Positions 1 to 56,623 of a DNA stretch of 56,623 nucleotides are shown here, piece after piece. The notes under the pieces are model-generated. The model was not told the DNA's origin, ran no database searches, and was given only the letters and a program-made list of their open reading frames with translations. The position numbers and the translations under genes were made by a program. This stretch comes from a virus. Position 1 is the first letter of the stretch, and each line of letters begins with the position of its first letter. Location: the IMG/VR virus record IMGVR_UViG_3300035156_000125, positions 1 to 56,623 of that record; one strand, given 5' to 3'.

Positions 1-25
1 ATCTTAATTCTACATTGTTGCCCAT
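1..25 (-). CDS. Start of a truncated fibre-region gene (8 codons visible)
   Basis: An ATG on the minus strand at 25 opens a frame (MGNNVELR) that runs off the window edge. It lies 52 bases after the stop of the lectin/propeller gene at 78. If the window is circular, this would be the 5' end of the gene whose 3' part occupies 55981-56623. The two frames differ by one base at the join, so a few bases are probably missing or one is wrong. Function unknown. Confidence 0.4.
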
Positions 26-77
26 TGTTGCTTATGTTTTTATCAGCCGTTTTGCATTGTTGTGTTACTCACTTGTA

Positions 78-1709
78 TTACGGATTATTTATAATTGGCA
101 CATACCACACTCCTATGTCGCTATTTGTTGGCTGTGTCGGTGCTGTGTTAGTGCTATGTGTTGAAAGAAATATTAACCGAGCGTTTGGCCCATCAAAATA
201 AAGACTGCTGTCATACACTCCCGAATACCCCGGTTGTGGACTAAAAAATTTCAGTAAAGGCAATATCCTTACACCATCCTTTGACGCCCATCTTACAACT
301 TCGCGACCTACGCCTGACGATGCTGATGCTCCATCTCCTGTTATCGCATAAATAGAAGATCCAAGTTGTATGGAACAAACCTCACCGGGATAGAATTTAT
401 TGAACGGCATCATCATTGACCCTAGTACGGTTGGAGTTGTCCATGTTATACCGTCCGTTGATGTTGACCTTAGCATGAACCTTAAAAACGTCGTTGCAGT
501 TTCACCCACAAAAAACATTTCTAAGCCTGTCCAGATTGGTCTAACTATTGGGTCTACATATTTATTATACCCTCCTACGCCACCTGTAAAAATTATTGTC
601 CCTTGTGGATATACTTCATTGAGCGTGTTTGCAAATGAATAGCGAATATTAGCGTAAGTAGTGTTAGGGTTATCGTGGTAGTAATGCCAGTATTTTGCAA
701 GGAAAGGAACAACTGAACCATTCCCGGCAAGGTCGCCTTCACCTGTTCCAGGTGTTTGAATTGCCGTTGCTTGAACAGTCCACGGCCCGCTGATAGTATT
801 TGCAATAGCTGCCCAAACTGTCCATATTGTACCGTTATAAGCCGAAACAGAAAAGAACTTTTTGCCGTCTAAGGTGTCGTGGTATCCGTCAGGATTTGCC
901 CAACCGCCACTAGCTTGCGTGTAGCCTGTTCTTAGTAATATGTTTGACTGGAAAACGGCTGTATCAAGATAAGTTCCTTTCAGTTCGTTCATCTTCAATA
1001 ATGCGAGTGTATTTGCATCTGAAGTAAGATTTGAAGTGCTTGGAGTGTAAGCAGAAGAATAACGTGAAATATTACTCATTCTAAAGTCTCCAATTGTTCC
1101 CCAGAAAGGAGCTATAGCAGCCCCGCCAGTGTCATCATCGTGACAGCCTAACCTAAATGGAACGCTGTTGGCAACTGCAACGGGAGTACCACATGTAACA
1201 GAAGAAACTTGCGCCCCGTCAATAAACATTTTTAGATTTGTACCCGTTCTTACAAGTGCAACGGTATGTGCGTTTCCGTCCGTAGTAGCAGCCGAGGCTA
1301 TAGCAGCCGCACCGGAATAGTTGTTATAATAGTTTAATTTATTGGCTGCATCAAAGTAGCAAAGGAATTGCGAAGTTGTTCCCGATGCGCCGTTACCCCA
1401 TCTTGCAAAAATTACCTGAACAATCCCGTTCTTAGCAGTGTTGCGCTTAAAACGAAACTCTATTGTGTAATTAGAAAGGTTATTATCAAACTTTTCTCCT
1501 TCTGCAATAGCGTTGCTGATACCGGCAAACAATAGCCCGTTTATACCTGTTCCAAATGCATCGGTTACGACTGCCGGCGGTGTTTGTCCACCAAGTGTCA
1601 AATGCTTCCCATTACCCGAAGTGTCCACGATGTTTGCATAATCTAACGCAGATATTGCAGGCGCACCGAGTAAGAAGCCGGGATTTAATATCGTAAGCGC
1701 TCCTATCAT
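78..1709 (-). CDS. Tail fibre/spike protein with LamG-like lectin domain and beta-propeller-like C-terminal half
   Basis: This 543-residue protein has two recognisable parts. Residues about 20-230 look like a concanavalin-type LamG_3 domain: an opening DTSGNGKHLTL, a middle TIEFRFKR and HTVALVRTGTNLKMFIDG, and a closing IGDFRMS. Residues about 265-540 are rich in aromatic beta-strands, with PFLAKYWHYYHD, YVDPIVRPIWTG and MFFVGE, resembling five-bladed glycosidase propellers of the GH43/GH32 kind. I infer that it binds, and perhaps cleaves, host surface glycan at the tail tip. The ATG overlaps the upstream stop at 1706-1709 (ATGA), so it is translationally coupled to the 122-residue protein. 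The C-terminus VPIINNP resembles the IIYNP ending of the protein at 55981. No signal peptide is seen. Confidence 0.7.
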   Translation of the reverse strand: MIGALTILNPGFLLGAPAISALDYANIVDTSGNGKHLTLGGQTPPAVVTDAFGTGINGLLFAGISNAIAEGEKFDNNLSNYTIEFRFKRNTAKNGIVQVIFARWGNGASGTTSQFLCYFDAANKLNYYNNYSGAAAIASAATTDGNAHTVALVRTGTNLKMFIDGAQVSSVTCGTPVAVANSVPFRLGCHDDDTGGAAIAPFWGTIGDFRMSNISRYSSAYTPSTSNLTSDANTLALLKMNELKGTYLDTAVFQSNILLRTGYTQASGGWANPDGYHDTLDGKKFFSVSAYNGTIWTVWAAIANTISGPWTVQATAIQTPGTGEGDLAGNGSVVPFLAKYWHYYHDNPNTTYANIRYSFANTLNEVYPQGTIIFTGGVGGYNKYVDPIVRPIWTGLEMFFVGETATTFLRFMLRSTSTDGITWTTPTVLGSMMMPFNKFYPGEVCSIQLGSSIYAITGDGASASSGVGREVVRWASKDGVRILPLLKFFSPQPGYSGVYDSSLYFDGPNARLIFLSTHSTNTAPTQPTNSDIGVWYVPIINNP

Positions 1710-2074
1710 GGCTGTACTGAATAAGCTGCTACTATATCAGTTTCGTTTGAACCAAAGCAGTAGAGTGAAAGAATTGCTGTTTTGCCTGTTGCTATGCTTG
1801 CAGGCATACCAGAGCCAATGAAGACCCACCCTACAGGAAATGTAAAAGTGCGTGCAGAACTATCGCCAATTATCCGAATTACCTTTTGCTTTATTGCTGC
1901 CTTGTTGGAAGTTGTGAAAGTGACATTCCCAGTAAGCGTTAACGTCTTTATGTTGTCGTTGTTAAAATCGAGGTTTGTTGTTGCTGCATAAGTAAGGGTT
2001 GACAGTACATCAATAGACGCTTTTGCCGCCAAATCAGTTACTAAATTTGTTACCTGTTCTTGCCTGATTGCCAT
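1706..2074 (-). CDS. Small tail-fibre-associated protein
   Basis: A 122-residue protein beginning MAIRQEQVTNLVTDLAAKAS, a short helical start often seen at the N-terminus of phage fibre proteins. It is followed by beta-rich sequence (TLTLTGNVTFTTSN, ARTFTFPVGWVF) that resembles the repeat region of fibre stalks. It lies 4 nt after the SGNH fibre gene and overlaps the start of the lectin fibre gene by 4 nt, so the three form one translational unit. It is probably an adaptor or stalk subunit of the same fibre complex; the exact role is unknown. Confidence 0.65.
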   Translation of the reverse strand: MAIRQEQVTNLVTDLAAKASIDVLSTLTYAATTNLDFNNDNIKTLTLTGNVTFTTSNKAAIKQKVIRIIGDSSARTFTFPVGWVFIGSGMPASIATGKTAILSLYCFGSNETDIVAAYSVQP

Positions 2075-2078
2075 AGTA

Positions 2079-5000
2079 TTATTTTATATAGGTTGCCCTT
2101 ATTTTGTCGCCTGTAAATGGTGCTGTGATAAAAGTTATGGTCGCTCCCGAAATGGTGTAATCATCGGTAAGCATTTGAAGCAACCCATTCAAGAAAATCA
2201 TTTCTTTTCCGGTTACAGGGGTGTTGGCAAGGGTAAATACTGTGTTTGAACTGTTTACAGTTCCTGATGGAGTTTCCCGAACGATGTAGTCGGCTGAATT
2301 TAATTTTAATGAAAGGTTGGTAGCATTGGTGGCACTGTCAATGAATGTTCTCCAGGCTGCCAGTGCGCTATCATAATATTTGAATTTGTTAGTGCTGTTG
2401 ACGTAAACAAGCAAACCATTTGAAGGACTACTTATTGCTGCTCTTTGTGTCTCTGTTAAACGTGGAACTAGCAAACCTTTAGTACTGCGTATATCCAATA
2501 TAGCTGAAGGATCAATAACATCAGATGATGCGAGAGCATCTCCCAAAAGCAATCCTCTTTTTTGAAAAGCGGCACGTTTCGTTGGGGTAAATGTACCAGA
2601 TGATGTTAACGCACTGTCAACATAGATACCTACTTCTTGTTGTGTTCCTGAAATACCTAAGCCTATAGCTGAAGAGCTAGTTGCAGTGGCTACCCAACTT
2701 GTTCCATTATAATAACCATCATTCGAAAAACTCGTCCCCGTCAAACTTGTAAGGTAACCCCTGTTTCCAAACTTCATTGCCGTTGCTGCCGTTTCCTGCA
2801 CTTCAAATAAGGCAGTATTTGCCGGTACTCCTGTACCTACTACTACTCTGTTATTAGTGTTGATAGCAAACCTTTGCGTAGGCGTGTAAGTTGATCCCAT
2901 AGTCTTGCCTGCGTCTGAATAAAATCCAAGAAAGCCGCCCCCCTGAACAAATAAAGATGGCGCTGCGCTTTTTGCAGTGTATGCCCCTCCGCTATAGCCT
3001 ACACCTGCTCCTATTATAGCTGTGTTATTTGCTCCGCTACCAGATAAGTACATGCCATCACCAACGGCTACATAACCTTCTCTTTGGTCGATTGTTAGAT
3101 AATTTGCATCTTGCCTGTAATTGCTTTTTGGTTTTAGGTTAAGGACTGCCGCTATATTATCTGCCTTACGTTGGTGCCCTAGTACATTAGGATGCAAACC
3201 ATCAATAGTGTAAGAGGTATTCATCGTAAAACCTGATGCCGCTTTCATTGTCAAGTACTGATCTATTACAGCTCCCGAGCTTCCATAAGTAGAAATAATT
3301 AAGGAGTTATAAGAACTTACATCAATTGCTCTTGGCATTACTGTAGTTATAAATAGGGTACTGCCTAACACATACCCGGCTGATTGTAATGCTGAAACTA
3401 GCGTTGCCAGATTTGACATAAACACTGTAGTGGTTTGCGTTCCTGCTGAACCGCTAATGTTATTTGTTCCTTCATCAATAACTATTTTAGACGGTGCAAG
3501 TGCGATTATTTCTGCTACGTTATTATCTTCAAACTTGTTATTTCCTGCACCATAGCCAACGAAATTTCCCTCATACTGGTTTATTAATTTTTGAAGCCAC
3601 CTGTTTTCCGGCGAATTAGAGTAGTAGCCCTTCAATATGCTATCACCAATAAAAAGCCAATCAGCATATTTTACCTCGTTGGATGTTACTATTAAATTAT
3701 CTACCTGATGGGTGCCACCTAAAGCGTAAATGGTAATCTGCCCTGAAGGACAATTAAAAGTTTGTATAGGAGAATTTAAGGGAATATTGAGCGGTTCTGT
3801 TATAGATGCTCCTGTGGTGATGTTTTTTACTATCGTAACTATTTTGTTTTTATAGTAAAAGATAGAGACATGCAGATTATCACCTGCCGTTACCGTTAGT
3901 CTGCTTGTGCCTAATATTGCTCCTGTTGCTGAATTGTTGTAGTAATAAGAGATTTTACCACTGTTAGATGAACTTAAATCAATACCAACTTGTAGCGGAT
4001 TTAATCCCTGCCATCCAACACCAACACCGCCAAAAGTTCCTGATAGTGTTCCTACTGTTATATCAAAAGATATTGTTTCCGTTTCCAAATTCGTAATTCC
4101 ATAAGTTGAGTGTTTGATGTAGTTGGCAAAGCTTAAAGAACCTGCTGCTGAACTTACAGCAAGTTTGCCTGCTGATATACTTCCTGCACCCGTTCCTGCA
4201 GCCGTCCAGTTAGATAATGTTCCTGAAAATGTCTCGTTTATTAGTGATCCTAATGGTATGTATGTTTTATTAGCTGCTATAATTGCAGCAAGACTATCAG
4301 ACGTTGTCTTCGTAGCTGCTTTGGTTTGCCAGTAAGTTGCGTCAGGGTTAAGCGTTACATTCGAGTTTGCCCCGCTTGTATCTACTGTTCCTGATATGCC
4401 GTTTGCCGTTGTGATTACGACTGGTCGGACTGTGCCGGATGAGCCGCCTGTTGATGTAGGCGAATAAATACTCCAATGCTGCCCGTTCTTTTTGTACACT
4501 CGCAGACTGTCACCGGAGCGGTATAAGGTGTCGAGGTTTTTGTCAGAGTAGATTTTTTGGACGTAGGTAAGTGGATCGTAGTTAGCTGAAAAATCCTGTG
4601 CAGCAACCATCCCCCTTGAACTTGGACTTACATCTGAAAACAAAAAACCATTATCTGTATCATTAATGGCTAACGTCTTGTCGTATGACCCTAATCCTAT
4701 ACCCTGATTTGGTTCAATAAAAATATAATTATTGTTTAACTGGTCTCTAATTGCTACCGGCCCACCTAATATGAGGTCACCCGTTATTGGTTTCCCCGCA
4801 ATCGTACCGCTTAATGGTATTTTGGTACTGTCTGTGTCGCTGCCGCCAACCAAATGAGCAGTATCAGCTAACCCGTTTAACCTGCCAAGAATAAAGCCTG
4901 AACTATCCGGCAACCCTGTAAATGTTCGATACGCGCCGCTATCTATACCACTACCACCGCCCGTATAACTAGTCGTATCTTCTGAAAGCGTTCCTAAACT

Positions 5001-5687
5001 GTCTTTAAGAAGAATTTGCATATTGGCTACAACCCGCCTTCCATAGTAATACGGTTTATCTATAGCACCGGCTGAAATTGATATTGGAATTTTACCTGTA
5101 CTGTCAGCTACTATTGGTGTACCTCCATTTACGGATACTGAAAAAGGCAACGTACCGCTCCTTTTCGGCAGATAAAGCGTACTGTCACCTTGCATGTGAT
5201 AGGACTTTAGCGCAATCGAACCGGGATAGGCAAGACTGTTACGAAGGGTAAGGTAGGGCGTTGCTACCTGGTCTTTATTTAGGAAAGTACCTTGTGCGCC
5301 AGATGCGGTTCCGGTTATCCATACGTAAGGGAATGGGCCGGTAAGTGTTACTGATTGGTCTGTCGCCGTGTTGCCGAGGTCGAGGGTTTGTTGAAGGGTT
5401 TGGGAGGAGCCCGACCCGCCGGCATCAATAGCCGTCCATTTGTACCCAGCCCAGGTATAAAATATATTATTTCTTGCAATGGTGTCTTGCGGACGCCTGG
5501 TAATTGCGCCTTGGCGGATCGGGGTGTACATGGTATCATAAATCGGTGCGTAAAGCTCCGTGTTAGCCATTACCCCGTTATACCGAATGCCCCTCGACGC
5601 ATTAGGCTGTGCGAAACTGCCGACCGGCTGCTGACTAAAAGCGGAAAATGATACAGCAGAGAGCAGTATAAAAAAAAGTGATTTCAT
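2079..5687 (-). CDS. Large tail fibre/spike with signal peptide and SGNH (GDSL-like) hydrolase domain
   Basis: This 1202-residue protein starts with a classic signal peptide (MKSLFFILLSAVSFSAFSQ, likely cut near residue 19). Residues about 20-480 are repetitive, Gly/Ser/Thr-rich fibre sequence. Near residues 675-850 is an SGNH hydrolase: FIGDS with the nucleophile Ser near 681, an EGTNN block near 740, and DGLHPN near 830 carrying the catalytic Asp and His. Such domains usually remove O-acetyl groups from surface polysaccharide. The last 60 residues (FTLANTP, IFLNGLLQ, DYTISGATITF) match a C-terminal module common in phage fibres. A cleavable export signal is unexpected on a virion protein; the same feature recurs at 50962 and 53952. 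Confidence 0.75.
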   Translation of the reverse strand: MKSLFFILLSAVSFSAFSQQPVGSFAQPNASRGIRYNGVMANTELYAPIYDTMYTPIRQGAITRRPQDTIARNNIFYTWAGYKWTAIDAGGSGSSQTLQQTLDLGNTATDQSVTLTGPFPYVWITGTASGAQGTFLNKDQVATPYLTLRNSLAYPGSIALKSYHMQGDSTLYLPKRSGTLPFSVSVNGGTPIVADSTGKIPISISAGAIDKPYYYGRRVVANMQILLKDSLGTLSEDTTSYTGGGSGIDSGAYRTFTGLPDSSGFILGRLNGLADTAHLVGGSDTDSTKIPLSGTIAGKPITGDLILGGPVAIRDQLNNNYIFIEPNQGIGLGSYDKTLAINDTDNGFLFSDVSPSSRGMVAAQDFSANYDPLTYVQKIYSDKNLDTLYRSGDSLRVYKKNGQHWSIYSPTSTGGSSGTVRPVVITTANGISGTVDTSGANSNVTLNPDATYWQTKAATKTTSDSLAAIIAANKTYIPLGSLINETFSGTLSNWTAAGTGAGSISAGKLAVSSAAGSLSFANYIKHSTYGITNLETETISFDITVGTLSGTFGGVGVGWQGLNPLQVGIDLSSSNSGKISYYYNNSATGAILGTSRLTVTAGDNLHVSIFYYKNKIVTIVKNITTGASITEPLNIPLNSPIQTFNCPSGQITIYALGGTHQVDNLIVTSNEVKYADWLFIGDSILKGYYSNSPENRWLQKLINQYEGNFVGYGAGNNKFEDNNVAEIIALAPSKIVIDEGTNNISGSAGTQTTTVFMSNLATLVSALQSAGYVLGSTLFITTVMPRAIDVSSYNSLIISTYGSSGAVIDQYLTMKAASGFTMNTSYTIDGLHPNVLGHQRKADNIAAVLNLKPKSNYRQDANYLTIDQREGYVAVGDGMYLSGSGANNTAIIGAGVGYSGGAYTAKSAAPSLFVQGGGFLGFYSDAGKTMGSTYTPTQRFAINTNNRVVVGTGVPANTALFEVQETAATAMKFGNRGYLTSLTGTSFSNDGYYNGTSWVATATSSSAIGLGISGTQQEVGIYVDSALTSSGTFTPTKRAAFQKRGLLLGDALASSDVIDPSAILDIRSTKGLLVPRLTETQRAAISSPSNGLLVYVNSTNKFKYYDSALAAWRTFIDSATNATNLSLKLNSADYIVRETPSGTVNSSNTVFTLANTPVTGKEMIFLNGLLQMLTDDYTISGATITFITAPFTGDKIRATYIK

Positions 5688-5759
5688 GTTAAATTGAAGT
5701 TAGCAGGGCACGGTTTGCCATGTTCAGGTATTGTATAACACTAGCCAATAGGTTACAAA

Positions 5760-7088
5760 CTAGCAACGTACATAGGCTCGGGTTGCATAGTTTTTCGGGC
5801 GTGTTTCGGTGCCTGTATTTGCGTCTGTTGTCTTGCTTGTACTGCCTGGTATCATTACACTTCTATCATTCGCATTGTCGGAAAGACCAGTTTGATCGCC
5901 GGGGTTGTATTCGTGTGTATGTGGGCCTACCATATCAGCTTGATATTGGCCGGGTAAGCGGGTTCCGTCCGTTTGTCGCTCGAAAAGGTCTCGCAGATCC
6001 GGTACATGAAAGTTGCCGCTGCCGTCTGCTAAGGAATATTTGTATTTATTGTCGCCTGTAGACCATGCCGCATAAGTAACAACCTCTCCCGAAGGTAACC
6101 GGTTGACATAATCGTAGAATAGACGGGCCTGCGCTGTGATTGTGCAGATAGTACCGTCGAGAGGTATTTTATTATACACTAATGTAGATCCGGCAAATTC
6201 AGAAACCCTTTCACCCACAATTTTAAAGTTGCCGTCTGCGTTCAAAATGTGCCATTCGCTGCCTATCCGGAATATTATCAAACTCTCGCAAATACCCATG
6301 TAAAGTTTAGTCCGTGCCCCTTGCAACCAATCAATTGCCCCGCTGTCAGAGCTAACGATGGCGGCGCAACTATGACTTATCCGGCCTGTTTTAATGTGTA
6401 GCTGTCGAAGCTCTACAACGGTCGAAATGGGCGGCAATGTAACTTCCAAATAAGGGCTTGCTCCTTCAATCAGGATTAATTTTGTCCCGAAATCTGTAGC
6501 TAAAATTGTAGCGTTTGCTGTGATGGTCCGGACGGACGTAAAAGGTAGGTTTATGACGGGCGCGGATGGCAGTACTTTCGGCTCAAACTCAACCCAATAC
6601 TTTTCATACGGCGAAATAGCATCGGTTAGGGTGAGTATTCCGGTTACAGGGTCCCAGGTGTAATTTTCTGCTGATAATGTGAACTGTGTGCCAAAGCCAA
6701 CCTTTTCCAAATGAATATCCCAGGTACGCCAATCATCCGTTCCGCTTGTGCCGTCCATCGTTACGGTGTTGGCCGCGCTGACCCATCCCGGCGTAAAATC
6801 GGCAACTATTTCTTGCGGTGCTTTTATCTCGATTGACCCGGCTGCGGGTAAGGTTATAATTGCATCGGCAAGGGTTTGAATATCGAGGGCTGAACCGTCT
6901 ATTTCAGTCCAGCGAAAAAAGTAGGATTGTGATGGTTCAAGGTTGTAAAAAGTCCACTGCCTTTGCGGGTGCGGGGCATCGTAAATAAGACTGTCAACAA
7001 TGGCAAGTCTGTCAGGTTCTTTGTATAGATTTATGCGTGTCCTGTTGACTGTAGTTAGGTCTGTCGTTACGATGTTAAGCGTTGCCAT
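5760..7088 (-). CDS. Tail fibre protein with C-terminal collar-type domain and inserted repeat module
   Basis: A 442-residue protein starting at the ATG at 7088 (MATLNIVTTDL); a TTG three codons upstream is less likely. Residues about 103-170 contain TVTMDGTSGTDDWRTWDI and EKVGFGTQ followed by YTWDPVTGILTL, a module repeated in the connector protein at 18900. The C-terminal 130 residues resemble the phage tail collar/short-fibre domain: PSGEVVTYAAW, then GSGNFHVPDLRDLFER, a HTH segment (VGPHTHEY) and the ending RPKNYATRAYVRC. It lies between the tail-tip gene and the SGNH fibre gene, so I infer a baseplate or fibre-base role. Its start codon sits inside a 16-bp perfect palindrome. Confidence 0.75.
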   Translation of the reverse strand: MATLNIVTTDLTTVNRTRINLYKEPDRLAIVDSLIYDAPHPQRQWTFYNLEPSQSYFFRWTEIDGSALDIQTLADAIITLPAAGSIEIKAPQEIVADFTPGWVSAANTVTMDGTSGTDDWRTWDIHLEKVGFGTQFTLSAENYTWDPVTGILTLTDAISPYEKYWVEFEPKVLPSAPVINLPFTSVRTITANATILATDFGTKLILIEGASPYLEVTLPPISTVVELRQLHIKTGRISHSCAAIVSSDSGAIDWLQGARTKLYMGICESLIIFRIGSEWHILNADGNFKIVGERVSEFAGSTLVYNKIPLDGTICTITAQARLFYDYVNRLPSGEVVTYAAWSTGDNKYKYSLADGSGNFHVPDLRDLFERQTDGTRLPGQYQADMVGPHTHEYNPGDQTGLSDNANDRSVMIPGSTSKTTDANTGTETRPKNYATRAYVRC

Positions 7089-7097
7089 GCATGGCAA
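7082..7097. repeat. 16-bp perfect palindrome over the fibre start codon
   Basis: TTGCCATGCATGGCAA reads the same on both strands. The ATG of the fibre gene (7088-7086) lies at its centre. In mRNA it could pair with itself or dimerise and mask the start; as DNA it could be a protein-binding site. Confidence 0.5.
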
Positions 7098-7151
7098 AGT
7101 ATTGAATACATGGTAAGGTGTTGGAGCGGTTTTGTAAGGGGGAAGGGAGTG

Positions 7152-7535
7152 TTATAAAATAATTTGCAGTTCTTCCCCGGTTAAAGCAAAGTATAGGTTT
7201 TGGAGCTGGTGTATGTGCTTTATTGGCTTACCTATTCTATTTAATTCGCAAAGGTATTCATCACCAATACTGCATAGGCAGTAATTTTTACTTAAAATAA
7301 CACTACTAATTGAATAGGAATTAAAATCACCGTCAAATTTAAACCCTGCCTTTTCAAGTATTTCTGGTGTTAGTGGGATGGGCATTAGCCTAATGCATGC
7401 TATTTCTTCCTGCTCGCCACATGACCAATATTTTACTTTGACTGAATTTTGAAATATCACTTTCACTTCATAAATCCTATGGTTGTTTCGTTCGGCCACC
7501 TTATTTCCTATTCGTAGTTCGTTTGCGGGTATCAT
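7152..7535 (-). CDS. ANELRIGN-type small protein of Bacteroidota phages
   Basis: The 127-residue protein starts at the ATG at 7535 (MIPANELRIGNKVAERNN), just after the upstream stop at 7540; a longer reading to 7595 would overlap that gene and lacks this conserved opening. From memory, Bacteroidota prophages encode many proteins with this layout: NELRIGN at the N-terminus, IPLTPEILEKAGF in the middle and IHQLQNLYFALTGEEL at the end. Function unknown. Such proteins normally sit in early regions; here the gene lies among tail genes and looks like an insertion. Confidence 0.75.
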   Translation of the reverse strand: MIPANELRIGNKVAERNNHRIYEVKVIFQNSVKVKYWSCGEQEEIACIRLMPIPLTPEILEKAGFKFDGDFNSYSISSVILSKNYCLCSIGDEYLCELNRIGKPIKHIHQLQNLYFALTGEELQIIL

Positions 7536-7539
7536 AAGG

Positions 7540-7809
7540 CTAGTTTTTGTTTTTCGGAGCAAATCTTTGTGGTAAATAATGTCCGTTCTTATCAACCCAC
7601 AGAATGCTTTCGCCAGTAAAATCAGCTATTTGCTGATATACAAATGGAATGCAGTTCTTTACATACTCATCCATTATTGGAGAAATGTTTTCCTTATTTA
7701 ATTTACAGCTCCAATTAGCCTTTGCAATAGGGTTATTCTTGTCTTTTTGTAAAATGAAATCTACTTTTATACCGTTCGAAAAAGTATAAGATGTTTGGAT
7801 TGTAAGCAT
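7540..7809 (-). CDS. Small protein of unknown function
   Basis: An 89-residue protein (MLTIQTSYTFSNGIKVDF...) with mixed alpha/beta character and no motif I recognise. Its stop is 4 nt before the start of the ANELRIGN-type gene, so the two form a pair. A terminator at 7961-7985 separates the pair from the tail-tip gene, suggesting separate transcription. The 193 bases between 7810 and 8002 hold only that terminator and AT-rich sequence; no promoter matching the Bacteroidota consensus was found there. Confidence 0.65.
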   Translation of the reverse strand: MLTIQTSYTFSNGIKVDFILQKDKNNPIAKANWSCKLNKENISPIMDEYVKNCIPFVYQQIADFTGESILWVDKNGHYLPQRFAPKNKN

Positions 7810-7960
7810 ATCAAATAAAACGGGCTAACCCTATACGTGTGCTTTACGTCCACTCCAAAAGAGGAATTGACCACGTAAGAATTAGCCTTATTTTAAATTA
7901 GTTGTTGCGATAGATAAATTTTGGATGAACGTAAAGCCGTATAAAGATAATAAAAAAAGC

Positions 7961-7985
7961 AGGCTTTCACCTGCTAATAATTACA
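7961..7985 (-). terminator. Intrinsic terminator after the tail-tip gene
   Basis: On the minus strand AGCAGG, a 6-nt loop and CCTGCT form a 6-bp stem followed by seven U. It lies 18 nt after the stop of the 1120-residue tail protein. Confidence 0.75.
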
Positions 7986-8002
7986 AGATTGCTACGATCC
8001 AT

Positions 8003-11000
8003 CTATTCCGGTTCAATCACAATAATACTACCACCTTGTCCGAACGCTTCCCCGTCTATTGAGGCAAGCATAGCCCTTTCGCCTTGTGTGCCCGTATCGG
8101 TAACAGAGAAGTCAAGCAGGTTATTAGACCGGCGTAAGCGCACAGAATAAGCATTAAAAGGCACACCGCTTCGTTCGCTTTTCTCCCACTTCGAATCGTT
8201 GGGGAAAGTAATTCGCGTTCCTTCAATATCGGTTCTGTCTAAGCGTAAAATATTATTCAACTTTATTTGCATCCAGTCCGGTATGCCGTACGGATAGCCG
8301 AAAAGCATAACTCGATCCGTGTAAGTATCAAAATCCAATACCTGTAGCCGGTTTTCTTCCTGGTAATCGGTTGAACTACCTTCCCCACTTTCGGTTCCCC
8401 ACATTGCCTCAACCCTGATCATTGGGCGGTAAGTAGTGAAGTAAGCGTTTAGTTTATTGTAGGAGTTCCAGTAGTCGAAAATGTATGTGCCCTCGTGCCG
8501 CTCCGCAAAGTGCTGAATAGTTGAAAGGGCAAGTTTTACGCTGTTGGATCGTAATTCATAACAATAAAAGCCTTCGCCATAACTACCGATTGTTGCCCCT
8601 ATCATTACTTCAATTTCCATTATTGCGAACGGGCTGCGCACTGCAGGATTAGCAACGATTACCGAAATAACGCTTGTTACCTCTTTCCACTTGAACAGAC
8701 CCGCCTTCCCTGCCGGAATGGCTTTGTATAGGAATAGTTCTACAGTTGATAATCCATTTACGATGCCTTGCAGCTTAACCGTGTCGTCAAATTCCCATTT
8801 CTGGACATAGCCCGGTTGGATGGCAAATTGATCGTTGCGCAAATGCTCCCAATCGTCGTAAATGTCTTTGTATTTGTACCGGCTGTTTAGCGTCTTATCG
8901 TAATAAATAAAATGCACCGGGTTGAGCGGGGAAAGTCGTAATGTATTGTTCATGCCGTCTGATATATAAAGTCCTTCGTCTGAAAGTTCCTCAAGCGTTT
9001 TGAGGTTGTTGTTTGCGCTAATAAGCAGCTCCCATTCCTGCGCGTCGTTCGTCGCCGGTTTAGCCGTCATTTTGCCAATAGGAAGCAGGAATATTTCAAA
9101 GCCGTTGTAAACTATCCTGACATTTCCCGCGCTGTTCAGGTTCGTCATTGTCTTGCTAAACGAAAGCGGGACACGTGAAACAAAAGAGGCTTTGTAGTTA
9201 AGAAAGAACGGGGCGGCAAGTTGCGATACTTGTGTATCTGCCTTTTCTGCAATGGTGACCCCTGCTAATGTTGTTACCAGATCCGCGTTTTTGTTACTGG
9301 TCTGAAAGGTTAGTTTTTCGCCTGGCAGTTGAAAAAACACAGACCGAAACCATGAACCCCAATTAAGCAGCCGACGCTTTGGTGTCATTTCTTCGATGTT
9401 AAACAGTGCGCCCGGTCCGTCAATGTTGGGCGTTATTATTCCCTGTGGGTACGTGTCGTAAACGCGGCGGGTAAGTTTGTAAGGAACATAAACAGACCCG
9501 GTAAAAAAGGCTGCTACTGATGGTACTATTTCAACTACTACAATGTCAAGATCGCTGCCGTTTACTGTTGCGGAAACGACAGTAAAAGAGAAGTGGTTAA
9601 AACTCTCAAGGTCTGTGCTAACCGTTTGAAATATTTTACCGGCAGGGAAAAGCGAAATGTTTGCGGCCTGATCGTATAGTTTTATTGTTTTTGTGGCAAG
9701 TATCCATTCTATACCAAAAGTGCCTGGTATTTGCGCCTGCGGGGTTACGTTGACAATAAATGCTTCATTATCGCTTTTCGCATCGGTCGTGTCTTTGTTG
9801 TTTAGCTTGCCCCGTAAAAACTCTATACCGTATGGGTCGCCCCTTGCATCGCTGATTAGATCAATTTCGCCTTTTGACTTCGCCGGCGTAGCCCATTCTA
9901 CCTCTGTATTTGTTTCTTTAAGTCCGTTGCGCTCGTCGTATTCCTGCTTTGGCCAACCTAGTTTTATGGTCTTAATAACCGGCTCCGCGTTAGGTTTTAT
10001 TTTCAGATCAATTACTGCGTCTAGGTCAAAAATAGTTACGTTGCTTGTGCTGCTGTACCTTAATTCTCTTTTTTCGACGTAGATCACATTGCCGATAATG
10101 GTAAGGGCTAAACAGTATTCCGTGTCGTAATCTGTCCACCATTCTTTAAACGACTTTTTTATTACCGCTCCGGGAAGTCCGCGAAGTGATTGCCCCGACG
10201 TTTGTACGAGGTTTGAATGAGCGGTTAGAAAATTACTTTGCACACTGTACGCGGTGTTCCACTTCTTTACAATCAGGTTTGCAAGTGCTAACGGGGTAAG
10301 GAAGGAAGCGGTAGACGGGGTATTTTGGGAGTTGAAGGAAAGAGAAACAGAAGTGACCGGGCTTATGGTAATGATGTAGTTTCCAAATCCAGGCTGTTTT
10401 ACATTGCAACCTATAAATATTTTATCCCCGGCAAACAGGTTTACATCAATATCGTATGAAAATGTGAGCGTTTCGCCTATGTCTGACGCCTCTAATGGTA
10501 GTGTCTGCGAAAGGTATATTCTGTCCCATGTGGTTTCGGTAATGTTGTAATACAAGAATAAATCAATAGTTGAGTCTATAGACCCGACTTCCTTTACCGT
10601 ATAGGAAAAAGTAATTTTTAGACTATCAATGTAAATCGGGCTTGTAGTCTCGAAAATGTTATTCCCAGGTGACGTTTCGGTTAAATACTCAAGTACGGTA
10701 TGACTGCCGGTTAAGTCAATTTTTTCAGGTTGTTGCGTTCCGGATATTACACCAACGCTGTCACCTTCATTGTTTAAAAAGACTATTGGCAAAATCCACA
10801 AACCAAAGTCCAGGTCGAATGAGTAACTATTGTAATTATAGGTGTCAAATAGCCTAACGCCATCAAATAAAACCTGATCCCCAACTAACGGAAACTCGTA
10901 AGTTATATCTGCATTATTGTCTAAGTCCGATTGCAGCCCGCCCGTCTTAGCGTTTACCGTAACGCCTATGCCGGGTTCATCCAGCACATTGTTAAGCATG

Positions 11001-11365
11001 TCAATCTGACCCTTGTATTCAAGTTCATACAGGCCTTGTTTGCCATCCGGATCAATGAATGCTGAATTGTATTTGCAGATTAAAACGTAAACTTCTTCAT
11101 TGTAGCCTTTGCCCCGGTATAATAACCAACGCAAAATACTTGCCCCGTCCAAAACGTACTGCATCGGTACAGATAGCGCCTTCATGTTCGAAAAGTACTT
11201 GCCCGAAACATCGAACGACATTTCAATTTCCTGCCATCCGATTGGTTTATTTTGCAACGGACGCGGCATGGATTGGGACTGAATAGATCCGTCCGCTGCC
11301 TGAAAGTAGCTGCGGTTGTCTTTATCCAGCAAAAAGTAATAAAAATGTTCGTGCATTCGCGGCAA
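8003..11365 (-). CDS. Large tail-tip/baseplate-like structural protein
   Basis: A 1120-residue, largely beta-sheet protein. It begins MPRMHEHFYYFLLDKDNRSY; an early stretch reads PIGWQEIEMSFDVSGKYF, followed by RWLLYRGKGYNEEVYVLICK, as in N-terminal parts of distal tail or tail-associated proteins of Bacteroidota phages. It is the first large minus-strand gene downstream of the tape measure, the usual place for distal-tail and tail-associated lysin genes. No peptidase or muramidase motif is visible, so a structural hub or baseplate protein is the safest call. It is separated from the tape measure by a plus-strand insertion (11450-12069). Confidence 0.65.
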   Translation of the reverse strand: MPRMHEHFYYFLLDKDNRSYFQAADGSIQSQSMPRPLQNKPIGWQEIEMSFDVSGKYFSNMKALSVPMQYVLDGASILRWLLYRGKGYNEEVYVLICKYNSAFIDPDGKQGLYELEYKGQIDMLNNVLDEPGIGVTVNAKTGGLQSDLDNNADITYEFPLVGDQVLFDGVRLFDTYNYNSYSFDLDFGLWILPIVFLNNEGDSVGVISGTQQPEKIDLTGSHTVLEYLTETSPGNNIFETTSPIYIDSLKITFSYTVKEVGSIDSTIDLFLYYNITETTWDRIYLSQTLPLEASDIGETLTFSYDIDVNLFAGDKIFIGCNVKQPGFGNYIITISPVTSVSLSFNSQNTPSTASFLTPLALANLIVKKWNTAYSVQSNFLTAHSNLVQTSGQSLRGLPGAVIKKSFKEWWTDYDTEYCLALTIIGNVIYVEKRELRYSSTSNVTIFDLDAVIDLKIKPNAEPVIKTIKLGWPKQEYDERNGLKETNTEVEWATPAKSKGEIDLISDARGDPYGIEFLRGKLNNKDTTDAKSDNEAFIVNVTPQAQIPGTFGIEWILATKTIKLYDQAANISLFPAGKIFQTVSTDLESFNHFSFTVVSATVNGSDLDIVVVEIVPSVAAFFTGSVYVPYKLTRRVYDTYPQGIITPNIDGPGALFNIEEMTPKRRLLNWGSWFRSVFFQLPGEKLTFQTSNKNADLVTTLAGVTIAEKADTQVSQLAAPFFLNYKASFVSRVPLSFSKTMTNLNSAGNVRIVYNGFEIFLLPIGKMTAKPATNDAQEWELLISANNNLKTLEELSDEGLYISDGMNNTLRLSPLNPVHFIYYDKTLNSRYKYKDIYDDWEHLRNDQFAIQPGYVQKWEFDDTVKLQGIVNGLSTVELFLYKAIPAGKAGLFKWKEVTSVISVIVANPAVRSPFAIMEIEVMIGATIGSYGEGFYCYELRSNSVKLALSTIQHFAERHEGTYIFDYWNSYNKLNAYFTTYRPMIRVEAMWGTESGEGSSTDYQEENRLQVLDFDTYTDRVMLFGYPYGIPDWMQIKLNNILRLDRTDIEGTRITFPNDSKWEKSERSGVPFNAYSVRLRRSNNLLDFSVTDTGTQGERAMLASIDGEAFGQGGSIIVIEPE

Positions 11366-11449
11366 TGTAGGGTGAGCGAGTTTTTATTAATCGTCTATTT
11401 TATAACATCGCTACCACAGTGAAAAAATAAACGCTACATTTATTCCCCT

Positions 11450-11566
11450 ATGCGCAACTATGAAGATAATTTCTGGAATGACCGGGTGTTGCCCGCTTTG
11501 GTTATTGGAATTATTATCGCTGCAATTGCCGGTATTTATCAATTGGGTGTTTATTTGTTTAAGTGA
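11450..11566 (+). CDS. 38-residue single-span membrane peptide
   Basis: The peptide starts MRNYEDNFWNDRVLPAL and continues into a strongly hydrophobic stretch (VIGIIIAAIAGIYQLGVYLF), a typical inner-membrane span with an acidic cytoplasmic start. It is on the plus strand, opposite to the surrounding late genes, and its stop is 11 nt before the ATG of the DUF4468-type gene, so the two are probably one mRNA. Function unknown. Its regular composition and spacing favour a real gene, but it is too short to be sure. Confidence 0.5.
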   Translation: MRNYEDNFWNDRVLPALVIGIIIAAIAGIYQLGVYLFK

Positions 11567-11577
11567 TTTGTTTTAAA

Positions 11578-12069
11578 ATGAAGCTATTTCTTTTTCTGTT
11601 TTTGCCTTTATTCTCACTTGCCCAATCAAAGCAGACAGACATTTTACCAATGGTAAACGGCATGGCGGCTTATTCAGATACCATATCTATTGCCGGCGCC
11701 ACAAAGAATGATTTGTATAACCGGGCTAAAAGGTGGGTGTCCAAGCAATACAACTCACCTAAAGACGCGGTTCAAGTTGACGACAAGGAAGCTGGTGAAA
11801 TACTGATTAAAGGCGTCTTTTCGGTAGATTACTATACGCGATCGCCTATTATCTACCATACGCTTTCTATTTCTGTAAAAGACGGTCGTTACAAGTATTA
11901 TTTGACTGACTTAAATTACTCCGACAATCAAAACAAAAATTTCGCTATTGAGAACTTTCCTAAAAGTTGGAGCGGACAAAAGAAACTGTTTTCCGGATTA
12001 AACCAACAAGTAGAAACTTTAATTAATTCCTTAGTCAAGGCAATGAATGAAAGCGGTAATGATTGGTAG
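11578..12069 (+). CDS. Secreted DUF4468-like protein (candidate lysogenic-conversion gene)
   Basis: The ATG at 11578 gives 163 residues with a clear signal peptide (MKLFLFLFLPLFSLAQ); a GTG at 11563 would add five residues and spoil it. The mature part (LYNRAKRWVSKQYNSPKDAV, DDKEAGEILIKG, then a Tyr-rich beta region DGRYKYYLTDL) matches my memory of the DUF4468 fold, found mainly in secreted Bacteroidota host proteins. Lying on the plus strand between two minus-strand tail genes, it looks like a moron: cargo expressed in the lysogen and acting in the periplasm or outer membrane. Its stop is 2 nt from the end of the tape-measure gene. Its job is unknown. Confidence 0.75.
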   Translation: MKLFLFLFLPLFSLAQSKQTDILPMVNGMAAYSDTISIAGATKNDLYNRAKRWVSKQYNSPKDAVQVDDKEAGEILIKGVFSVDYYTRSPIIYHTLSISVKDGRYKYYLTDLNYSDNQNKNFAIENFPKSWSGQKKLFSGLNQQVETLINSLVKAMNESGNDW

Positions 12070-12071
12070 GC

Positions 12072-15000
12072 CTATTTGTAATAATTACGTGTGTAAATGC
12101 TCCATTCCCGGCTATCTTTTATGTAGTTCTTTACTATTACTCCTTTTTGATTGCCCTTTTTAGTCACGGTTATTAGTTGTTCTACCAAGCCCTCTAATTT
12201 ATCCGGTTGGTTGCGATTTGCGCCCATTGCTTCCGCTGTTCTCTTAGCCATTGACCGGTACATTGCCTGGTTAATTTCGTCTTTACCAATAGGTGTAATG
12301 TTGGTGCCACGCGGTATGAAGGCAACCGTTTCGCTGTCGGCAATAAAGGGCTTTTGTCCTGGCATATCTACTATTTCCGGTCCGTCTTCTCCATAAACCC
12401 CGACGTGCCCGGTTGCGGCGCTTTTTAAACCCTTTGCGTATCGGGGCAACGGTGTCGCAATTGCGACGGCTAATTGTGCTGCTCCTAATACCCCGGCAAG
12501 TATTGCCAATGGTATTGCCGGCAGTGCTTTTACTACCGCAGCGGCGGTGTTGATAATGATATTCATAATCGCTTGCGCCTTGTCAAACTTCGCCTTCTTT
12601 AAATCGGCTTCCCTGTTTTTACGGTCAAACTCTGCTTTTTGCGCCTGTCGTTGCGCCTCAAGTATTTTTATCTTATCGGCCTTTTCTGTCTCTGAAAGTG
12701 TGGAGCCGTTTATCCTCTCTAGTTCGTTATCATAGTTTTTTTGCCGTTCGTCCTCAACTTCCTGTAAAGCGTTTTTTTCTTTGGTTACTCCAATATTGAT
12801 AACGCCGCCAAGTATATCCGCAACCTGGTTAAACCTGTCCTGAAATTCACCTAAGAATTTTATCAGGTTCTCCCTTCTTTTTGCCTGGTCTTTATCGTCG
12901 GCAGCTTTGATCTTTACGCCTAATGCTAACCTGGCCTCCGCTAATTTCTTTTCAATTTCCAGCCGCTTATCTGCGTTTTCCTGCGTGTTTGCAACGCCAA
13001 TAAAGGCGTACTTCAGTTCACTTTCATAGCTGTCAATTTGGGCTTGTATAGACTTTTCAGCGTAGGTTTCCTGAATGTCAAGTAGCTGTTCCTGGTATTC
13101 CTTTTCGCTTATTTTACCCAGCGCAAAGAAAGCAAGTAGTTTCGTTTGACTTGTTGCAAAATCTTTTGCAGCTACGGTTTGACGAAAAGATAGATCGTCT
13201 TCGTATGCTTTTGTTTGTTCGTCTCTGAACTTATTTAGTGCTTCGGGGGCTCCCTCTAACAGTTCTTTGTATGCTTGTTTGAAAGATAGTTTCGGTGGCT
13301 TTAGTTTATCCTCAAATGCCTTGATGCTATCTTCTAGTAGGCGGGTATTTACGGGATTTAATTCAAAAAGTATTTGTTTTACTACCGGGCTATTTTCATT
13401 TGCGCCAATCTTAAATATTTCATCTAACGTTTTTTTGTAAGCCTTTACTCTCTCCAGGTCTGCATCAGTATCGCCAAGCAGCCCCGTTACTTGTTGCTTA
13501 TCAATTGAACTCAACTCCTTTCTTAGTTCTTTTAAATAATCTGAAATTGTTTTTATTTTCTTGCCCTTATCTTCCTTTCCTAAAAGGTCATCCAATTGAT
13601 CTTGCAGTTTTTTTCTGGCAGATACAAGTCCTGGTATTTTCTTTTCTAATGTTTCGAAGTTTATTTGCTTATCTAGTTCGTCAATCTCTTTTTTAAGGCT
13701 TTCGACAACACCCAACTTTACATCTTCACTTCCGACTGCTTTAAACTTACTCTTAAATACGTCTAATGATGCGGTTACTCGTTTGTTTGCTTTTTTTAGT
13801 TCATCTTCTACTCCTACTAGCATTTCTTGGATGTCCGATTTCGGCACCTCTAAATTCAACACAGACGCAGTAAAATTTATCCTTCCTGTTGATGTTTTCA
13901 TTTTATTCAGAAACTTCAACTCTTCTTCGCTCAAGTCATCGTAATTAGTTTTTACGGCTACCAACCTCTTACGCAAAAGATCTTTAATTACTTCAAGTTT
14001 GTACACTTCTTTTGATGCATCTGCCTGTATAGCTCCCGCTGCCTCTAATTCGGCCTTCCTTCTTAACAAATTTACATAGTCATCAAGTATCTTTTTCCCT
14101 TCGTCTGTCGCGATATTTGCTAGCGTCAACCCTTGTAGGAACTTAGGGTCTAAAGCAATCAAATCTGTAAGTGCTCTTTTTTTATCATCCAATGATGCGT
14201 TTCCGTCCTTTATAACCGCTGTCAATCCTTCAACCTGCGATCTTTGCGCTCCAAAACTTTCGATTGCTTTTAGATTTACCTGCCCCAATACTTTCATTCT
14301 TTCCGCAAAGTCAACTACTTGTCCAATTGCTTCTTTTATGTAGTCAATTGTACTTGCAATCGCCTGACCGCCCAATAGGAATATTCCACTTATTCCCAAA
14401 CCGGGAATAATATTGGCAAGGATTTTTAAACCGCTGTAAGCCTTGCCCGCTGCTGCAGTAAACTTTTGGGTTGCGGTGGTTCCTTTGTCTACATCACCTG
14501 CGTAATTGCCGACGTTACGTTGCGCTCGCCCTGTACCCTTTTCGAGTTCTTTAACCTGATTGGTCAAGCCCGCCGTTATTTTCTGCAGTCTTTGACCGCT
14601 TGCGCTTGCCCTTTCTACGGGGCTTTGGTTATCATACACTGCATTCAACCGGATCAATGCTGCCCGCCTCTGCTCTAATGAACCCTTAACGGCGTTCTGC
14701 TCCCTTACTTCATTTTTTAGCTGTGCAGCACGTTGCGACGCCAATAGTTTATCCTCGACCTTTATTTTCAGATCCCTTTCTTCTTCAATTCTTAGTTGCT
14801 CCGCTGACTTCTTTGCAACGTTTACCCCTTCAGCGGCTTTTCTGTTTGCGTTGCCCCATGCGGTTGCGGATATTGCGGCCTCGGCTTGCTCTCTATCCAA
14901 ATCATTAACAGCGGTTCCGGTGGAATTTGCTGCAGGTTCGATTACCGACCCGTCTGCATTTAGGTTGGTGGTGAAAGGAATGTCTGCACTTGCTTTTTTG

Positions 15001-15359
15001 GCTGCGGCTTCTTTTTCTCTTTTAGCCGTCAACTTATCCAGTTCCTTTTGAATAGCTAACATTTCATTACGCTCTGCCTTATCCATAGCAATCTTTTGCT
15101 TTTGGGTAATGCCGGTTTGCGTAAGTGTTTTGCCGTATTCGTCATAGCTCTTTTTTACTGTGGTGACCGCCTGCGCAACTTCCTGCGCTCCTTTTTTAGA
15201 TGCCGCAAATCCTGCAGAAACGTCAATAAGGGAAAAACTTTTGGTTACATTATTCCCGGCGTCAACAATACGCTGCATTTGCGCCAATACTTTTTCGGCG
15301 TCTGCCTGGGTTTTTTTGTAATCAAAACCAATGGATAATATGTCCTGCTCGATTGGCAT
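12072..15359 (-). CDS. Tail tape measure protein
   Basis: At 1095 residues this has the features of a tape measure. Long charged helical/coiled-coil regions cover about 60-300 and 380-900, rich in Lys, Glu and Ala. A hydrophobic segment lies near 310-345 (ANIIPGLGISGIFLLGG) and a second near 945-985 (PAIPLAILAGVLGAAQLAVA). The C-terminal domain (GHVGVYGEDGPEIVDMPG, VAFIPRGTNITPI) is the module often seen at the end of phage tape measures. It sets tail length and helps DNA entry. Unusually, plus-strand genes lie on both sides (11450-12069 and 15390-16061). Confidence 0.9.
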   Translation of the reverse strand: MPIEQDILSIGFDYKKTQADAEKVLAQMQRIVDAGNNVTKSFSLIDVSAGFAASKKGAQEVAQAVTTVKKSYDEYGKTLTQTGITQKQKIAMDKAERNEMLAIQKELDKLTAKREKEAAAKKASADIPFTTNLNADGSVIEPAANSTGTAVNDLDREQAEAAISATAWGNANRKAAEGVNVAKKSAEQLRIEEERDLKIKVEDKLLASQRAAQLKNEVREQNAVKGSLEQRRAALIRLNAVYDNQSPVERASASGQRLQKITAGLTNQVKELEKGTGRAQRNVGNYAGDVDKGTTATQKFTAAAGKAYSGLKILANIIPGLGISGIFLLGGQAIASTIDYIKEAIGQVVDFAERMKVLGQVNLKAIESFGAQRSQVEGLTAVIKDGNASLDDKKRALTDLIALDPKFLQGLTLANIATDEGKKILDDYVNLLRRKAELEAAGAIQADASKEVYKLEVIKDLLRKRLVAVKTNYDDLSEEELKFLNKMKTSTGRINFTASVLNLEVPKSDIQEMLVGVEDELKKANKRVTASLDVFKSKFKAVGSEDVKLGVVESLKKEIDELDKQINFETLEKKIPGLVSARKKLQDQLDDLLGKEDKGKKIKTISDYLKELRKELSSIDKQQVTGLLGDTDADLERVKAYKKTLDEIFKIGANENSPVVKQILFELNPVNTRLLEDSIKAFEDKLKPPKLSFKQAYKELLEGAPEALNKFRDEQTKAYEDDLSFRQTVAAKDFATSQTKLLAFFALGKISEKEYQEQLLDIQETYAEKSIQAQIDSYESELKYAFIGVANTQENADKRLEIEKKLAEARLALGVKIKAADDKDQAKRRENLIKFLGEFQDRFNQVADILGGVINIGVTKEKNALQEVEDERQKNYDNELERINGSTLSETEKADKIKILEAQRQAQKAEFDRKNREADLKKAKFDKAQAIMNIIINTAAAVVKALPAIPLAILAGVLGAAQLAVAIATPLPRYAKGLKSAATGHVGVYGEDGPEIVDMPGQKPFIADSETVAFIPRGTNITPIGKDEINQAMYRSMAKRTAEAMGANRNQPDKLEGLVEQLITVTKKGNQKGVIVKNYIKDSREWSIYTRNYYK

Positions 15360-15383
15360 AGTTGCTATTTTTTATTAACTTTA
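15353..15383 (+). promoter_or_regulatory. Possible Bacteroidota promoter for the plus-strand gene at 15390
   Basis: TTG at 15353 is followed 20 nt later by TAACTTTA (15376-15383), one mismatch from the TAnnTTTG consensus. A start site about 7 nt downstream would fall on the ATG at 15390, giving a leaderless or nearly leaderless mRNA. Weak evidence. Confidence 0.3.
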
Positions 15384-15389
15384 TTCCTT

Positions 15390-16061
15390 ATGACTTTAAT
15401 TTCACGCGCTGCGGACTGTTCAATCCGGACTTTCGTTTCCTGCAAGTTTGACCGGAGGTTTAGCGCCCTGATTATTGATGGTGAACCAACAGAAATCGAA
15501 CTTTTAGAGGCATTTGACAGCATCGAAACCGAATACAATGATCTTATCGGAAGTGTGCCAATGCAACTAAGAAAAATGAATGAGGTAAACAGGCAAATAT
15601 TAAGAAACGAAGCGGTTAAACTCCACATGTTTGCAATAAGCGAGATTGTGCGACGGATATTTGACACGGTGCCGGCGTATGCAATGATGGCTGACGAAGC
15701 GGATATACATTTAGCCCGCCCAATAGCAGCGGTGCAGGATCTGATCGAAAAATTAAGACCATTTGGAGTAAAAATAAAGTGGACAAAAGACATAGAACAG
15801 TTTAAAAAGTCTATAAATAAGGCGGCTACACTCGAAAAAACACAGATAGTAAAACTTAAAGAACTAAAGTCGGAATTAGAGACAGTTGAGGCACAAGTAA
15901 CGACTTCACCTAAACACACCCGCGCCGACTTCGCTAAACTCAAAATTGCCGTTCAGTCTATGTTGGGGTATAATATTTCAGAAATTGAAACCAACATGTA
16001 CGACTACGGTATAATGTGCAATTCGTATCTTGAAATGGTTAAAAACCAATCCCCCAATTAA
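15390..16061 (+). CDS. Unknown helical protein, transcribed against the tail operon
   Basis: A 223-residue protein (MTLISRAADCSIRTFVSCK...) with helical, charged composition: DSIETEYNDLIGSVPMQLRK, then MNEVNRQILRNEAVKLHMF, and a coiled-coil segment near 140-175 (TLEKTQIVKLKELKSELETV). The opposite-strand frame here is Ser-rich and low in charge, so the plus strand is the coding one. It lies where tail assembly chaperones usually are (between tail tube and tape measure) but in the wrong direction, and I see no chaperone motif. It starts 31 nt from the tape-measure start (divergent) and its stop overlaps the next minus-strand gene by 4 nt (convergent). I do not recognise the family. Confidence 0.75.
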   Translation: MTLISRAADCSIRTFVSCKFDRRFSALIIDGEPTEIELLEAFDSIETEYNDLIGSVPMQLRKMNEVNRQILRNEAVKLHMFAISEIVRRIFDTVPAYAMMADEADIHLARPIAAVQDLIEKLRPFGVKIKWTKDIEQFKKSINKAATLEKTQIVKLKELKSELETVEAQVTTSPKHTRADFAKLKIAVQSMLGYNISEIETNMYDYGIMCNSYLEMVKNQSPN

Positions 16062-16504
16062 ACACTCGTTACTTTTTGCCTGTACACCTCTAAAATCTCC
16101 GGTCTGGTAATTTCCTGTATAAAGTCGCGGCGGCTGTCTACATTCAGCCCAACCACACCAACGCCGGACCGCTGCACCATCTTATCGAACTTAAACGAAG
16201 GCGAAGTAATCCGGAACTTGCTGCCCTGTATTTGCGCGGCAAGTGACTTGTATAGTTCGCCCGTGTTGAAAAATGTCACCCTGTCATACACCCCCGCCAA
16301 TCCCGTCTTTTTCTTCTTTTCGCTAATCGTAAACGCGGCGTATTGCGGGTAAATCTGCTTGCCCTGGCTGTTGATGCCTTGCGCTAATTGGCTTGCCTGT
16401 AAATCTGCTAACTTACCCTTATTATCGGTCACTATCTTAACCAACTCTTTTGAAAAAGAGAAGGACTGCAGCGCTTTGATTTTATTTTGAAGGTGGGTTA
16501 GCAT
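16058..16504 (-). CDS. Putative tail completion/minor tail protein
   Basis: A 148-residue basic protein (MLTHLQNKIKALQSFSFSKE) with a middle section (GKQIYPQYAAFTISEKKKK, VTFFNTGELYKSL) that resembles small tail-completion proteins of Bacteroidota phages. Its start overlaps the stop of the 58-residue gene (bases 16498-16504), so translation is probably coupled. Its position between tail tube and tape measure supports a tail role; the exact family is uncertain. Confidence 0.55.
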   Translation of the reverse strand: MLTHLQNKIKALQSFSFSKELVKIVTDNKGKLADLQASQLAQGINSQGKQIYPQYAAFTISEKKKKTGLAGVYDRVTFFNTGELYKSLAAQIQGSKFRITSPSFKFDKMVQRSGVGVVGLNVDSRRDFIQEITRPEILEVYRQKVTSV

Positions 16505-16674
16505 AAAGCCTTTACCCGCTTTTTATTCCACTTTATTTTACCCATTACTACCTTTCCTATTGGCAGAAAGGCGCACGGTTGAAATATTTCTTTTGTTTTA
16601 GTGTCGTACTCCAAGCCCTTAAAAATCTTTTCTATTTGCGCAGCCAATAAGTTGTTGCATGAACTTGATAACAT
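16498..16674 (-). CDS. 58-residue conserved-looking small protein
   Basis: The frame begins MLSSSCNNLLAAQIEKIF and ends KIKWNKKRVKALC. Its stop overlaps the ATG of the next gene by 7 nt, the tight coupling expected of a real gene. The composition (hydrophobic-helical start, basic end) is protein-like. Role unknown; presumably a minor tail or neck component, judged only from position. Confidence 0.5.
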   Translation of the reverse strand: MLSSSCNNLLAAQIEKIFKGLEYDTKTKEIFQPCAFLPIGKVVMGKIKWNKKRVKALC

Positions 16675-16704
16675 GGTTTAAAATTTTAATGGTTTAAAAT
16701 TACC

Positions 16705-16735
16705 AAAAAAGCCAACCAGTTACGGGTGGCTTTTT
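16705..16735 (-). terminator. Intrinsic terminator after tail tube/FN3 genes
   Basis: On the minus strand GCCACCC and GGTTGGC pair (one mismatch) around a 6-nt loop, followed by six U. The other strand also ends in U5, so it could work in both directions. It would boost the tube/FN3 message over the downstream tail genes. Confidence 0.7.
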
Positions 16736-16765
16736 GCTTGAAAGTATCGGATTAAAACCGGGTGT

Positions 16766-17041
16766 TTATGCTGTTGTAGTGAATGCTACCCAACCGCTGG
16801 AAGTTCCGGAAATCTCTACGCCTGCATTCAATGGAATTACCCTGACCCAATAATTTGTTGACGGTGAAAGTTCCCCTGTTAACTCATAGCTTGTGCCTGC
16901 TGTAGTATCGGTATAAAACATTCCCGTTTCATCACTATTTGTTGAGAAGGAAACCGAATAACTTGTAGCATTTGTTACCTGCCCCCATTCTACAGTAACG
17001 TCATTAGCTTCGGGTGTTATATCTAGCTCCAGAGGTAACAC
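16766..17041 (-). CDS. Fibronectin type III domain, possibly a +1-frameshifted C-terminal extension of the tail tube
   Basis: The 91-residue product is one FN3 domain: EANDVTVEWGQVTNATSYSV gives the conserved Trp and Tyr, then YELTGELSPSTNYWVRVIPL and a final WVAFTTTA. The only start is a weak GTG at 17041 that falls inside the linker. The frame is open back to 17055, directly at the tail-tube stop, and is exactly +1 relative to the tube. Skipping one base at TCC TAA (17061-17056) would join the tube C-terminus to SNASSPEVLPLELDITPE and the FN3 domain. Phage tails are known to carry Ig/FN3 domains added by programmed frameshift (for example Listeria phage PSA). Either reading is possible; it probably decorates the tail surface. 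Confidence 0.7.
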   Translation of the reverse strand: MLPLELDITPEANDVTVEWGQVTNATSYSVSFSTNSDETGMFYTDTTAGTSYELTGELSPSTNYWVRVIPLNAGVEISGTSSGWVAFTTTA

Positions 17042-17057
17042 TTCGGGAGAACTTGCG

Positions 17058-18332
17058 TTAGGAAACTACTATATCAACCCCATTGCCGCTTGCATCATAT
17101 CCAGACACGCTGTTAGTAAGCCATACGGAAGGCGCTGAACCAACAACATTATAAGTGTGCCCTGCTATGATCGGCGCTGTAATTTCAACCACGCCGCCCA
17201 CAACTGCAACGCCTGTAGGTGTTATTGTGCTGTCGTCCGCTGTATCGGTCACAACGTATAGTGCTGCAAGGGCAATGTCAGCACCGTATGTGTCAACCAG
17301 GTCAGTATGTGCGCACTCTGTACGAACTCCTATTTTTAGTTTGCCGCTTGCGTTTACACCGCCTGCGAATACCCCAAAAGACCCGGCAAATGTACCTGTG
17401 AATAGAGGGGCGATATTTTCTCCGTTAAGACTGGAACCGACACTTATCGGAGCTATTAGGGTGATAATGGCACCTGTACTTGTTGCCGTGTAACCCCCGT
17501 TCGTTGATGTAGCAGTATTGATAGCGTTTTTAATCTTCGTTGCCATCAACGTTAAGGTAGTTTCAGAAGATGTTTTTGTAACTACTCCGCCGCTGATTGT
17601 AACTGACCCTGTTTTCCTGACGTTAACCGTGTCGCCATCGGCTCCAAGTGTTGTTAATGTGATGTCGCGGGTTGCTGACGTTGCTACGCTAATAATCGTT
17701 GCCTCTGCCGCTTTTGTTATTTCTGTGTCGATCAAGCCGTTGAAATCGGTAATGTCTTCGCTAGACTGTATCAGCTCTGAATGCCTTATGTACTCGTCCT
17801 GCGAAACTCCAAGTATCAAAGTATTTTTGAACTTGGCCGATGCACTTGCAGGAATGATAGAAGATGAAATGTCAGAGGATTTTAGGCCCGAATACGTGCC
17901 GTCGCTGTTAAGGCGAACTAACATCTTACTATCCTGGTCAACCGCAATGAAGCGATATCCCTTGCCCTGGAAACCAAGTAAGGCCTTAGCCAAACAAAGA
18001 CCACCTTCTTCAAAGGTGTATGTCAGCGTGAAACCGCCCGCCCTTAAACGGCTGTTAATGCCGGTAATCGGGTTTGTTTCAGTTATATCGCTTTCGTTGG
18101 CAATGGCAAAATCAAAAATTCCCTGTAATACCGGGTAAAAGCGAGAAGATCCGGCTGCGTGTATTCTTGCGGTAATAAATGCGACCGGGTCTGCCATATC
18201 CTCTGCAGTCCATGTGTAAGACGGATGCATAATAAATATGCCCTTCGCAATACCCAAAGCGGCACTACATTCGACGCCTGTATTCGAAACGCTGCCTTCT
18301 GAAATGTTGCAAGGATTTATGAGTGTTGCCAT
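17058..18332 (-). CDS. Putative major tail tube protein with inserted beta domain
   Basis: A 424-residue protein (MATLINPCNISEGSVSNTGV) in the tail-tube position, after the neck genes and before the tape measure, and followed by a strong terminator. Residues about 215-305 form a small repeat-like beta domain (TVNVRKTGSVTISGG, MATKIKNAINTATS, YTATSTGAIITLIAP) of a type inserted in many phage tail sheath/tube proteins. The last 60 residues (TYNVVGSAPSVWLTNSVSGY) are beta-rich. I infer the tube role from position and size; no tube signature is decisive. The stop context and the FN3 frame beyond it suggest a longer frameshifted form. Confidence 0.6.
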   Translation of the reverse strand: MATLINPCNISEGSVSNTGVECSAALGIAKGIFIMHPSYTWTAEDMADPVAFITARIHAAGSSRFYPVLQGIFDFAIANESDITETNPITGINSRLRAGGFTLTYTFEEGGLCLAKALLGFQGKGYRFIAVDQDSKMLVRLNSDGTYSGLKSSDISSSIIPASASAKFKNTLILGVSQDEYIRHSELIQSSEDITDFNGLIDTEITKAAEATIISVATSATRDITLTTLGADGDTVNVRKTGSVTISGGVVTKTSSETTLTLMATKIKNAINTATSTNGGYTATSTGAIITLIAPISVGSSLNGENIAPLFTGTFAGSFGVFAGGVNASGKLKIGVRTECAHTDLVDTYGADIALAALYVVTDTADDSTITPTGVAVVGGVVEITAPIIAGHTYNVVGSAPSVWLTNSVSGYDASGNGVDIVVS

Positions 18333-18339
18333 TCTTTTC

Positions 18340-18900
18340 TTAGTTTAAACATTTTTGATTAAAAGTGATTTTCAAATTCCTTATTTCGATCCCGTCCAAA
18401 ACGTCCGAAAGTAGGTAGCCATCGGGACCATAGGCTGCCGGGTTTCCCCAATGTGGGCGGTCTATCTTTTCATGACTTAGTTTACTTACTGATTGAATTA
18501 CCGTGTACTGATTTTTGTAAATCTGCTTTAGCAACTCTTCGTAAATCGGATAAAGGATAGGTTTAAAAACCTTTGTGTATCTATCCTCTGTGTAATCCGT
18601 TTTACTGGTATGATAAACGATCATCAATTGAAAAGAACCTTCGCCGTAATACCCTCCGCTATCTCCCCTGCTTTCTACGAAGTCCTGAAACAATGCGACT
18701 AACGGGTATCTGTCAAACTTGCCTGTTGTCATCTTCGCAAGCCCTTGTAGCTTTGCCTGTATCTCTGTATAATGTCCTACCATGTAATGAACCCCTGTTA
18801 TAACTGATTGAACCGTTTGCAGACTTTCAGTCATGCTTTCGCTAACCTTAGTCACAATATCCCGGAAAATGTCAACTATGTAAACAGGTTCTTTGGTCAT
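18340..18900 (-). CDS. Putative neck/tail-completion protein
   Basis: A 186-residue protein (MTKEPVYIVDIFRDIVTKV) with a helical first third, a Gly-rich middle (SRGDSGGYYGEGSFQLMIVY) and an end of the form DGIEIRNLKITFNQKC. The size, the order after a connector and just before the tube gene, and the one-base overlap with the upstream stop at 18900 suit a head-tail joining or tail terminator protein. No specific family recognised. Confidence 0.5.
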   Translation of the reverse strand: MTKEPVYIVDIFRDIVTKVSESMTESLQTVQSVITGVHYMVGHYTEIQAKLQGLAKMTTGKFDRYPLVALFQDFVESRGDSGGYYGEGSFQLMIVYHTSKTDYTEDRYTKVFKPILYPIYEELLKQIYKNQYTVIQSVSKLSHEKIDRPHWGNPAAYGPDGYLLSDVLDGIEIRNLKITFNQKCLN

Positions 18901-19751
18901 TAAAATGTCGTTATATACCTATACAAACTGTAATTACCTGTATGTATCGAATTGTCGAAAGTGTTGTAAACCGCGCTATTTACTTGAACGAACGATCTTA
19001 AAATCTGGACACTATCTACCATTTCGTTCCAGGCCTTTCGCATTTTGTTTGCCGGGTTGACCCTGTTGCTGTTTTCTGTTTTGCTTTCCGTTTCGCCGGT
19101 TCCCGTTGTGCTACTCATCAAATTGCGCATGAACCAATAATAAACGTAATTGGCAATGAGGCTTTTCTTTTCGGAATTGACTACCAGTGTAGCATCTTCG
19201 TTTGGAATGAAGCTGACAACAAAGTATTCGTTCGGCTCAAAACTGGCGTCGTTAAGCAAAGTCCAAATTCCGGTTACTCTATCCCAAGTATATTCAATGC
19301 CCCTTTTCTGTGTACCAAAGCCGATCTTTTCTACTTTAATGTCCCATGTACGCCAATCAGGTTTCCCGTCCGTTCCGTCAACCGTTACCGTGTTTACCGA
19401 TGAGGCGAATCCCGTTGTTGTGCCGAATTTTATTAAGGCGTCAGGCTTTACTATATACCCGTTCAAAGAGCTTGCTGTTATGCTACCACCTTCTAAAAAC
19501 CCTTTCCATTTTGACAGGCGATTTGAATAGGTAAATTCTGCCCCGGTTAATAGGTCAACCCATAGTTGTTCTATTGGGTCTGCCGTTAATCCCGCTTTGA
19601 ATAGCTTATACATTTCGTACCCCAGCAGGGCGGTAAGTAGCTCATCCTCGTACTTGACAATAAACCGGTTCAATTCTTCTAAAACCTCCGGCTTGTCTAT
19701 GTTCGGAATATTTAACTCACCAACGAAAAATGTATAGTCTGTTAAAGGCAT
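18900..19751 (-). CDS. Putative head-tail connector with inserted beta module
   Basis: A 283-residue protein. Residues 1-85 (ELNRFIVKYEDELLTALLGY, YKLFKAGLTADPIEQLW) and 190-270 (SEKKSLIANYVYYWFMRNLM) are helical and look like a head-tail connector of the DUF6712 kind. Between them, residues 119-183 are a separate beta module (TVTVDGTDGKPDWRTWDI, EKIGFGTQ, YTWDRVTGIWTL) that also occurs in the tail fibre at 5760. The gene follows the capsid and precedes the neck gene, as connectors do. The insertion suggests a decoration exposed on the virion neck. The family name is from memory and should be checked. Confidence 0.6.
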   Translation of the reverse strand: MPLTDYTFFVGELNIPNIDKPEVLEELNRFIVKYEDELLTALLGYEMYKLFKAGLTADPIEQLWVDLLTGAEFTYSNRLSKWKGFLEGGSITASSLNGYIVKPDALIKFGTTTGFASSVNTVTVDGTDGKPDWRTWDIKVEKIGFGTQKRGIEYTWDRVTGIWTLLNDASFEPNEYFVVSFIPNEDATLVVNSEKKSLIANYVYYWFMRNLMSSTTGTGETESKTENSNRVNPANKMRKAWNEMVDSVQILRSFVQVNSAVYNTFDNSIHTGNYSLYRYITTF

Positions 19752-19754
19752 TAT

Positions 19755-19952
19755 TTACTTTATGATCTTTGCGATACCCTTTGCTTCCAATTCTTCCGCC
19801 TGCAATACATGTACTTCGATAGTGTCGCCGTCTTTTAGATGCTTCTTTTTAGCATAGTCTTTTGGGTAAGCGACTTTCATTTTTACTACGTCGCTAAACC
19901 TGTAAACTTTATCGGTTGGGTCTAGTTTTTTTTCTCCTTCGTTAACTATCAT
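19755..19952 (-). CDS. Small protein between capsid and connector
   Basis: A 65-residue, Lys/Glu-rich protein (MIVNEGEKKLDPTDKVYRFS) with a short motif KKHLKDGDTIEVHVLQAEEL that reads like a small beta-barrel/KOW-like segment. Three bases separate it from the connector start. A decoration or head-completion role is possible from position only. Confidence 0.55.
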   Translation of the reverse strand: MIVNEGEKKLDPTDKVYRFSDVVKMKVAYPKDYAKKKHLKDGDTIEVHVLQAEELEAKGIAKIIK

Positions 19953-19999
19953 ATAGAAAAATTATTATGGGTTCCATTGTTCATGGCACCCGTTTTATT

Positions 20000-21241
20000 T
20001 TATGCTGTTTCCAGTGCGGTTTTGATCGTCGCGAATGTGCCCTTTGTTAAACCACCAAGTTTGTTTGTTGATATGTAATCGTAGAAGAACTGCTCAACAA
20101 CAACTGTAAATTGGTTTTTTATAAGGTCATCATTCACATAGCCAATCTTTACAATCACGTCCCCGTAAAGGTCAACGTTGTAGTTGTTTAAATCCCCAAT
20201 CAGGAAGGTTCCTGCAGTGATCCGGGGGTCAACAATGACTGTCCCAAAAGCGTATGTGTTACCGTTCCAATCGAAAGGAGGCATGACATATTCGCCGGTA
20301 GTTGTTTTTTGCAGCTTCATGATCCAGGCATCAGCCGGATTTAGGAACAGTACATTGGGATCTCCAAAGTAAAGCGCCTGTTGCCCTGCGATGGCTGCAC
20401 CAATTGCCGCGTAGTTGTCCGCGTTGTCAATTTTGGCGTTTAAGCCTGTGTACGAAAAAGTTGGCGCTGCGGAAATAACGTCAGCTAAAATTATTGATGC
20501 CATTGCGAGTCTTACGTCGCTTTCCATCAGTCGGCGAATGGTAGTGTATAGCTGCGGAAAATCCCTTTCAAACTCGTCAGTAATTGTTGAGTAGCCGGCA
20601 GCCTTTTGGTAGGATGCTGATTTGCGTTCAAATCTGTACTGAACCATTGGCTTTGCTACTCCCTCCGCAGTTACGGCAAAGTCGCCCTCCTTGGCCAATT
20701 CATCAAACCAAATTAACACGCTAGATGTTGTGCTTCCCAGGTTGACAAAATCAAGAATGAAAGGCTTGCCCCGCCTAATCTCATATATAGGACCATCACC
20801 CAATCTTTGCCCGCCCGCAGCGCTTACGGAATTGGTTATTGCCCTGGTGCCGCCGGTGGTTGCAGTGGTGGTTACGCCGGCAGCTTTCAAGGTGAAAGTC
20901 TTCATTCCGGTCCTATTTTTCTGGATTTGCTTTAGCTCGTCCTTTGCTTTTTCTAGGGTATCAAGAAAACTTTCCTGGTCTGTTTCAATCCCTGACGCTT
21001 TGATCTTTTCGATCTCTGCAGCCTGCTTACGTACAGCTTCGGCGGTTTCCTTAATGGTTGTTTCCTGCTCTGTAGTCGCTCCTTTGCCTTCAAGTGCTTT
21101 TGAAATCAGGTTATTGACTTCTTTTTCGGTCAATGCGCCTTTTGTTGCATCGTTAAACGCAATATCCAGAGCCCCTTCCATTAATTCGGCAAACTTTAGC
21201 GTTTCGCCTGTCAGCCCGTCTTTTTTTATTTGAAATTTCAT
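20000..21241 (-). CDS. Major capsid protein, HK97 fold, with N-terminal scaffold domain
   Basis: A 413-residue protein. Residues 1-110 are highly charged and helical (ALTEKEVNNLISKALEG, EKAKDELKQIQKN), typical of the delta/scaffold domain that the prohead protease removes. The remainder fits the HK97 capsid fold: a Gly/Thr-rich arm near 120-145, FILDFVNLGSTTSSVLIWFD, the spine-helix region DEFERDFPQLYTTIRRLMES, an A-domain with FLNPADAWIMKLQKTTTGEY, and a final VVVEQFFYDYISTNK. It follows the protease and portal genes, the canonical order. Confidence 0.9.
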   Translation of the reverse strand: MKFQIKKDGLTGETLKFAELMEGALDIAFNDATKGALTEKEVNNLISKALEGKGATTEQETTIKETAEAVRKQAAEIEKIKASGIETDQESFLDTLEKAKDELKQIQKNRTGMKTFTLKAAGVTTTATTGGTRAITNSVSAAGGQRLGDGPIYEIRRGKPFILDFVNLGSTTSSVLIWFDELAKEGDFAVTAEGVAKPMVQYRFERKSASYQKAAGYSTITDEFERDFPQLYTTIRRLMESDVRLAMASIILADVISAAPTFSYTGLNAKIDNADNYAAIGAAIAGQQALYFGDPNVLFLNPADAWIMKLQKTTTGEYVMPPFDWNGNTYAFGTVIVDPRITAGTFLIGDLNNYNVDLYGDVIVKIGYVNDDLIKNQFTVVVEQFFYDYISTNKLGGLTKGTFATIKTALETA

Positions 21242-21244
21242 CGT

Positions 21245-22045
21245 TTAGGATGTTTGAAAAATGTTTAATAATTGTTTTATATCGAAATGTCCCTCTAACG
21301 GCTGCTTATCAGTGCCCAAAGGCGGCTGCTTATCAGTGTCAAGAACCGGTGTAATCCTGTTTGATCCAATTGGGACCGCTGAACCTTCAATGGCTTTAGC
21401 CTCCGTAACCGCAAAGAAGTAGCTTATATTTTCCGCTTCCTCTTTATTTGCAATCTGGTCAAAGTACTTGTTCCATATCTCAAACTCTACCTTGTAATCC
21501 TTGTCGTTAATTGCCATATCTATTTGGATATAGCGCATGCCAACGGAGTGATTTTTAACGTACCCTTTTTTGTATTGATCGAACATAAAAGGGTTGCGCT
21601 CTCTTTTGATTGTGGAATTGAATAAAAGCGCCTGCGTTGTGCCTTCAATTTCTACTCCTAGTGTTCGCCAATTTATATTCTTGGTATAGGCCTCAACTTC
21701 GTCAGTAATTATCTTTTCAAAAGTCATTGCGTGTTCCTGCAACAAGTACACTTCTTTGTTTTCGGCCAAAGACTTTTTCCAAAGCCCATCAATATGAACG
21801 TCCCGGTGCGAATCCATCCACTTAGTTGTATTTATAACGCAAAGCCTTTGAATGGTGTCTACATCTTCTGTGATAGGGTTAGCTTTTACAATTGCACCCT
21901 TATCGGTAATGTATAGGTTAGGAAAATTGATAGGGTCAGCATGCTTGACATTGTACTTTTTTTCGGCAATCAATAATCTCTTATTGGTCACCAAAAAATC
22001 AAACAATTCTTTGCCCCTTAAATTTTCGTCTATTGTTACCTTCAT
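21245..22045 (-). CDS. Prohead (capsid maturation) protease, S78-like
   Basis: A 266-residue protein. MDSHRDVHIDGLWKKSLAEN and VYLLQEHAMTFEKIIT resemble the prohead protease core, with the His in QEH as likely catalytic residue; the nucleophile is probably the Ser in KNHSVGMRYIQI. The C-terminal 70 residues are charged and less ordered, like self-cleaved scaffold tails. It sits between portal and capsid genes, and its ATG overlaps the stop of a 40-residue gene (ATGA). It should remove the capsid scaffold domain during head maturation. Confidence 0.8.
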   Translation of the reverse strand: MKVTIDENLRGKELFDFLVTNKRLLIAEKKYNVKHADPINFPNLYITDKGAIVKANPITEDVDTIQRLCVINTTKWMDSHRDVHIDGLWKKSLAENKEVYLLQEHAMTFEKIITDEVEAYTKNINWRTLGVEIEGTTQALLFNSTIKRERNPFMFDQYKKGYVKNHSVGMRYIQIDMAINDKDYKVEFEIWNKYFDQIANKEEAENISYFFAVTEAKAIEGSAVPIGSNRITPVLDTDKQPPLGTDKQPLEGHFDIKQLLNIFQTS

Positions 22046-22164
22046 TTTGTAACTATTTGGCCGGTTTTAACCGCTTTTTCCTTTATTTCTTTGATTTCCT
22101 TAATCGTTTTTGGATCAATCTTAACCTGGTTAACTTGCTGTTGATCCGTCGTTTGCTGTTCCAT
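22042..22164 (-). CDS. 40-residue charged peptide coupled to portal and protease
   Basis: The frame starts MEQQTTDQQQVNQVKID inside the last 35 bases of the portal gene and ends in a Lys/Glu helix (KTIKEIKEIKEKAVKTG). Its TGA overlaps the protease ATG (ATGA). Overlap at both ends and a regular heptad-like charge pattern argue for a real gene, perhaps a small scaffold or assembly factor. Not recognised as a family. Confidence 0.5.
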   Translation of the reverse strand: MEQQTTDQQQVNQVKIDPKTIKEIKEIKEKAVKTGQIVTK

Positions 22165-23587
22165 CTGCGTTTGTGTTAGGTTGAGCCATAGTTTTCATAC
22201 TCAAAACTTCTTTAACCTTTGCCAACTCTTCCGGCTCCATTTCGTAAACCCGCTTATCATACAACGGAATGGCAGTTACTTTTTCATTTCCTGTTGAAAC
22301 AACCCAATCATTTAAGCTGCAAACACCGTTGATAAACCTCTGCCTGTAGGTTTCGGTGTTTGTCTTGTCTACCTCTGCCTTTTCCTTTTTATTCTCCTGC
22401 AGTACGTCTATATGGTCGAAAGAGGCGTGCAGATAAAGTTTTGCTTCATTCAACCCTAATTTGTTGGTAAGGCTTTGCATCATGTTTGCCGCTTTCGGCA
22501 TAATAACGTTTTGATAAAATCCCCGGTCTGCTTGCTTCTGGTTTTCGAAGGTTGCACCGTCTTTCATTGGCATCAACTCCCTGGGTACTTGCAACGCCGA
22601 ATAAATTGCCATCGCATCTGCTAAAGTTTCTTCGAACGGCTGCAACTCTGATATTGTAGCGCCAACCTTTACATAATCTATTGGTGCCTCCGTAATCCCA
22701 ATTGGTGTGCGATTATTGGTTATGCCATAGTTGCCGTTGAACTCGTTGTAAATGCCGTCCTTTTCCTTTGCCGTCAAAGACTGCATACCGCTTTCATCGC
22801 TCTTTCGGCTTACTATAAAGCCTAACGCGCCCCGTTTGGTATAGATCACATTCCTTGCTTCATACACGGCTATCAGGTTCGCTATTGCCTTCTTTGCGCT
22901 TAATAACGGGCTTTTGCCTTTAATTTTGCGCTGCTCCCAATCTAGGTTTATCGCTCGAATATGAAGCACGTCCTTAGGTTCGTAAAGGTTCTTGTCATCA
23001 AGTTTGTACTTACTTACAAGATCCTCAATTGTTGTAGCTGTAAAGAGTTTCAAAGAACTATTCTTAACCGGTTCGATCTTGTCTGCCGGAAGGTTCCATA
23101 TCGAACTAACGTTTTGATATTTATAACCGACTGCAGAAGGTGTATTAAAAAGCATGTACTCGTTACCGGTTACATACTCATAAACCACCGCTTCATAAAT
23201 CAACTCTCTAAAATGCTGTAAAGGGTTTGGCGTGTTGAAAAGCCTGTTCCAGTCGGCATCTTTATATTGAACCTGGTCGTTGAATGTCCTCCTTAACTGA
23301 AAATCTGCGTTCGCAATCCGGCTTGCGATTGCGTGTATCGGCGCGAATATTTCCGGAACGCAATGAAACAGTTCTACAAAATTGCTAGATGAGTTCGGTC
23401 CGTCTACTAGCCCTCTATAATCCCCGCTGTTAATAAACTCATCTGGTCTTGAGAACGTGAATTGAGGCATGAATGCCGCGCGTTCATTGGTAAAGCCAAG
23501 CATTGATTTCTGCATATCTGCCTTAAATGTTTCTTCCTTCCAATAGGATGGTTTGAATATATTTTTAAGGCTTTCACTGAATTTCAT
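22130..23587 (-). CDS. Portal protein, HK97/SPP1-type
   Basis: A 485-residue protein. Diagnostic pieces of phage portals are LFNTPNPLQHFRELIYEAVV followed by TGNEYMLF (residues about 95-125), VLHIRAINLDWEQRKIKGKS, and the tunnel-loop helix region YSALQVPRELMPMKDGATF. The C-terminus (MEPEELAKVKEVLSM) is helical. It lies between terminase and protease. It forms the dodecameric DNA gate at one vertex and docks the terminase. Confidence 0.9.
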   Translation of the reverse strand: MKFSESLKNIFKPSYWKEETFKADMQKSMLGFTNERAAFMPQFTFSRPDEFINSGDYRGLVDGPNSSSNFVELFHCVPEIFAPIHAIASRIANADFQLRRTFNDQVQYKDADWNRLFNTPNPLQHFRELIYEAVVYEYVTGNEYMLFNTPSAVGYKYQNVSSIWNLPADKIEPVKNSSLKLFTATTIEDLVSKYKLDDKNLYEPKDVLHIRAINLDWEQRKIKGKSPLLSAKKAIANLIAVYEARNVIYTKRGALGFIVSRKSDESGMQSLTAKEKDGIYNEFNGNYGITNNRTPIGITEAPIDYVKVGATISELQPFEETLADAMAIYSALQVPRELMPMKDGATFENQKQADRGFYQNVIMPKAANMMQSLTNKLGLNEAKLYLHASFDHIDVLQENKKEKAEVDKTNTETYRQRFINGVCSLNDWVVSTGNEKVTAIPLYDKRVYEMEPEELAKVKEVLSMKTMAQPNTNADGTANDGSTAS

Positions 23588-23704
23588 TTATTAACATTGC
23601 GGAACTCAAATTCTTATTAGCACCAATATTAAATAAGATTTTAGCCGCTCGTTTTGCAACAACGTAACAGGGTTGACGATGTTATAAAGAAGGGTTTAGG
23701 GGAA

Positions 23705-23730
23705 CAAAAAAAGCCGCAATTAAGCGGCTT
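23705..23730 (-). terminator. Intrinsic terminator between terminase and portal modules
   Basis: On the minus strand a 7-bp perfect stem (AAGCCGC / GCGGCTT) with a 6-nt loop is followed by U-rich sequence. It lies about 70 nt downstream of the 40-residue gene and 120 nt upstream of the portal start. The interval 23588-23801 shows nothing else clear. Confidence 0.75.
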
Positions 23731-23801
23731 GTATATCAAGCGATACGGGTTTTATAGTCACATGCTACACGAGCACCTAACGACCACTGTCGATACCTTC
23801 A

Positions 23802-23924
23802 TTAAACTTCCTCAATCAATTCCACACCGCAATCTTCTACACAAATAACGCTGATATGGAGTTTACCTTCTGCGTTTACTGTCATTACGATGGTGTCCTG
23901 TCCGTTATGAATTGTCTGTTCCAT
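23802..23924 (-). CDS. 40-residue small protein
   Basis: Reads MEQTIHNGQDTIVMTVNAEG, then KLHISVICVEDCGVELIEEV. The composition is beta-strand-like with two Cys (VICVEDC). It lies downstream of another small gene and just before a terminator, ending the terminase transcription unit. Function unknown; too short for certainty. Confidence 0.45.
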   Translation of the reverse strand: MEQTIHNGQDTIVMTVNAEGKLHISVICVEDCGVELIEEV

Positions 23925-23966
23925 AACCTTTAATATCAATTTGGGTGCCGTGGTTACCCGATACGG

Positions 23967-24200
23967 CTAACCGGCAAACTCTTTTACTTTTCTTATTTCT
24001 TTAGCCGCTTTTACTAAAGCTCTGCATACATAATCTTCGTCAACTTCTCTTTTAGGTATAGAGTATTGATATTTAGTAACATTTATTCCGTAAAGAGAGC
24101 CGACTAATACTTCTAAATTCTTTTTGCCTATATCGTTTTTAAATTTTACCTCTAAGCCTGCGTCAAGCAGTTCATTAATAGTTTCCAGTAAATTTGCCAT
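23967..24200 (-). CDS. Small protein of unknown function
   Basis: A 77-residue protein (MANLLETINELLDAGLEVKF) with a helix-strand-helix look and a basic end (AAKEIRKVKEF). It lies after a terminator (24237-24270), between the terminase and portal modules. It may be an early-type cargo gene. Family not recognised. Confidence 0.6.
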   Translation of the reverse strand: MANLLETINELLDAGLEVKFKNDIGKKNLEVLVGSLYGINVTKYQYSIPKREVDEDYVCRALVKAAKEIRKVKEFAG

Positions 24201-24236
24201 TGTAATTTGATTGTTTGGTTACTTCAAATTTACAAC

Positions 24237-24270
24237 AAAAGCCCCGATAGTCTTACTATACGGGGCTTTA
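24237..24270. terminator. Strong bidirectional-looking terminator
   Basis: AAAGCCCCGATAG and CTAT-A-CGGGGCTTT pair as a 13-bp stem with one bulged A and a 5-nt loop. The GC-rich part is flanked by A/T on both sides. It ends the terminase unit just after the 58-residue gene. Confidence 0.75.
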
Positions 24271-24287
24271 ATTATTTGGGCTGCTTT

Positions 24288-24464
24288 TCAATAAACCCCT
24301 TCCTTTATATCCCTTTCGAACGGGTGTGGCGGCTTGCCATCTTCCAGATACTTGACGATCAAATCCGCTGCTGCCTGGCTATCGGTAAAGAAATTATCAC
24401 AGCCGTAACGGGACCGCTCAATTATCGTTTGTACTGCTAATTTCTGTTCGTTGCTAACTGTCAT
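24288..24464 (-). CDS. 58-residue small protein after TerL
   Basis: Reads MTVSNEQKLAVQTIIERSRY, then GCDNFFTDSQAAADLIVKYL and EDGKPPHPFERDIKEGVY. It starts 6 nt after the TerL stop and ends just before a strong terminator, so it is the last gene of the terminase operon. The amphipathic helical composition looks real. Function unknown. Confidence 0.55.
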   Translation of the reverse strand: MTVSNEQKLAVQTIIERSRYGCDNFFTDSQAAADLIVKYLEDGKPPHPFERDIKEGVY

Positions 24465-24470
24465 AATTGT

Positions 24471-25970
24471 TCAGCCTTTAACAGGCCACAGGTGAGGAAA
24501 TTGAGTTTGATAGTAACCGGCACACATTTCGCTTACGTCCGGGGCGTCATCATGTTTGTTCATCTTGCCTGGTTCTTGAATTTTTAGATATGATGTAAGG
24601 TTTCGCATAAACTTTGCATATTGCGGAAAATTTTCATAGTCATCCCTAAAAAGAAAGTGATTTTTGATGAAGCTTGCCCGGTTGCTGATCCTTGCCAGTT
24701 TACCGGTCCGGGGTCTTAGCATCCTTACTTCGCCTTCAAATCCCTTTTCCTCAAGATCATTCCGAACGTTAATAGCCGTTTCCTTCCACCCTAAAACACT
24801 TTCGATACCCACATTGCTTGCCTTGCTTTTAAGTACCATATCAACCAAAGCCGGTTCATTAAAGTCTGCACCGTCCGTGTTGTAAAGTACATTGACTATG
24901 TAAATCTTATTTCCTATCAGCCTACTATCCAAACCGGCAAAATCATCTCCGCCACGGTCTGCAGGATCTGCGCAGACGTAATTGTGATCGGGGTCGCTCA
25001 AAGCCTTTTCTAGTTGAGCAAAGTTGTAAAGTAAAAGTTCCTGTAGTGGGAACATTAACCCGGTGCGGGGGTTAGGGTTTAAGGCATATTGTCTTTCATA
25101 CACCAATTCATTGGCTTTTTTCATTGCTAAAGCCTCTCCCACTGTCATCCTAAATTCCCATAGCGCTTCTCCCGGCATTAAACCGTAATCATTCCCTACT
25201 TGGTTAATAACAGGAAGATTTATAAACGTCCATTCATCTTGCTCATCTGCCCGTTGTAAATAACCTATCATATCCATTGGGTGCAGTCGCTGCATAATGA
25301 CGATTATAGGCGTTTTACGGCTGTTTACCCTGTTCCTTATCGTACTATCAAACCTTTCATTTACCCGCCCTCTTACTGTATCACTGTCTGCATCATCCGG
25401 TTTTATTGGGTCATCAATAATTACTGCCCCGTTAAACCCTTCTTTTCCTGTAATAAATTCGTCCAAGTCTTCATCAGGGTCGTCAACCTTTCCCGCTCCG
25501 AAACCAGTAACGCTACCGGCTGCAGACCTTGCCAATACCCCGCCGCCAGCTGTTGTGTACCATTTATCTTTCGCCTTACTGTCTTTTTTGATTTGAACTT
25601 TTGGGAATAACTGTTGATACTCGTCCGATTGTATTAAATCTTTTACCGTTTCGCTATTATCCAATGCAAGGCTATCAGAATATGAAAGATGAATGAACTT
25701 AGCTGCGGGATTTAGCGCCAAACCGTGACTTATAAATGATTTAACGGCCAACTCTGTCTTGCCAAAACGGGGTGGTACTGATATTAAAAGCCTGGTTATT
25801 TCTCCTTTCAAGACGCGCTCTAATGCATTGCAGATAATTTCATGGTGCTTTCCTACAACAAACTTTCTTTTATATTGAGATTTGAAAAAGTAACGGGTAT
25901 GGAATAGCAGCGATTTTAGACATTTGACTTTTGCAACTTGCAGCGTTTCTATGTCTAAAGTTTCTGTCAT
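24471..25970 (-). CDS. Terminase large subunit (TerL)
   Basis: A 499-residue packaging motor with ATPase and nuclease domains. The Walker A-like motif PPRFGKT is at 66-72, and Walker B VIIDDP is at 183-188, with Asp186/187 as likely catalytic acids. The RNase H-like nuclease begins at ADPADRGGDD (334-343, Asp335 first metal ligand) and has the late acidic motif HDDAPD near 478. It cuts concatemeric DNA and drives it through the portal. Lying downstream of TerS, it defines the start of the late operon. Confidence 0.95.
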   Translation of the reverse strand: MTETLDIETLQVAKVKCLKSLLFHTRYFFKSQYKRKFVVGKHHEIICNALERVLKGEITRLLISVPPRFGKTELAVKSFISHGLALNPAAKFIHLSYSDSLALDNSETVKDLIQSDEYQQLFPKVQIKKDSKAKDKWYTTAGGGVLARSAAGSVTGFGAGKVDDPDEDLDEFITGKEGFNGAVIIDDPIKPDDADSDTVRGRVNERFDSTIRNRVNSRKTPIIVIMQRLHPMDMIGYLQRADEQDEWTFINLPVINQVGNDYGLMPGEALWEFRMTVGEALAMKKANELVYERQYALNPNPRTGLMFPLQELLLYNFAQLEKALSDPDHNYVCADPADRGGDDFAGLDSRLIGNKIYIVNVLYNTDGADFNEPALVDMVLKSKASNVGIESVLGWKETAINVRNDLEEKGFEGEVRMLRPRTGKLARISNRASFIKNHFLFRDDYENFPQYAKFMRNLTSYLKIQEPGKMNKHDDAPDVSEMCAGYYQTQFPHLWPVKG

Positions 25971-26042
25971 TTAATGCCCCAATCGGACACGGTATTTTAT
26001 GAAATGAGGGTAAAGGCACGAAATATGCCGGGGAAACACGTT

Positions 26043-26576
26043 CTAAAAGTTATTTTCCAGAGCTTCGCTGATTTCCTTAATCTTTTCCGGTGTTAGTTCG
26101 GTGTTGTAATTTAGGTTTCTGTTAATATTCTCCGTTTTTTCTCTCCATTTATCCGGCTGTCGGTTCATTAACCAAAACTTAGCGGCGACTGTATCAGGCG
26201 GCACTTCTTGCGTCAAATCAACTATTTCTATTTCTTCTGTTTGAGAAATCTTACCGTTGTGGTCGGGCGTTTTTGTAGTTAGTTTTATTGCTTGCTGTAC
26301 TGTAATTGTGCATCCTTTAGCTCTTTCATATAATGAATTTGCAATTTCCGCATCTGCTTTAGCCTTTCCGTTGCCCACGGACACGGAAAACACTTCATGA
26401 ACCTTCTTCCATTCATTTATTGTATCCTCGTGTACTTCAAAGTAAGTTCCCAATTCAGCATCGGTAAACCCCAATAAACACAACTTGTACGCTTGTTCGG
26501 CGTACTCATCTTTGTACTTTGTAGGTCTTCCACCTTCATTTCCCTCTGCAAACTTATTTCCTTCCGGTGCTGCCAT
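26043..26576 (-). CDS. Terminase small subunit (TerS)
   Basis: A 177-residue protein. GRPTKYKDEYAEQAYKLCLL is the standard opening of this family, followed by a helix-turn-helix (GFTDAELGTYFEVHEDTINE) near residues 36-55 for recognition of packaging-site DNA. The C-terminal region (VAAKFWLMNRQPDKWREK) binds or precedes the TerL contact. It is 72 nt upstream of TerL. Confidence 0.9.
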   Translation of the reverse strand: MAAPEGNKFAEGNEGGRPTKYKDEYAEQAYKLCLLGFTDAELGTYFEVHEDTINEWKKVHEVFSVSVGNGKAKADAEIANSLYERAKGCTITVQQAIKLTTKTPDHNGKISQTEEIEIVDLTQEVPPDTVAAKFWLMNRQPDKWREKTENINRNLNYNTELTPEKIKEISEALENNF

Positions 26577-26654
26577 AACCTACCAATATTACTCACTCCC
26601 ATCACTCCCGCTTACTTTATTTTGTAACAGGTGGGGCGGTGTTAGTTAATTCCG

Positions 26655-26837
26655 TCACTCAATAATTAAATATGATACCAATTCAACCTTCCTTATCTTT
26701 TTGTATATGTCCTTAGCAAAAAGAGAATCTATGCCTTCGTAATACTTCCTTGCCTTAAAGAGAGCATCTTCAATACTTTCCGCTTTTATATAAACAAGAG
26801 GTGCAATGCAGCTCGATGTTTCGATTTTGTATAGCAT
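26655..26837 (-). CDS. 60-residue small protein
   Basis: MLYKIETSSCIAPLVYIKAE followed by SIEDALFKARKYYEGIDSLF: a beta hairpin then a helix, ending YLIIE. It lies 6 nt after the 177-residue gene upstream, at the end of the early region. Similar short (A/S)x-EDAL-KARK proteins are common in phages, but no function is known. Confidence 0.6.
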   Translation of the reverse strand: MLYKIETSSCIAPLVYIKAESIEDALFKARKYYEGIDSLFAKDIYKKIRKVELVSYLIIE

Positions 26838-26843
26838 ATCATT

Positions 26844-27377
26844 TTATTGCGCTTGACTTTCCGTAAACATTTCAGCAACCACAGTACAACCCCGTTCAAC
26901 TGCAAAGCCTTCCATCTCGGATAGTTGCGAATAAAGCACTTCGCAAAGCTGTTTTATTTCGCTCCGTTCTGCCTGGTATGCTGATTTGATCCTTTCGGGC
27001 GGGTTAATCTTGTCTTTCTCCGCTCCTACCTGCTGACTAATCCAGTCACGTTGCGTTCCTAGTAGTACGCTTAACGTTTCGGCTAATCCGTCCTTTACCG
27101 TTGCACGGTGGTTTTGCACGTATTCCGGATTGCAAAGCGATAAAGCAACCGCAATGAACTTACGACGAAGGTTAGTCTGCTCTTTCAGGTGCCGGATGGT
27201 AATGTGGTAATAATCGCAAAAGAGAGACCGGAGCGGGTGAAGGAAAACAACGTCTGTGATGGTTGGCTCTGGTTTATCTACCAGATATCGGTACTTGCTT
27301 AAAAATGTAGGATCTTCTGCAGCCTTTCGCCCGAGGTTAAGTAGAACGTATTGAGGTAAATCCGTAACACTCTGCAT
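26844..27377 (-). CDS. Unknown protein near the terminase genes
   Basis: A 177-residue helical protein (MQSVTDLPQYVLLNLGRKAA) with a middle part DVVFLHPLRSLFCDYYHITI and a charged C-terminal helix. I do not recognise it. It lies at the end of the early region just before TerS, where late regulators or packaging helpers can be found; this is position only. A 9-bp inverted repeat lies upstream. Confidence 0.6.
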   Translation of the reverse strand: MQSVTDLPQYVLLNLGRKAAEDPTFLSKYRYLVDKPEPTITDVVFLHPLRSLFCDYYHITIRHLKEQTNLRRKFIAVALSLCNPEYVQNHRATVKDGLAETLSVLLGTQRDWISQQVGAEKDKINPPERIKSAYQAERSEIKQLCEVLYSQLSEMEGFAVERGCTVVAEMFTESQAQ

Positions 27378-27407
27378 TTTGTTAGACGTTTATCGAAATT
27401 AAGAACT

Positions 27408-27439
27408 TTATTCTACTTAAATGCAGATTTGTAGAATAA
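27408..27439. repeat. 9-bp inverted repeat in the leader of the 177-residue gene
   Basis: TTATTCTAC (27408-27416) and GTAGAATAA (27431-27439) are exact inverted copies, 14 nt apart. No U-tract follows, so it is more likely an operator or leader hairpin than a terminator. Confidence 0.45.
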
Positions 27440-27475
27440 ATGTTTAGCTTCTTTTCGTATTGGTTAATGTTTGTT

Positions 27476-27796
27476 CTAAAACTCCACCAACTCAACCTTT
27501 CCGTTCTTATTCTGCTGTGCAAGTAAAGCGGTGCCGCCCCGTTGCTTTATTTCAGTCAGGAAGTCTATCTGTTCGTCTGATAGCTTATCGTTTATCGTCT
27601 TGACCTCACAAGCGCACCAATGGCCGGTTCGGGTAATACCAACTAAGTCGCTTACTCCTTTACGTCCGATAAACTTTCGACCTGGTATCGCAATGTTGTT
27701 GTTGATCCATACGGTATTGCCTTTTAACGTCAACTCTGTTATCGCCTGTCTGCGAATAGTTGCTTTGTCCAGTTCAGCTACCTTTATCGACCTCAT
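27476..27796 (-). CDS. VRR-NUC domain nuclease
   Basis: A 106-residue protein matching the VRR-NUC family of the PD-(D/E)XK superfamily: GRKGVSDLVGITRTGHWCAC holds the catalytic Asp, EVKTINDKLSDEQ holds the E-x-K, and IDFLTEIKQRGGTALLA is the usual C-terminal helix. Such stand-alone phage nucleases are thought to process branched or free DNA ends during replication and packaging. Confidence 0.85.
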   Translation of the reverse strand: MRSIKVAELDKATIRRQAITELTLKGNTVWINNNIAIPGRKFIGRKGVSDLVGITRTGHWCACEVKTINDKLSDEQIDFLTEIKQRGGTALLAQQNKNGKVELVEF

Positions 27797-27808
27797 TACT
27801 TACTTTAG

Positions 27809-27827
27809 TTATCTTACTACAAGATAA
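27809..27827. repeat. 7-bp hairpin upstream of the VRR-NUC gene
   Basis: TTATCTT and AAGATAA flank a 5-nt loop. It sits 13 nt upstream of the VRR-NUC start and could act on its translation. Confidence 0.35.
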
Positions 27828-27855
27828 TGAAATTCAGTTGGTTGAGCAATAATAA

Positions 27856-28098
27856 CTAACTGTTATTTTCAGTACCAGTTGCAAACTTTCCTTCCTTAAC
27901 GTCTTTTTTAAATTGCTCTTTTGAGTTTAGGTACTCACTCCATTTATCAACCTCCTTCACCTCGGATTGCTTTGCCAGGTTGTAGCCGTATTCTGCCATT
28001 CTAAACGCATCGTAACGGGCTTGGTGTAAAGTTTCCGGTATCACTACTATGTAGTCTTTTGCTTCCTGCTCTATCAGTTCCTTTTCGTTCTCTGTCAT
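27856..28098 (-). CDS. 80-residue acidic/helical protein
   Basis: MTENEKELIEQEAKDYIVVI begins a charged helical protein; the middle YDAFRMAEYGYNLAKQ is typical of many small early phage proteins of Bacteroidota. Function unknown. It belongs to the early minus-strand run. Confidence 0.6.
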   Translation of the reverse strand: MTENEKELIEQEAKDYIVVIPETLHQARYDAFRMAEYGYNLAKQSEVKEVDKWSEYLNSKEQFKKDVKEGKFATGTENNS

Positions 28099-28123
28099 GA
28101 CTTTTGGTGTGGTTTAAAATGGG

Positions 28124-28279
28124 TTAAGCATTGGAATTAAATCCTGCTGAAAATGCACTTTCCAGTATATTGTCAATGTATGGCTGCTTCATTCCTTTGG
28201 CCTTCATCTCCTTGACCGAGCTTAGGTAATCATTGCTTTGCTTGTACTCAATAAGCGCCTGTGAATATTTGGTTTTCAT
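28124..28279 (-). CDS. 51-residue small protein
   Basis: Reads MKTKYSQALIEYKQSNDYLS, then SVKEMKAKGMKQPYIDNILE and a short end. It is a helical Lys-rich peptide, 6 nt after the upstream stop at 28286. Spacing and composition support a real gene; function unknown. Confidence 0.55.
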   Translation of the reverse strand: MKTKYSQALIEYKQSNDYLSSVKEMKAKGMKQPYIDNILESAFSAGFNSNA

Positions 28280-28285
28280 CTTATT

Positions 28286-28669
28286 CTATTTTTGATTGTT
28301 TGCTATTTGGTTGGGGTGGGGTACGCCTTCTACGTCAAGTTTAAACTCACGCCGTAGAAAGTAATTAATCTCTTTTAGCTTAAATGGATATGAACCGTGT
28401 TTTTGTGAATACAAAACAGGGCTGTCACCATTCAACGTTAGGTGCATCCGATAGTTAAATTTCAATTCCCCAAACTCTCTTTTTTGATTTTGGGCAATGT
28501 CAAAGAATAAAGTGTTTCCCGATCCAAATGCATTTACCTTGAAATGATCTATAACGGGCTTCTCATAATACTCCGGCGAACCACAATAGCCGCCCGAGTA
28601 AATGAAATCCACAACTTCCTCTTTAGTTAAATCGAACACCGTTTTGTTTCCTACCGTTAGCTGTTCCAT
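28286..28669 (-). CDS. Unknown early protein
   Basis: A 127-residue protein (MEQLTVGNKTVFDLTKEEVV) with a central beta-rich part (KFNYRMHLTLNGDSPVLYSQ) and a C-terminal helix (EINYFLRREFKLD). I do not recognise a family. It is one of a series of small early genes. Confidence 0.6.
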   Translation of the reverse strand: MEQLTVGNKTVFDLTKEEVVDFIYSGGYCGSPEYYEKPVIDHFKVNAFGSGNTLFFDIAQNQKREFGELKFNYRMHLTLNGDSPVLYSQKHGSYPFKLKEINYFLRREFKLDVEGVPHPNQIANNQK

Positions 28670-28711
28670 AATCGTTTTTGTTTATTGGTTTACTTGGTTG
28701 GGGTGGTGAGG

Positions 28712-29104
28712 TCAATGTCCGAAGCTGTCATAGAGTTGGTTAAAGTCACTTTTCAGTCTCTCATTTTCTTCCCTCAACTCCCTTACCTGATCCAGTGCGG
28801 TTTGAAGGGAAGTGGTTTCTTCGAGCCATTCGACAATCTCTCGTTTGTAAATCATCAGGTCATGATAGCCCGTGTTTTCGCATTCTTCATACCATCCTTC
28901 TTTGAGCGTTACGGGGTCATCTTCACCATTAATCCAATCAGGCAAATCTTCGTAGTCATCAAATTCCTGCGCTACTTGCTTATCTCTTGCATAAAAACAA
29001 GAGTATTTATTGCCTTTTGCATCAAATGCAAATACAGGCTTTGTGTTTGGTGGTAGCTTCCCAGAACATTTTACTACCTGATATACTTTTTCGTTCTGCG
29101 ACAT
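28712..29104 (-). CDS. Unknown early protein with C-terminal coiled coil
   Basis: A 130-residue acidic protein. The first 80 residues are beta-rich (VFAFDAKGNKYSCFYARDKQ), and residues 90-125 form a coiled coil (LQTALDQVRELREENERLKS). Function unknown. It lies 6 nt downstream of the MazG-like gene. Confidence 0.6.
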   Translation of the reverse strand: MSQNEKVYQVVKCSGKLPPNTKPVFAFDAKGNKYSCFYARDKQVAQEFDDYEDLPDWINGEDDPVTLKEGWYEECENTGYHDLMIYKREIVEWLEETTSLQTALDQVRELREENERLKSDFNQLYDSFGH

Positions 29105-29110
29105 GGTTGA

Positions 29111-29515
29111 TTATTTTGAAAGGGTTAGAAATGATAAATCAGGTTCTTTGTAGTTTGGGCCTTTTAAAACTTTACCGTCTGCTCTTTTTACTGGCTTGCC
29201 ATCTCCCCCTAGTTTCGACATATTACTTTCATGCACTGCGTCAAATACCTGCTCGATTTGATCTTGCAAGCCCTCCGTTATTATAGTTCCGAACACAGTA
29301 TAAAGAATGTCAGCTAATTCTTTTGCTCTTTCTCCAACTCCCAAATTAAAGGCTGCTGCCTCGATCCACTCTTTAACTTCTTCTGACATTATTCTTCCTC
29401 TTAGCCGTAACAGTGCCATGTTTTCATCGCTGTCATCATAAGGGTCAGGCTCATTTCTAAATGGCACTTCAAACTTTTTATGCCATTCAATCAATTGGTT
29501 AATCTGTTTTAGCAT
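29111..29515 (-). CDS. MazG-like nucleotide pyrophosphohydrolase
   Basis: A 134-residue all-alpha NTP-PPase. The metal-binding helices are visible as RIMSEEVKEWIEAA (E-E-x-x-E) and KELADILYTVFG (E-x-x-D); the C-terminal VFDAVHESNMSKL is typical of the PRA-PH/MazG-like phage group. It would hydrolyse dNTPs or alarmones to monophosphates, cleaning the nucleotide pool or blunting stringent-type signals. It lies close to the DnaB helicase gene. Confidence 0.8.
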   Translation of the reverse strand: MLKQINQLIEWHKKFEVPFRNEPDPYDDSDENMALLRLRGRIMSEEVKEWIEAAAFNLGVGERAKELADILYTVFGTIITEGLQDQIEQVFDAVHESNMSKLGGDGKPVKRADGKVLKGPNYKEPDLSFLTLSK

Positions 29516-29521
29516 GGTTGA

Positions 29522-29734
29522 TTATTTTTTACTTAATGAATTGGTTTGGTTATTCGAGGTTAAAATCGCATCTACTTCACTTGCTGTGATCTGTCCGGTA
29601 TCTTCATAGCCTTTTGATAGCCCGTATTCTAGAACTTTACGAACTTGCTCTTTCGACATTTGATTGCCGTTGTGTTCAAATACTCGATAGCTTTTGTTTA
29701 TCTGCCTTAATGCACCTTTGATGTCTGCGTCCAT
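29522..29734 (-). CDS. 70-residue small protein
   Basis: MDADIKGALRQINKSYRVFE opens a helical protein with EQVRKVLEYGLSKGYEDTGQ, a common phage early pattern. It lies 6 nt upstream of the MazG-like gene. Function unknown. Confidence 0.6.
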   Translation of the reverse strand: MDADIKGALRQINKSYRVFEHNGNQMSKEQVRKVLEYGLSKGYEDTGQITASEVDAILTSNNQTNSLSKK

Positions 29735-29755
29735 GTTTGCTTGTTTTATTTTAAT

Positions 29756-29881
29756 TTATTCGCAATACCCTTTAATCGCACGTAGTAGCCCCAAAACGGG
29801 CGTCAATTCGGTTTTGATAGAATTGCCCGTTGGAATGGATAGCGGTTGATTTTGGGCGGTACTGGTGCGCTGGGTTGGGGT
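29756..29881 (-). pseudogene. Open frame without a start codon, possibly a gene remnant
   Basis: Between two in-frame stops is a protein-like frame (PLSIPTGNSIKTELTPVLGL followed by LRAIKGYCE) with no ATG, GTG or early TTG. It fills the only sizeable gap between two early genes. It may be a decayed gene or non-coding sequence; the protein-like reading is the only support. Confidence 0.25.
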
Positions 29882-29891
29882 TTAGGGCATA

Positions 29892-30083
29892 CTATTTAGC
29901 TGAAGGCTTCTTTGTCAACCTGAAATAATACGTTTTGCCATCCCCGTACAGTAGAAATTGATTATCCCATAGCGTGTCTAAGTCAACAAGACCGTTTTTC
30001 GGTATAGGCAGTTTGTCGATGTAGTGAGTTGTTCCCCACTTTTCGGTAACGCTTGCCATGATCTGCTCGTTTGTTTCTTCCAT
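29892..30083 (-). CDS. 63-residue small protein
   Basis: MEETNEQIMASVTEKWGTTH leads to a beta-rich end (QFLLYGDGKTYYFRLTKK). It follows the DnaB gene with a 56-base gap that includes an eight-G run (30120-30127). Function unknown. Confidence 0.55.
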   Translation of the reverse strand: MEETNEQIMASVTEKWGTTHYIDKLPIPKNGLVDLDTLWDNQFLLYGDGKTYYFRLTKKPSAK

Positions 30084-30139
30084 GTTGTTTTTATTTTACC
30101 TCCCCTTTCGTAGTGATTTGGGGGGGGTGAATTATTTAT

Positions 30140-31588
30140 TTAGAAGGGCGCTGCTTCGTCCATGCCGTCGTCGAAGTTTGTTGAGTTTTTTATTGCTTGG
30201 CTCATTGGTATTAGCCGTTGTGTGGTTAGTAGCGCGGCCTTTGCAGGGAATTGTGATGAAACCAATTCCATTTCATCAAGTTCATAGAATTTCATCTTTG
30301 GTCCGTCAAATCCTATTTTAATTTCTGCCAATTCCCCGTTTCTCCATTTAGAAACTAGAATATCTGCTTCGTTTTCGGTACTGCCTCCATCCTCGTTTGT
30401 TTTCTTGCCGCTCATAAAATCACGGTGGATAAAAAGCACCCCGTCTGCATCCTGTTCCAGAGATCCGCTTTCTCGCAGGTTGTGTAGTTTCGGCTTTTCA
30501 CCTTTTTGCTCGCTTAACCGGTTGAGTTGGCATAGCAGAACAATAGGGATGTTGTATTGCTTTGCCATTAGCTTTATCCCACGGCTGATTTTGCTTACTT
30601 CCTGCTCCCTGACTGAATTTTTATTTAGCCCGTCAGTATCAATTAATCCTAAGTAATCGATAAACAGAACATCAATTTCGTTACGCTGCTTTAGCCTGGC
30701 CACCTTGCTTTTTATGTCACCTATGTTTACGCTCGCATTGTCCGAAATTTTAATTGGCAGGTTGCTACTTCTATTCATTATTTGATAGAATTTATCCGCT
30801 TGCTCCTGGTCGTACATTCTATTTCTCCAAATTCGCCAATACTCAACTTCTGTTATTAGTGATGCCATACGACCCATAATTTGCTTATCATCCATTTCAA
30901 GGGTAATCAGTCCTACTTTGTGCCCCTTCTTTGCCGCCTCGACAATCATTCGTCCCATAAAAGCAGTCTTACCCACACTTGGCCGGGCGGCTACTATATA
31001 CATTCCTGTCGGCTCTAGTCCCCCGGTTATCTTATCTAAATGTCGAAAGCCTGTAGTTATGCCTGATAATTCCCGGTCCTTAACCTCAATCATTTTCATG
31101 TATAGATCACTAAGAACCTCATCGAAGTTTTTAAAGTCATCGGTTATCTTTATTTGCCGAAGTTTTACGAGTTTGTCTTGCAGTTCATCAATATACATTA
31201 GCCCGTCTTTGCCGTTTGTACCAGACAAGGTTAACTTTAGCATCTCCCTTTCGATATACATTTGCCTAAGAAACAGGGAATGCTTTTCCAGGTTGGCCGT
31301 TGAGCAAACTCCTTTAGTTATTTCTGCCACATACCAGGCTGCATTGTGTCCATCGACTATCTGAAAACCTTTTTTGTAAATACAGTATGTGGCCGTGCAA
31401 ATGTCAATCGGTTCACTCGCTTCCCACATTTCAGACAGCACGTTAAATATGTTTTTATGGTGCTCATAGTAAAAAACATCAGGGTTGATAATACCGTACA
31501 TTCTTCCAAAGGCGGTGGGCTCAAGTAAAACTGAACCAAGTATCACTTTTTCTAATTGTCTGCTGTAGTGCAATTCTTCTATAAACAT
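30140..31588 (-). CDS. dnaB: Replicative DNA helicase, DnaB family
   Basis: A 482-residue protein of normal DnaB length. The N-terminal domain begins RQLEKVILGSVLLEP, and the RecA-like core carries Walker A ARPSVGKT (201-208), a following TLEM, and Walker B VLFIDYLGLI (Asp311). The late motifs LLCQLNRLSE and LRESGSLEQDADGVLF are diagnostic. It unwinds DNA at the phage fork. Its start shares one base with the end of the replication protein gene, so helicase and loader/initiator are co-expressed. Confidence 0.95.
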   Translation of the reverse strand: MFIEELHYSRQLEKVILGSVLLEPTAFGRMYGIINPDVFYYEHHKNIFNVLSEMWEASEPIDICTATYCIYKKGFQIVDGHNAAWYVAEITKGVCSTANLEKHSLFLRQMYIEREMLKLTLSGTNGKDGLMYIDELQDKLVKLRQIKITDDFKNFDEVLSDLYMKMIEVKDRELSGITTGFRHLDKITGGLEPTGMYIVAARPSVGKTAFMGRMIVEAAKKGHKVGLITLEMDDKQIMGRMASLITEVEYWRIWRNRMYDQEQADKFYQIMNRSSNLPIKISDNASVNIGDIKSKVARLKQRNEIDVLFIDYLGLIDTDGLNKNSVREQEVSKISRGIKLMAKQYNIPIVLLCQLNRLSEQKGEKPKLHNLRESGSLEQDADGVLFIHRDFMSGKKTNEDGGSTENEADILVSKWRNGELAEIKIGFDGPKMKFYELDEMELVSSQFPAKAALLTTQRLIPMSQAIKNSTNFDDGMDEAAPF

Positions 31589-32358
31589 TAGTCGTAAGTT
31601 GAAAGTTGTTTTTTTAGTTTTTCCTTTTTCTCTCTGTCGGATATTTCTTCAGGTGCAGAATATGAATTGAATGTTTTTAAGGTTGTAGGCGTCTGCCTGT
31701 TCATCCAGTTTATGAAGTGGGTGTAAGTATCTGAAACATCTTCGTAGAATTTCTTTCCGTTGAAATTTTGAACCTTAAACACTTTCCAATACCTCAAAAC
31801 CTTTTCATCATCAACGGTAATCTGTTTGCCTATTTTCAAAAGCTCCTTAACCGCACCTATTTTAATTTCTGGTATTTCAAGCTGTAAATTTTCTTCGTTA
31901 GGAAATTTTGGAAAATCCGTATTAATAATACCATTTACATTACCAGTACCATTTACAGTAACAGTAACAGTATCAGTATCATTTACATTACCAGTTGAAT
32001 TTGTTGAGGTTTGTTGACCGTTGTTATCGTTTGTTGAGCTTTGTTGAATTTTGTTGACGTTTGTTGAATTTTGTTGATTTTCTTCAAACTCCTTCAATAT
32101 CCTTTTTGTCTCTGCGCTAACCTTTCCGGCCTCACTTCTTGCCTTTTTCTTTTCCTCGTACTTTTTTAGATCCCGCTTCATTTGCCTTTTTATTGGCTCA
32201 AAAACAAGATCGACTACCATATCTTCAACTGTTGGGTTTCTATCGTTTACATAGGAAAGAATTATTTTTAACAATACCCCAGCCTTATCGTCCGGCATCT
32301 TTTCTACTGTATGGATTAAATCAGCATACAGTACAAAAGACTTTTTATCTTCTGCCAT
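31588..32358 (-). CDS. DUF6291-type replication protein (putative initiator/helicase loader)
   Basis: A 256-residue protein. The N-terminal 80 residues (SFVLYADLIHTVEKMPDDKA, LLKIILSYVNDRNP) match the DUF6291 opening from memory; the C-terminal 90 residues (VLRYWKVFKVQNFNGKKFYE, HFINWMNRQ) resemble replisome organiser proteins. Between them, residues about 90-150 are Asn/Thr/Gln-rich low complexity, encoded by DNA that contains an eight-unit 10-bp repeat. A replication protein upstream of dnaB with repeats inside its own gene recalls lambda O and its internal origin. Function is inferred from this arrangement. Confidence 0.7.
   Translation of the reverse strand: MAEDKKSFVLYADLIHTVEKMPDDKAGVLLKIILSYVNDRNPTVEDMVVDLVFEPIKRQMKRDLKKYEEKKKARSEAGKVSAETKRILKEFEENQQNSTNVNKIQQSSTNDNNGQQTSTNSTGNVNDTDTVTVTVNGTGNVNGIINTDFPKFPNEENLQLEIPEIKIGAVKELLKIGKQITVDDEKVLRYWKVFKVQNFNGKKFYEDVSDTYTHFINWMNRQTPTTLKTFNSYSAPEEISDREKKEKLKKQLSTYD
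32001..32080. repeat. Eight tandem 10-bp repeats inside the replication gene (candidate origin iterons)
   Basis: On the plus strand eight consecutive 10-base units each begin TTGTT; seven read TTGTTGA plus three variable bases and one reads TTGTTATCGT. The period is exactly one helical turn and is not a multiple of three, so the encoded residues differ between units: the DNA pattern, not the protein, is kept. Next to it (31931-31995) is an AT-rich stretch of short CAGTAA/CATTTACA repeats that could melt. This fits an iteron-type origin bound by the protein encoded around it. Confidence 0.7.
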
Positions 32359-32402
32359 TTCGTGCGTTTGAATTAATTTTAAAAAAATAGTATCCTGATC
32401 TA

Positions 32403-32432
32403 TTGGAAGTATCGTTTCAAACTATATCTTTG
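32403..32432 (+). promoter_or_regulatory. Bacteroidota-type promoter for a short plus-strand RNA
   Basis: TTG (32403-32405), 19 nt, then TATCTTTG (32425-32432), an exact match to TAnnTTTG. Transcription would begin near 32439. Confidence 0.65.
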
Positions 32433-32438
32433 CACTAC

Positions 32439-32516
32439 CACAGTTGCAAAACAAAGTTTAAAATGCGTTTCCAAAAGTTATAATGGCGTCCCTGGCAGGA
32501 TGCCATTTTCTTTTAG
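32439..32516 (+). ncRNA. Candidate small RNA antisense to the replication-gene leader
   Basis: It starts from the promoter just upstream and ends at an intrinsic terminator: AATGGC (32482-32487) pairs with GCCATT (32502-32507), with an inner TCC/GGA, followed by U-rich TTTTCTTTT. The RNA is about 75-78 nt with no convincing coding frame. It lies opposite the leader of the minus-strand replication mRNA, in a position comparable to lambda OOP RNA. The 317 bases between 32359 and 32675 hold this RNA, the minus-strand promoter and a small hairpin at 32606-32628. Confidence 0.55.
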
Positions 32517-32638
32517 TATCGTTTAATTTTTAATTGAGCATAGGCGAAACATATTTTAAAAGTTATATAAATTAAATAATGAATATACGGTAGGTATAAA
32601 ATGAAAATAGCCGCCTTTCGGAGCTATTCTGCGTATAG

Positions 32639-32669
32639 CAAAAGTATATAAACAAACAATACTAAACAA
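32639..32669 (-). promoter_or_regulatory. Bacteroidota-type promoter for the replication operon
   Basis: On the minus strand TTG (32669-32667), 20 nt, then TACTTTTG (32646-32639). The start near 32632 gives a leader of about 270 nt before the replication gene at 32358. Confidence 0.5.
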
Positions 32670-32675
32670 ATAATT

Positions 32676-32861
32676 ATGGCGAAAGGAGCAAAGAAAGGAC
32701 CGGCAAAAATTGATGCTAATGGCCTGGTGGCAATGTCATTCAAGTTCACGCCGGAAGTAAAAGATTTACTCGAAAAGGTTTCAGCCGCTAACAGGCGATC
32801 TTATACTGGTACTATCGAAGTGCTTATTCGTGAAGCAGCCAAACAACAAAACATCACCTAA
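32676..32861 (+). CDS. Small ribbon-helix-helix-like protein
   Basis: A 61-residue basic protein: MAKGAKKGPAKIDANGLVAM, then a strand (MSFKFTPEVK) and two helices (VKDLLEKVSAANRRSYTGTI, EVLIREAAKQ). This fits the MetJ/Arc/CopG fold of small DNA-binding regulators. It is one of few plus-strand genes and diverges from the replication operon; the minus-strand promoter at 32639-32669 is just upstream of its start, so it may control that promoter. Confidence 0.65.
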   Translation: MAKGAKKGPAKIDANGLVAMSFKFTPEVKDLLEKVSAANRRSYTGTIEVLIREAAKQQNIT

Positions 32862-32923
32862 ACTGATCGGGATTTGCGAAGTGGGGTTATCGTTCCAATT
32901 TTAAAAGTTTCTCCAATCTGTGT

Positions 32924-33457
32924 TTACTTATTATGTGCAGACCAATATTCAGTATTGATCCTCCGTTGGGAAATAATCCTTTTTACCTTAGGCAACATGG
33001 CAAACTGTGATTTATCTACCTTTCTCTTATCAGATATGGCGGTCAGTTCTGCCGGTAATTGCGGGTTACTGTACTCTCCCGGTGCCCTGGAAAATATTAC
33101 CGGCTCCGGCATGTGAGACTTTATAATTACTTTTTCTGTAACGGATATTTCGTCCGATTTTGCTTCTACCTTTTTAGTTACGGCATCCGGTGGCGTGGAT
33201 ACCTGGTTTTTTACTTCTTCGCTTTCATTCATCTTACTTTCCAGAATGATAGATAATTCAACATCGCCGTGCGTATTTTGAAAATCAGGCAACCGGGTTG
33301 CAATAAAGTTGTTTAATATAAGATTTACGGCGTCTGTCTTTGCCTCGCACCGTTCTCTAAATGAAGTCTGGTCTGCTCTTATCGGTCCGTCCGGTTCGGG
33401 CAAGTGACAATAAATCCTGCTTACCAGTTTTGATTTGAGGCTTACTTCTATAAACAT
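32924..33457 (-). CDS. Unknown early protein
   Basis: A 177-residue protein with a disordered, Lys/Glu/Pro-rich middle (NESEEVKNQVSTPPDAVTKK) and a basic C-terminus (KVKRIISQRRINTEYW). It converges with the RHH-like gene at 32861. I do not recognise it. Confidence 0.55.
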   Translation of the reverse strand: MFIEVSLKSKLVSRIYCHLPEPDGPIRADQTSFRERCEAKTDAVNLILNNFIATRLPDFQNTHGDVELSIILESKMNESEEVKNQVSTPPDAVTKKVEAKSDEISVTEKVIIKSHMPEPVIFSRAPGEYSNPQLPAELTAISDKRKVDKSQFAMLPKVKRIISQRRINTEYWSAHNK

Positions 33458-33468
33458 GATTTGAATTT

Positions 33469-33801
33469 TTATCCTACCAGTTTTATTTCCTTACCGCTTA
33501 ATAGTCCGTCGATCATTACCTCTACAAGTTCCCGTTGATCCGGTGGCAGTAGTGCGACCTTCTCATTAATCGCAACGACTGCCAATACATCGCTCCGTAG
33601 TTCCTGGTTAATCCCGTCCCGTACTATTTGAGGCAGTAACGGTTCGCTTTTAATGTCGTTGAATATCCATTCGATCTTGGTTCGATACGTGCGGAATAGC
33701 CTGCTTAATGCTGATGACGGGCGTTCACGAATAAAGTCCTCCATAAACGATTGGGCTATTTTTAAATGCTGAACTGTAGAAATTACATTGGCTCCTTTCA
33801 T
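33469..33801 (-). CDS. Unknown helical early protein
   Basis: A 110-residue protein (MKGANVISTVQHLKIAQSFM), predicted all-helical with SRLFRTYRTKIEWIFNDIKS in the middle. It lies 11 nt upstream of the next gene. No known family. Confidence 0.55.
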   Translation of the reverse strand: MKGANVISTVQHLKIAQSFMEDFIRERPSSALSRLFRTYRTKIEWIFNDIKSEPLLPQIVRDGINQELRSDVLAVVAINEKVALLPPDQRELVEVMIDGLLSGKEIKLVG

Positions 33802-33836
33802 ATCATTTTACGGTGTTGGATTATTTGGGAAGGGGG

Positions 33837-34178
33837 TTAGAACGGCAAGAATGAGCCGTCATCGGTTATATGACTAACTACTTTTATCCCCAGCGATTCG
33901 GCAAGGTTGATTTCATGTTGCATTCCTGAACTTATCCTGTCACCACACAACCACATTTCATCTATAAACCCGCGTTTAATTAACTCTGTGTCGTTCTTAA
34001 TGCCGCGTTCCCGCTCGGACGGCACATTGTCATCCAGTGCGTGGCAATCGAGCCAATACGGGGCAAATGGTACGATTTCGGGGCAATGGATATTTATGTC
34101 ACGGACTATCTGCCTTATGTTCTCTAAGTTAGCGGTGACGTTGCCGGAGATTTTGTGAGCGATGTAGATAATTTTCAT
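33837..34178 (-). CDS. Nucleoside 2-deoxyribosyltransferase-like protein (DUF4406/DUF7768 type)
   Basis: A 113-residue protein with a Rossmann-like opening IYIAHKISGNVTANLENIRQ, then VPFAPYWLDCHALDD, and a SGMQHEINLAESLGIKVV segment carrying the Glu that acts as nucleophile in this superfamily. Many phages carry one. It may handle modified nucleotides or cleave N-glycosidic bonds. It lies next to the DNA methyltransferase. Confidence 0.7.
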   Translation of the reverse strand: MKIIYIAHKISGNVTANLENIRQIVRDINIHCPEIVPFAPYWLDCHALDDNVPSERERGIKNDTELIKRGFIDEMWLCGDRISSGMQHEINLAESLGIKVVSHITDDGSFLPF

Positions 34179-34231
34179 ATTATGCTTGTTTATTGTATTC
34201 GTTTCGGCTTTTTTCGGTAAATGCTTACGCC

Positions 34232-35218
34232 TTATATTGCATGTCTGAATAAATCGGGTTTACTCATTTCGATTGCAGCCCGTTTATTGCTCATTAGGAC
34301 GTGCTTTAGTGTTGTCTCAAACCCTACGAACCTTCTACCCTCTTTAGCTGCCATTGCGCATTCTGTGCCGCTACCTGCGAAGGGAACGACTATTAAATCA
34401 TTCGGGCGGGAACAGGTCAGGATTAAGGCGCGGGTAACCGCTTCCGGCTTCTTTGTATCGTGGTCGAATTTTCTTGTATTTAATGTTTCCTGCTCAAACT
34501 TTAGTACATCGGTAAGCATTAGTAAATTTTCGAAAGGACGCCGCGTCTTTTCGTAATTGTCGCGAAGTACTCTATATTCCGAATTTAATTCTAGGTAGGA
34601 CTTTTGTAAATATTGAGACCCTAACCATACTTGCAAACTTTTATAAATTGGTTCGCTAATCATAGCGGGCTCCATCTTATCCAAACTTAAACAAGCGGAT
34701 GCAACCCCGCCGCCATTTGTAGCAGTCCCTAATGCAGCATTTATTTCGCTGAATGAAATTTTCCCTTTTGCCTTAATTATTTCCTCCCTTATATAATCCC
34801 TTACATTACAAACACAACCAGTTAAATTTATTGTATCATGTGTGTACATTAGCAGCCTTTCCGTAACAGGAGCGAATGAACGAAAGTTCTGAATGTACAT
34901 TCTGGTTTGGCAATCTTTCTTTTCCCACACGATCGAGTTTTCTAAATTGAAATACCGATCGAAAATAACCTGCACATAAGCTATTCTTTTAGCGTGTCCC
35001 CAAACAAACAAAGTTCCATTGTCGGCTAAAATCCTTTTGTAAAGTTTCGCCTGCCCTTCCATAAATTCTAAGTATTCATCAAACGACTTCCACACAAAAT
35101 CAAAGTCACCTTTTACCTCAAAATATGGCGGATCTGCAATGATTAGGTTAGCGCATTTTTCCGGCAATTGGGGTATGCCTATTCGGTTGTCAAGGTGGTG
35201 TACTGTATTTAACTCCAT
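34232..35218 (-). CDS. Site-specific DNA methyltransferase (N6-adenine/N4-cytosine, beta-type order)
   Basis: A 328-residue protein. The catalytic motif DPPY is at 29-32 and the SAM-binding FAGSGT at 280-285, so the catalytic motif comes first (beta class). A variable region of about 150 residues, probably for target recognition, lies between them. No restriction endonuclease is found nearby, so it is an orphan, likely protecting phage DNA from host restriction or marking it. Confidence 0.9.
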   Translation of the reverse strand: MELNTVHHLDNRIGIPQLPEKCANLIIADPPYFEVKGDFDFVWKSFDEYLEFMEGQAKLYKRILADNGTLFVWGHAKRIAYVQVIFDRYFNLENSIVWEKKDCQTRMYIQNFRSFAPVTERLLMYTHDTINLTGCVCNVRDYIREEIIKAKGKISFSEINAALGTATNGGGVASACLSLDKMEPAMISEPIYKSLQVWLGSQYLQKSYLELNSEYRVLRDNYEKTRRPFENLLMLTDVLKFEQETLNTRKFDHDTKKPEAVTRALILTCSRPNDLIVVPFAGSGTECAMAAKEGRRFVGFETTLKHVLMSNKRAAIEMSKPDLFRHAI

Positions 35219-35230
35219 ATTTCTCTTTTC

Positions 35231-35572
35231 TTACCAACCAAATTCACCCTGATCGAGCGGCTTGGTGGGGTGTTTAATTACGTTAATTCTATAAAATTCT
35301 TCGGTTGAGCCGTACAATCCCAGCTTTCGTTTACCCGTCTTTACCAGGTGGTCTTTCTTGTATAGGTTCGTTACGGCCCGTCCAATCGATACCTTTATCC
35401 ATTTATGCCCCGCTCGCTCGCACATGCCGAGAATATCCGAAACGGTAAAGGGCATTCGGGTCGTCAGGTATATTTTTAGGCAAGCCTGTTCCTGCGTTAA
35501 GCACTTGGCAACCTGGTCTTTCAGGGCTTGGCCTGCAGTTTGGTTGGTATTGTAAAATGTTTGGGTTGTCAT
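35231..35572 (-). CDS. Putative winged-helix protein
   Basis: A 113-residue protein in which FTVSDILGMCERAGHKWIKV, then SIGRAVTNLYKKDHLVKTGK, reads like a winged helix: a recognition helix followed by a wing. It may be a small DNA-binding regulator. Its stop is 12 nt upstream of the methyltransferase start. Moderate support only. Confidence 0.5.
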   Translation of the reverse strand: MTTQTFYNTNQTAGQALKDQVAKCLTQEQACLKIYLTTRMPFTVSDILGMCERAGHKWIKVSIGRAVTNLYKKDHLVKTGKRKLGLYGSTEEFYRINVIKHPTKPLDQGEFGW

Positions 35573-35600
35573 AACGGTGTGGAGTTGTCGAAGTTGGGAA

Positions 35601-35867
35601 TTACTTTAACCTTTCTTCTAATTGATAAAAAGTGAACCGGCTCCAATTCTCTTTCAGGAACTCAATTTTCATTCGATCATCAAGGCTGCCAGAAGTAAAC
35701 CCTTCTATTTTGAACTTTTCGAATAATGGCTGTATCACTTCAGATAGCCTTCTTTTATCCTGTTTTGCCATTGCCCTTGATACGCGTCTAGTTAATTCTT
35801 CAATCAACTCATCGTCGCTTAATTCACTCGGCTCCGGGTCGGCTACCCAAACTTCAACGTATGCCAT
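35601..35867 (-). CDS. 88-residue unknown early protein
   Basis: MAYVEVWVADPEPSELSDDE is followed by a helical, charged body (LIEELTRRVSRAMAKQDKRR). The opening, a strand then an acidic helix, resembles small early proteins in other phages of this kind. It precedes the winged-helix gene. Function unknown. Confidence 0.6.
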   Translation of the reverse strand: MAYVEVWVADPEPSELSDDELIEELTRRVSRAMAKQDKRRLSEVIQPLFEKFKIEGFTSGSLDDRMKIEFLKENWSRFTFYQLEERLK

Positions 35868-35878
35868 AGCTTTATTTT

Positions 35879-35980
35879 TTACTGTTTTATTTCAATCACT
35901 TCCACAACAACAACCCGAACAGTTTCGATTGTGTCGTGGATGGTTAGGAGGGTGTTAGGCGAACATTGCTGACTGCTCAT
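35879..35980 (-). CDS. 33-residue peptide overlapping the NinB gene end
   Basis: It starts MSSQQCSPNTLL within the last 26 bases of the ninB-like gene and continues TIHDTIETVRVVVVEVIEIK, a Val-rich strand. It fills the gap before the next gene. It may be real or chance; tiny overlapping genes are frequent in this genome. Confidence 0.3.
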   Translation of the reverse strand: MSSQQCSPNTLLTIHDTIETVRVVVVEVIEIKQ

Positions 35981-36383
35981 TAGGATAGGGAATTTGCGTG
36001 TTTAAATACTCGGCTGCAAACTTTATTACTTCGTCAATTAGTACCATAAAATCAACCGTGGATAGCGTCGCGGTGCTGCCTGGTATTTCTATTGCTTCGC
36101 CTGTGTTGCGGTTAGGGATGCACTTTTTTAGAAACTTGTATTTGATAAACTCGTGTGCATCGTTGTTATCCCTTATTTCATCCCATCCCGAATTGCGCAA
36201 TCCTTCGAAAACCAATGGAACCAGACAACCCCAATAGAATGAGTTTTGAGGCAGGGAGCGGCGGTTATTAACCTTCTTAACCGTCACTCGATACTTTCCG
36301 TCCGCAAGCTCGGTAAAAAACTTACGGACGGCTGTAGTGTTTGTGATCTTGCTGTCGGTTATATGTAGAATGAGTTCTTGCAT
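35955..36383 (-). CDS. ninB: NinB-like recombination protein
   Basis: A 142-residue protein matching lambda NinB/Orf: KYRVTVKKVNNRRSLPQNSF followed by YWGCLVPLVFEGL, then HEFIKYKFLKKC and STATLSTVDFMVLIDEVIKF. This family binds single-stranded DNA and SSB and helps strand exchange in phage recombination. It follows SSB and the Sak4-like ATPase, as expected for a recombination operon. Confidence 0.8.
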   Translation of the reverse strand: MQELILHITDSKITNTTAVRKFFTELADGKYRVTVKKVNNRRSLPQNSFYWGCLVPLVFEGLRNSGWDEIRDNNDAHEFIKYKFLKKCIPNRNTGEAIEIPGSTATLSTVDFMVLIDEVIKFAAEYLNTQIPYPNEQSAMFA

Positions 36384-36401
36384 AACATATTATAAAAAAT
36401 C

Positions 36402-36845
36402 CTAAAATGGCAAATCGTCGATCGGCTCAACATAGCTACTGCTCTGTGCCGTCTGGTAAGTCTCTGCAGGCGTGTAGGTTTGCGATTGTTGTGGCTGCTG
36501 TGACTGCTGTGACTGCTGTGACTGCTGCTGACCGCTGCTAAGTAGTTGAACAGATAACACGCGAAGCGATAAAGACGCACCATGTTGCCCTGTGTTCGAG
36601 GTATAGGTTCGAATATCCGGGCTGCCTTCCACATACACTTGAACACCCTTTTTTAGATACGGAGCAATACCAGTTTTATCAGTCCAATATGCGCAATCCA
36701 CCCATATACTTTTGTCCTTCTGATTACCTTGCGCGTCCTTAAACTTTTCAGTATGGCATACGCTAAAATTCATTACTTGCTTGCCGCCTACGTTGTTAAT
36801 AAGGCAATCTTTCCCGAGGTGGCCGATGGCCTGTAGTTTAATCAT
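36402..36845 (-). CDS. ssb: Single-stranded DNA-binding protein
   Basis: A 147-residue protein: OB-fold over residues 1-105 (MIKLQAIGHLGKDCLIN, FSVCHTEKFKD, SIWVDCAYW, KGVQVYVEGSPDIRTY), a Gln/Ser linker at about 112-130, and the acidic tip DDLPF that recruits partner proteins. The linker DNA has a 9-bp unit (TGTGACTGC) repeated three times at 36499-36525, prone to slippage but in frame. Confidence 0.95.
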   Translation of the reverse strand: MIKLQAIGHLGKDCLINNVGGKQVMNFSVCHTEKFKDAQGNQKDKSIWVDCAYWTDKTGIAPYLKKGVQVYVEGSPDIRTYTSNTGQHGASLSLRVLSVQLLSSGQQQSQQSQQSQQPQQSQTYTPAETYQTAQSSSYVEPIDDLPF

Positions 36846-36850
36846 TTCTT

Positions 36851-37396
36851 TTATTTCAACGTAACACTGACAGACGTTGTACTGGTTTTGTATGGTTTAT
36901 AAACTGTGTAGGTTTCGCCGGTTTCCGGATCGGTCACTACAAGTCCGCTTTCCGGCACAGCCTGCAAAAACGTTTCACGTTCCTTTATCTTCTTTTCAAG
37001 TTCTTGCTGCTTTTCGTACAACTCACCCAAAACAGGGTCTTCGGTGTTTTCGTAGTGCCACTTTGTGCCGGTTTCTATTTGTGTAAACTTGGCATTGTGA
37101 AAGTCGAAAGACTTTTGCCCGTTGCAGTTTTTTGTAAAGGCGTCTAACAAATGGGATTTATACTCCTTTGCGGCTTCCAGGTTCTTGTTCTTTTGCTTGT
37201 CGCTACTGGTTAGCTGCGTAATAATATCCTCCATTGCCTTTACTTGCAAATGAACAATAAGCGGGTTTACTTCGCCTTCACTTAGTCCGGCTAATACTCC
37301 ATCAACAAACGACTTTCGCTGCGCCTTGTTGGTCTCAAATAGCGCAAGGGTTGACTTTGGCGACATTTCAACATCCTGATCAAAATAGTTTTCCAT
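36851..37396 (-). CDS. Unknown recombination-associated protein
   Basis: A 181-residue, helical and charged protein (SPKSTLALFETNKAQRKSFV, QVKAMEDIITQLTSSDKQK) lying between the Sak4-like ATPase and SSB with gaps of a few bases. Proteins with this profile are common partners of AAA recombinases in Bacteroidota phages, perhaps a nuclease inhibitor or annealing helper. That role is inference from position. Confidence 0.6.
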   Translation of the reverse strand: MENYFDQDVEMSPKSTLALFETNKAQRKSFVDGVLAGLSEGEVNPLIVHLQVKAMEDIITQLTSSDKQKNKNLEAAKEYKSHLLDAFTKNCNGQKSFDFHNAKFTQIETGTKWHYENTEDPVLGELYEKQQELEKKIKERETFLQAVPESGLVVTDPETGETYTVYKPYKTSTTSVSVTLK

Positions 37397-37398
37397 AG

Positions 37399-38274
37399 TT
37401 AGGCTGTTTGCGCTTCTTTTGGAGCGGTTAAGAATTTATATCGAGACATTGCGGCTGCGTGAAAATCTTTATCCCTTACAACGTATTCAAGCAATGTGCT
37501 TTTAAAGGTGCTTAGGTCTTCAACGGTGCCGCAATTAGAAAGATTTGCAATTGCTTCGCTTACCGCATCTTTCATATCTACTCCACTTTCGCACCATTCA
37601 GCTATCATTTTTCCGGTTGCTTCTGAAGGGGTAAATTCAGGCTTTCCCATAAATAAGCCGGTTCTATCTTTGGAGGCAGAAGCGTTGTGGTTTTGGTCGA
37701 GGTTTAGATTAATGGTTAATTCGTATTCATAGCCGTCCCTTGTAATTTCTTTTAAACCCGATTTCTCAACAACTGTTTTACCATTACTATTTTTACTCAT
37801 TTCATAATCCTGCTTCCTTCTAACCGTTGTTATGATATGAGTAGGACTTTGTAAAATAGCATCTATAAAACTCTGGTGGCGTGGCGTCACTTTGCCCCAT
37901 GAGGTGTAACTATTTTTAGCTTGGCTTGCTTGTGTTATCTGATCTACTATTTCTAAGCAGCCGCCTTTCCCATCCCACTCATGCGTTATACTATCGACTA
38001 TAATAACCTCCATTCCTGCTACCTCGCAAGTCTTTATTGCTTCTATATATTTTTCCGGTGTAAACGGAGCAGATAGCGGTAAAACATTGTAGTCGCCTAA
38101 ATGCGCGTACAGGTCGGCGCTATTGTTCTCTGTGTCGATTACCGCGACTTTTGATAAGTCACCACAAAGTCCTTTAGCGATCAGTATTGCGGAGTAAGTT
38201 TTGCCGCCTCCGCTTACTGCTGACAGCCCTAACCTTATTTTTGCTTTTTGCCGTGTGGCTTTTCTTAGTTGCAT
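37399..38274 (-). CDS. Sak4-like RecA-fold ATPase
   Basis: A 291-residue protein. Walker A GLSAVSGGGKT is at 16-26, and Walker B VIIVDSITHEW at 90-100 (Asp94). VAVIDTENNSADLYAHLGDY and ITTVRRKQDYEM match AAA_24/Sak4 recombinases, the phage single-strand annealing or strand exchange ATPases. It lies immediately upstream of SSB and NinB genes on the same mRNA. Confidence 0.85.
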   Translation of the reverse strand: MQLRKATRQKAKIRLGLSAVSGGGKTYSAILIAKGLCGDLSKVAVIDTENNSADLYAHLGDYNVLPLSAPFTPEKYIEAIKTCEVAGMEVIIVDSITHEWDGKGGCLEIVDQITQASQAKNSYTSWGKVTPRHQSFIDAILQSPTHIITTVRRKQDYEMSKNSNGKTVVEKSGLKEITRDGYEYELTINLNLDQNHNASASKDRTGLFMGKPEFTPSEATGKMIAEWCESGVDMKDAVSEAIANLSNCGTVEDLSTFKSTLLEYVVRDKDFHAAAMSRYKFLTAPKEAQTA

Positions 38275-38295
38275 TACTTTATTTTTTAAGATTTA

Positions 38296-38601
38296 TTAAG
38301 CAATTTCCCCCTCCCCGATCCGAACATTAACCGGATAGCCTATTTCCTTTTCCTCAATCGCGGTAACCATGCGCTGTACGAGGTTGGCGTAGTACTCCTG
38401 CAATCGTATCACTGCGGCCTGGTGTATCCTTTCTTCGTGCTGTAGACTTGGTATTAAGCGCCTGGCTGGATGCATGTGATCAAGCCGGTATGACCATTCA
38501 ATTTCTCGGTGACACTCGTCGGCCTTTTTGTTTAAGTCCTCGATCAGTTTCAGTACGGCCAGTTGCTTTTCGGTTGCGGAGATTAGGTAGGTGGTTATCA
38601 T
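38296..38601 (-). CDS. 101-residue helical protein
   Basis: Start chosen at the ATG at 38601 (MITTYLISATEKQLAVLKLI), which overlaps the upstream stop in an ATGA; a longer reading would overlap much more. It is helical with a charged end (EEKEIGYPVNVRIGEGEIA). Function unknown; it immediately precedes the recombination ATPase gene. Confidence 0.6.
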   Translation of the reverse strand: MITTYLISATEKQLAVLKLIEDLNKKADECHREIEWSYRLDHMHPARRLIPSLQHEERIHQAAVIRLQEYYANLVQRMVTAIEEKEIGYPVNVRIGEGEIA

Positions 38602-39071
38602 TTGAGGCTGTTTTGGTAGGCTTCGTATTCTTGTTGGGTGGCGGGGAGCAAATAAGGTAGCCACATAGATGCAGTCATGGGGCAATTATCTATACTTATC
38701 GTATTGTCCGGCAGTAGCTTAAATTTGACTACTTTATTTTCCGTACCAAACCCTTGCTGCCATGTGGCATACTCCGGCATGTCCTCTATCTTTCTATCCT
38801 CCCACCATCCAAGAAGTTTAAATAGGTGCGGTAATTCTTTCAATCTTTGCTCTGGAAAATAATTCCTTACCGTTGCATTGCCTGTAAATCCATCATTGCA
38901 ACTCGTTTGAGTTATAAACCAACTAACATTATCCCTATCCTTTCTTTTTTCCGAATACGAATTTTCTACTAACATTCCTGCAGTATATGGGGAATGGATA
39001 TAATCTGCAATAACCTTATAGCGCGGTTTCATTAGTTCTTCCGGTGTCATAACGGTTTGTTTTACATCCAT
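38598..39071 (-). CDS. Unknown early protein
   Basis: A 157-residue protein (MDVKQTVMTPEELMKPRYKV) with a Trp-rich middle (LLGWWEDRKIEDMPEYATWQ) and a C-terminal segment SMWLPYLLPATQQEYEAYQN. It resembles short uncharacterised phage proteins. Its stop overlaps the next start (ATGA). Confidence 0.6.
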   Translation of the reverse strand: MDVKQTVMTPEELMKPRYKVIADYIHSPYTAGMLVENSYSEKRKDRDNVSWFITQTSCNDGFTGNATVRNYFPEQRLKELPHLFKLLGWWEDRKIEDMPEYATWQQGFGTENKVVKFKLLPDNTISIDNCPMTASMWLPYLLPATQQEYEAYQNSLK

Positions 39072-39274
39072 CCCACATGAACTTTATCAACCACCTTCAC
39101 GGTAAATCGGGTTGACAAGTCCATTGCGCGACGGTCTTTTTTAAGAAGTTTGTTTAATTCGGTTTCGACGGGCGTTCCTTTCGGTACGGGTAGTTCTTTT
39201 GTCAGCACCGGATACGTAGCGCCCCGGTCTGTGATTTCGTAGTCTACTTTGTAGAGGTCTTTTGGAGGTTTCAT
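39062..39274 (-). CDS. 70-residue small protein
   Basis: Start chosen at 39274 (MKPPKDLYKVDYEITDRGAT), just after the previous stop at 39276; an earlier ATG would overlap that gene by 60 bases. The end DRRAMDLSTRFTVKVVDKVH overlaps the next start by 10 nt. Beta-rich, function unknown. Confidence 0.55.
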   Translation of the reverse strand: MKPPKDLYKVDYEITDRGATYPVLTKELPVPKGTPVETELNKLLKKDRRAMDLSTRFTVKVVDKVHVGWM

Positions 39275-39275
39275 A

Positions 39276-39635
39276 TTATTGATTTGAGTATTTAAATCCG
39301 TAGTCTTTCCACACTTCGCCTTCAACAACCTGGTCAAATGATTTTAGTTTTCTTACGCTCCAACACTCCGAATCTCTTCCCATAAAATCAACTCCCTTTA
39401 TACCCATCACGAAGTATTCTATTTGTCCCTCTTTTTCAACGTGCGTTCCGTCAGAATAACTTTTAAACTTATCCGAAACGACTGCGGTTAGTTCGTGGTT
39501 ATCGCATATCCCGCTTGCGTCAATTGATGATGGAAGTACTATATCGCCAACAAATAAATCGGCTCCGGTTAAGTCCTTAAAGGGCGTTGGCTCGCCACAA
39601 ATACCTAGTCTACATTCCCCCGAATAGATGTACAT
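39276..39635 (-). CDS. Unknown early protein (YopX-like tendency)
   Basis: A 119-residue beta-rich protein. KDLTGADLFVGDIVLPSSID recalls the I(Y/F)xGDI(V) element of YopX-type proteins, but the rest is different. Function unknown. Confidence 0.55.
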   Translation of the reverse strand: MYIYSGECRLGICGEPTPFKDLTGADLFVGDIVLPSSIDASGICDNHELTAVVSDKFKSYSDGTHVEKEGQIEYFVMGIKGVDFMGRDSECWSVRKLKSFDQVVEGEVWKDYGFKYSNQ

Positions 39636-39647
39636 AATATTTATTTT

Positions 39648-39845
39648 TTATTGATTTAATTCCCATAATTCCTTTGCAATTTTTTTCCTGACCGGGCCGT
39701 CAATATTCCAGTCGTACCATTCTACATCTTCCTCGGTCTTTATGATCAGGCCGTTTTGGAAGTAGACTTTTTGGACGTCGGGCGGGAGGGTTTGGTCTAT
39801 TTGTTCGAGTTGTGCCATTTGATAAATTCGGCTCCCTTCTATCAT
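39648..39845 (-). CDS. 65-residue small protein
   Basis: Start chosen at 39845 (MIEGSRIYQMAQLEQIDQTL), which overlaps the upstream stop (ATGA); an earlier ATG would overlap that gene by 87 bases. It ends in KKIAKELWELNQ. Function unknown. Confidence 0.5.
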   Translation of the reverse strand: MIEGSRIYQMAQLEQIDQTLPPDVQKVYFQNGLIIKTEEDVEWYDWNIDGPVRKKIAKELWELNQ

Positions 39846-40177
39846 TTTCTTAGCTTTTCTATAGATTGTTCTAATGTGGGATGACGCAAGCTCATGCTGC
39901 CTTCCCTGCCTTGTCGCTTCCATATACACACTTTCATTGACCGCGGGCTACTAGGTCTTATTTCACCACGAATACACTTGTCATGGCACATAATCACAAA
40001 GTCTGTGAGGTTGTAAAAATCAAAAGTTGCCATACCAGCAAAGTCTTCCACGCAAAAACCCTCACCCCATTCTTTTACTTTACTAGGTAGATGATGTTCG
40101 CCACGGTACAATTCTGAAAAGAAAGAAGTAGCTTCCTCTTTTGTCAATCTTTGTCTAGTCGGTTCTTCGCCTATCAT
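39842..40177 (-). CDS. Unknown early protein
   Basis: A 111-residue protein beginning MIGEEPTRQRLTKEEATSFF, with Cys and His spread through the middle (FVIMCHDKCIRGEI), possibly a small metal site. It overlaps its neighbours on both sides by 4 nt. Function unknown. Confidence 0.55.
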   Translation of the reverse strand: MIGEEPTRQRLTKEEATSFFSELYRGEHHLPSKVKEWGEGFCVEDFAGMATFDFYNLTDFVIMCHDKCIRGEIRPSSPRSMKVCIWKRQGREGSMSLRHPTLEQSIEKLRK

Positions 40178-40407
40178 TTTTTAAATTTTTTATGTGACCA
40201 ATCAAAATTTGGGTTAAGTACTCCTTCTTCAATCATTTCATCGAATTTCCCGTTGTCTCTCATGCTTTCCTGAATGTATTTATATGAACGAGCGGCATCA
40301 TTAAATACAGGGTCATCATCATCTAAATGACCTATCAAACACATAGTCAATGCCAAGACGCTTTTCTCTAAAGAAATTACCCTTGCCTTTAATTGTTCTT
40401 CTGTCAT
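40174..40407 (-). CDS. 77-residue acidic helical protein
   Basis: MTEEQLKARVISLEKSVLAL begins a helix/coiled coil; the middle DDDDPVFNDAARSYKYIQES is acidic. ATGA overlap with the next gene. Function unknown. Confidence 0.55.
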   Translation of the reverse strand: MTEEQLKARVISLEKSVLALTMCLIGHLDDDDPVFNDAARSYKYIQESMRDNGKFDEMIEEGVLNPNFDWSHKKFKK

Positions 40408-40465
40408 TTGTTTTAAAAATTGCAGGCAGTAGAAACCGCCCGCCTGATTGCTTGCTTAGAAAATG

Positions 40466-40567
40466 TTATTTCCGTCTCAACCACTCCCAGGCTTGCAGGA
40501 CTTTAATTGCAAGACCGGCTATGATCGTGGTGATGGCGTGAAGGAGGTAAGAAATGAGTTGCTTCAT
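40466..40567 (-). CDS. 33-residue membrane peptide after YopX gene
   Basis: Reads MKQLISYLLHAITTIIAGLA, then IKVLQAWEWLRRK: one membrane span with a basic end. Its ATG overlaps the YopX gene stop (ATGA), which supports translation. Function unknown. Confidence 0.4.
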   Translation of the reverse strand: MKQLISYLLHAITTIIAGLAIKVLQAWEWLRRK

Positions 40568-40962
40568 TTGAGCAGTTCGGGGTTGTCGTGAATATTGCCT
40601 ATGACTACAAACGAATGAAGCCTATTAATTGAATATATTTCACTTGTTGCAAAGTCAGTTAGGCAATACATAAATTCCTGATCATCAAAAAAAATATGAC
40701 CTTGTAAATTTTCGATGCCTTGCTTTGTCCTGAATTTAGCGTTACACCAATCAAATTCATATATATTTTGGTTATTGGTAAAGTCATGAACGCCTACAAA
40801 CTGCCCTACAGTTTCAGGTATTACCACATGGTAAGTATTGGACGTAGCTTCGTCAAACGGTTGCCAATAAATTAGGTGATCACCTTTTGGCCTCTTTACG
40901 TAATAGCCGTACACCCACTCACCATTATCTAGCCGCTTTCCTCTGAATATAATTTGTTTCAT
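40564..40962 (-). CDS. YopX family protein
   Basis: A 132-residue protein with the YopX signature throughout: IIFRGKRLDNGEWVYGYYVK, VIPETVGQFVGVHD, IYEFDWCNAKF and the ending FVVIGNIHDNPELL. These proteins are widespread in phages of Firmicutes and Bacteroidota; they form oligomeric beta-folds and their function is not known. It lies early in the minus-strand operon. Confidence 0.9.
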   Translation of the reverse strand: MKQIIFRGKRLDNGEWVYGYYVKRPKGDHLIYWQPFDEATSNTYHVVIPETVGQFVGVHDFTNNQNIYEFDWCNAKFRTKQGIENLQGHIFFDDQEFMYCLTDFATSEIYSINRLHSFVVIGNIHDNPELLK

Positions 40963-40972
40963 TTTGGTTTTT

Positions 40973-41083
40973 TTAACTTTTTACAATCCTTACTCCTTCA
41001 AAATTATTTACCCGACGTGTTCCGCATTTGCGCGGTTTACGTTTGGGTTGTTTTCGGAAAAGGGCGAGTATTTTTTTGATCAT
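40973..41083 (-). CDS. 36-residue basic peptide
   Basis: Reads MIKKILALFRKQPKRKPRKC followed by a short end. It is strongly basic and its ATG overlaps the stop of the 28-residue peptide (ATGA). It could be a small nucleic-acid-binding peptide or spurious. Confidence 0.35.
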   Translation of the reverse strand: MIKKILALFRKQPKRKPRKCGTRRVNNFEGVRIVKS

Positions 41084-41166
41084 GGCCGGTCGTTTATTTT
41101 GGCGAATAATATGTGCCTAAGGAATAAGAACGTCAGTACGCAGAGAGCAAAAGTTGGGATGAACAT
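41080..41166 (-). CDS. 28-residue membrane peptide
   Basis: Reads MFIPTFALCVLTFLFLRHIL and a short polar end. Mostly hydrophobic, with an ATGA junction to the following gene and 22 nt from the upstream stop. Low but real support from coupling. Confidence 0.35.
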   Translation of the reverse strand: MFIPTFALCVLTFLFLRHILFAKINDRP

Positions 41167-41188
41167 GGCAAGGGGGTTTAGATCGTTA

Positions 41189-41599
41189 TTATAAATTATC
41201 AGCAATTCCGCTAATATCTTTCTGTCTTAGTAGCACAAGGCGTACTATGTAGGCGTTGACCAATGATGCGTGTTCGCTTTGCCTTCTATGCTTTTTACCG
41301 TAGGCTTCGATTAGGCTGTAGGATTGTTTCAATTGCTCTAGTTCGGTACAGCCTTCTATCTGCATTTTGATGATGTAGAACTCCCTGATAAAATCGTCTT
41401 CCTCGATAAACATTCGACCGTTTTTCATCACTAGCGGCCAGGGTAGCGGGTATCCGTTCCGCTTACTTTCCCGGTAGTTCTGTATAATCAGGTAGATAAC
41501 AAGCGCCAGGACCGCAACGGCGCTTATACATAGCAGGCTGACCAGTACGCTAAGGGTTGAAAGATGCTCGACGGTTAGGAAGGATTTTAGCTTTTGCAT
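41189..41599 (-). CDS. Single-span membrane protein of unknown function
   Basis: A 136-residue protein. Residues 14-40 (STLSVLVSLLCISAVAVLAL, VIYLII) form a membrane helix, followed by a cytoplasmic-type helical domain (EDDFIREFYIIKMQIEGCTE). An early phage membrane protein of this sort could act in superinfection exclusion or host takeover, which is speculation. Confidence 0.6.
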   Translation of the reverse strand: MQKLKSFLTVEHLSTLSVLVSLLCISAVAVLALVIYLIIQNYRESKRNGYPLPWPLVMKNGRMFIEEDDFIREFYIIKMQIEGCTELEQLKQSYSLIEAYGKKHRRQSEHASLVNAYIVRLVLLRQKDISGIADNL

Positions 41600-41700
41600 A
41601 TCATTTTATTAAGGCTGTAGTATTCCGGGTAAGACCGGTACTCTGCGCAGAACCTTTCGCGGTCAAGTCGGTCAAAAATTATTTGGCTTTCGATGGTCAT
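41587..41700 (-). CDS. 37-residue small protein
   Basis: Reads MTIESQIIFDRLDRERFCAE, then YRSYPEYYSLNKMICKS. The 3' end overlaps the start of the membrane protein gene by 13 nt and it begins 4 nt after the previous stop at 41705. Composition is protein-like; function unknown. Confidence 0.4.
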   Translation of the reverse strand: MTIESQIIFDRLDRERFCAEYRSYPEYYSLNKMICKS

Positions 41701-41704
41701 TGGG

Positions 41705-41902
41705 TTATTGTGCTTTTAATCTTCTTTTAGCGACCGACATTGCGTAATCTTCTTCTATCTCTTTTTTGAAGCTGATTTTCCTTACTACTGTTTTTCGCGG
41801 TGCAGGAGCTTGATTTTGCGTTAGCTCGTCAAGCTCCGTCGTTGCCGCTTTGATCATTGCTACCAGGCGCTGAACTCGTTTAATTTTATCTTCGCTATTC
41901 AC
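41705..41902 (-). CDS. 65-residue helical protein
   Basis: MNSEDKIKRVQRLVAMIKAA is a long helix; the end (RKISFKKEIEEDYAMSVAKR) is basic. It is the second gene of the early operon after the Cro-like gene. The 218-base gap upstream (41903-42120) contains a GC-rich stem-loop and a small AGGGC/GCCCT dyad. Function unknown. Confidence 0.55.
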   Translation of the reverse strand: MNSEDKIKRVQRLVAMIKAATTELDELTQNQAPAPRKTVVRKISFKKEIEEDYAMSVAKRRLKAQ

Positions 41903-41945
41903 TATTATAAAAAAATTATCTATCTTAGTTTTCTACCTGAAAGTT

Positions 41946-41985
41946 GCGCCGGTTCAACTCCTACATTTCGCCGGCGCTTTTTCTT
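41946..41985 (+). terminator. GC-rich stem-loop with U-tract on the plus strand, in the early-operon leader
   Basis: GCGCCGG (41946-41952) pairs exactly with CCGGCGC (41971-41977) around an 18-nt loop, and TTTTTCTTTCTTC follows on the plus strand. No plus-strand gene ends here. For the minus-strand early mRNA it is a stable hairpin in the gap between the Cro-like gene and the next gene, so it may also be a control element. Confidence 0.5.
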
Positions 41986-42120
41986 TCTTCTTTGGGGTCA
42001 ACACTTCGTTATCAACTAGGCAGGGCAAGCCCTACCCCGGTCACATTACTATGTTTTTAGCAATAGAATTACCATTCAGCATTTTAATAGCTGTTTATGT
42101 TTTCGATGATCTTTTGTCGA

Positions 42121-42354
42121 TTACGCGACTAACTGCTTTTCCCTGTCGGCTATTCTTTGCCTGAAGATGTTTAGAATTAGCAAAGCCTTGTCGTTGTTAT
42201 TTATAATACCGTTAAGGCACCGGCTTATCATCATTTTGGAAACCTTGACCTGTTCAGCGGCTATCGCCCTGTCGAGAGGTGTAACGTCCTCCTTTATCCT
42301 ATCGAAAGCCTCCTTAATCCTCCGTTCCTGTGATATTACTTTTCGTGTTCTCAT
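42121..42354 (-). CDS. Small Cro-like DNA-binding protein
   Basis: A 77-residue basic protein. AIAAEQVKVSKMMISRCLNG followed by IINNNDKALLILNIF has a helix-turn-helix pattern with recognition helix near residues 38-50. As first gene of the early leftward operon, divergent from the repressor, it is in the Cro position. It should help shut off the repressor and control early transcription. Confidence 0.65.
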   Translation of the reverse strand: MRTRKVISQERRIKEAFDRIKEDVTPLDRAIAAEQVKVSKMMISRCLNGIINNNDKALLILNIFRQRIADREKQLVA

Positions 42355-42398
42355 TTCCTTTTTGTGTTACTTTTAGATTAGTACTTTGTTATTGTCTG

Positions 42399-42442
42399 TT
42401 ACAAATGTAATGACATTATTGACACTGTCAATACATTTTGTA
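42399..42442. promoter_or_regulatory. Three dyads forming the lysogeny operator region
   Basis: TTACAAATGTAA (42399-42410), the perfect 15-bp dyad ATTGACACTGTCAAT (42418-42432) and TACATTTTGTA (42432-42442) lie in the 116-base gap between the divergent repressor and Cro-like genes. Shared TTxACA/TGTxAA halves suggest a common regulator. The first two cover the early promoter. Confidence 0.6.
42402..42431 (-). promoter_or_regulatory. Early (PR-like) promoter
   Basis: On the minus strand TTG (42431-42429), 19 nt, then TACATTTG (42409-42402), an exact fit to TAnnTTTG. The -33 TTG lies inside the 15-bp dyad and the -7 element inside the 12-bp dyad, so a bound repressor would block it. Transcription would start near 42395 and enter the Cro-like gene. 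Confidence 0.7.
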
Positions 42443-42470
42443 AAATATTTTTAAAATATTTTTTCTTAGT

Positions 42471-43007
42471 ATGGTTACAGGGAAACAAATAAAAGAAGCT
42501 ATTAGGGTCTCGCAGTTAACAATGCAACAAGCGGCGGACAAGATGGGCGTAAGCAGACAAACCCTTTACGGTATAGTTAACCGAGGGGAGTTGGATGAAG
42601 ATGTTTCTAATGATGTAATTACAAAACTGGGTCTGGTATTACAAGATGTAAAGACAAACGATAAGGAGCCTGGGAGCGCTCAAAGCATAGTTGGATCACA
42701 GGTAAGCGATCGATACATAAAATTATTAGAGGATACTGTAGAGAAGCAGAAGGAGGAAATTGTAGCACTTAAATCAGAAGTGAAAGCCCTGCATAAAGTA
42801 AGAGAGCATTTAGATGACTTGCTAAAAAATCAGAAGACAATACTTTCGCAATTGGAAGCCGGGCAAGAAGTGATTTTGTCAAAACTTTCGAGTGACGACG
42901 AAGATTACCAGTCTTTGATGGATGGGGTGGGCAATACCTTTCTTCTAAAACGGAGGGAGTTAGAGAGAATGGGCAATCGTTTTGTAGTTGGCAGTTCTGA
43001 CACTTAG
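42471..43007 (+). CDS. XRE-family phage repressor with coiled-coil C-terminal region
   Basis: A 178-residue protein. Residues 5-50 are a helix-turn-helix (LTMQQAADKMGVSRQTLYGI). From about 78 to 140 runs a long coiled coil (RYIKLLEDTVEKQKEEIVAL, VREHLDDLLKNQKTILSQL), likely for multimerisation. There is no LexA-type peptidase domain, so induction must not depend on RecA-driven self-cleavage in the lambda way. It is divergent from the Cro-like gene. Confidence 0.75.
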   Translation: MVTGKQIKEAIRVSQLTMQQAADKMGVSRQTLYGIVNRGELDEDVSNDVITKLGLVLQDVKTNDKEPGSAQSIVGSQVSDRYIKLLEDTVEKQKEEIVALKSEVKALHKVREHLDDLLKNQKTILSQLEAGQEVILSKLSSDDEDYQSLMDGVGNTFLLKRRELERMGNRFVVGSSDT

Positions 43008-43119
43008 CATTCGATGCAATCATTTCTGTACGGTTTTCCTTAGCTTAAAGTTAATTAAACTGCGTGATTTATAGATGGTTATGGTAGGTTAAAATAAAAA
43101 GACGCCGGATTTTCACTAC

Positions 43120-43229
43120 GGTAGCGAAGGCAGTGAGAGGCCTTTCCCCAATAGCTTATGTCCAGCGCCGTACGGCACAGAACGTTAAGCATAGAAGGGG
43201 ATTTAGAAACGTCTCACTTTTTCGCTACC
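43120..43229. ncRNA. Candidate rod-like structured RNA upstream of the integrase
   Basis: Nested pairings fold this stretch into one rod. GGTAGCGAA (43120-43128) pairs with TTCGCTACC (43221-43229), and AGTGAGA (43132-43138) with TCTCACT (43212-43218), with two G-U pairs between. Inside, TCCCC pairs with GGGGA (43145-43149/43197-43201), GCTTA with TAAGC (43154-43158/43186-43190), and GCC with GGC at the tip. The segment is visibly more GC-rich than its AT-rich surroundings. Strand is undetermined; no clear promoter was found. It matches no ribozyme or riboswitch I recognise. Confidence 0.5.
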
Positions 43230-43523
43230 CTAACACCAAACGTGCGTGTTTAATATATTCCTGATTGCAAAGTGTATTAATAAAACAGAACCATCAATTA
43301 ATGTTTTTCATTCTTAATGTTCAATCATTAAAATATTAACCCATAAGATTAGTGCCACAATAGTTTAGATATTATGAGTTGCGTAAAAAATCATTTTGCA
43401 CCTGGTTTGCATAGTAAAATCACTTGGTAGAACTACGTTTCTAGGTGAACCGGAGAAAATAGTAGCTGAACCGGGCAGCGTTTTTTGGAAGGCATCTTTT
43501 GACGACTGCATTCATAAACTTAC

Positions 43524-43739
43524 CTCAAACAAAAAACTCAAACAAAAAACTTTAAAACAGTCGCATATCATTCGTTGGCAAAACCGTAAGTAATTGAAAG
43601 TCAGTAACAGAATTTTTTAGGAATGCCCTTTTTATCCGGGGGTTGGTTTCCCTAACTCTCCGCTTATTTTTCTGAAACCCTTTACTGACGGTCATTTCAC
43701 CAGGCGCTGACGAATATCTCAAACAGAACTCAAACAAAT
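43524..43739. other. Candidate phage attachment site (attP)
   Basis: A pair of exact 13-bp tandem repeats (CTCAAACAAAAAA, 43524-43549) lies left, and a second pair sharing CTCAAACA (43718-43728 and 43729-43739) lies right, as expected for integrase arm sites. An 8-bp inverted repeat (GTCAGTAA 43600-43607, TTACTGAC 43682-43689) frames the middle, where 43637-43663 resembles the 3' end of a tRNA-Ser gene (CGGGGGTT then CTCTCCGC). The integrase starts 11 nt to the right. The 742 bases from 43008 to 43749 contain only this and the structured RNA. Confidence 0.5.
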
Positions 43740-43749
43740 TCGTCACGTA

Positions 43750-44967
43750 ATGATCCAGACAGTAAGCTATTCAGAACCTGTATTGTGCCACTATAACTAT
43801 GACTTAAATAAGTCCTGGTTTGTTCATTTCGATGTAAAAAATATTGTTACCGGGGAAGTTAGCCGGCAACAGTACCGCGGGAAAATAAATAGATTTAAAA
43901 CTAAGGCAGAGCGGCTTGTGGTTGCAGGTAGAATAATTTCCTTTTGGAAGGGAGAAATTAAGCGCGGCTGGAGCCCTTTTGAAAAAGTTGAGAAGGACCC
44001 CACTACTTCCTTCAATGCCGCAATTGATTTCGGCTTATCTAAATGCAAGGTTGCAAAGAAAACTTACCAATGCTATAAAAGCACAGCGGGCTTTATTAAG
44101 TCTGCAGCTACAAAGACCGGGCTGCACAAAAAGTCTATTGCTGATATTAAGCGGGTACATATTAAGCAGATATTAGAATCGGGGCAATCCACTTTTACCT
44201 GGTCCAACAAGTCCTACAACAAGCATTTAAATTACCTCAAAGCTATACTTACTCGTGTTGTTGATTGGGAAATAATAGAAAACAACCCTGCCTTAAAGAT
44301 CAAAACCTTACCTGTTGACGAAACGGAAAAGTACGTTCCTTACACCGATGCAGAGCGAAAAGCGATACAAGAATACCTTTTCATGCATCATTACCGCTTT
44401 TTCGTGTTCCTTATGTTTGTGTACCATGCCGGGGTCCGCCCAAAAGAAATACTTGCATTGAAGATTAAAGACATTGACTTGATCAACATGCAAATAACCA
44501 TCCTGCCAAACATGGAAGCCGGCAACAGTAAGACCCGTAAGATCCGCAAAATCCCAATTAGTAAGGCGCTATTGCCATTTCTAAGGGAGTTGCAATTAAG
44601 TGCATACAGCCGGGAGTGTTATGTATTTGGAAGTCCTTACGAGGCGGGAAAGGGTAACCGTGGAAGTTCTGCAGGCGGGCTATCAGGTGCGATGCATCCC
44701 GAATATTTTAAGCCGTCCGCTACAATGATTAAAAGAGATACAGTTACCAGACTGTGGAAGAAGGTTATAATGGAGAAGCTGGGGATTGAAAAACACCTGT
44801 ACGCGGCGAAGCATTCAGGCGGGAATGCAAAAATTATGGCCGGTATCAGCATAGATGCTTTACAAGAACTTTATGGTCATTCATCCCGCTTAATGACTGA
44901 AAAATATGTTTCCGAACTAAAGAAGGTTCACTTCAATCAGATAATTGAGCTTTCTCCAGACTTTTAA
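43750..44967 (+). CDS. int: Tyrosine-type integrase
   Basis: A 405-residue recombinase with an N-terminal arm-type region, a core-binding domain near 85-185 and a catalytic domain from about 195. Catalytic residues seen are Arg230 (HAGVRPKEIL), Lys near 261-267, Lys354-His355 (LYAAKHSGG), His377 (YGHSSR) and Tyr386 (TEKY). The usual HxxR box reads YxxK, a variant I associate with Bacteroidota phage integrases. It catalyses site-specific insertion and excision. It lies right of the candidate attP and converges with the HNH gene. Confidence 0.9.
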   Translation: MIQTVSYSEPVLCHYNYDLNKSWFVHFDVKNIVTGEVSRQQYRGKINRFKTKAERLVVAGRIISFWKGEIKRGWSPFEKVEKDPTTSFNAAIDFGLSKCKVAKKTYQCYKSTAGFIKSAATKTGLHKKSIADIKRVHIKQILESGQSTFTWSNKSYNKHLNYLKAILTRVVDWEIIENNPALKIKTLPVDETEKYVPYTDAERKAIQEYLFMHHYRFFVFLMFVYHAGVRPKEILALKIKDIDLINMQITILPNMEAGNSKTRKIRKIPISKALLPFLRELQLSAYSRECYVFGSPYEAGKGNRGSSAGGLSGAMHPEYFKPSATMIKRDTVTRLWKKVIMEKLGIEKHLYAAKHSGGNAKIMAGISIDALQELYGHSSRLMTEKYVSELKKVHFNQIIELSPDF

Positions 44968-44972
44968 TGTTC

Positions 44973-45629
44973 TTATTGAGCGTGTAAAACCAGAGCTTCA
45001 TTTAAGGTTCTGGTTTTACCTACGTTGCACCTCTTGCCATTTTGTATTTTTCTTACAATCCATCTTTTCTGATCTTCCCTATACGTTATACCTACAATAC
45101 CGGATTGTAATTTTGCGGGCGTCCGAGATAAAATATCATTATCTAACAACAACTTCTGTTGTGCAACAGGAAGATGTATGGAATTAGCTTTCCCTTCTAA
45201 TTTGTTTTCTGAAAGAATAAAATTGTATTTTATTGCTGCCGCCAATTCCGTTTTATACAAAGGTGAGACAATTCTTTTGGCGCTTCTTGTTACTACAGCC
45301 CTAAAACCATTTGCGCATTTTTCTACGCCGGTAAAGTTTCTCTTTCTGTTTTTTCTTGCAAGTCCTCTATTTTGGGAATTTATGGCGTGAGATACACTCC
45401 TTAAATTACCCCTTGTATTATTCAATTTATCCCTATCAATGTGGTCTATTATCTCCCCGCTGATGGCATTTGCTATCATTCTGTGCATCTTGAACGCTTT
45501 GCCTTTAATAGTGCATTGCGCATACCCTTTTACCAAATACCATTTTAACCCTGATAGCCTATCGTAATCTTCGTCGGAAACCTTTGCCGAATTGCCGCAA
45601 TGGGCTCCAGTTATTTGTATTTCTCTCAT
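44973..45629 (-). CDS. HNH homing endonuclease with AP2-like repeats
   Basis: A 218-residue protein. The first 80 residues are an HNH_3 nuclease (LSGLKWYLVKGYAQ, then MHRMIANAISGEIIDHIDRD and KLNNTRGNL; His49, Asp62-His63, Asn75). Two AP2-like DNA-binding repeats follow: NFTGVEKCANGFRAVV near 97-135 and SGIVGITYREDQKRWIV near 175-218. Such free-standing endonucleases spread by cutting related phages. It ends 5 nt from the integrase stop. Confidence 0.85.
   Translation of the reverse strand: MREIQITGAHCGNSAKVSDEDYDRLSGLKWYLVKGYAQCTIKGKAFKMHRMIANAISGEIIDHIDRDKLNNTRGNLRSVSHAINSQNRGLARKNRKRNFTGVEKCANGFRAVVTRSAKRIVSPLYKTELAAAIKYNFILSENKLEGKANSIHLPVAQQKLLLDNDILSRTPAKLQSGIVGITYREDQKRWIVRKIQNGKRCNVGKTRTLNEALVLHAQ
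44984..45019. terminator. Strong stem-loop between convergent integrase and HNH genes
   Basis: GTAAAACCAGA (44984-44994) and TCTGGTTTTAC (45009-45019) are exact inverted copies, a possible 11-bp stem with a 14-nt loop. It lies 17 nt after the integrase stop and inside the 3' end of the HNH gene. No U-tract follows on the plus strand, so terminator function is a guess; it may protect or limit both mRNAs. Confidence 0.45.
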
Positions 45630-45721
45630 ACTTAAATATACGAATTAATATCCAATAAACATTTTGGTGCAGAGTGTTTATTATACCATCAAAATCTCCT
45701 TTCCATTTATGGTTTGGGTTG

Positions 45722-46144
45722 TCATATCACTTTGTTTAAAATTGTCAAAGCGTCTATAAATCCCTTCGCATAGCCTGACCTGTAGCGAAATACGCCATGC
45801 TCATCCATGCCGATCATCTTATCTGGAAAAGTTTTTTCTGCCAATTCAAAAGCGTCATTGTACTTCATGACCCTTATACTCTCCGCATCCTCCTTACTCA
45901 ATAGGTACGCGGTGGTTTCCTTTAGCCAATGTATCCTTTTTAACTCGCCGTTGTCTTTATCGTACCCTGTCACAAGGTTACCGCAATGATCAAAAAAGCC
46001 GATAAGGTGATCGTTCAAGCCACTTTTATACGGTCTTATAAAGCACTTATCCATCCTTGTGTAACCAGTTACGGCAACCTCTTGTTGATGATGCGGGAGC
46101 GCTTCAGTGACACTTACCGGCACGTAAACTGTTGTTAGTTGCAT
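45722..46144 (-). CDS. Unknown protein
   Basis: A 140-residue protein (MQLTTVYVPVSVTEALPHHQ) resembling small Bacteroidota phage proteins with a VTEALP start, a beta-rich first half, and a helical LLSKEDAESIRVMKYNDAFE. Possibly linked with the DUF551-like group, but this is weak. It belongs to the transcription unit starting at 47455. Confidence 0.6.
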   Translation of the reverse strand: MQLTTVYVPVSVTEALPHHQQEVAVTGYTRMDKCFIRPYKSGLNDHLIGFFDHCGNLVTGYDKDNGELKRIHWLKETTAYLLSKEDAESIRVMKYNDAFELAEKTFPDKMIGMDEHGVFRYRSGYAKGFIDALTILNKVI

Positions 46145-46154
46145 ATATTAGGGT

Positions 46155-46436
46155 TTAAAGTAGTATTGGTGAGGTTTTAATTGTGCTGCCAAAATTGACC
46201 ACAAGTGGCTGATCTGGTATGTTTGCGCACAGGTTGATTAGGTTTATCAAATTGCATCCCTGCACATGTATCTCCCAATCTGAAGACGTATTTGCATTGA
46301 AAATAATACCGCAAATGTTCAATGATTTTTTAGATGCCGTTACATTATAGTAATCGTGAAGAAACAAACCCGCGCCAACCATTTTTGAATGAAAATGCCG
46401 GCTACTAAAAATTGCTAAGTTGGTTGAAGGTTGCAT
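46155..46436 (-). CDS. Unknown small beta-rich protein
   Basis: A 93-residue protein (MQPSTNLAIFSSRHFHSKMV) with beta strands such as SLNICGIIFNANTSS. It starts 3 nt after the upstream stop. No family recognised. Confidence 0.5.
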   Translation of the reverse strand: MQPSTNLAIFSSRHFHSKMVGAGLFLHDYYNVTASKKSLNICGIIFNANTSSDWEIHVQGCNLINLINLCANIPDQPLVVNFGSTIKTSPILL

Positions 46437-46439
46437 ATA

Positions 46440-46943
46440 TTAAGATTTACTTGTGATGGTTGACGCGTCAATGGCGAGACCGGATGGGATAAGGTCGAAA
46501 AGATCGAAATGGAGTGATAGTAGGTAATGGAATTGAGTTGGGTTAAGCCTGACAAACGAAAGTGTACCAGATTGGTAGTGACTACCGTCTTTAAATACAG
46601 AATATCCAACACCTTCCCCTCTAGTTGTATTCCTCTTTGGTTCATCGCAATAAAACTTAAATTCGTTAAGCATGTTTCTAAAAACATAATCGCTGGGAGC
46701 ATATTTAAAACATAATAACTCCTTCATTTCATCCTCTGTCATATCACTTAATAAGCGAAGGATGGGCCTTAATTCATGCATTTTAAAAGGGATTAAGTTT
46801 GACTGCCCTGTATACTCTATAAAAGCATTCTCGCAGCCATCCATTATCCTAATCGCTAACAACCTACCAGATATTGTTCGGTCTACTGGCTGGCATTCGC
46901 ACCCCAAATACAAATGCAGATAGTTAACCAGTTCTTTTTTCAT
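46440..46943 (-). CDS. Unknown Bacteroidota phage protein
   Basis: The 167-residue protein is started at the ATG at 46943 (MKKELVNYLHLYLGCECQPV), which avoids overlap with the upstream RHH gene. LRPILRLLSDMTEDEMKELL and the C-terminal HYLLSLHFDLFDLIPSGLAI are features shared by many Bacteroidota prophage proteins as I remember them. Function unknown. Confidence 0.65.
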   Translation of the reverse strand: MKKELVNYLHLYLGCECQPVDRTISGRLLAIRIMDGCENAFIEYTGQSNLIPFKMHELRPILRLLSDMTEDEMKELLCFKYAPSDYVFRNMLNEFKFYCDEPKRNTTRGEGVGYSVFKDGSHYQSGTLSFVRLNPTQFHYLLSLHFDLFDLIPSGLAIDASTITSKS

Positions 46944-46977
46944 TTCAACTCGTTTAATTTTGAATAGGACGGTGGGG

Positions 46978-47145
46978 TTAGTTTTCAATATACTTTTTAA
47001 CTGCCGTGATAATTAAATTGCTCAATGTTCGGTTTTCTTGCTCTGCCCTTACTACCGCGTCCTTTTTAAGATCCCGCGGAAGCCTTACTGCGGTAGCGGG
47101 GTTATTGTCTTTTCGCTTTGGGGCTTTTTTTGCTGCTTTTTTCAT
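46978..47145 (-). CDS. Ribbon-helix-helix DNA-binding protein
   Basis: A 55-residue basic protein: MKKAAKKAPKRKDNNPATAV then VRLPRDLKKDAVVRAEQENR and TLSNLIITAVKKYIEN. Strand, helix, turn, helix fit the Arc/CopG fold. It is the second gene of the 47455 unit and may control its promoter. Confidence 0.65.
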   Translation of the reverse strand: MKKAAKKAPKRKDNNPATAVRLPRDLKKDAVVRAEQENRTLSNLIITAVKKYIEN

Positions 47146-47191
47146 TATGCAAATTTACAAAAGCGCGTTACAGCCGCGCCCCTGTTGTTTA

Positions 47192-47455
47192 TCAACAAGT
47201 GTATGTTTTTATAATGACGTCGTTAGGATGAACAAAGTTTTTAAAACCTTCAAGTACTGCATTAATCTTAACATCTAAATCTTTGTTAGTTGAATACGCA
47301 ACTTCAGCTAACTCAAATTCAAACGTTGTGGTTTTTATCTCTAATGTGTTAAAGATTGAATTAAGTAGCTTTTCTTCTGGCGTTGGGGCGTATTCTACAC
47401 CATTGCTAAAATACTGGGTTACTGTTTCTTGGTGAATTATAGTTGCAGTTTTCAT
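47192..47455 (-). CDS. 87-residue protein, first gene of an accessory unit
   Basis: Start chosen at the ATG at 47455 (MKTATIIHQETVTQYFSNGV), because the promoter -7 element lies at 47477-47484 and upstream codons would not be transcribed. The middle reads TTTFEFELAEVAYSTNKDLD. Function unknown. Confidence 0.6.
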   Translation of the reverse strand: MKTATIIHQETVTQYFSNGVEYAPTPEEKLLNSIFNTLEIKTTTFEFELAEVAYSTNKDLDVKINAVLEGFKNFVHPNDVIIKTYTC

Positions 47456-47476
47456 GCTTTTTCGTTTTTGATAAAT

Positions 47477-47507
47477 CAAAGATAGTGTATAACAAAGTAA
47501 TACGCAA
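47477..47507 (-). promoter_or_regulatory. Bacteroidota-type promoter for the accessory unit 47455-44973
   Basis: On the minus strand TTG (47507-47505), 20 nt, then TATCTTTG (47484-47477). Exact consensus; the start site would be about 47470, some 15 nt before the ATG at 47455. Confidence 0.75.
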
Positions 47508-47532
47508 CTATTTCGCAAACTCTTTTCAAAAC

Positions 47533-47561
47533 AAAAAAGCCCGCCGTAAAAAACGGCAGGC
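47533..47561 (-). terminator. Intrinsic terminator after the endolysin gene
   Basis: On the minus strand GCCTGCCGT and ACGGCGGGC pair (one G-U) around a 5-U loop, followed by six U. It ends the late lysis message and separates it from the accessory unit. Confidence 0.85.
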
Positions 47562-47583
47562 TATAAACTAACCACATGAAAAA

Positions 47584-48168
47584 CTAACTATTCAAACACT
47601 TATAAAAACTCGTCCCGTACGTCCCGATCTTAAAAGCCTGATCCAATGAATTAATTATCTTTCGCGCGTTCAACCAGTCAGACTTCTTATCGTTAAAGTA
47701 GTCCACTAACTTTCGCCCCGTAAATACTCCCTTAATCATCCCGTCGAACAATATTGTCGTTGCGGTTTCGAGTTCTAAAGCCTTTTCAGGATGGTCAGCA
47801 ATACCGAACTTTTCATAGTTGGCTCGTCCGGTAATTTGCGCCATGCCGCGCCCTCTAAACCGTGCCCCGTCGCCCACATTCGTATTGCCTAACAACTTAC
47901 CGACTTTCGTTTGCGGACCGTAACGGCGGTTAAAATACGCCTCTGTTCCAGACTCGTTAATCGCTTGGAATGTCTTTGCGCTTTCGTGATATACCGTCGC
48001 ACAGATGTATGCAAGCCACCTCAAATCGTCCAATTCCCTTCGCTCCCATTCGTCAATGATAGCATTCATACCGTCTACCTGTAACTGTGAAAGTTTGCCA
48101 TTAAAGAAAGACTTCCGTACACGGTCAAAAAATGCTTTACGGTTTATTTTCGTTGCTACTGTTGGCAT
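47584..48168 (-). CDS. Endolysin, GH19 (chitinase class I-like) peptidoglycan hydrolase
   Basis: A 194-residue single-domain enzyme. AYICATVYHESAKTFQAINE carries the catalytic Glu62 with a second acid at Glu72, and GDGARFRGRGMAQITGRANY is the substrate-cleft motif of phage GH19 lysins. No signal peptide or SAR segment is seen, so it needs a holin for release. It cleaves the glycan strand of peptidoglycan. It lies last in the late lysis run, followed by a terminator. Confidence 0.9.
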   Translation of the reverse strand: MPTVATKINRKAFFDRVRKSFFNGKLSQLQVDGMNAIIDEWERRELDDLRWLAYICATVYHESAKTFQAINESGTEAYFNRRYGPQTKVGKLLGNTNVGDGARFRGRGMAQITGRANYEKFGIADHPEKALELETATTILFDGMIKGVFTGRKLVDYFNDKKSDWLNARKIINSLDQAFKIGTYGTSFYKCLNS

Positions 48169-48190
48169 TTGAAATTGTTTATTATCTTTG
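48162..48190 (+). promoter_or_regulatory. Bacteroidota-type promoter for a plus-strand RNA
   Basis: TTG (48162-48164), 18 nt, then TATCTTTG (48183-48190), identical in the -7 octamer to those at 32425 and 47484. It points away from the endolysin, into the spanin-endolysin gap. Confidence 0.6.
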
Positions 48191-48195
48191 AAATT

Positions 48196-48310
48196 GGAGC
48201 CGAAAAACCTTGCTTTTACGTAGGCAGGCTAAATGCAAAGCAGTTACTATGTACAGAGTATGACCGCACCGCATGACAGGCAGGAGCCACTTTAACGAGT
48301 GGCTTTTTTT
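48196..48310 (+). ncRNA. Candidate small RNA between spanin and endolysin genes
   Basis: From the promoter just upstream, an RNA of about 110 nt would end at a clean intrinsic terminator: GCCACT (48286-48291) and AGTGGC (48298-48303) with a 6-nt loop and seven U (48304-48310). The U-tract exists only on the plus strand, against the direction of all neighbouring genes. No convincing frame is present. It is antisense to the endolysin-leader part of the late mRNA and could delay lysis protein synthesis. Confidence 0.6.
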
Positions 48311-48896
48311 ACGCCACAAACTTCCTAACCAACCCGACCGCCCCGGCTAATACCGCCAACCCAACTAGAGTGTAAACGATCCACATATAACCGGGTGCCT
48401 CCCTTTCGACCTTCTTATTCACGTCTTCCGTCTCTTTCGCAACCGATGTACGATTACTTTTCTCGGAGGCAAGGCTGTCTTTATTTGAGTAGGTGCCGGT
48501 TTGCTTGGTTTGGAGCGTTCCTTTTTCGCGGATGGTAATTTTACTTACCCTGCTTTCATTTCTAATTCCCCTGATTTCGGGGGAATTAAAAGATAGGCTT
48601 GTACGGGTAGGGCGTATGGTTGCCATGTTCCCGACATTGGTGTCGGGAACATACTCAACGACCGTTTCCCGCTCCCAGGTTTCGTTGCCTTCCTTCGTAA
48701 TCGAGCTGTCATGGGTGCTGACGTTCGTTTCTTGCTGACTGCTGATACTTGTGCTGTCCGTGCTTGTCTTGCTTCGCTGTACGGTCTTGTGTACGCTGCA
48801 CGAGGTAAGCAGGGTCAGTACGGCTATTGCTATCAGCATCATTGACCAGACCGATGCTATAAAGGTTCGCGGGTGGTTGTAGAAATAGGTTGTCAT
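48309..48896 (-). CDS. Candidate unimolecular spanin (lipoprotein with C-terminal membrane span)
   Basis: A 195-residue protein with both ends membrane-directed. Residues 13-33 are a lipoprotein signal (MMLIAIAVLTLLTSC; lipobox LLTSC, Cys33). Residues 34-165 are a hydrophilic Ser/Thr/Glu-rich periplasmic stretch, and 168-192 (GYMWIVYTLVGLAVLAGAVG) a C-terminal membrane helix. This is the topology of u-spanins such as T1 gp11, which link and fuse outer and inner membranes in the last lysis step. It sits between the holin-like genes and the endolysin. Confidence 0.65.
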   Translation of the reverse strand: MTTYFYNHPRTFIASVWSMMLIAIAVLTLLTSCSVHKTVQRSKTSTDSTSISSQQETNVSTHDSSITKEGNETWERETVVEYVPDTNVGNMATIRPTRTSLSFNSPEIRGIRNESRVSKITIREKGTLQTKQTGTYSNKDSLASEKSNRTSVAKETEDVNKKVEREAPGYMWIVYTLVGLAVLAGAVGLVRKFVA

Positions 48897-48902
48897 TGTG
48901 GT

Positions 48903-49097
48903 TTATTTTAATTCATGCCATTCAAAGCCATATATGTCTACGTTATTGCTTTTTATATGACTAAAGTCTTTTTTCGCATCCTGTTCGTTTTCAAAATATT
49001 TCAAATTCTCTTTTCGAGTTGAGCCGCCGCCCCTTGTTCTATACAAGGGCTTGGAGGTCGTATTGTTTAAGGTTTCGTATGTGTAATATCCTTTCAT
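48903..49097 (-). CDS. 64-residue small protein
   Basis: MKGYYTYETLNNTTSKPLYR then TRGGGSTRKENLKYFENEQD and a Tyr/Trp end (IYGFEWHEL). It resembles small phage proteins of unknown role. It lies 6 nt upstream of the spanin candidate. Confidence 0.55.
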   Translation of the reverse strand: MKGYYTYETLNNTTSKPLYRTRGGGSTRKENLKYFENEQDAKKDFSHIKSNNVDIYGFEWHELK

Positions 49098-49100
49098 AAT

Positions 49101-49247
49101 AGCTATCCCTTTTACTAAGTATCGCTTTTCTGCACACTTTTTTCAGCTATCCGGAATTTCCGGACAACTCAATTTTGAGGTTTCCTTTTGTTTACCCTCG
49201 GCTTAACCGATACCTGACCTAGGTATTACCTAGTGCAGCTATCCCTT
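49101..49247. repeat. Cluster of direct repeats and dyads in a lysis-region gap
   Basis: The octamer AGCTATCC occurs at 49101, 49145 and 49237; two of the copies extend to AGCTATCCCTT. Between them are the perfect dyad TCCGGAATTTCCGGA (49150-49164), CTCAATTTTGAG (49168-49179) and an ACCTAGGT element near 49217. The 226-base gap (49098-49323) has no gene. It may be an operator, a structured leader or a packaging-related site; nothing decides. Confidence 0.45.
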
Positions 49248-49323
49248 ATTATATGTTCCGCATTTTTGCAAAGTCTGCAAACTTGCAAAGAACTAACGCA
49301 ACCCTAACCAGTTGCTTTTTTTA

Positions 49324-49506
49324 TTAAATTGTTATGTAGAAATTGGCCAACCTTTCCCAATTAACATTTTTATTTCGCTCTATCATCTCGCATTTCTTTT
49401 TCAATTCGATTAACTGCCTTCTCATTTTGGGACTATTATAGTCAATTGTTTTTACTTTGGTTTTAGTTCCCTTTTTTAAAATGTCTTCAATTTTAGTCTT
49501 TGGCAT
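49324..49506 (-). CDS. 60-residue basic protein
   Basis: MPKTKIEDILKKGTKTKVKT, then PKMRRQLIELKKKCEMIERN: a Lys-rich helical protein, possibly nucleic-acid-binding. It lies 43 nt downstream of the holin-like gene. Function unknown. Confidence 0.5.
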   Translation of the reverse strand: MPKTKIEDILKKGTKTKVKTIDYNSPKMRRQLIELKKKCEMIERNKNVNWERLANFYITI

Positions 49507-49549
49507 GTATTATTTTTTAGCGACTCTGCGAATGTAACCGGTTGCTTTT

Positions 49550-49933
49550 TTATGGCTCCATGTTTACAATCTTACCATCTGCGACGTCCGTTTTTCTGTC
49601 AACGATTTTGTTTATAGCCGTATCGGTCTTACTAAGCAAAGCCTGCAAAGTGGATGATCCGGTATAGCCGACAAAGACGAACAGCCACTTGACAAACTCC
49701 CCTACAATCGGCTTATACTTAATCAATTCATCAATACCCATCAAGGCAATGATTAAAGCGATTACGGACGCGCTTAACGCAATCCAGTCGTCCTGCAGGT
49801 AGTTGCCAAAGCTGAAATGTATATTGGCTACTGCCGACCTCTTTTTGAGCGCTGGCAGCTTAATTACAAACACGTGGAACAGTAGTCCCAACATTCCCAT
49901 TCCGAAGCACTTCCAAAGTAGTATGATACTCAT
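49550..49933 (-). CDS. Putative holin (multi-span membrane protein)
   Basis: A 127-residue protein with an N-terminal membrane helix (IILLWKCFGMGMLGLLFHVF), a second span (WIALSASVIALIIALMGIDE) and a third hydrophobic stretch (WLFVFVGYTGSSTLQALLSK), then a charged tail. Its placement next to two other membrane proteins and near the endolysin supports a holin-type role. ATGA overlap with the upstream gene. Confidence 0.65.
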   Translation of the reverse strand: MSIILLWKCFGMGMLGLLFHVFVIKLPALKKRSAVANIHFSFGNYLQDDWIALSASVIALIIALMGIDELIKYKPIVGEFVKWLFVFVGYTGSSTLQALLSKTDTAINKIVDRKTDVADGKIVNMEP

Positions 49934-50193
49934 TTTCTATAATTTTCAGGTAAAACAATATTGGCTACATATTTGGTCAGCATACAGGCGGCAAACGATA
50001 CCCCGGCCTCTGTAGTTGTGTGCATTGGCGCAAAGAACACGGCAAGTAATATGAAGCTGTACTCTAACCAAAATGCTGCATCGCGGACCAATTGAAACTG
50101 GTTTAAATCCTTGTCCTGTATATATTTTAATAGCTGCTTAAAACCTAACAGTACCACTACAAACACAAGATCGTAGACATATATGCAGGTCAT
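49930..50193 (-). CDS. Small membrane protein, holin-like
   Basis: An 87-residue protein: a first span (YVYDLVFVVVLLGFKQLL), a short polar loop, and a second hydrophobic part (AAFWLEYSFILLAVFFAP) followed by a third weaker span. Coupled by 4-nt overlaps to both neighbours. It may be a holin partner or antiholin. Confidence 0.6.
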   Translation of the reverse strand: MTCIYVYDLVFVVVLLGFKQLLKYIQDKDLNQFQLVRDAAFWLEYSFILLAVFFAPMHTTTEAGVSFAACMLTKYVANIVLPENYRK

Positions 50194-50432
50194 TTCGCAA
50201 GCATTTTTAAGATGATATCTTTCAGGTCGCGCATGATCTCGTTATTATCTATTACGAGCTTTGCTACCTGCTTATTCAGTTCCTTTATCTCCACGTCTTT
50301 TTCACGGATCAGTACATCTTTTGTATTGATAACCCCGGTGAAATACTTGTACATGAAGTAGCAGAAAAAGCCAAGTACAACAATTACCGGTAACTGCTTT
50401 AATAGAAAATCTTGTATTATTTGCGGGTCCAT
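50190..50432 (-). CDS. BhlA/UviB-like membrane protein with coiled coil
   Basis: An 80-residue protein. Residues 13-31 (LPVIVVLGFFCYFMYKYF) are a membrane helix, followed by a cytoplasmic coiled coil (KDVLIREKDVEIKELNKQVA). The span plus charged coil resembles BhlA-type holin-like proteins. It lies 3 nt after the receiver-domain gene, suggesting a shared message. Confidence 0.6.
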   Translation of the reverse strand: MDPQIIQDFLLKQLPVIVVLGFFCYFMYKYFTGVINTKDVLIREKDVEIKELNKQVAKLVIDNNEIMRDLKDIILKMLAK

Positions 50433-50435
50433 TAG

Positions 50436-50918
50436 CTATTTTTTTTCTAGTCTTTCCAGTATACGTTTTGCTGCCTCTTTCAATTCGCGGTCTTTTTCGC
50501 CCAGTACGTGCGCTTTCATTATCTTTCGCTCCATATCAATCTTTGCCTGGTAGACCTTTTCTATTACCTGCCTAAACCAATTAACGTCAGGACTTTTTTT
50601 GACATAGTAAGATCCCACACGTAGCCGGATAATGTCTAGTAATTGGGGAACGTTCGTTGCCCCGCTTACAAATACCGGCGCTATTACATTCTGTATCTGC
50701 ATCACGCTTTTCATTACCTGTACGCCCGTCCCGCTGCCTTTCAAATCGTAATCACTAACGACAACGCAGGGCACGTCAGGCTTTATGGCAGCAATAAGAT
50801 GTTGCGCATCGCTGTAAAATGTAGCCTCTAGTTTTACCTCTGCGAAATACTCCTGCATCAATTGCAGGTCATCTAAATCATCGTCTATCACAAACACTTG
50901 GATTTCCATTATTTGCAT
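50436..50918 (-). CDS. CheY-like response regulator receiver protein
   Basis: A 160-residue protein with every receiver hallmark: acidic pair Asp12-Asp13 (VFVIDDDLDDLQL), phosphoacceptor Asp56 (VVVSDYDLKGSG), Ser85 (PVFVSGATN) and Lys107 (YYVKKS). After residue 120 is a charged helix, with no output domain. A second ATG at residue 4 is also possible. It is the first gene of the lysis run, directly upstream of three small membrane proteins. I infer that phosphorylation by a host kinase might adjust lysis or another host response; there is no direct evidence. Confidence 0.85.
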   Translation of the reverse strand: MQIMEIQVFVIDDDLDDLQLMQEYFAEVKLEATFYSDAQHLIAAIKPDVPCVVVSDYDLKGSGTGVQVMKSVMQIQNVIAPVFVSGATNVPQLLDIIRLRVGSYYVKKSPDVNWFRQVIEKVYQAKIDMERKIMKAHVLGEKDRELKEAAKRILERLEKK

Positions 50919-50961
50919 TTTCTCTCCTGCCCGTTTATCTTTCTTTTTACGGTATTGTCTG

Positions 50962-53949
50962 CTATTGAAAATGCAGACTTAATATGTTTATTTTCCTGTC
51001 ATAGTTTACTCCAAACATTTTCACCCTTACCCGCTTTGGATTTTGCCAATTCGCTAACGGGTCACTCACTGGTACTACAATGGGTGTGTAATCCGCATAA
51101 GCGAACCTTACACCTGCCGATGTTGCAGAAATGGTTAACGGTTGATTTCTCCAAAGAACGTTACTGATGAATGGCAGCCCACCTTCGGAATGTATCAGGT
51201 TGCCATTGCCATACACGTTGCGTGGATTAGTACCGCCAAAGCTGATTGTGTGGTTGAACCGAGCTATTACCCTGTCTGCATTGTCCAACACTTCCAGGTA
51301 TGTACCGCCCTCAAATGCGTCCGGGAAGCAATATTCCAAATTGATAACAGATGATACCGTCCATGAATTTCGGCCTGCTATGTACGTTGGAAAGTCTTTG
51401 TATACTTGATCTTCTGATCCGGGAACTGTCTGCTTATAGTTCACATACAAGTCACCCGTTTCACGGCGCAGGTATTTCATGTTGTAAGTTTTGATATTCC
51501 AAAACCTACCATTTACCGCGTCTGTTTCTTCTGCACGGCTTCTGTACCATCCGCCGTCACCACTTACCAGAACTGTATTGTAATCCAGTCCGTTCATCAT
51601 ATCAGTAGGGTCTACGGGTACAGCATCGTAAGGCTGTACAAGGGTAATAGTGGTTTCACTTTCAACTACGGTATTTAATCCACTTATTTTCCAACTATGT
51701 ACACCACCATGAACGCTTTCATCGTTGTGGACGAGATAATAGTTACTCCCAATAGTTGCCATCTTTGCGCAAAAGCTATTTCCGGCCATCCCTGCTGCGC
51801 CGCTTGCACCGCCATCTTGTGCCCCAAATTGTCCTACCATTAGTCCGTTATCCCAAACGTGTTGCCACATATTGCACTGGCCACCTTTCCAAAATTCACC
51901 GTGATAACCCCAGAAGATTGATCTCCCTTGCACCCTTGCAACGCTTCCTGCATAAGCAGGCCCTCCACCGTATTGCGCCTCGCCGTTGCCTATGTCAAAA
52001 TCTCCGTTTGAAGGAAACCTGCCGCGGTAGTAAGGAAATGTAGGTAATGATGTTCGCCATTTCCATGTGGATGCACCAAGTTCTACAGCGCCAAGATGAT
52101 ATTTTTCAGAACCATTTTGAGAGGGGGTTTGACTGCCTGGCATAGCACCGTCAAATACAACCATTAACCCCGACGTTGTTTGCTCTCCCGGTGCAAGGGT
52201 TCCACCTACACCCATGTAAGCGGGATCATCTTCGCCTATGTTTGGAGTGCTTGCAAGTGCCGTAAATGAACTTGCCCAAATTGGGTTGTTGCTGCCATCA
52301 AATCCGGTCAATGCTTTTTTGTACCATACTAACGGCTCATTTGTACTTCTGAAACTGTAGATGTACCTGATAGAACCGTCTGCATATAATTCATTACTTC
52401 CTATGCCAAACGTTATACCTGTGTACCGAAGTAATGCAGTTGGCATGACTTCCATTACACGCCAATTTGCACCGCCTTGCGTATTGTACATTAACCCGTA
52501 AGCCCTGCCGTTTGAAAATGTAATCGGATTTTGAAAGGATAGATTGTTTGCGTCAATACTTCCTATGAAGTTTCTTTTTAGTAACCACCCGGTACTACCT
52601 GAGAGAGTTACGTTATAGTCTCTCTCAAATTCAAGATGATCTGAATAAATGCGTGAAGGGTTATTTGGGTCTATTGAACTATAGTAAGAGTGAGGGATAT
52701 AAGCAATCTGGTCTATGTAAGTACCGGCACTGTTATAATGCATGTTTCGGTAACTGTTCTTGTCGCCTATCCAAAAAGAACCATCTGATTGAAATGCTAT
52801 ATACGAGTTATCAAAGCTGAATTTGTAATTTGTAACGGCTGGGGAAGTAAGGTAGCCGCCTGCTGTTCCTACTGTTATTGTGGGCGCTCCGGTACTTGTG
52901 TTATACAGCTTGGCTTGTTGTACTGTACTTGCATCCAACACTCCTATAACGCTTCCCTGTGATCCCACACCGCCGACCTTTGTAAACCCTGTGAGGCTGA
53001 TACCGGATGCAGTGAAATTTCCACTACCGTCGATTGTATATTTCGTTACTGTTGTATTCCCGAGTGTTACCCAAAGTGCATCTGCATCATCCCGAGCTAG
53101 GTGTCTTGCATTTTCAAAACTTTGTGTGCGGATTAATGCCCCTGTTGTTTTGTTGTAAACTTCCACCCCCGCGCTTCGGGACACGTAAAGAAAATTGGTT
53201 CCTACTGCCATCCCATAGACTGATCCTCCTACTGCAATTGCGTTATTATAGCCCTGATAAGATGAACCGCTACTAAACGCTACTTCTGTATTGTCTGCAG
53301 TTGAAGTTGCAAATACCCATGTACTTGCATTTTCTTTATCCCCGGCCCAATAAACGCGGGTTCCATCGGTGCAGCTAAATTCTGTTGATTGACTTACGCC
53401 GTTTTCCCTATCGGGAAGCACATTCAACATTTCCTGTTTTTCGCTTAACAGGAATGACTTTTGAGAAGTAGAGCGCTCGTTATAATGTACGCTGTAATAT
53501 CCTTTCGTACTACTAAAACACATCGAAGCAATAGGCAAAAAGCCTTTGTGAATAAGATCGCCTGTAAACGATTTGCTTGTGTTGCCAATTACGCCTTCCC
53601 ACGTATAGGTGACGTTATTTCTTAGTACTTTGATTTTGTAAGTTCCTGCTGCTATATCAGCATAATCATCGTCGGTTCCATCCCATGTGTAAGTATGCGT
53701 GCCGGCAGGGTAAACCACGTTGTTAAATATGCCCCGGATTAAGACATTGTTTGTTGTATAAACTCCGGCAGATACCGTTTGCGTTGATGGTGTTGCAAAC
53801 ACAATATCCAGTCCTTCGCCACCTACTACGGGGATTGTCACTGTGTCTCCTTTTACGTAAACCTTAGAACCACGTTTAATGTAGATGGAGTTTTGCGCAT
53901 TCGTGGAAATGGCTAATGCTGCAAAGAGTATTGAGATTAGTAAACGCAT
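50962..53949 (-). CDS. Very large beta-rich spike/propeller protein with signal peptide
   Basis: A 995-residue protein with a signal peptide (MRLLISILFAALAISTNAQ). Residues about 30-130 resemble a FlgD-type Ig-like domain (THTYTWDGTDDDYADIAAGT, YKIKVLRNNVTYTW). The rest is long beta-repeat sequence with many GG/WG turns, probably one or more propellers; the C-terminus is PKRVRVKMFGVNYDRKINIL. It lies with the other fibre genes, so it may be a depolymerase or receptor-binding spike. No catalytic motif is seen. Confidence 0.6.
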   Translation of the reverse strand: MRLLISILFAALAISTNAQNSIYIKRGSKVYVKGDTVTIPVVGGEGLDIVFATPSTQTVSAGVYTTNNVLIRGIFNNVVYPAGTHTYTWDGTDDDYADIAAGTYKIKVLRNNVTYTWEGVIGNTSKSFTGDLIHKGFLPIASMCFSSTKGYYSVHYNERSTSQKSFLLSEKQEMLNVLPDRENGVSQSTEFSCTDGTRVYWAGDKENASTWVFATSTADNTEVAFSSGSSYQGYNNAIAVGGSVYGMAVGTNFLYVSRSAGVEVYNKTTGALIRTQSFENARHLARDDADALWVTLGNTTVTKYTIDGSGNFTASGISLTGFTKVGGVGSQGSVIGVLDASTVQQAKLYNTSTGAPTITVGTAGGYLTSPAVTNYKFSFDNSYIAFQSDGSFWIGDKNSYRNMHYNSAGTYIDQIAYIPHSYYSSIDPNNPSRIYSDHLEFERDYNVTLSGSTGWLLKRNFIGSIDANNLSFQNPITFSNGRAYGLMYNTQGGANWRVMEVMPTALLRYTGITFGIGSNELYADGSIRYIYSFRSTNEPLVWYKKALTGFDGSNNPIWASSFTALASTPNIGEDDPAYMGVGGTLAPGEQTTSGLMVVFDGAMPGSQTPSQNGSEKYHLGAVELGASTWKWRTSLPTFPYYRGRFPSNGDFDIGNGEAQYGGGPAYAGSVARVQGRSIFWGYHGEFWKGGQCNMWQHVWDNGLMVGQFGAQDGGASGAAGMAGNSFCAKMATIGSNYYLVHNDESVHGGVHSWKISGLNTVVESETTITLVQPYDAVPVDPTDMMNGLDYNTVLVSGDGGWYRSRAEETDAVNGRFWNIKTYNMKYLRRETGDLYVNYKQTVPGSEDQVYKDFPTYIAGRNSWTVSSVINLEYCFPDAFEGGTYLEVLDNADRVIARFNHTISFGGTNPRNVYGNGNLIHSEGGLPFISNVLWRNQPLTISATSAGVRFAYADYTPIVVPVSDPLANWQNPKRVRVKMFGVNYDRKINILSLHFQ

Positions 53950-53951
53950 GG

Positions 53952-55106
53952 TTATTTCTTAATAAAAGGTATGAATATGGCTTCTTTTGTGTTGGTACCC
54001 TGGTCTTCTACAGCTCCGGTATTGTTGAATAATATTGTACCATTTGCCGATTTCAATGTGTTTACATCCCGTTGAATGAGTATTTTATACAATCCTGCAT
54101 CTACAGTGTTCTCGGATAAGACATTGTTGTTGCCCTGGTTTAATATGAGTGAAGCATAGACCTTTTTACTCTTTCCTTCAATTACTGTATTGGATGACAA
54201 TACACAACTATCTACATCGGTAAGCATGATACCCACTTGCACATTTTCTATTGTGTTGTCAGATATTCTGGTATGTAGTGTTTTCTGCAAACGTTGGAAA
54301 CTGCCTATGCGCATACCGTACACACTGCCCGATATTGTGTTTTTGGAGATACTGGAATAATCAAAGCTCCCTGCTATACCGTATTCTCCACTGTTTACTA
54401 TCGTGTTAAATGCTATGGTACTAAACCTGCTGCCTCCTTTATTATCATCCGCAGTGATGCCGATATAACAACCTTCTATATAGTTGCCAATGATTTTTGC
54501 AAACCTGGAATACCTGGTAAGAATACCATTTGCTTTTTTATTGTAGATTTTGTTGTCATTGATTGTTATGAAGTCATCGGTACTATCTGCACTGTATCCC
54601 CAATCTGCAATACCGTCGCTGGTACCTCCTCTAATCTCATTAGCTATAATATCAAAATCACGATTGCCGCCATTAAGTAACACGCCTACATCTGTATTGA
54701 AGATCTTGTTATTTGCTATTTTACAGTTTTTCGATCCGTTTAAAGCAATGCCTTCAGCGAAGTTGTCTCTTACCGTACAATCAACAATTTGTATAGTATT
54801 GCAGTTTAGTACCATGACCAGTGTAGTTGACTGGTCCATAGCAGTATATCCTTCAATGTCAAATCCTTCAATTGATGAATTATTTGCCTTATAAAAGGTA
54901 ATACTGTGTGCCTTGATATAAGGTTTGTTTAATCCTACTAACTTGGTATTGGAAGGAATGTATAAGTCCTTGACGAAGAAACTATCTCTGGCAATATTGA
55001 TGGTACCACCTTTATTGATGGCATCCTGCAGTTCCTTCGTATTATCTACCTGCGCCGTAGCAGCACAACAGGTAAGAAAAGCAAATAACCCAAATAGTGT
55101 TTTCAT
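53952..55106 (-). CDS. Right-handed beta-helix spike protein with signal peptide
   Basis: A 384-residue protein. The signal peptide is MKTLFGLFAFLTCCAATAQ. The body is a typical parallel beta-helix: TIQIVDCTVRDNFAEGIALN, NCKIANNKIFNTDVGVLLNG, SDGIADWG and repeated N-x-I turns. This is the fold of pectate-lyase-like tail spikes that bind or cut polysaccharide. Its stop is 2 nt from the next gene. Confidence 0.75.
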   Translation of the reverse strand: MKTLFGLFAFLTCCAATAQVDNTKELQDAINKGGTINIARDSFFVKDLYIPSNTKLVGLNKPYIKAHSITFYKANNSSIEGFDIEGYTAMDQSTTLVMVLNCNTIQIVDCTVRDNFAEGIALNGSKNCKIANNKIFNTDVGVLLNGGNRDFDIIANEIRGGTSDGIADWGYSADSTDDFITINDNKIYNKKANGILTRYSRFAKIIGNYIEGCYIGITADDNKGGSRFSTIAFNTIVNSGEYGIAGSFDYSSISKNTISGSVYGMRIGSFQRLQKTLHTRISDNTIENVQVGIMLTDVDSCVLSSNTVIEGKSKKVYASLILNQGNNNVLSENTVDAGLYKILIQRDVNTLKSANGTILFNNTGAVEDQGTNTKEAIFIPFIKK

Positions 55107-55117
55107 GGTTGTAGTTT

Positions 55118-55981
55118 TTAACGCGGAGCCACTTCATCATAGCTGGAATTTTCATTCCCTACTCTGACAGGCCCGAAATACAGTACTCTTTGTTTAATCG
55201 CAGGCGGCGCACCTACTAAAAATTTCCACGGCCATTTGTATATTCCACATCGCAGATAAGGCGGTGTTGTATCGTTGTAACTGTTCGGCATTCCCACCCT
55301 GTCAATGACCTTCGTCCCGTCTTTCCATACTTCAACTATGCCTGTTTCGTCATGACCGTGTTTAATATGAAATACCCAATCAATCCATTTTTCTTTGGGT
55401 ATTGCTCCAAGTGCTATTGTCGTTTGTCCGTCCAGCAATGTTCCACCGCCCGGCCCTGAATTGTTCTCGAGGCTTGACCATTTAATGTCAAATCGAAATT
55501 GCCCATTAATTGATACCAGTGACAGTGCCGGACTTCTCGCTCCTTCGCCTATATCGTTCTGATCTACTTCGTGCCAATGGGTTATAATCTCCGGGTTCAC
55601 GTCGTCCGCCGTTGACTTTGGGAACAACATGGAAAGCCCAACCCAACATTCTACCGTGCCTGTATTAAAATACTGTACTAATTCTGCTCTCGAAGGGTCA
55701 TGCGTTGTACTGTCTGCAAAGTTCACTTCGCACCGTCCGCACGTTTTTGTGTTGCCTCGTGCGTACTTGTTTGAAATAGCCAAAGAACTTGTTGCACCAA
55801 CTGTTGTTATATTCCACGCACCTAGTAAATGATCTTCCTGGTAGCGTTGTATTCTGATTAGATTACCCGCATTGACCTCGAAACCCGTCCCGTTGTGGTG
55901 GATGCCATTAATAACTTGGTGGTCAATTGACCATCTTGGTGTGCGATATCCTCCCGGTGTATTTGTTTCGACTAGGTACAT
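55118..55981 (-). CDS. Polysaccharide lyase (heparin lyase I-like) tail protein
   Basis: A 287-residue protein matching the Polysacc_lyase (PF14099) pattern: SRAELVQYFNTGTVECWVGL then SMLFP, HWHEVD, WIDWVFHIKHGHDETGIVEV, YLRCGIYKWPWKF and RVLYFGPVRVG. The jelly-roll fold with catalytic Lys/His/Tyr/Arg breaks acidic polysaccharides such as capsule. No signal peptide, so it probably acts as part of the virion. Its ATG overlaps the upstream stop (TAATG). Confidence 0.75.
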   Translation of the reverse strand: MYLVETNTPGGYRTPRWSIDHQVINGIHHNGTGFEVNAGNLIRIQRYQEDHLLGAWNITTVGATSSLAISNKYARGNTKTCGRCEVNFADSTTHDPSRAELVQYFNTGTVECWVGLSMLFPKSTADDVNPEIITHWHEVDQNDIGEGARSPALSLVSINGQFRFDIKWSSLENNSGPGGGTLLDGQTTIALGAIPKEKWIDWVFHIKHGHDETGIVEVWKDGTKVIDRVGMPNSYNDTTPPYLRCGIYKWPWKFLVGAPPAIKQRVLYFGPVRVGNENSSYDEVAPR

Positions 55982-56623
55982 TACGGATTATAGATGATTA
56001 CGTCGGCAACATACAATGAAGCCGTCTGACTTGCCTCCGAATTTTTTAGCGATATTGTTAGTAATGGGTTGGCTGAAAAGTCGAATGTAAAAGGAACTAT
56101 TTCGGTTGTTGCGACGCCATAACCAACATTGGTTGGGCTGTCAACCGCACCAACAATGAACTGATTTGTCAACGACCCGGCAAAGAACAAACTGGTTGTG
56201 TAATTACCGACCTGACCGAGCGATTGACTAACCTCTGCTATGATCGTACTGCCTATTCTTACCCTGCATTGTATAGCCTGGAAAACAAAGCTGATCTGAA
56301 TTTTACTGTTTACTGTTAGCTGGGTGAACTCTATCGCTTTGGTGAATAAGACTACGTGCGATGTGCTGCCTGTTGCGGTGCCAGTTACGTGGCTTAATCC
56401 GTAAAGTCTCGGGTTGATACTGTTCTTTGTACCAATAAATTTATGTGCGCCGTAATCCCCGTCACCATCATAAAAATATTTCGATACTGCACCGTTGTTT
56501 TGTTCATCTATAGCGACGGTAATTATTTTTCGCTGTTCACTTGTAGCTTCATCTACATAAGCAGGGTAATCAGCAACGGACACGGCTTTGTAAGCCTCTT
56601 TGGATAGAATGCCAGAGTTACCG
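55981..56623 (-). CDS. Partial tail fibre protein (5' end cut by the window edge)
   Basis: The visible 213 codons run from the edge (GNSGILSKEAYKAVSVADYP) to the end VADVIIYNP. A GTG at 56583 can serve as an internal start but the frame is open upstream to the end of the window. The C-terminal 100 residues are beta-rich (STIIAEVSQSLGQVGNYTTS, then FTFDFSANPLLTISLKN). The stop overlaps the next ATG (TAATG). The role is inferred from the fibre-gene cluster; the family is unknown. Confidence 0.6.
   Translation of the reverse strand, partial: GNSGILSKEAYKAVSVADYPAYVDEATSEQRKIITVAIDEQNNGAVSKYFYDGDGDYGAHKFIGTKNSINPRLYGLSHVTGTATGSTSHVVLFTKAIEFTQLTVNSKIQISFVFQAIQCRVRIGSTIIAEVSQSLGQVGNYTTSLFFAGSLTNQFIVGAVDSPTNVGYGVATTEIVPFTFDFSANPLLTISLKNSEASQTASLYVADVIIYNP

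Follow-up and report, generated by a model that had tools for sequence, protein, structure and literature searches.

The stretch of DNA analysed here, which we call the window, is the whole 56,623-nucleotide viral record IMGVR_UViG_3300035156_000125 of IMG/VR. On its minus strand it carries a gene of the DUF6291 family with dnaB as the next gene directly downstream, the gene order that had been read from the sequence in the original prediction, and the part of the DUF6291 gene that codes for a linker holds two adjoining tandem arrays, one of 10-bp and one of 6-bp units (Table 1). The protein matches DUF6291 (PF19808) over residues 7-84 with 79.1 bits against a cut-off of 27.2, as do 70 of 70 aligned relatives, and its PHROG matches include primosomal proteins. 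AlphaFold2 predicts a small helical domain, a long helix that runs to about residue 99-106 (pLDDT ~78-93 across residues 61-90), a disordered linker (pLDDT <50) and a helical C-terminus. Searches of the PDB by profile and by predicted fold, with the whole protein and with the N-domain, returned nothing significant and revealed no sequence or fold kinship to lambda O or to DnaD-type initiators; the one weak predicted-fold match is a phage DnaD-domain protein (prob 0.72, E 0.26). The N-domain is thus without a solved structural relative, and DNA binding by it draws no support from its fold.

Table 1. Features of the DUF6291 locus in the window.
Feature	Position	Strand	Description and evidence
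Putative replication initiator gene, DUF6291 family, 256 aa	31588..32358	(-)	PF19808 E 2.8e-22; PHROG; adjoining dnaB; candidate origin in linker
DUF6291 domain, residues 1-80, small all-helical	32119..32358	(-)	Pfam; AlphaFold2 helices 14-20, 23-37, 47-60, 64-99
Putative specificity segment, ~residues 71-89, KKARSEAGKVSAETKRILK, on long basic helix	32092..32148	(-)	Covariation with iterons; class-core table; AlphaFold2
Iteron array, eight 10-bp units	32000..32079	(-)	Coding-strand consensus NNTCAACAAA; third unit degenerate; repeat searches and period tests
Ninth half-unit	31993..31999	(-)	AGTTGAA, coding strand TTCAACT; 9 bp from neighbour; bridges iterons and 6-bp array
6-bp tandem array, ten units, candidate DNA unwinding element	31933..31992	(-)	Coding strand G[T/A/G][T/A]A N [T/A]; TRF, repeat search, relatives, stability
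Replicative helicase DnaB, presumed partner at origin	30140..31588	(-)	PF03796 E 1.9e-73, PF00772 E 2.9e-16

The C-terminal module of the family is variable, with Phg_2220_C found in 4/70 and DUF7833 in 6/70 relatives. The downstream neighbour in annotated phages is a DnaC-like protein (COG1484), DnaB or a primase-helicase; when ten downstream ORFs were sampled, five encoded a DnaB_C domain, four had no Pfam match and one matched DUF6633 only. Upstream of the gene in the window, on the opposite strand, a 61-aa ORF (32676-32861, +) weakly matches repressors of the CopG/Arc-like kind (phrog_7325, E 0.025) and is, from these matches, a possible regulator. The coding part for the DUF6291 domain also contains an inverted repeat of 16 nt (94% identity, 11-nt loop) at 32298-32340.

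The iteron array consists of eight copies of TTTGTTGANN at an exact spacing of 10 bp; their first base is 32000, one before the 32001 given when the eight repeats were first noticed. The units are, in order, TTTGTTGAGG, TTTGTTGACC, the degenerate GTTGTTATCG, TTTGTTGAGC, TTTGTTGAAT, TTTGTTGACG, TTTGTTGAAT and TTTGTTGATT. TRF reports a period of 10 with 7.8 copies at 32000-32077, and a repeat search returned six overlapping 38-nt copies spaced by 10, 10, 10, 10 and 10. The lag-10 score of the array, 52/70, was never reached in 2000 synonymous-codon resamplings (maximum 50), nor when the gene's synonymous codons were permuted 2000 times among themselves (maximum 49) or in plain shuffles (maximum 42), and a second protein-preserving test gave z values of 4.3 at lag 10 and 4.2 at lag 20. 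The two-unit iteron motif occurs nowhere else in the 56.6-kb record. Ahead of the array, at 32080-32104, are two degenerate TTGAA half-sites (coding strand), 10 bp apart and inverted; they are perhaps a relic of the inverted core copy seen in 56/130 relatives, of which the window has none.

Relatives drawn from annotated phages, IMG/VR and bacterial genomes argue that this period is selected in the DNA, as had been proposed because 10 is not divisible by 3. About 145 dereplicated relatives have a common layout of half-sites at 10 or 20 bp, 6-bp repeats and usually a helicase, loader or primase gene, and this two-part module, with differing iteron sequences, occurs in phages from seawater, gut and other sources and in Bacteroidota prophages. 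Cellulophaga phage phi19:3, Olleya phage Harreka_1 and Flavobacterium phage 11b are among the phages with this layout. Across the 136 dereplicated loci with enough sequence, which are still related to one another, the protein-preserving excess lies at lags 10 (z 2.18), 20 (1.47) and weakly 30 (0.69), with none at lags 9, 11 or 12. The commonest core 5-mer occupies two or three reading frames in 125/130 loci, and the commonest core spacings are 10, 20 and 9 bp. Between classes of iterons the linker residues are wholly different and the 10-bp phasing is kept, the reverse of the outcome (protein kept, period lost) that had been named as speaking against an origin. What the relatives do not keep is the number of units: the window is more regular than all of them, with eight consecutive exact 10-bp units against at most four in every other dereplicated relative. 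As a wider control, Lin1244_N (PF14297) genes gave only two matches in 99 genomes and no clear 10-bp units by eye. In gene L290 of a Flavonifractor phage, which is not a DUF6291 gene, TTTACA repeats lie by eye about 12 bp apart; since 12 bp is a codon multiple, this gene was left out of the count.

The AT-rich micro-repeats noted at about 31931-31995 are real; they make up a 6-bp array whose units stay in step with the codons. The ninth half-unit that joins them to the iterons had been overlooked. Such an array is present in 143/146 dereplicated loci versus 21/396 other ORFs, with the consensus G[TA][TA]A N [TA], and the junction from the last core to the array reads C (91%), T (78%) and then G. 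When arrays were defined from the protein pattern alone, so that codons were not preselected, serine was encoded by AGT in 190/190 cases versus 20% elsewhere in the same genes, and asparagine by AAT in 360/360 versus 61%. Because these codons are fixed and because the lag excess survives the protein-preserving control, both repeats appear to be selected as DNA. In duplex stability the array of the window falls within the lowest ~2% of the record, and in relatives it is less stable than most of its own gene, which supports the array as an unwinding element at which the strands would melt. Four other phage or prophage genes that resemble initiators (L286, L287, L288 and L290), which are Lin1244_N genes or share the C-terminal module, also have short arrays; AAAGAT and AAGACT, for example, encode KDKD and KTKT, and the 6-bp element may thus reach beyond DUF6291.

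The half-site sequence differs between phages and follows a segment of about 20 residues directly after the DUF6291 domain. Iteron k-mers correlated with segment distance given N-domain distance (partial Mantel r 0.50; largest of 199 permutations, which do not model the tree, 0.059), versus 0.066 with the N-domain given the segment and 0.016 for control upstream DNA; this test uses no class definition. When loci with at least three core copies were sorted into classes, the table of class against core was nearly diagonal, its off-diagonal cells totalling five loci (Table 2).

Table 2. Segment classes and their half-sites, in loci with at least three core copies.
Segment class	Half-site	Loci
GNLK[KR][WY]	ATCGC	24/27
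G[ML]xxRW	ATAAC	5/5
GAxxRW	ATAGC	5/8
SGE[AS]R	GAAGC	13/14
GGRP (class defined after the fact)	AACCC	16/20
RS-AGxxSAExR	TCAACA	15/20
QR-AGxxSAExR (class defined after the fact)	ACGAAA	10/23

A rule relating segment to half-site was fixed before a second fetch of loci, and these held-out loci were fetched by residues 1-70 only. The rule called 44 members correctly and one wrongly, with two ties and 18 members without a call; GAxxRW and GMxxRW had zero held-out members. Seventeen of those without a call were SAExR members, most of them of an AACGAAA subtype recognised after the fact, and the wrong call (L262) appears, again after the fact, to be a protein of the RKRW type that a loose pattern let in. 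An additional class, [NS]A[RK][KL]RW, seems to be paired with GCATNCGA/GATGCC sites in a few loci (L138, L154, L175 and L262, the last at L262:3001-3500). Two relatives, L087 and L060, are 97% identical in their first 64 residues and 90% identical after the array, whereas identity drops to ~50% between about nucleotides 190 and 350, where one has SAEVR with AACG-type sites and the other GMAKRW with ATAAC sites. From this comparison the pair is a natural swap, in which segment and iterons have changed hands as one.

We propose that the DUF6291 gene is very probably a phage replication initiator gene with its own origin inside it, the half-sites being read by the segment and the 6-bp array serving as unwinding element. 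What we computed is the two arrays, the DNA-level selection on them, the conserved layout, the covariation of segment and iterons and the helicase neighbour, and it is from these that we infer binding, melting, helicase loading and origin activity. The locus combines the marks of a gene-internal iteron origin, namely DNA-selected direct repeats in coding sequence, an adjacent AT-rich candidate unwinding element and a neighbouring helicase gene. The relatives lend support to both suggestions made from the window, a candidate origin and an AT-rich flank that may unwind. In this view the origin of replication lies in the coding part for the disordered linker. Neighbouring 10-bp half-sites, all facing the same side of the double helix, would be occupied by the DUF6291 domain together with the long, basic helix that follows it, and the half-site (here TCAACAAA) would be read by the residues that come after RSEAGK. 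The resulting nucleoprotein complex could then open the adjoining AT-rich 6-bp array; recruitment of the phage DnaB helicase or its loader, the product of the next gene, may fall to the C-terminal module, which is variable. GC skew shows no switch at the gene and is uniformly negative from ~12 kb on; it is uninformative here, because the genes all point one way and would mask a switch.

Phased sites selected as DNA, together with a covarying protein segment, would fit any DNA-binding protein, and the repeats could in principle be operators for autorepression of the operon by this protein, with replication starting elsewhere. We regard this as unlikely: the sites lie ~280-365 nt into the coding region, away from the promoter, a search for further iteron clusters across the window found none, including upstream of the gene, and the fixed geometry to the AT-rich 6-bp array and the helicase neighbours match what is seen at proven in-gene origins (PMC7466680, PMC6316719, PMC8965321). 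Slightly less likely again is binding of the iterons by another protein, of host or phage, with the segment covarying only through joint inheritance of neighbouring DNA. Segment and iterons are indeed adjacent and could move as one cassette, and the covariation may partly reflect such co-inheritance, although the N-domain, which is equally close, is almost unassociated once the segment is accounted for. The code also seems to be graded: ATCGC is paired with G[N]xxRW, ATAGC with G[A]xxRW and ATAAC with G[M]xxRW, and a host protein would not require as many types of site as there are initiator classes. Least likely of all, and already largely refuted, is protein-level selection on a flexible linker rich in Q, N, S and T with tandem duplication by slippage, for although the linker is disordered and 6 bp is two codons, 10 bp is no codon multiple, the units stand in several frames, the signal survives protein-preserving controls, the phasing persists between classes whose residues differ completely, and slippage leaves unexplained both the single Ser and Asn codons across divergent loci and the covariation with the segment.

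Within the proposal of an initiator with a built-in origin, we favour, with rather less assurance than for the origin itself, a recognition code in which the segment on the basic helix, and not the conserved domain, sets the half-site, the N, A or M of GxxxRW corresponding to the three graded sites. Since the protein segment and its site share one short stretch, specificity can change by cassette exchange; segment and in-gene iterons would swap together, and origin specificity would switch in one recombination event that leaves the rest of the initiator unchanged.

Initiator genes with an internal origin are already known, namely lambda O (PMC7466680), SPP1 gene 38 (PMC6316719) and the genes of lactococcal TP901-1 and Tuc2009 (PMC8965321), and the DUF6291 arrangement would add a variant to them. 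Lambda O had been put forward as the nearest parallel, a place that it does not keep. The replisome organizers of the lactococcal P335 phages (Rep2009 and TP901-1 ORF13) bind direct repeats in their own gene that act as origin (PMC8965321), and Rep2009 of Tuc2009 is closest in layout, with helically phased CAACCA half-sites followed by a short tandem array. In the Tuc2009 rep gene (L291:5430-5545) CAACCA units at 11 bp precede AT-rich 5-bp repeats (AGGAT/AGGTT); its phase is thus 11 bp against 10 bp in the window, and its array ~5 bp against 6 bp. The Tuc2009 and TP901-1 genes are annotated as DnaD-like, not DUF6291, and for P335 phages the literature searched gave no specificity code like the one proposed for DUF6291. 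Our protein-preserving test recovers Tuc2009 (11 and 22 bp) and lambda O (23 bp), and found in TP901-1 rep DNA a weak lag-15 signal only, so that it misses some known in-gene origins. In lambda O and the lambdoid oriL, iterons and an AT-rich tract lie in the middle of the initiator gene, and a helicase-loader gene adjoins it (PMC7466680). A-tracts in the iterons are a further likeness, whereas lambda O has four separated iterons of ~18 bp, ~20-24 bp apart, in place of 10-bp half-sites, its AT-rich tract lacks a 6-bp array, and its protein is unrelated to the DUF6291 protein. SPP1 gp38 binds direct repeats in gene 38 beside an AT-rich unwinding element, and the genes of the loader gp39 and the DnaB-type gp40 follow (PMC6316719); SPP1, compared here from the paper, differs in having a second origin, oriR, elsewhere.

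We found no mention of DUF6291 in the open-licence literature. DUF6291, a domain of unknown function that occurs in hundreds of viral contigs, would gain a function on our proposal, that of a replication initiator with a built-in origin; the arrangement is common to more than 100 related phages, and for these sequence alone would narrow the origin down to ~150 bp. The linker would be coding sequence whose amino acids are dictated by DNA function, its protein changing whenever the iteron changes. The many natural pairs of segment and DNA site make the recognition code and its evolution directly testable, and a shared iteron class might be why some co-infecting phages are incompatible or exclude one another.

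In bacterial oriC, DnaA boxes stand at a fixed spacing to the DnaA-trio, a 3-bp repeat (3'-GAT-5') where melting starts (PMC6669920). In the 6-bp array WAN recurs at every other triplet, a resemblance only; we rejected a reading of the array as DnaA-trios, as its period is 6 bp and not 3 bp, and an AAA+ domain was not found in the DUF6291 protein. In the SSB gene of the window (36402-36845, -), a 9-bp tandem array at 36490-36537 codes QQSQQSQQ in the C-terminal linker, and because 9 bp is a multiple of 3 this repeat is probably maintained at the protein level.
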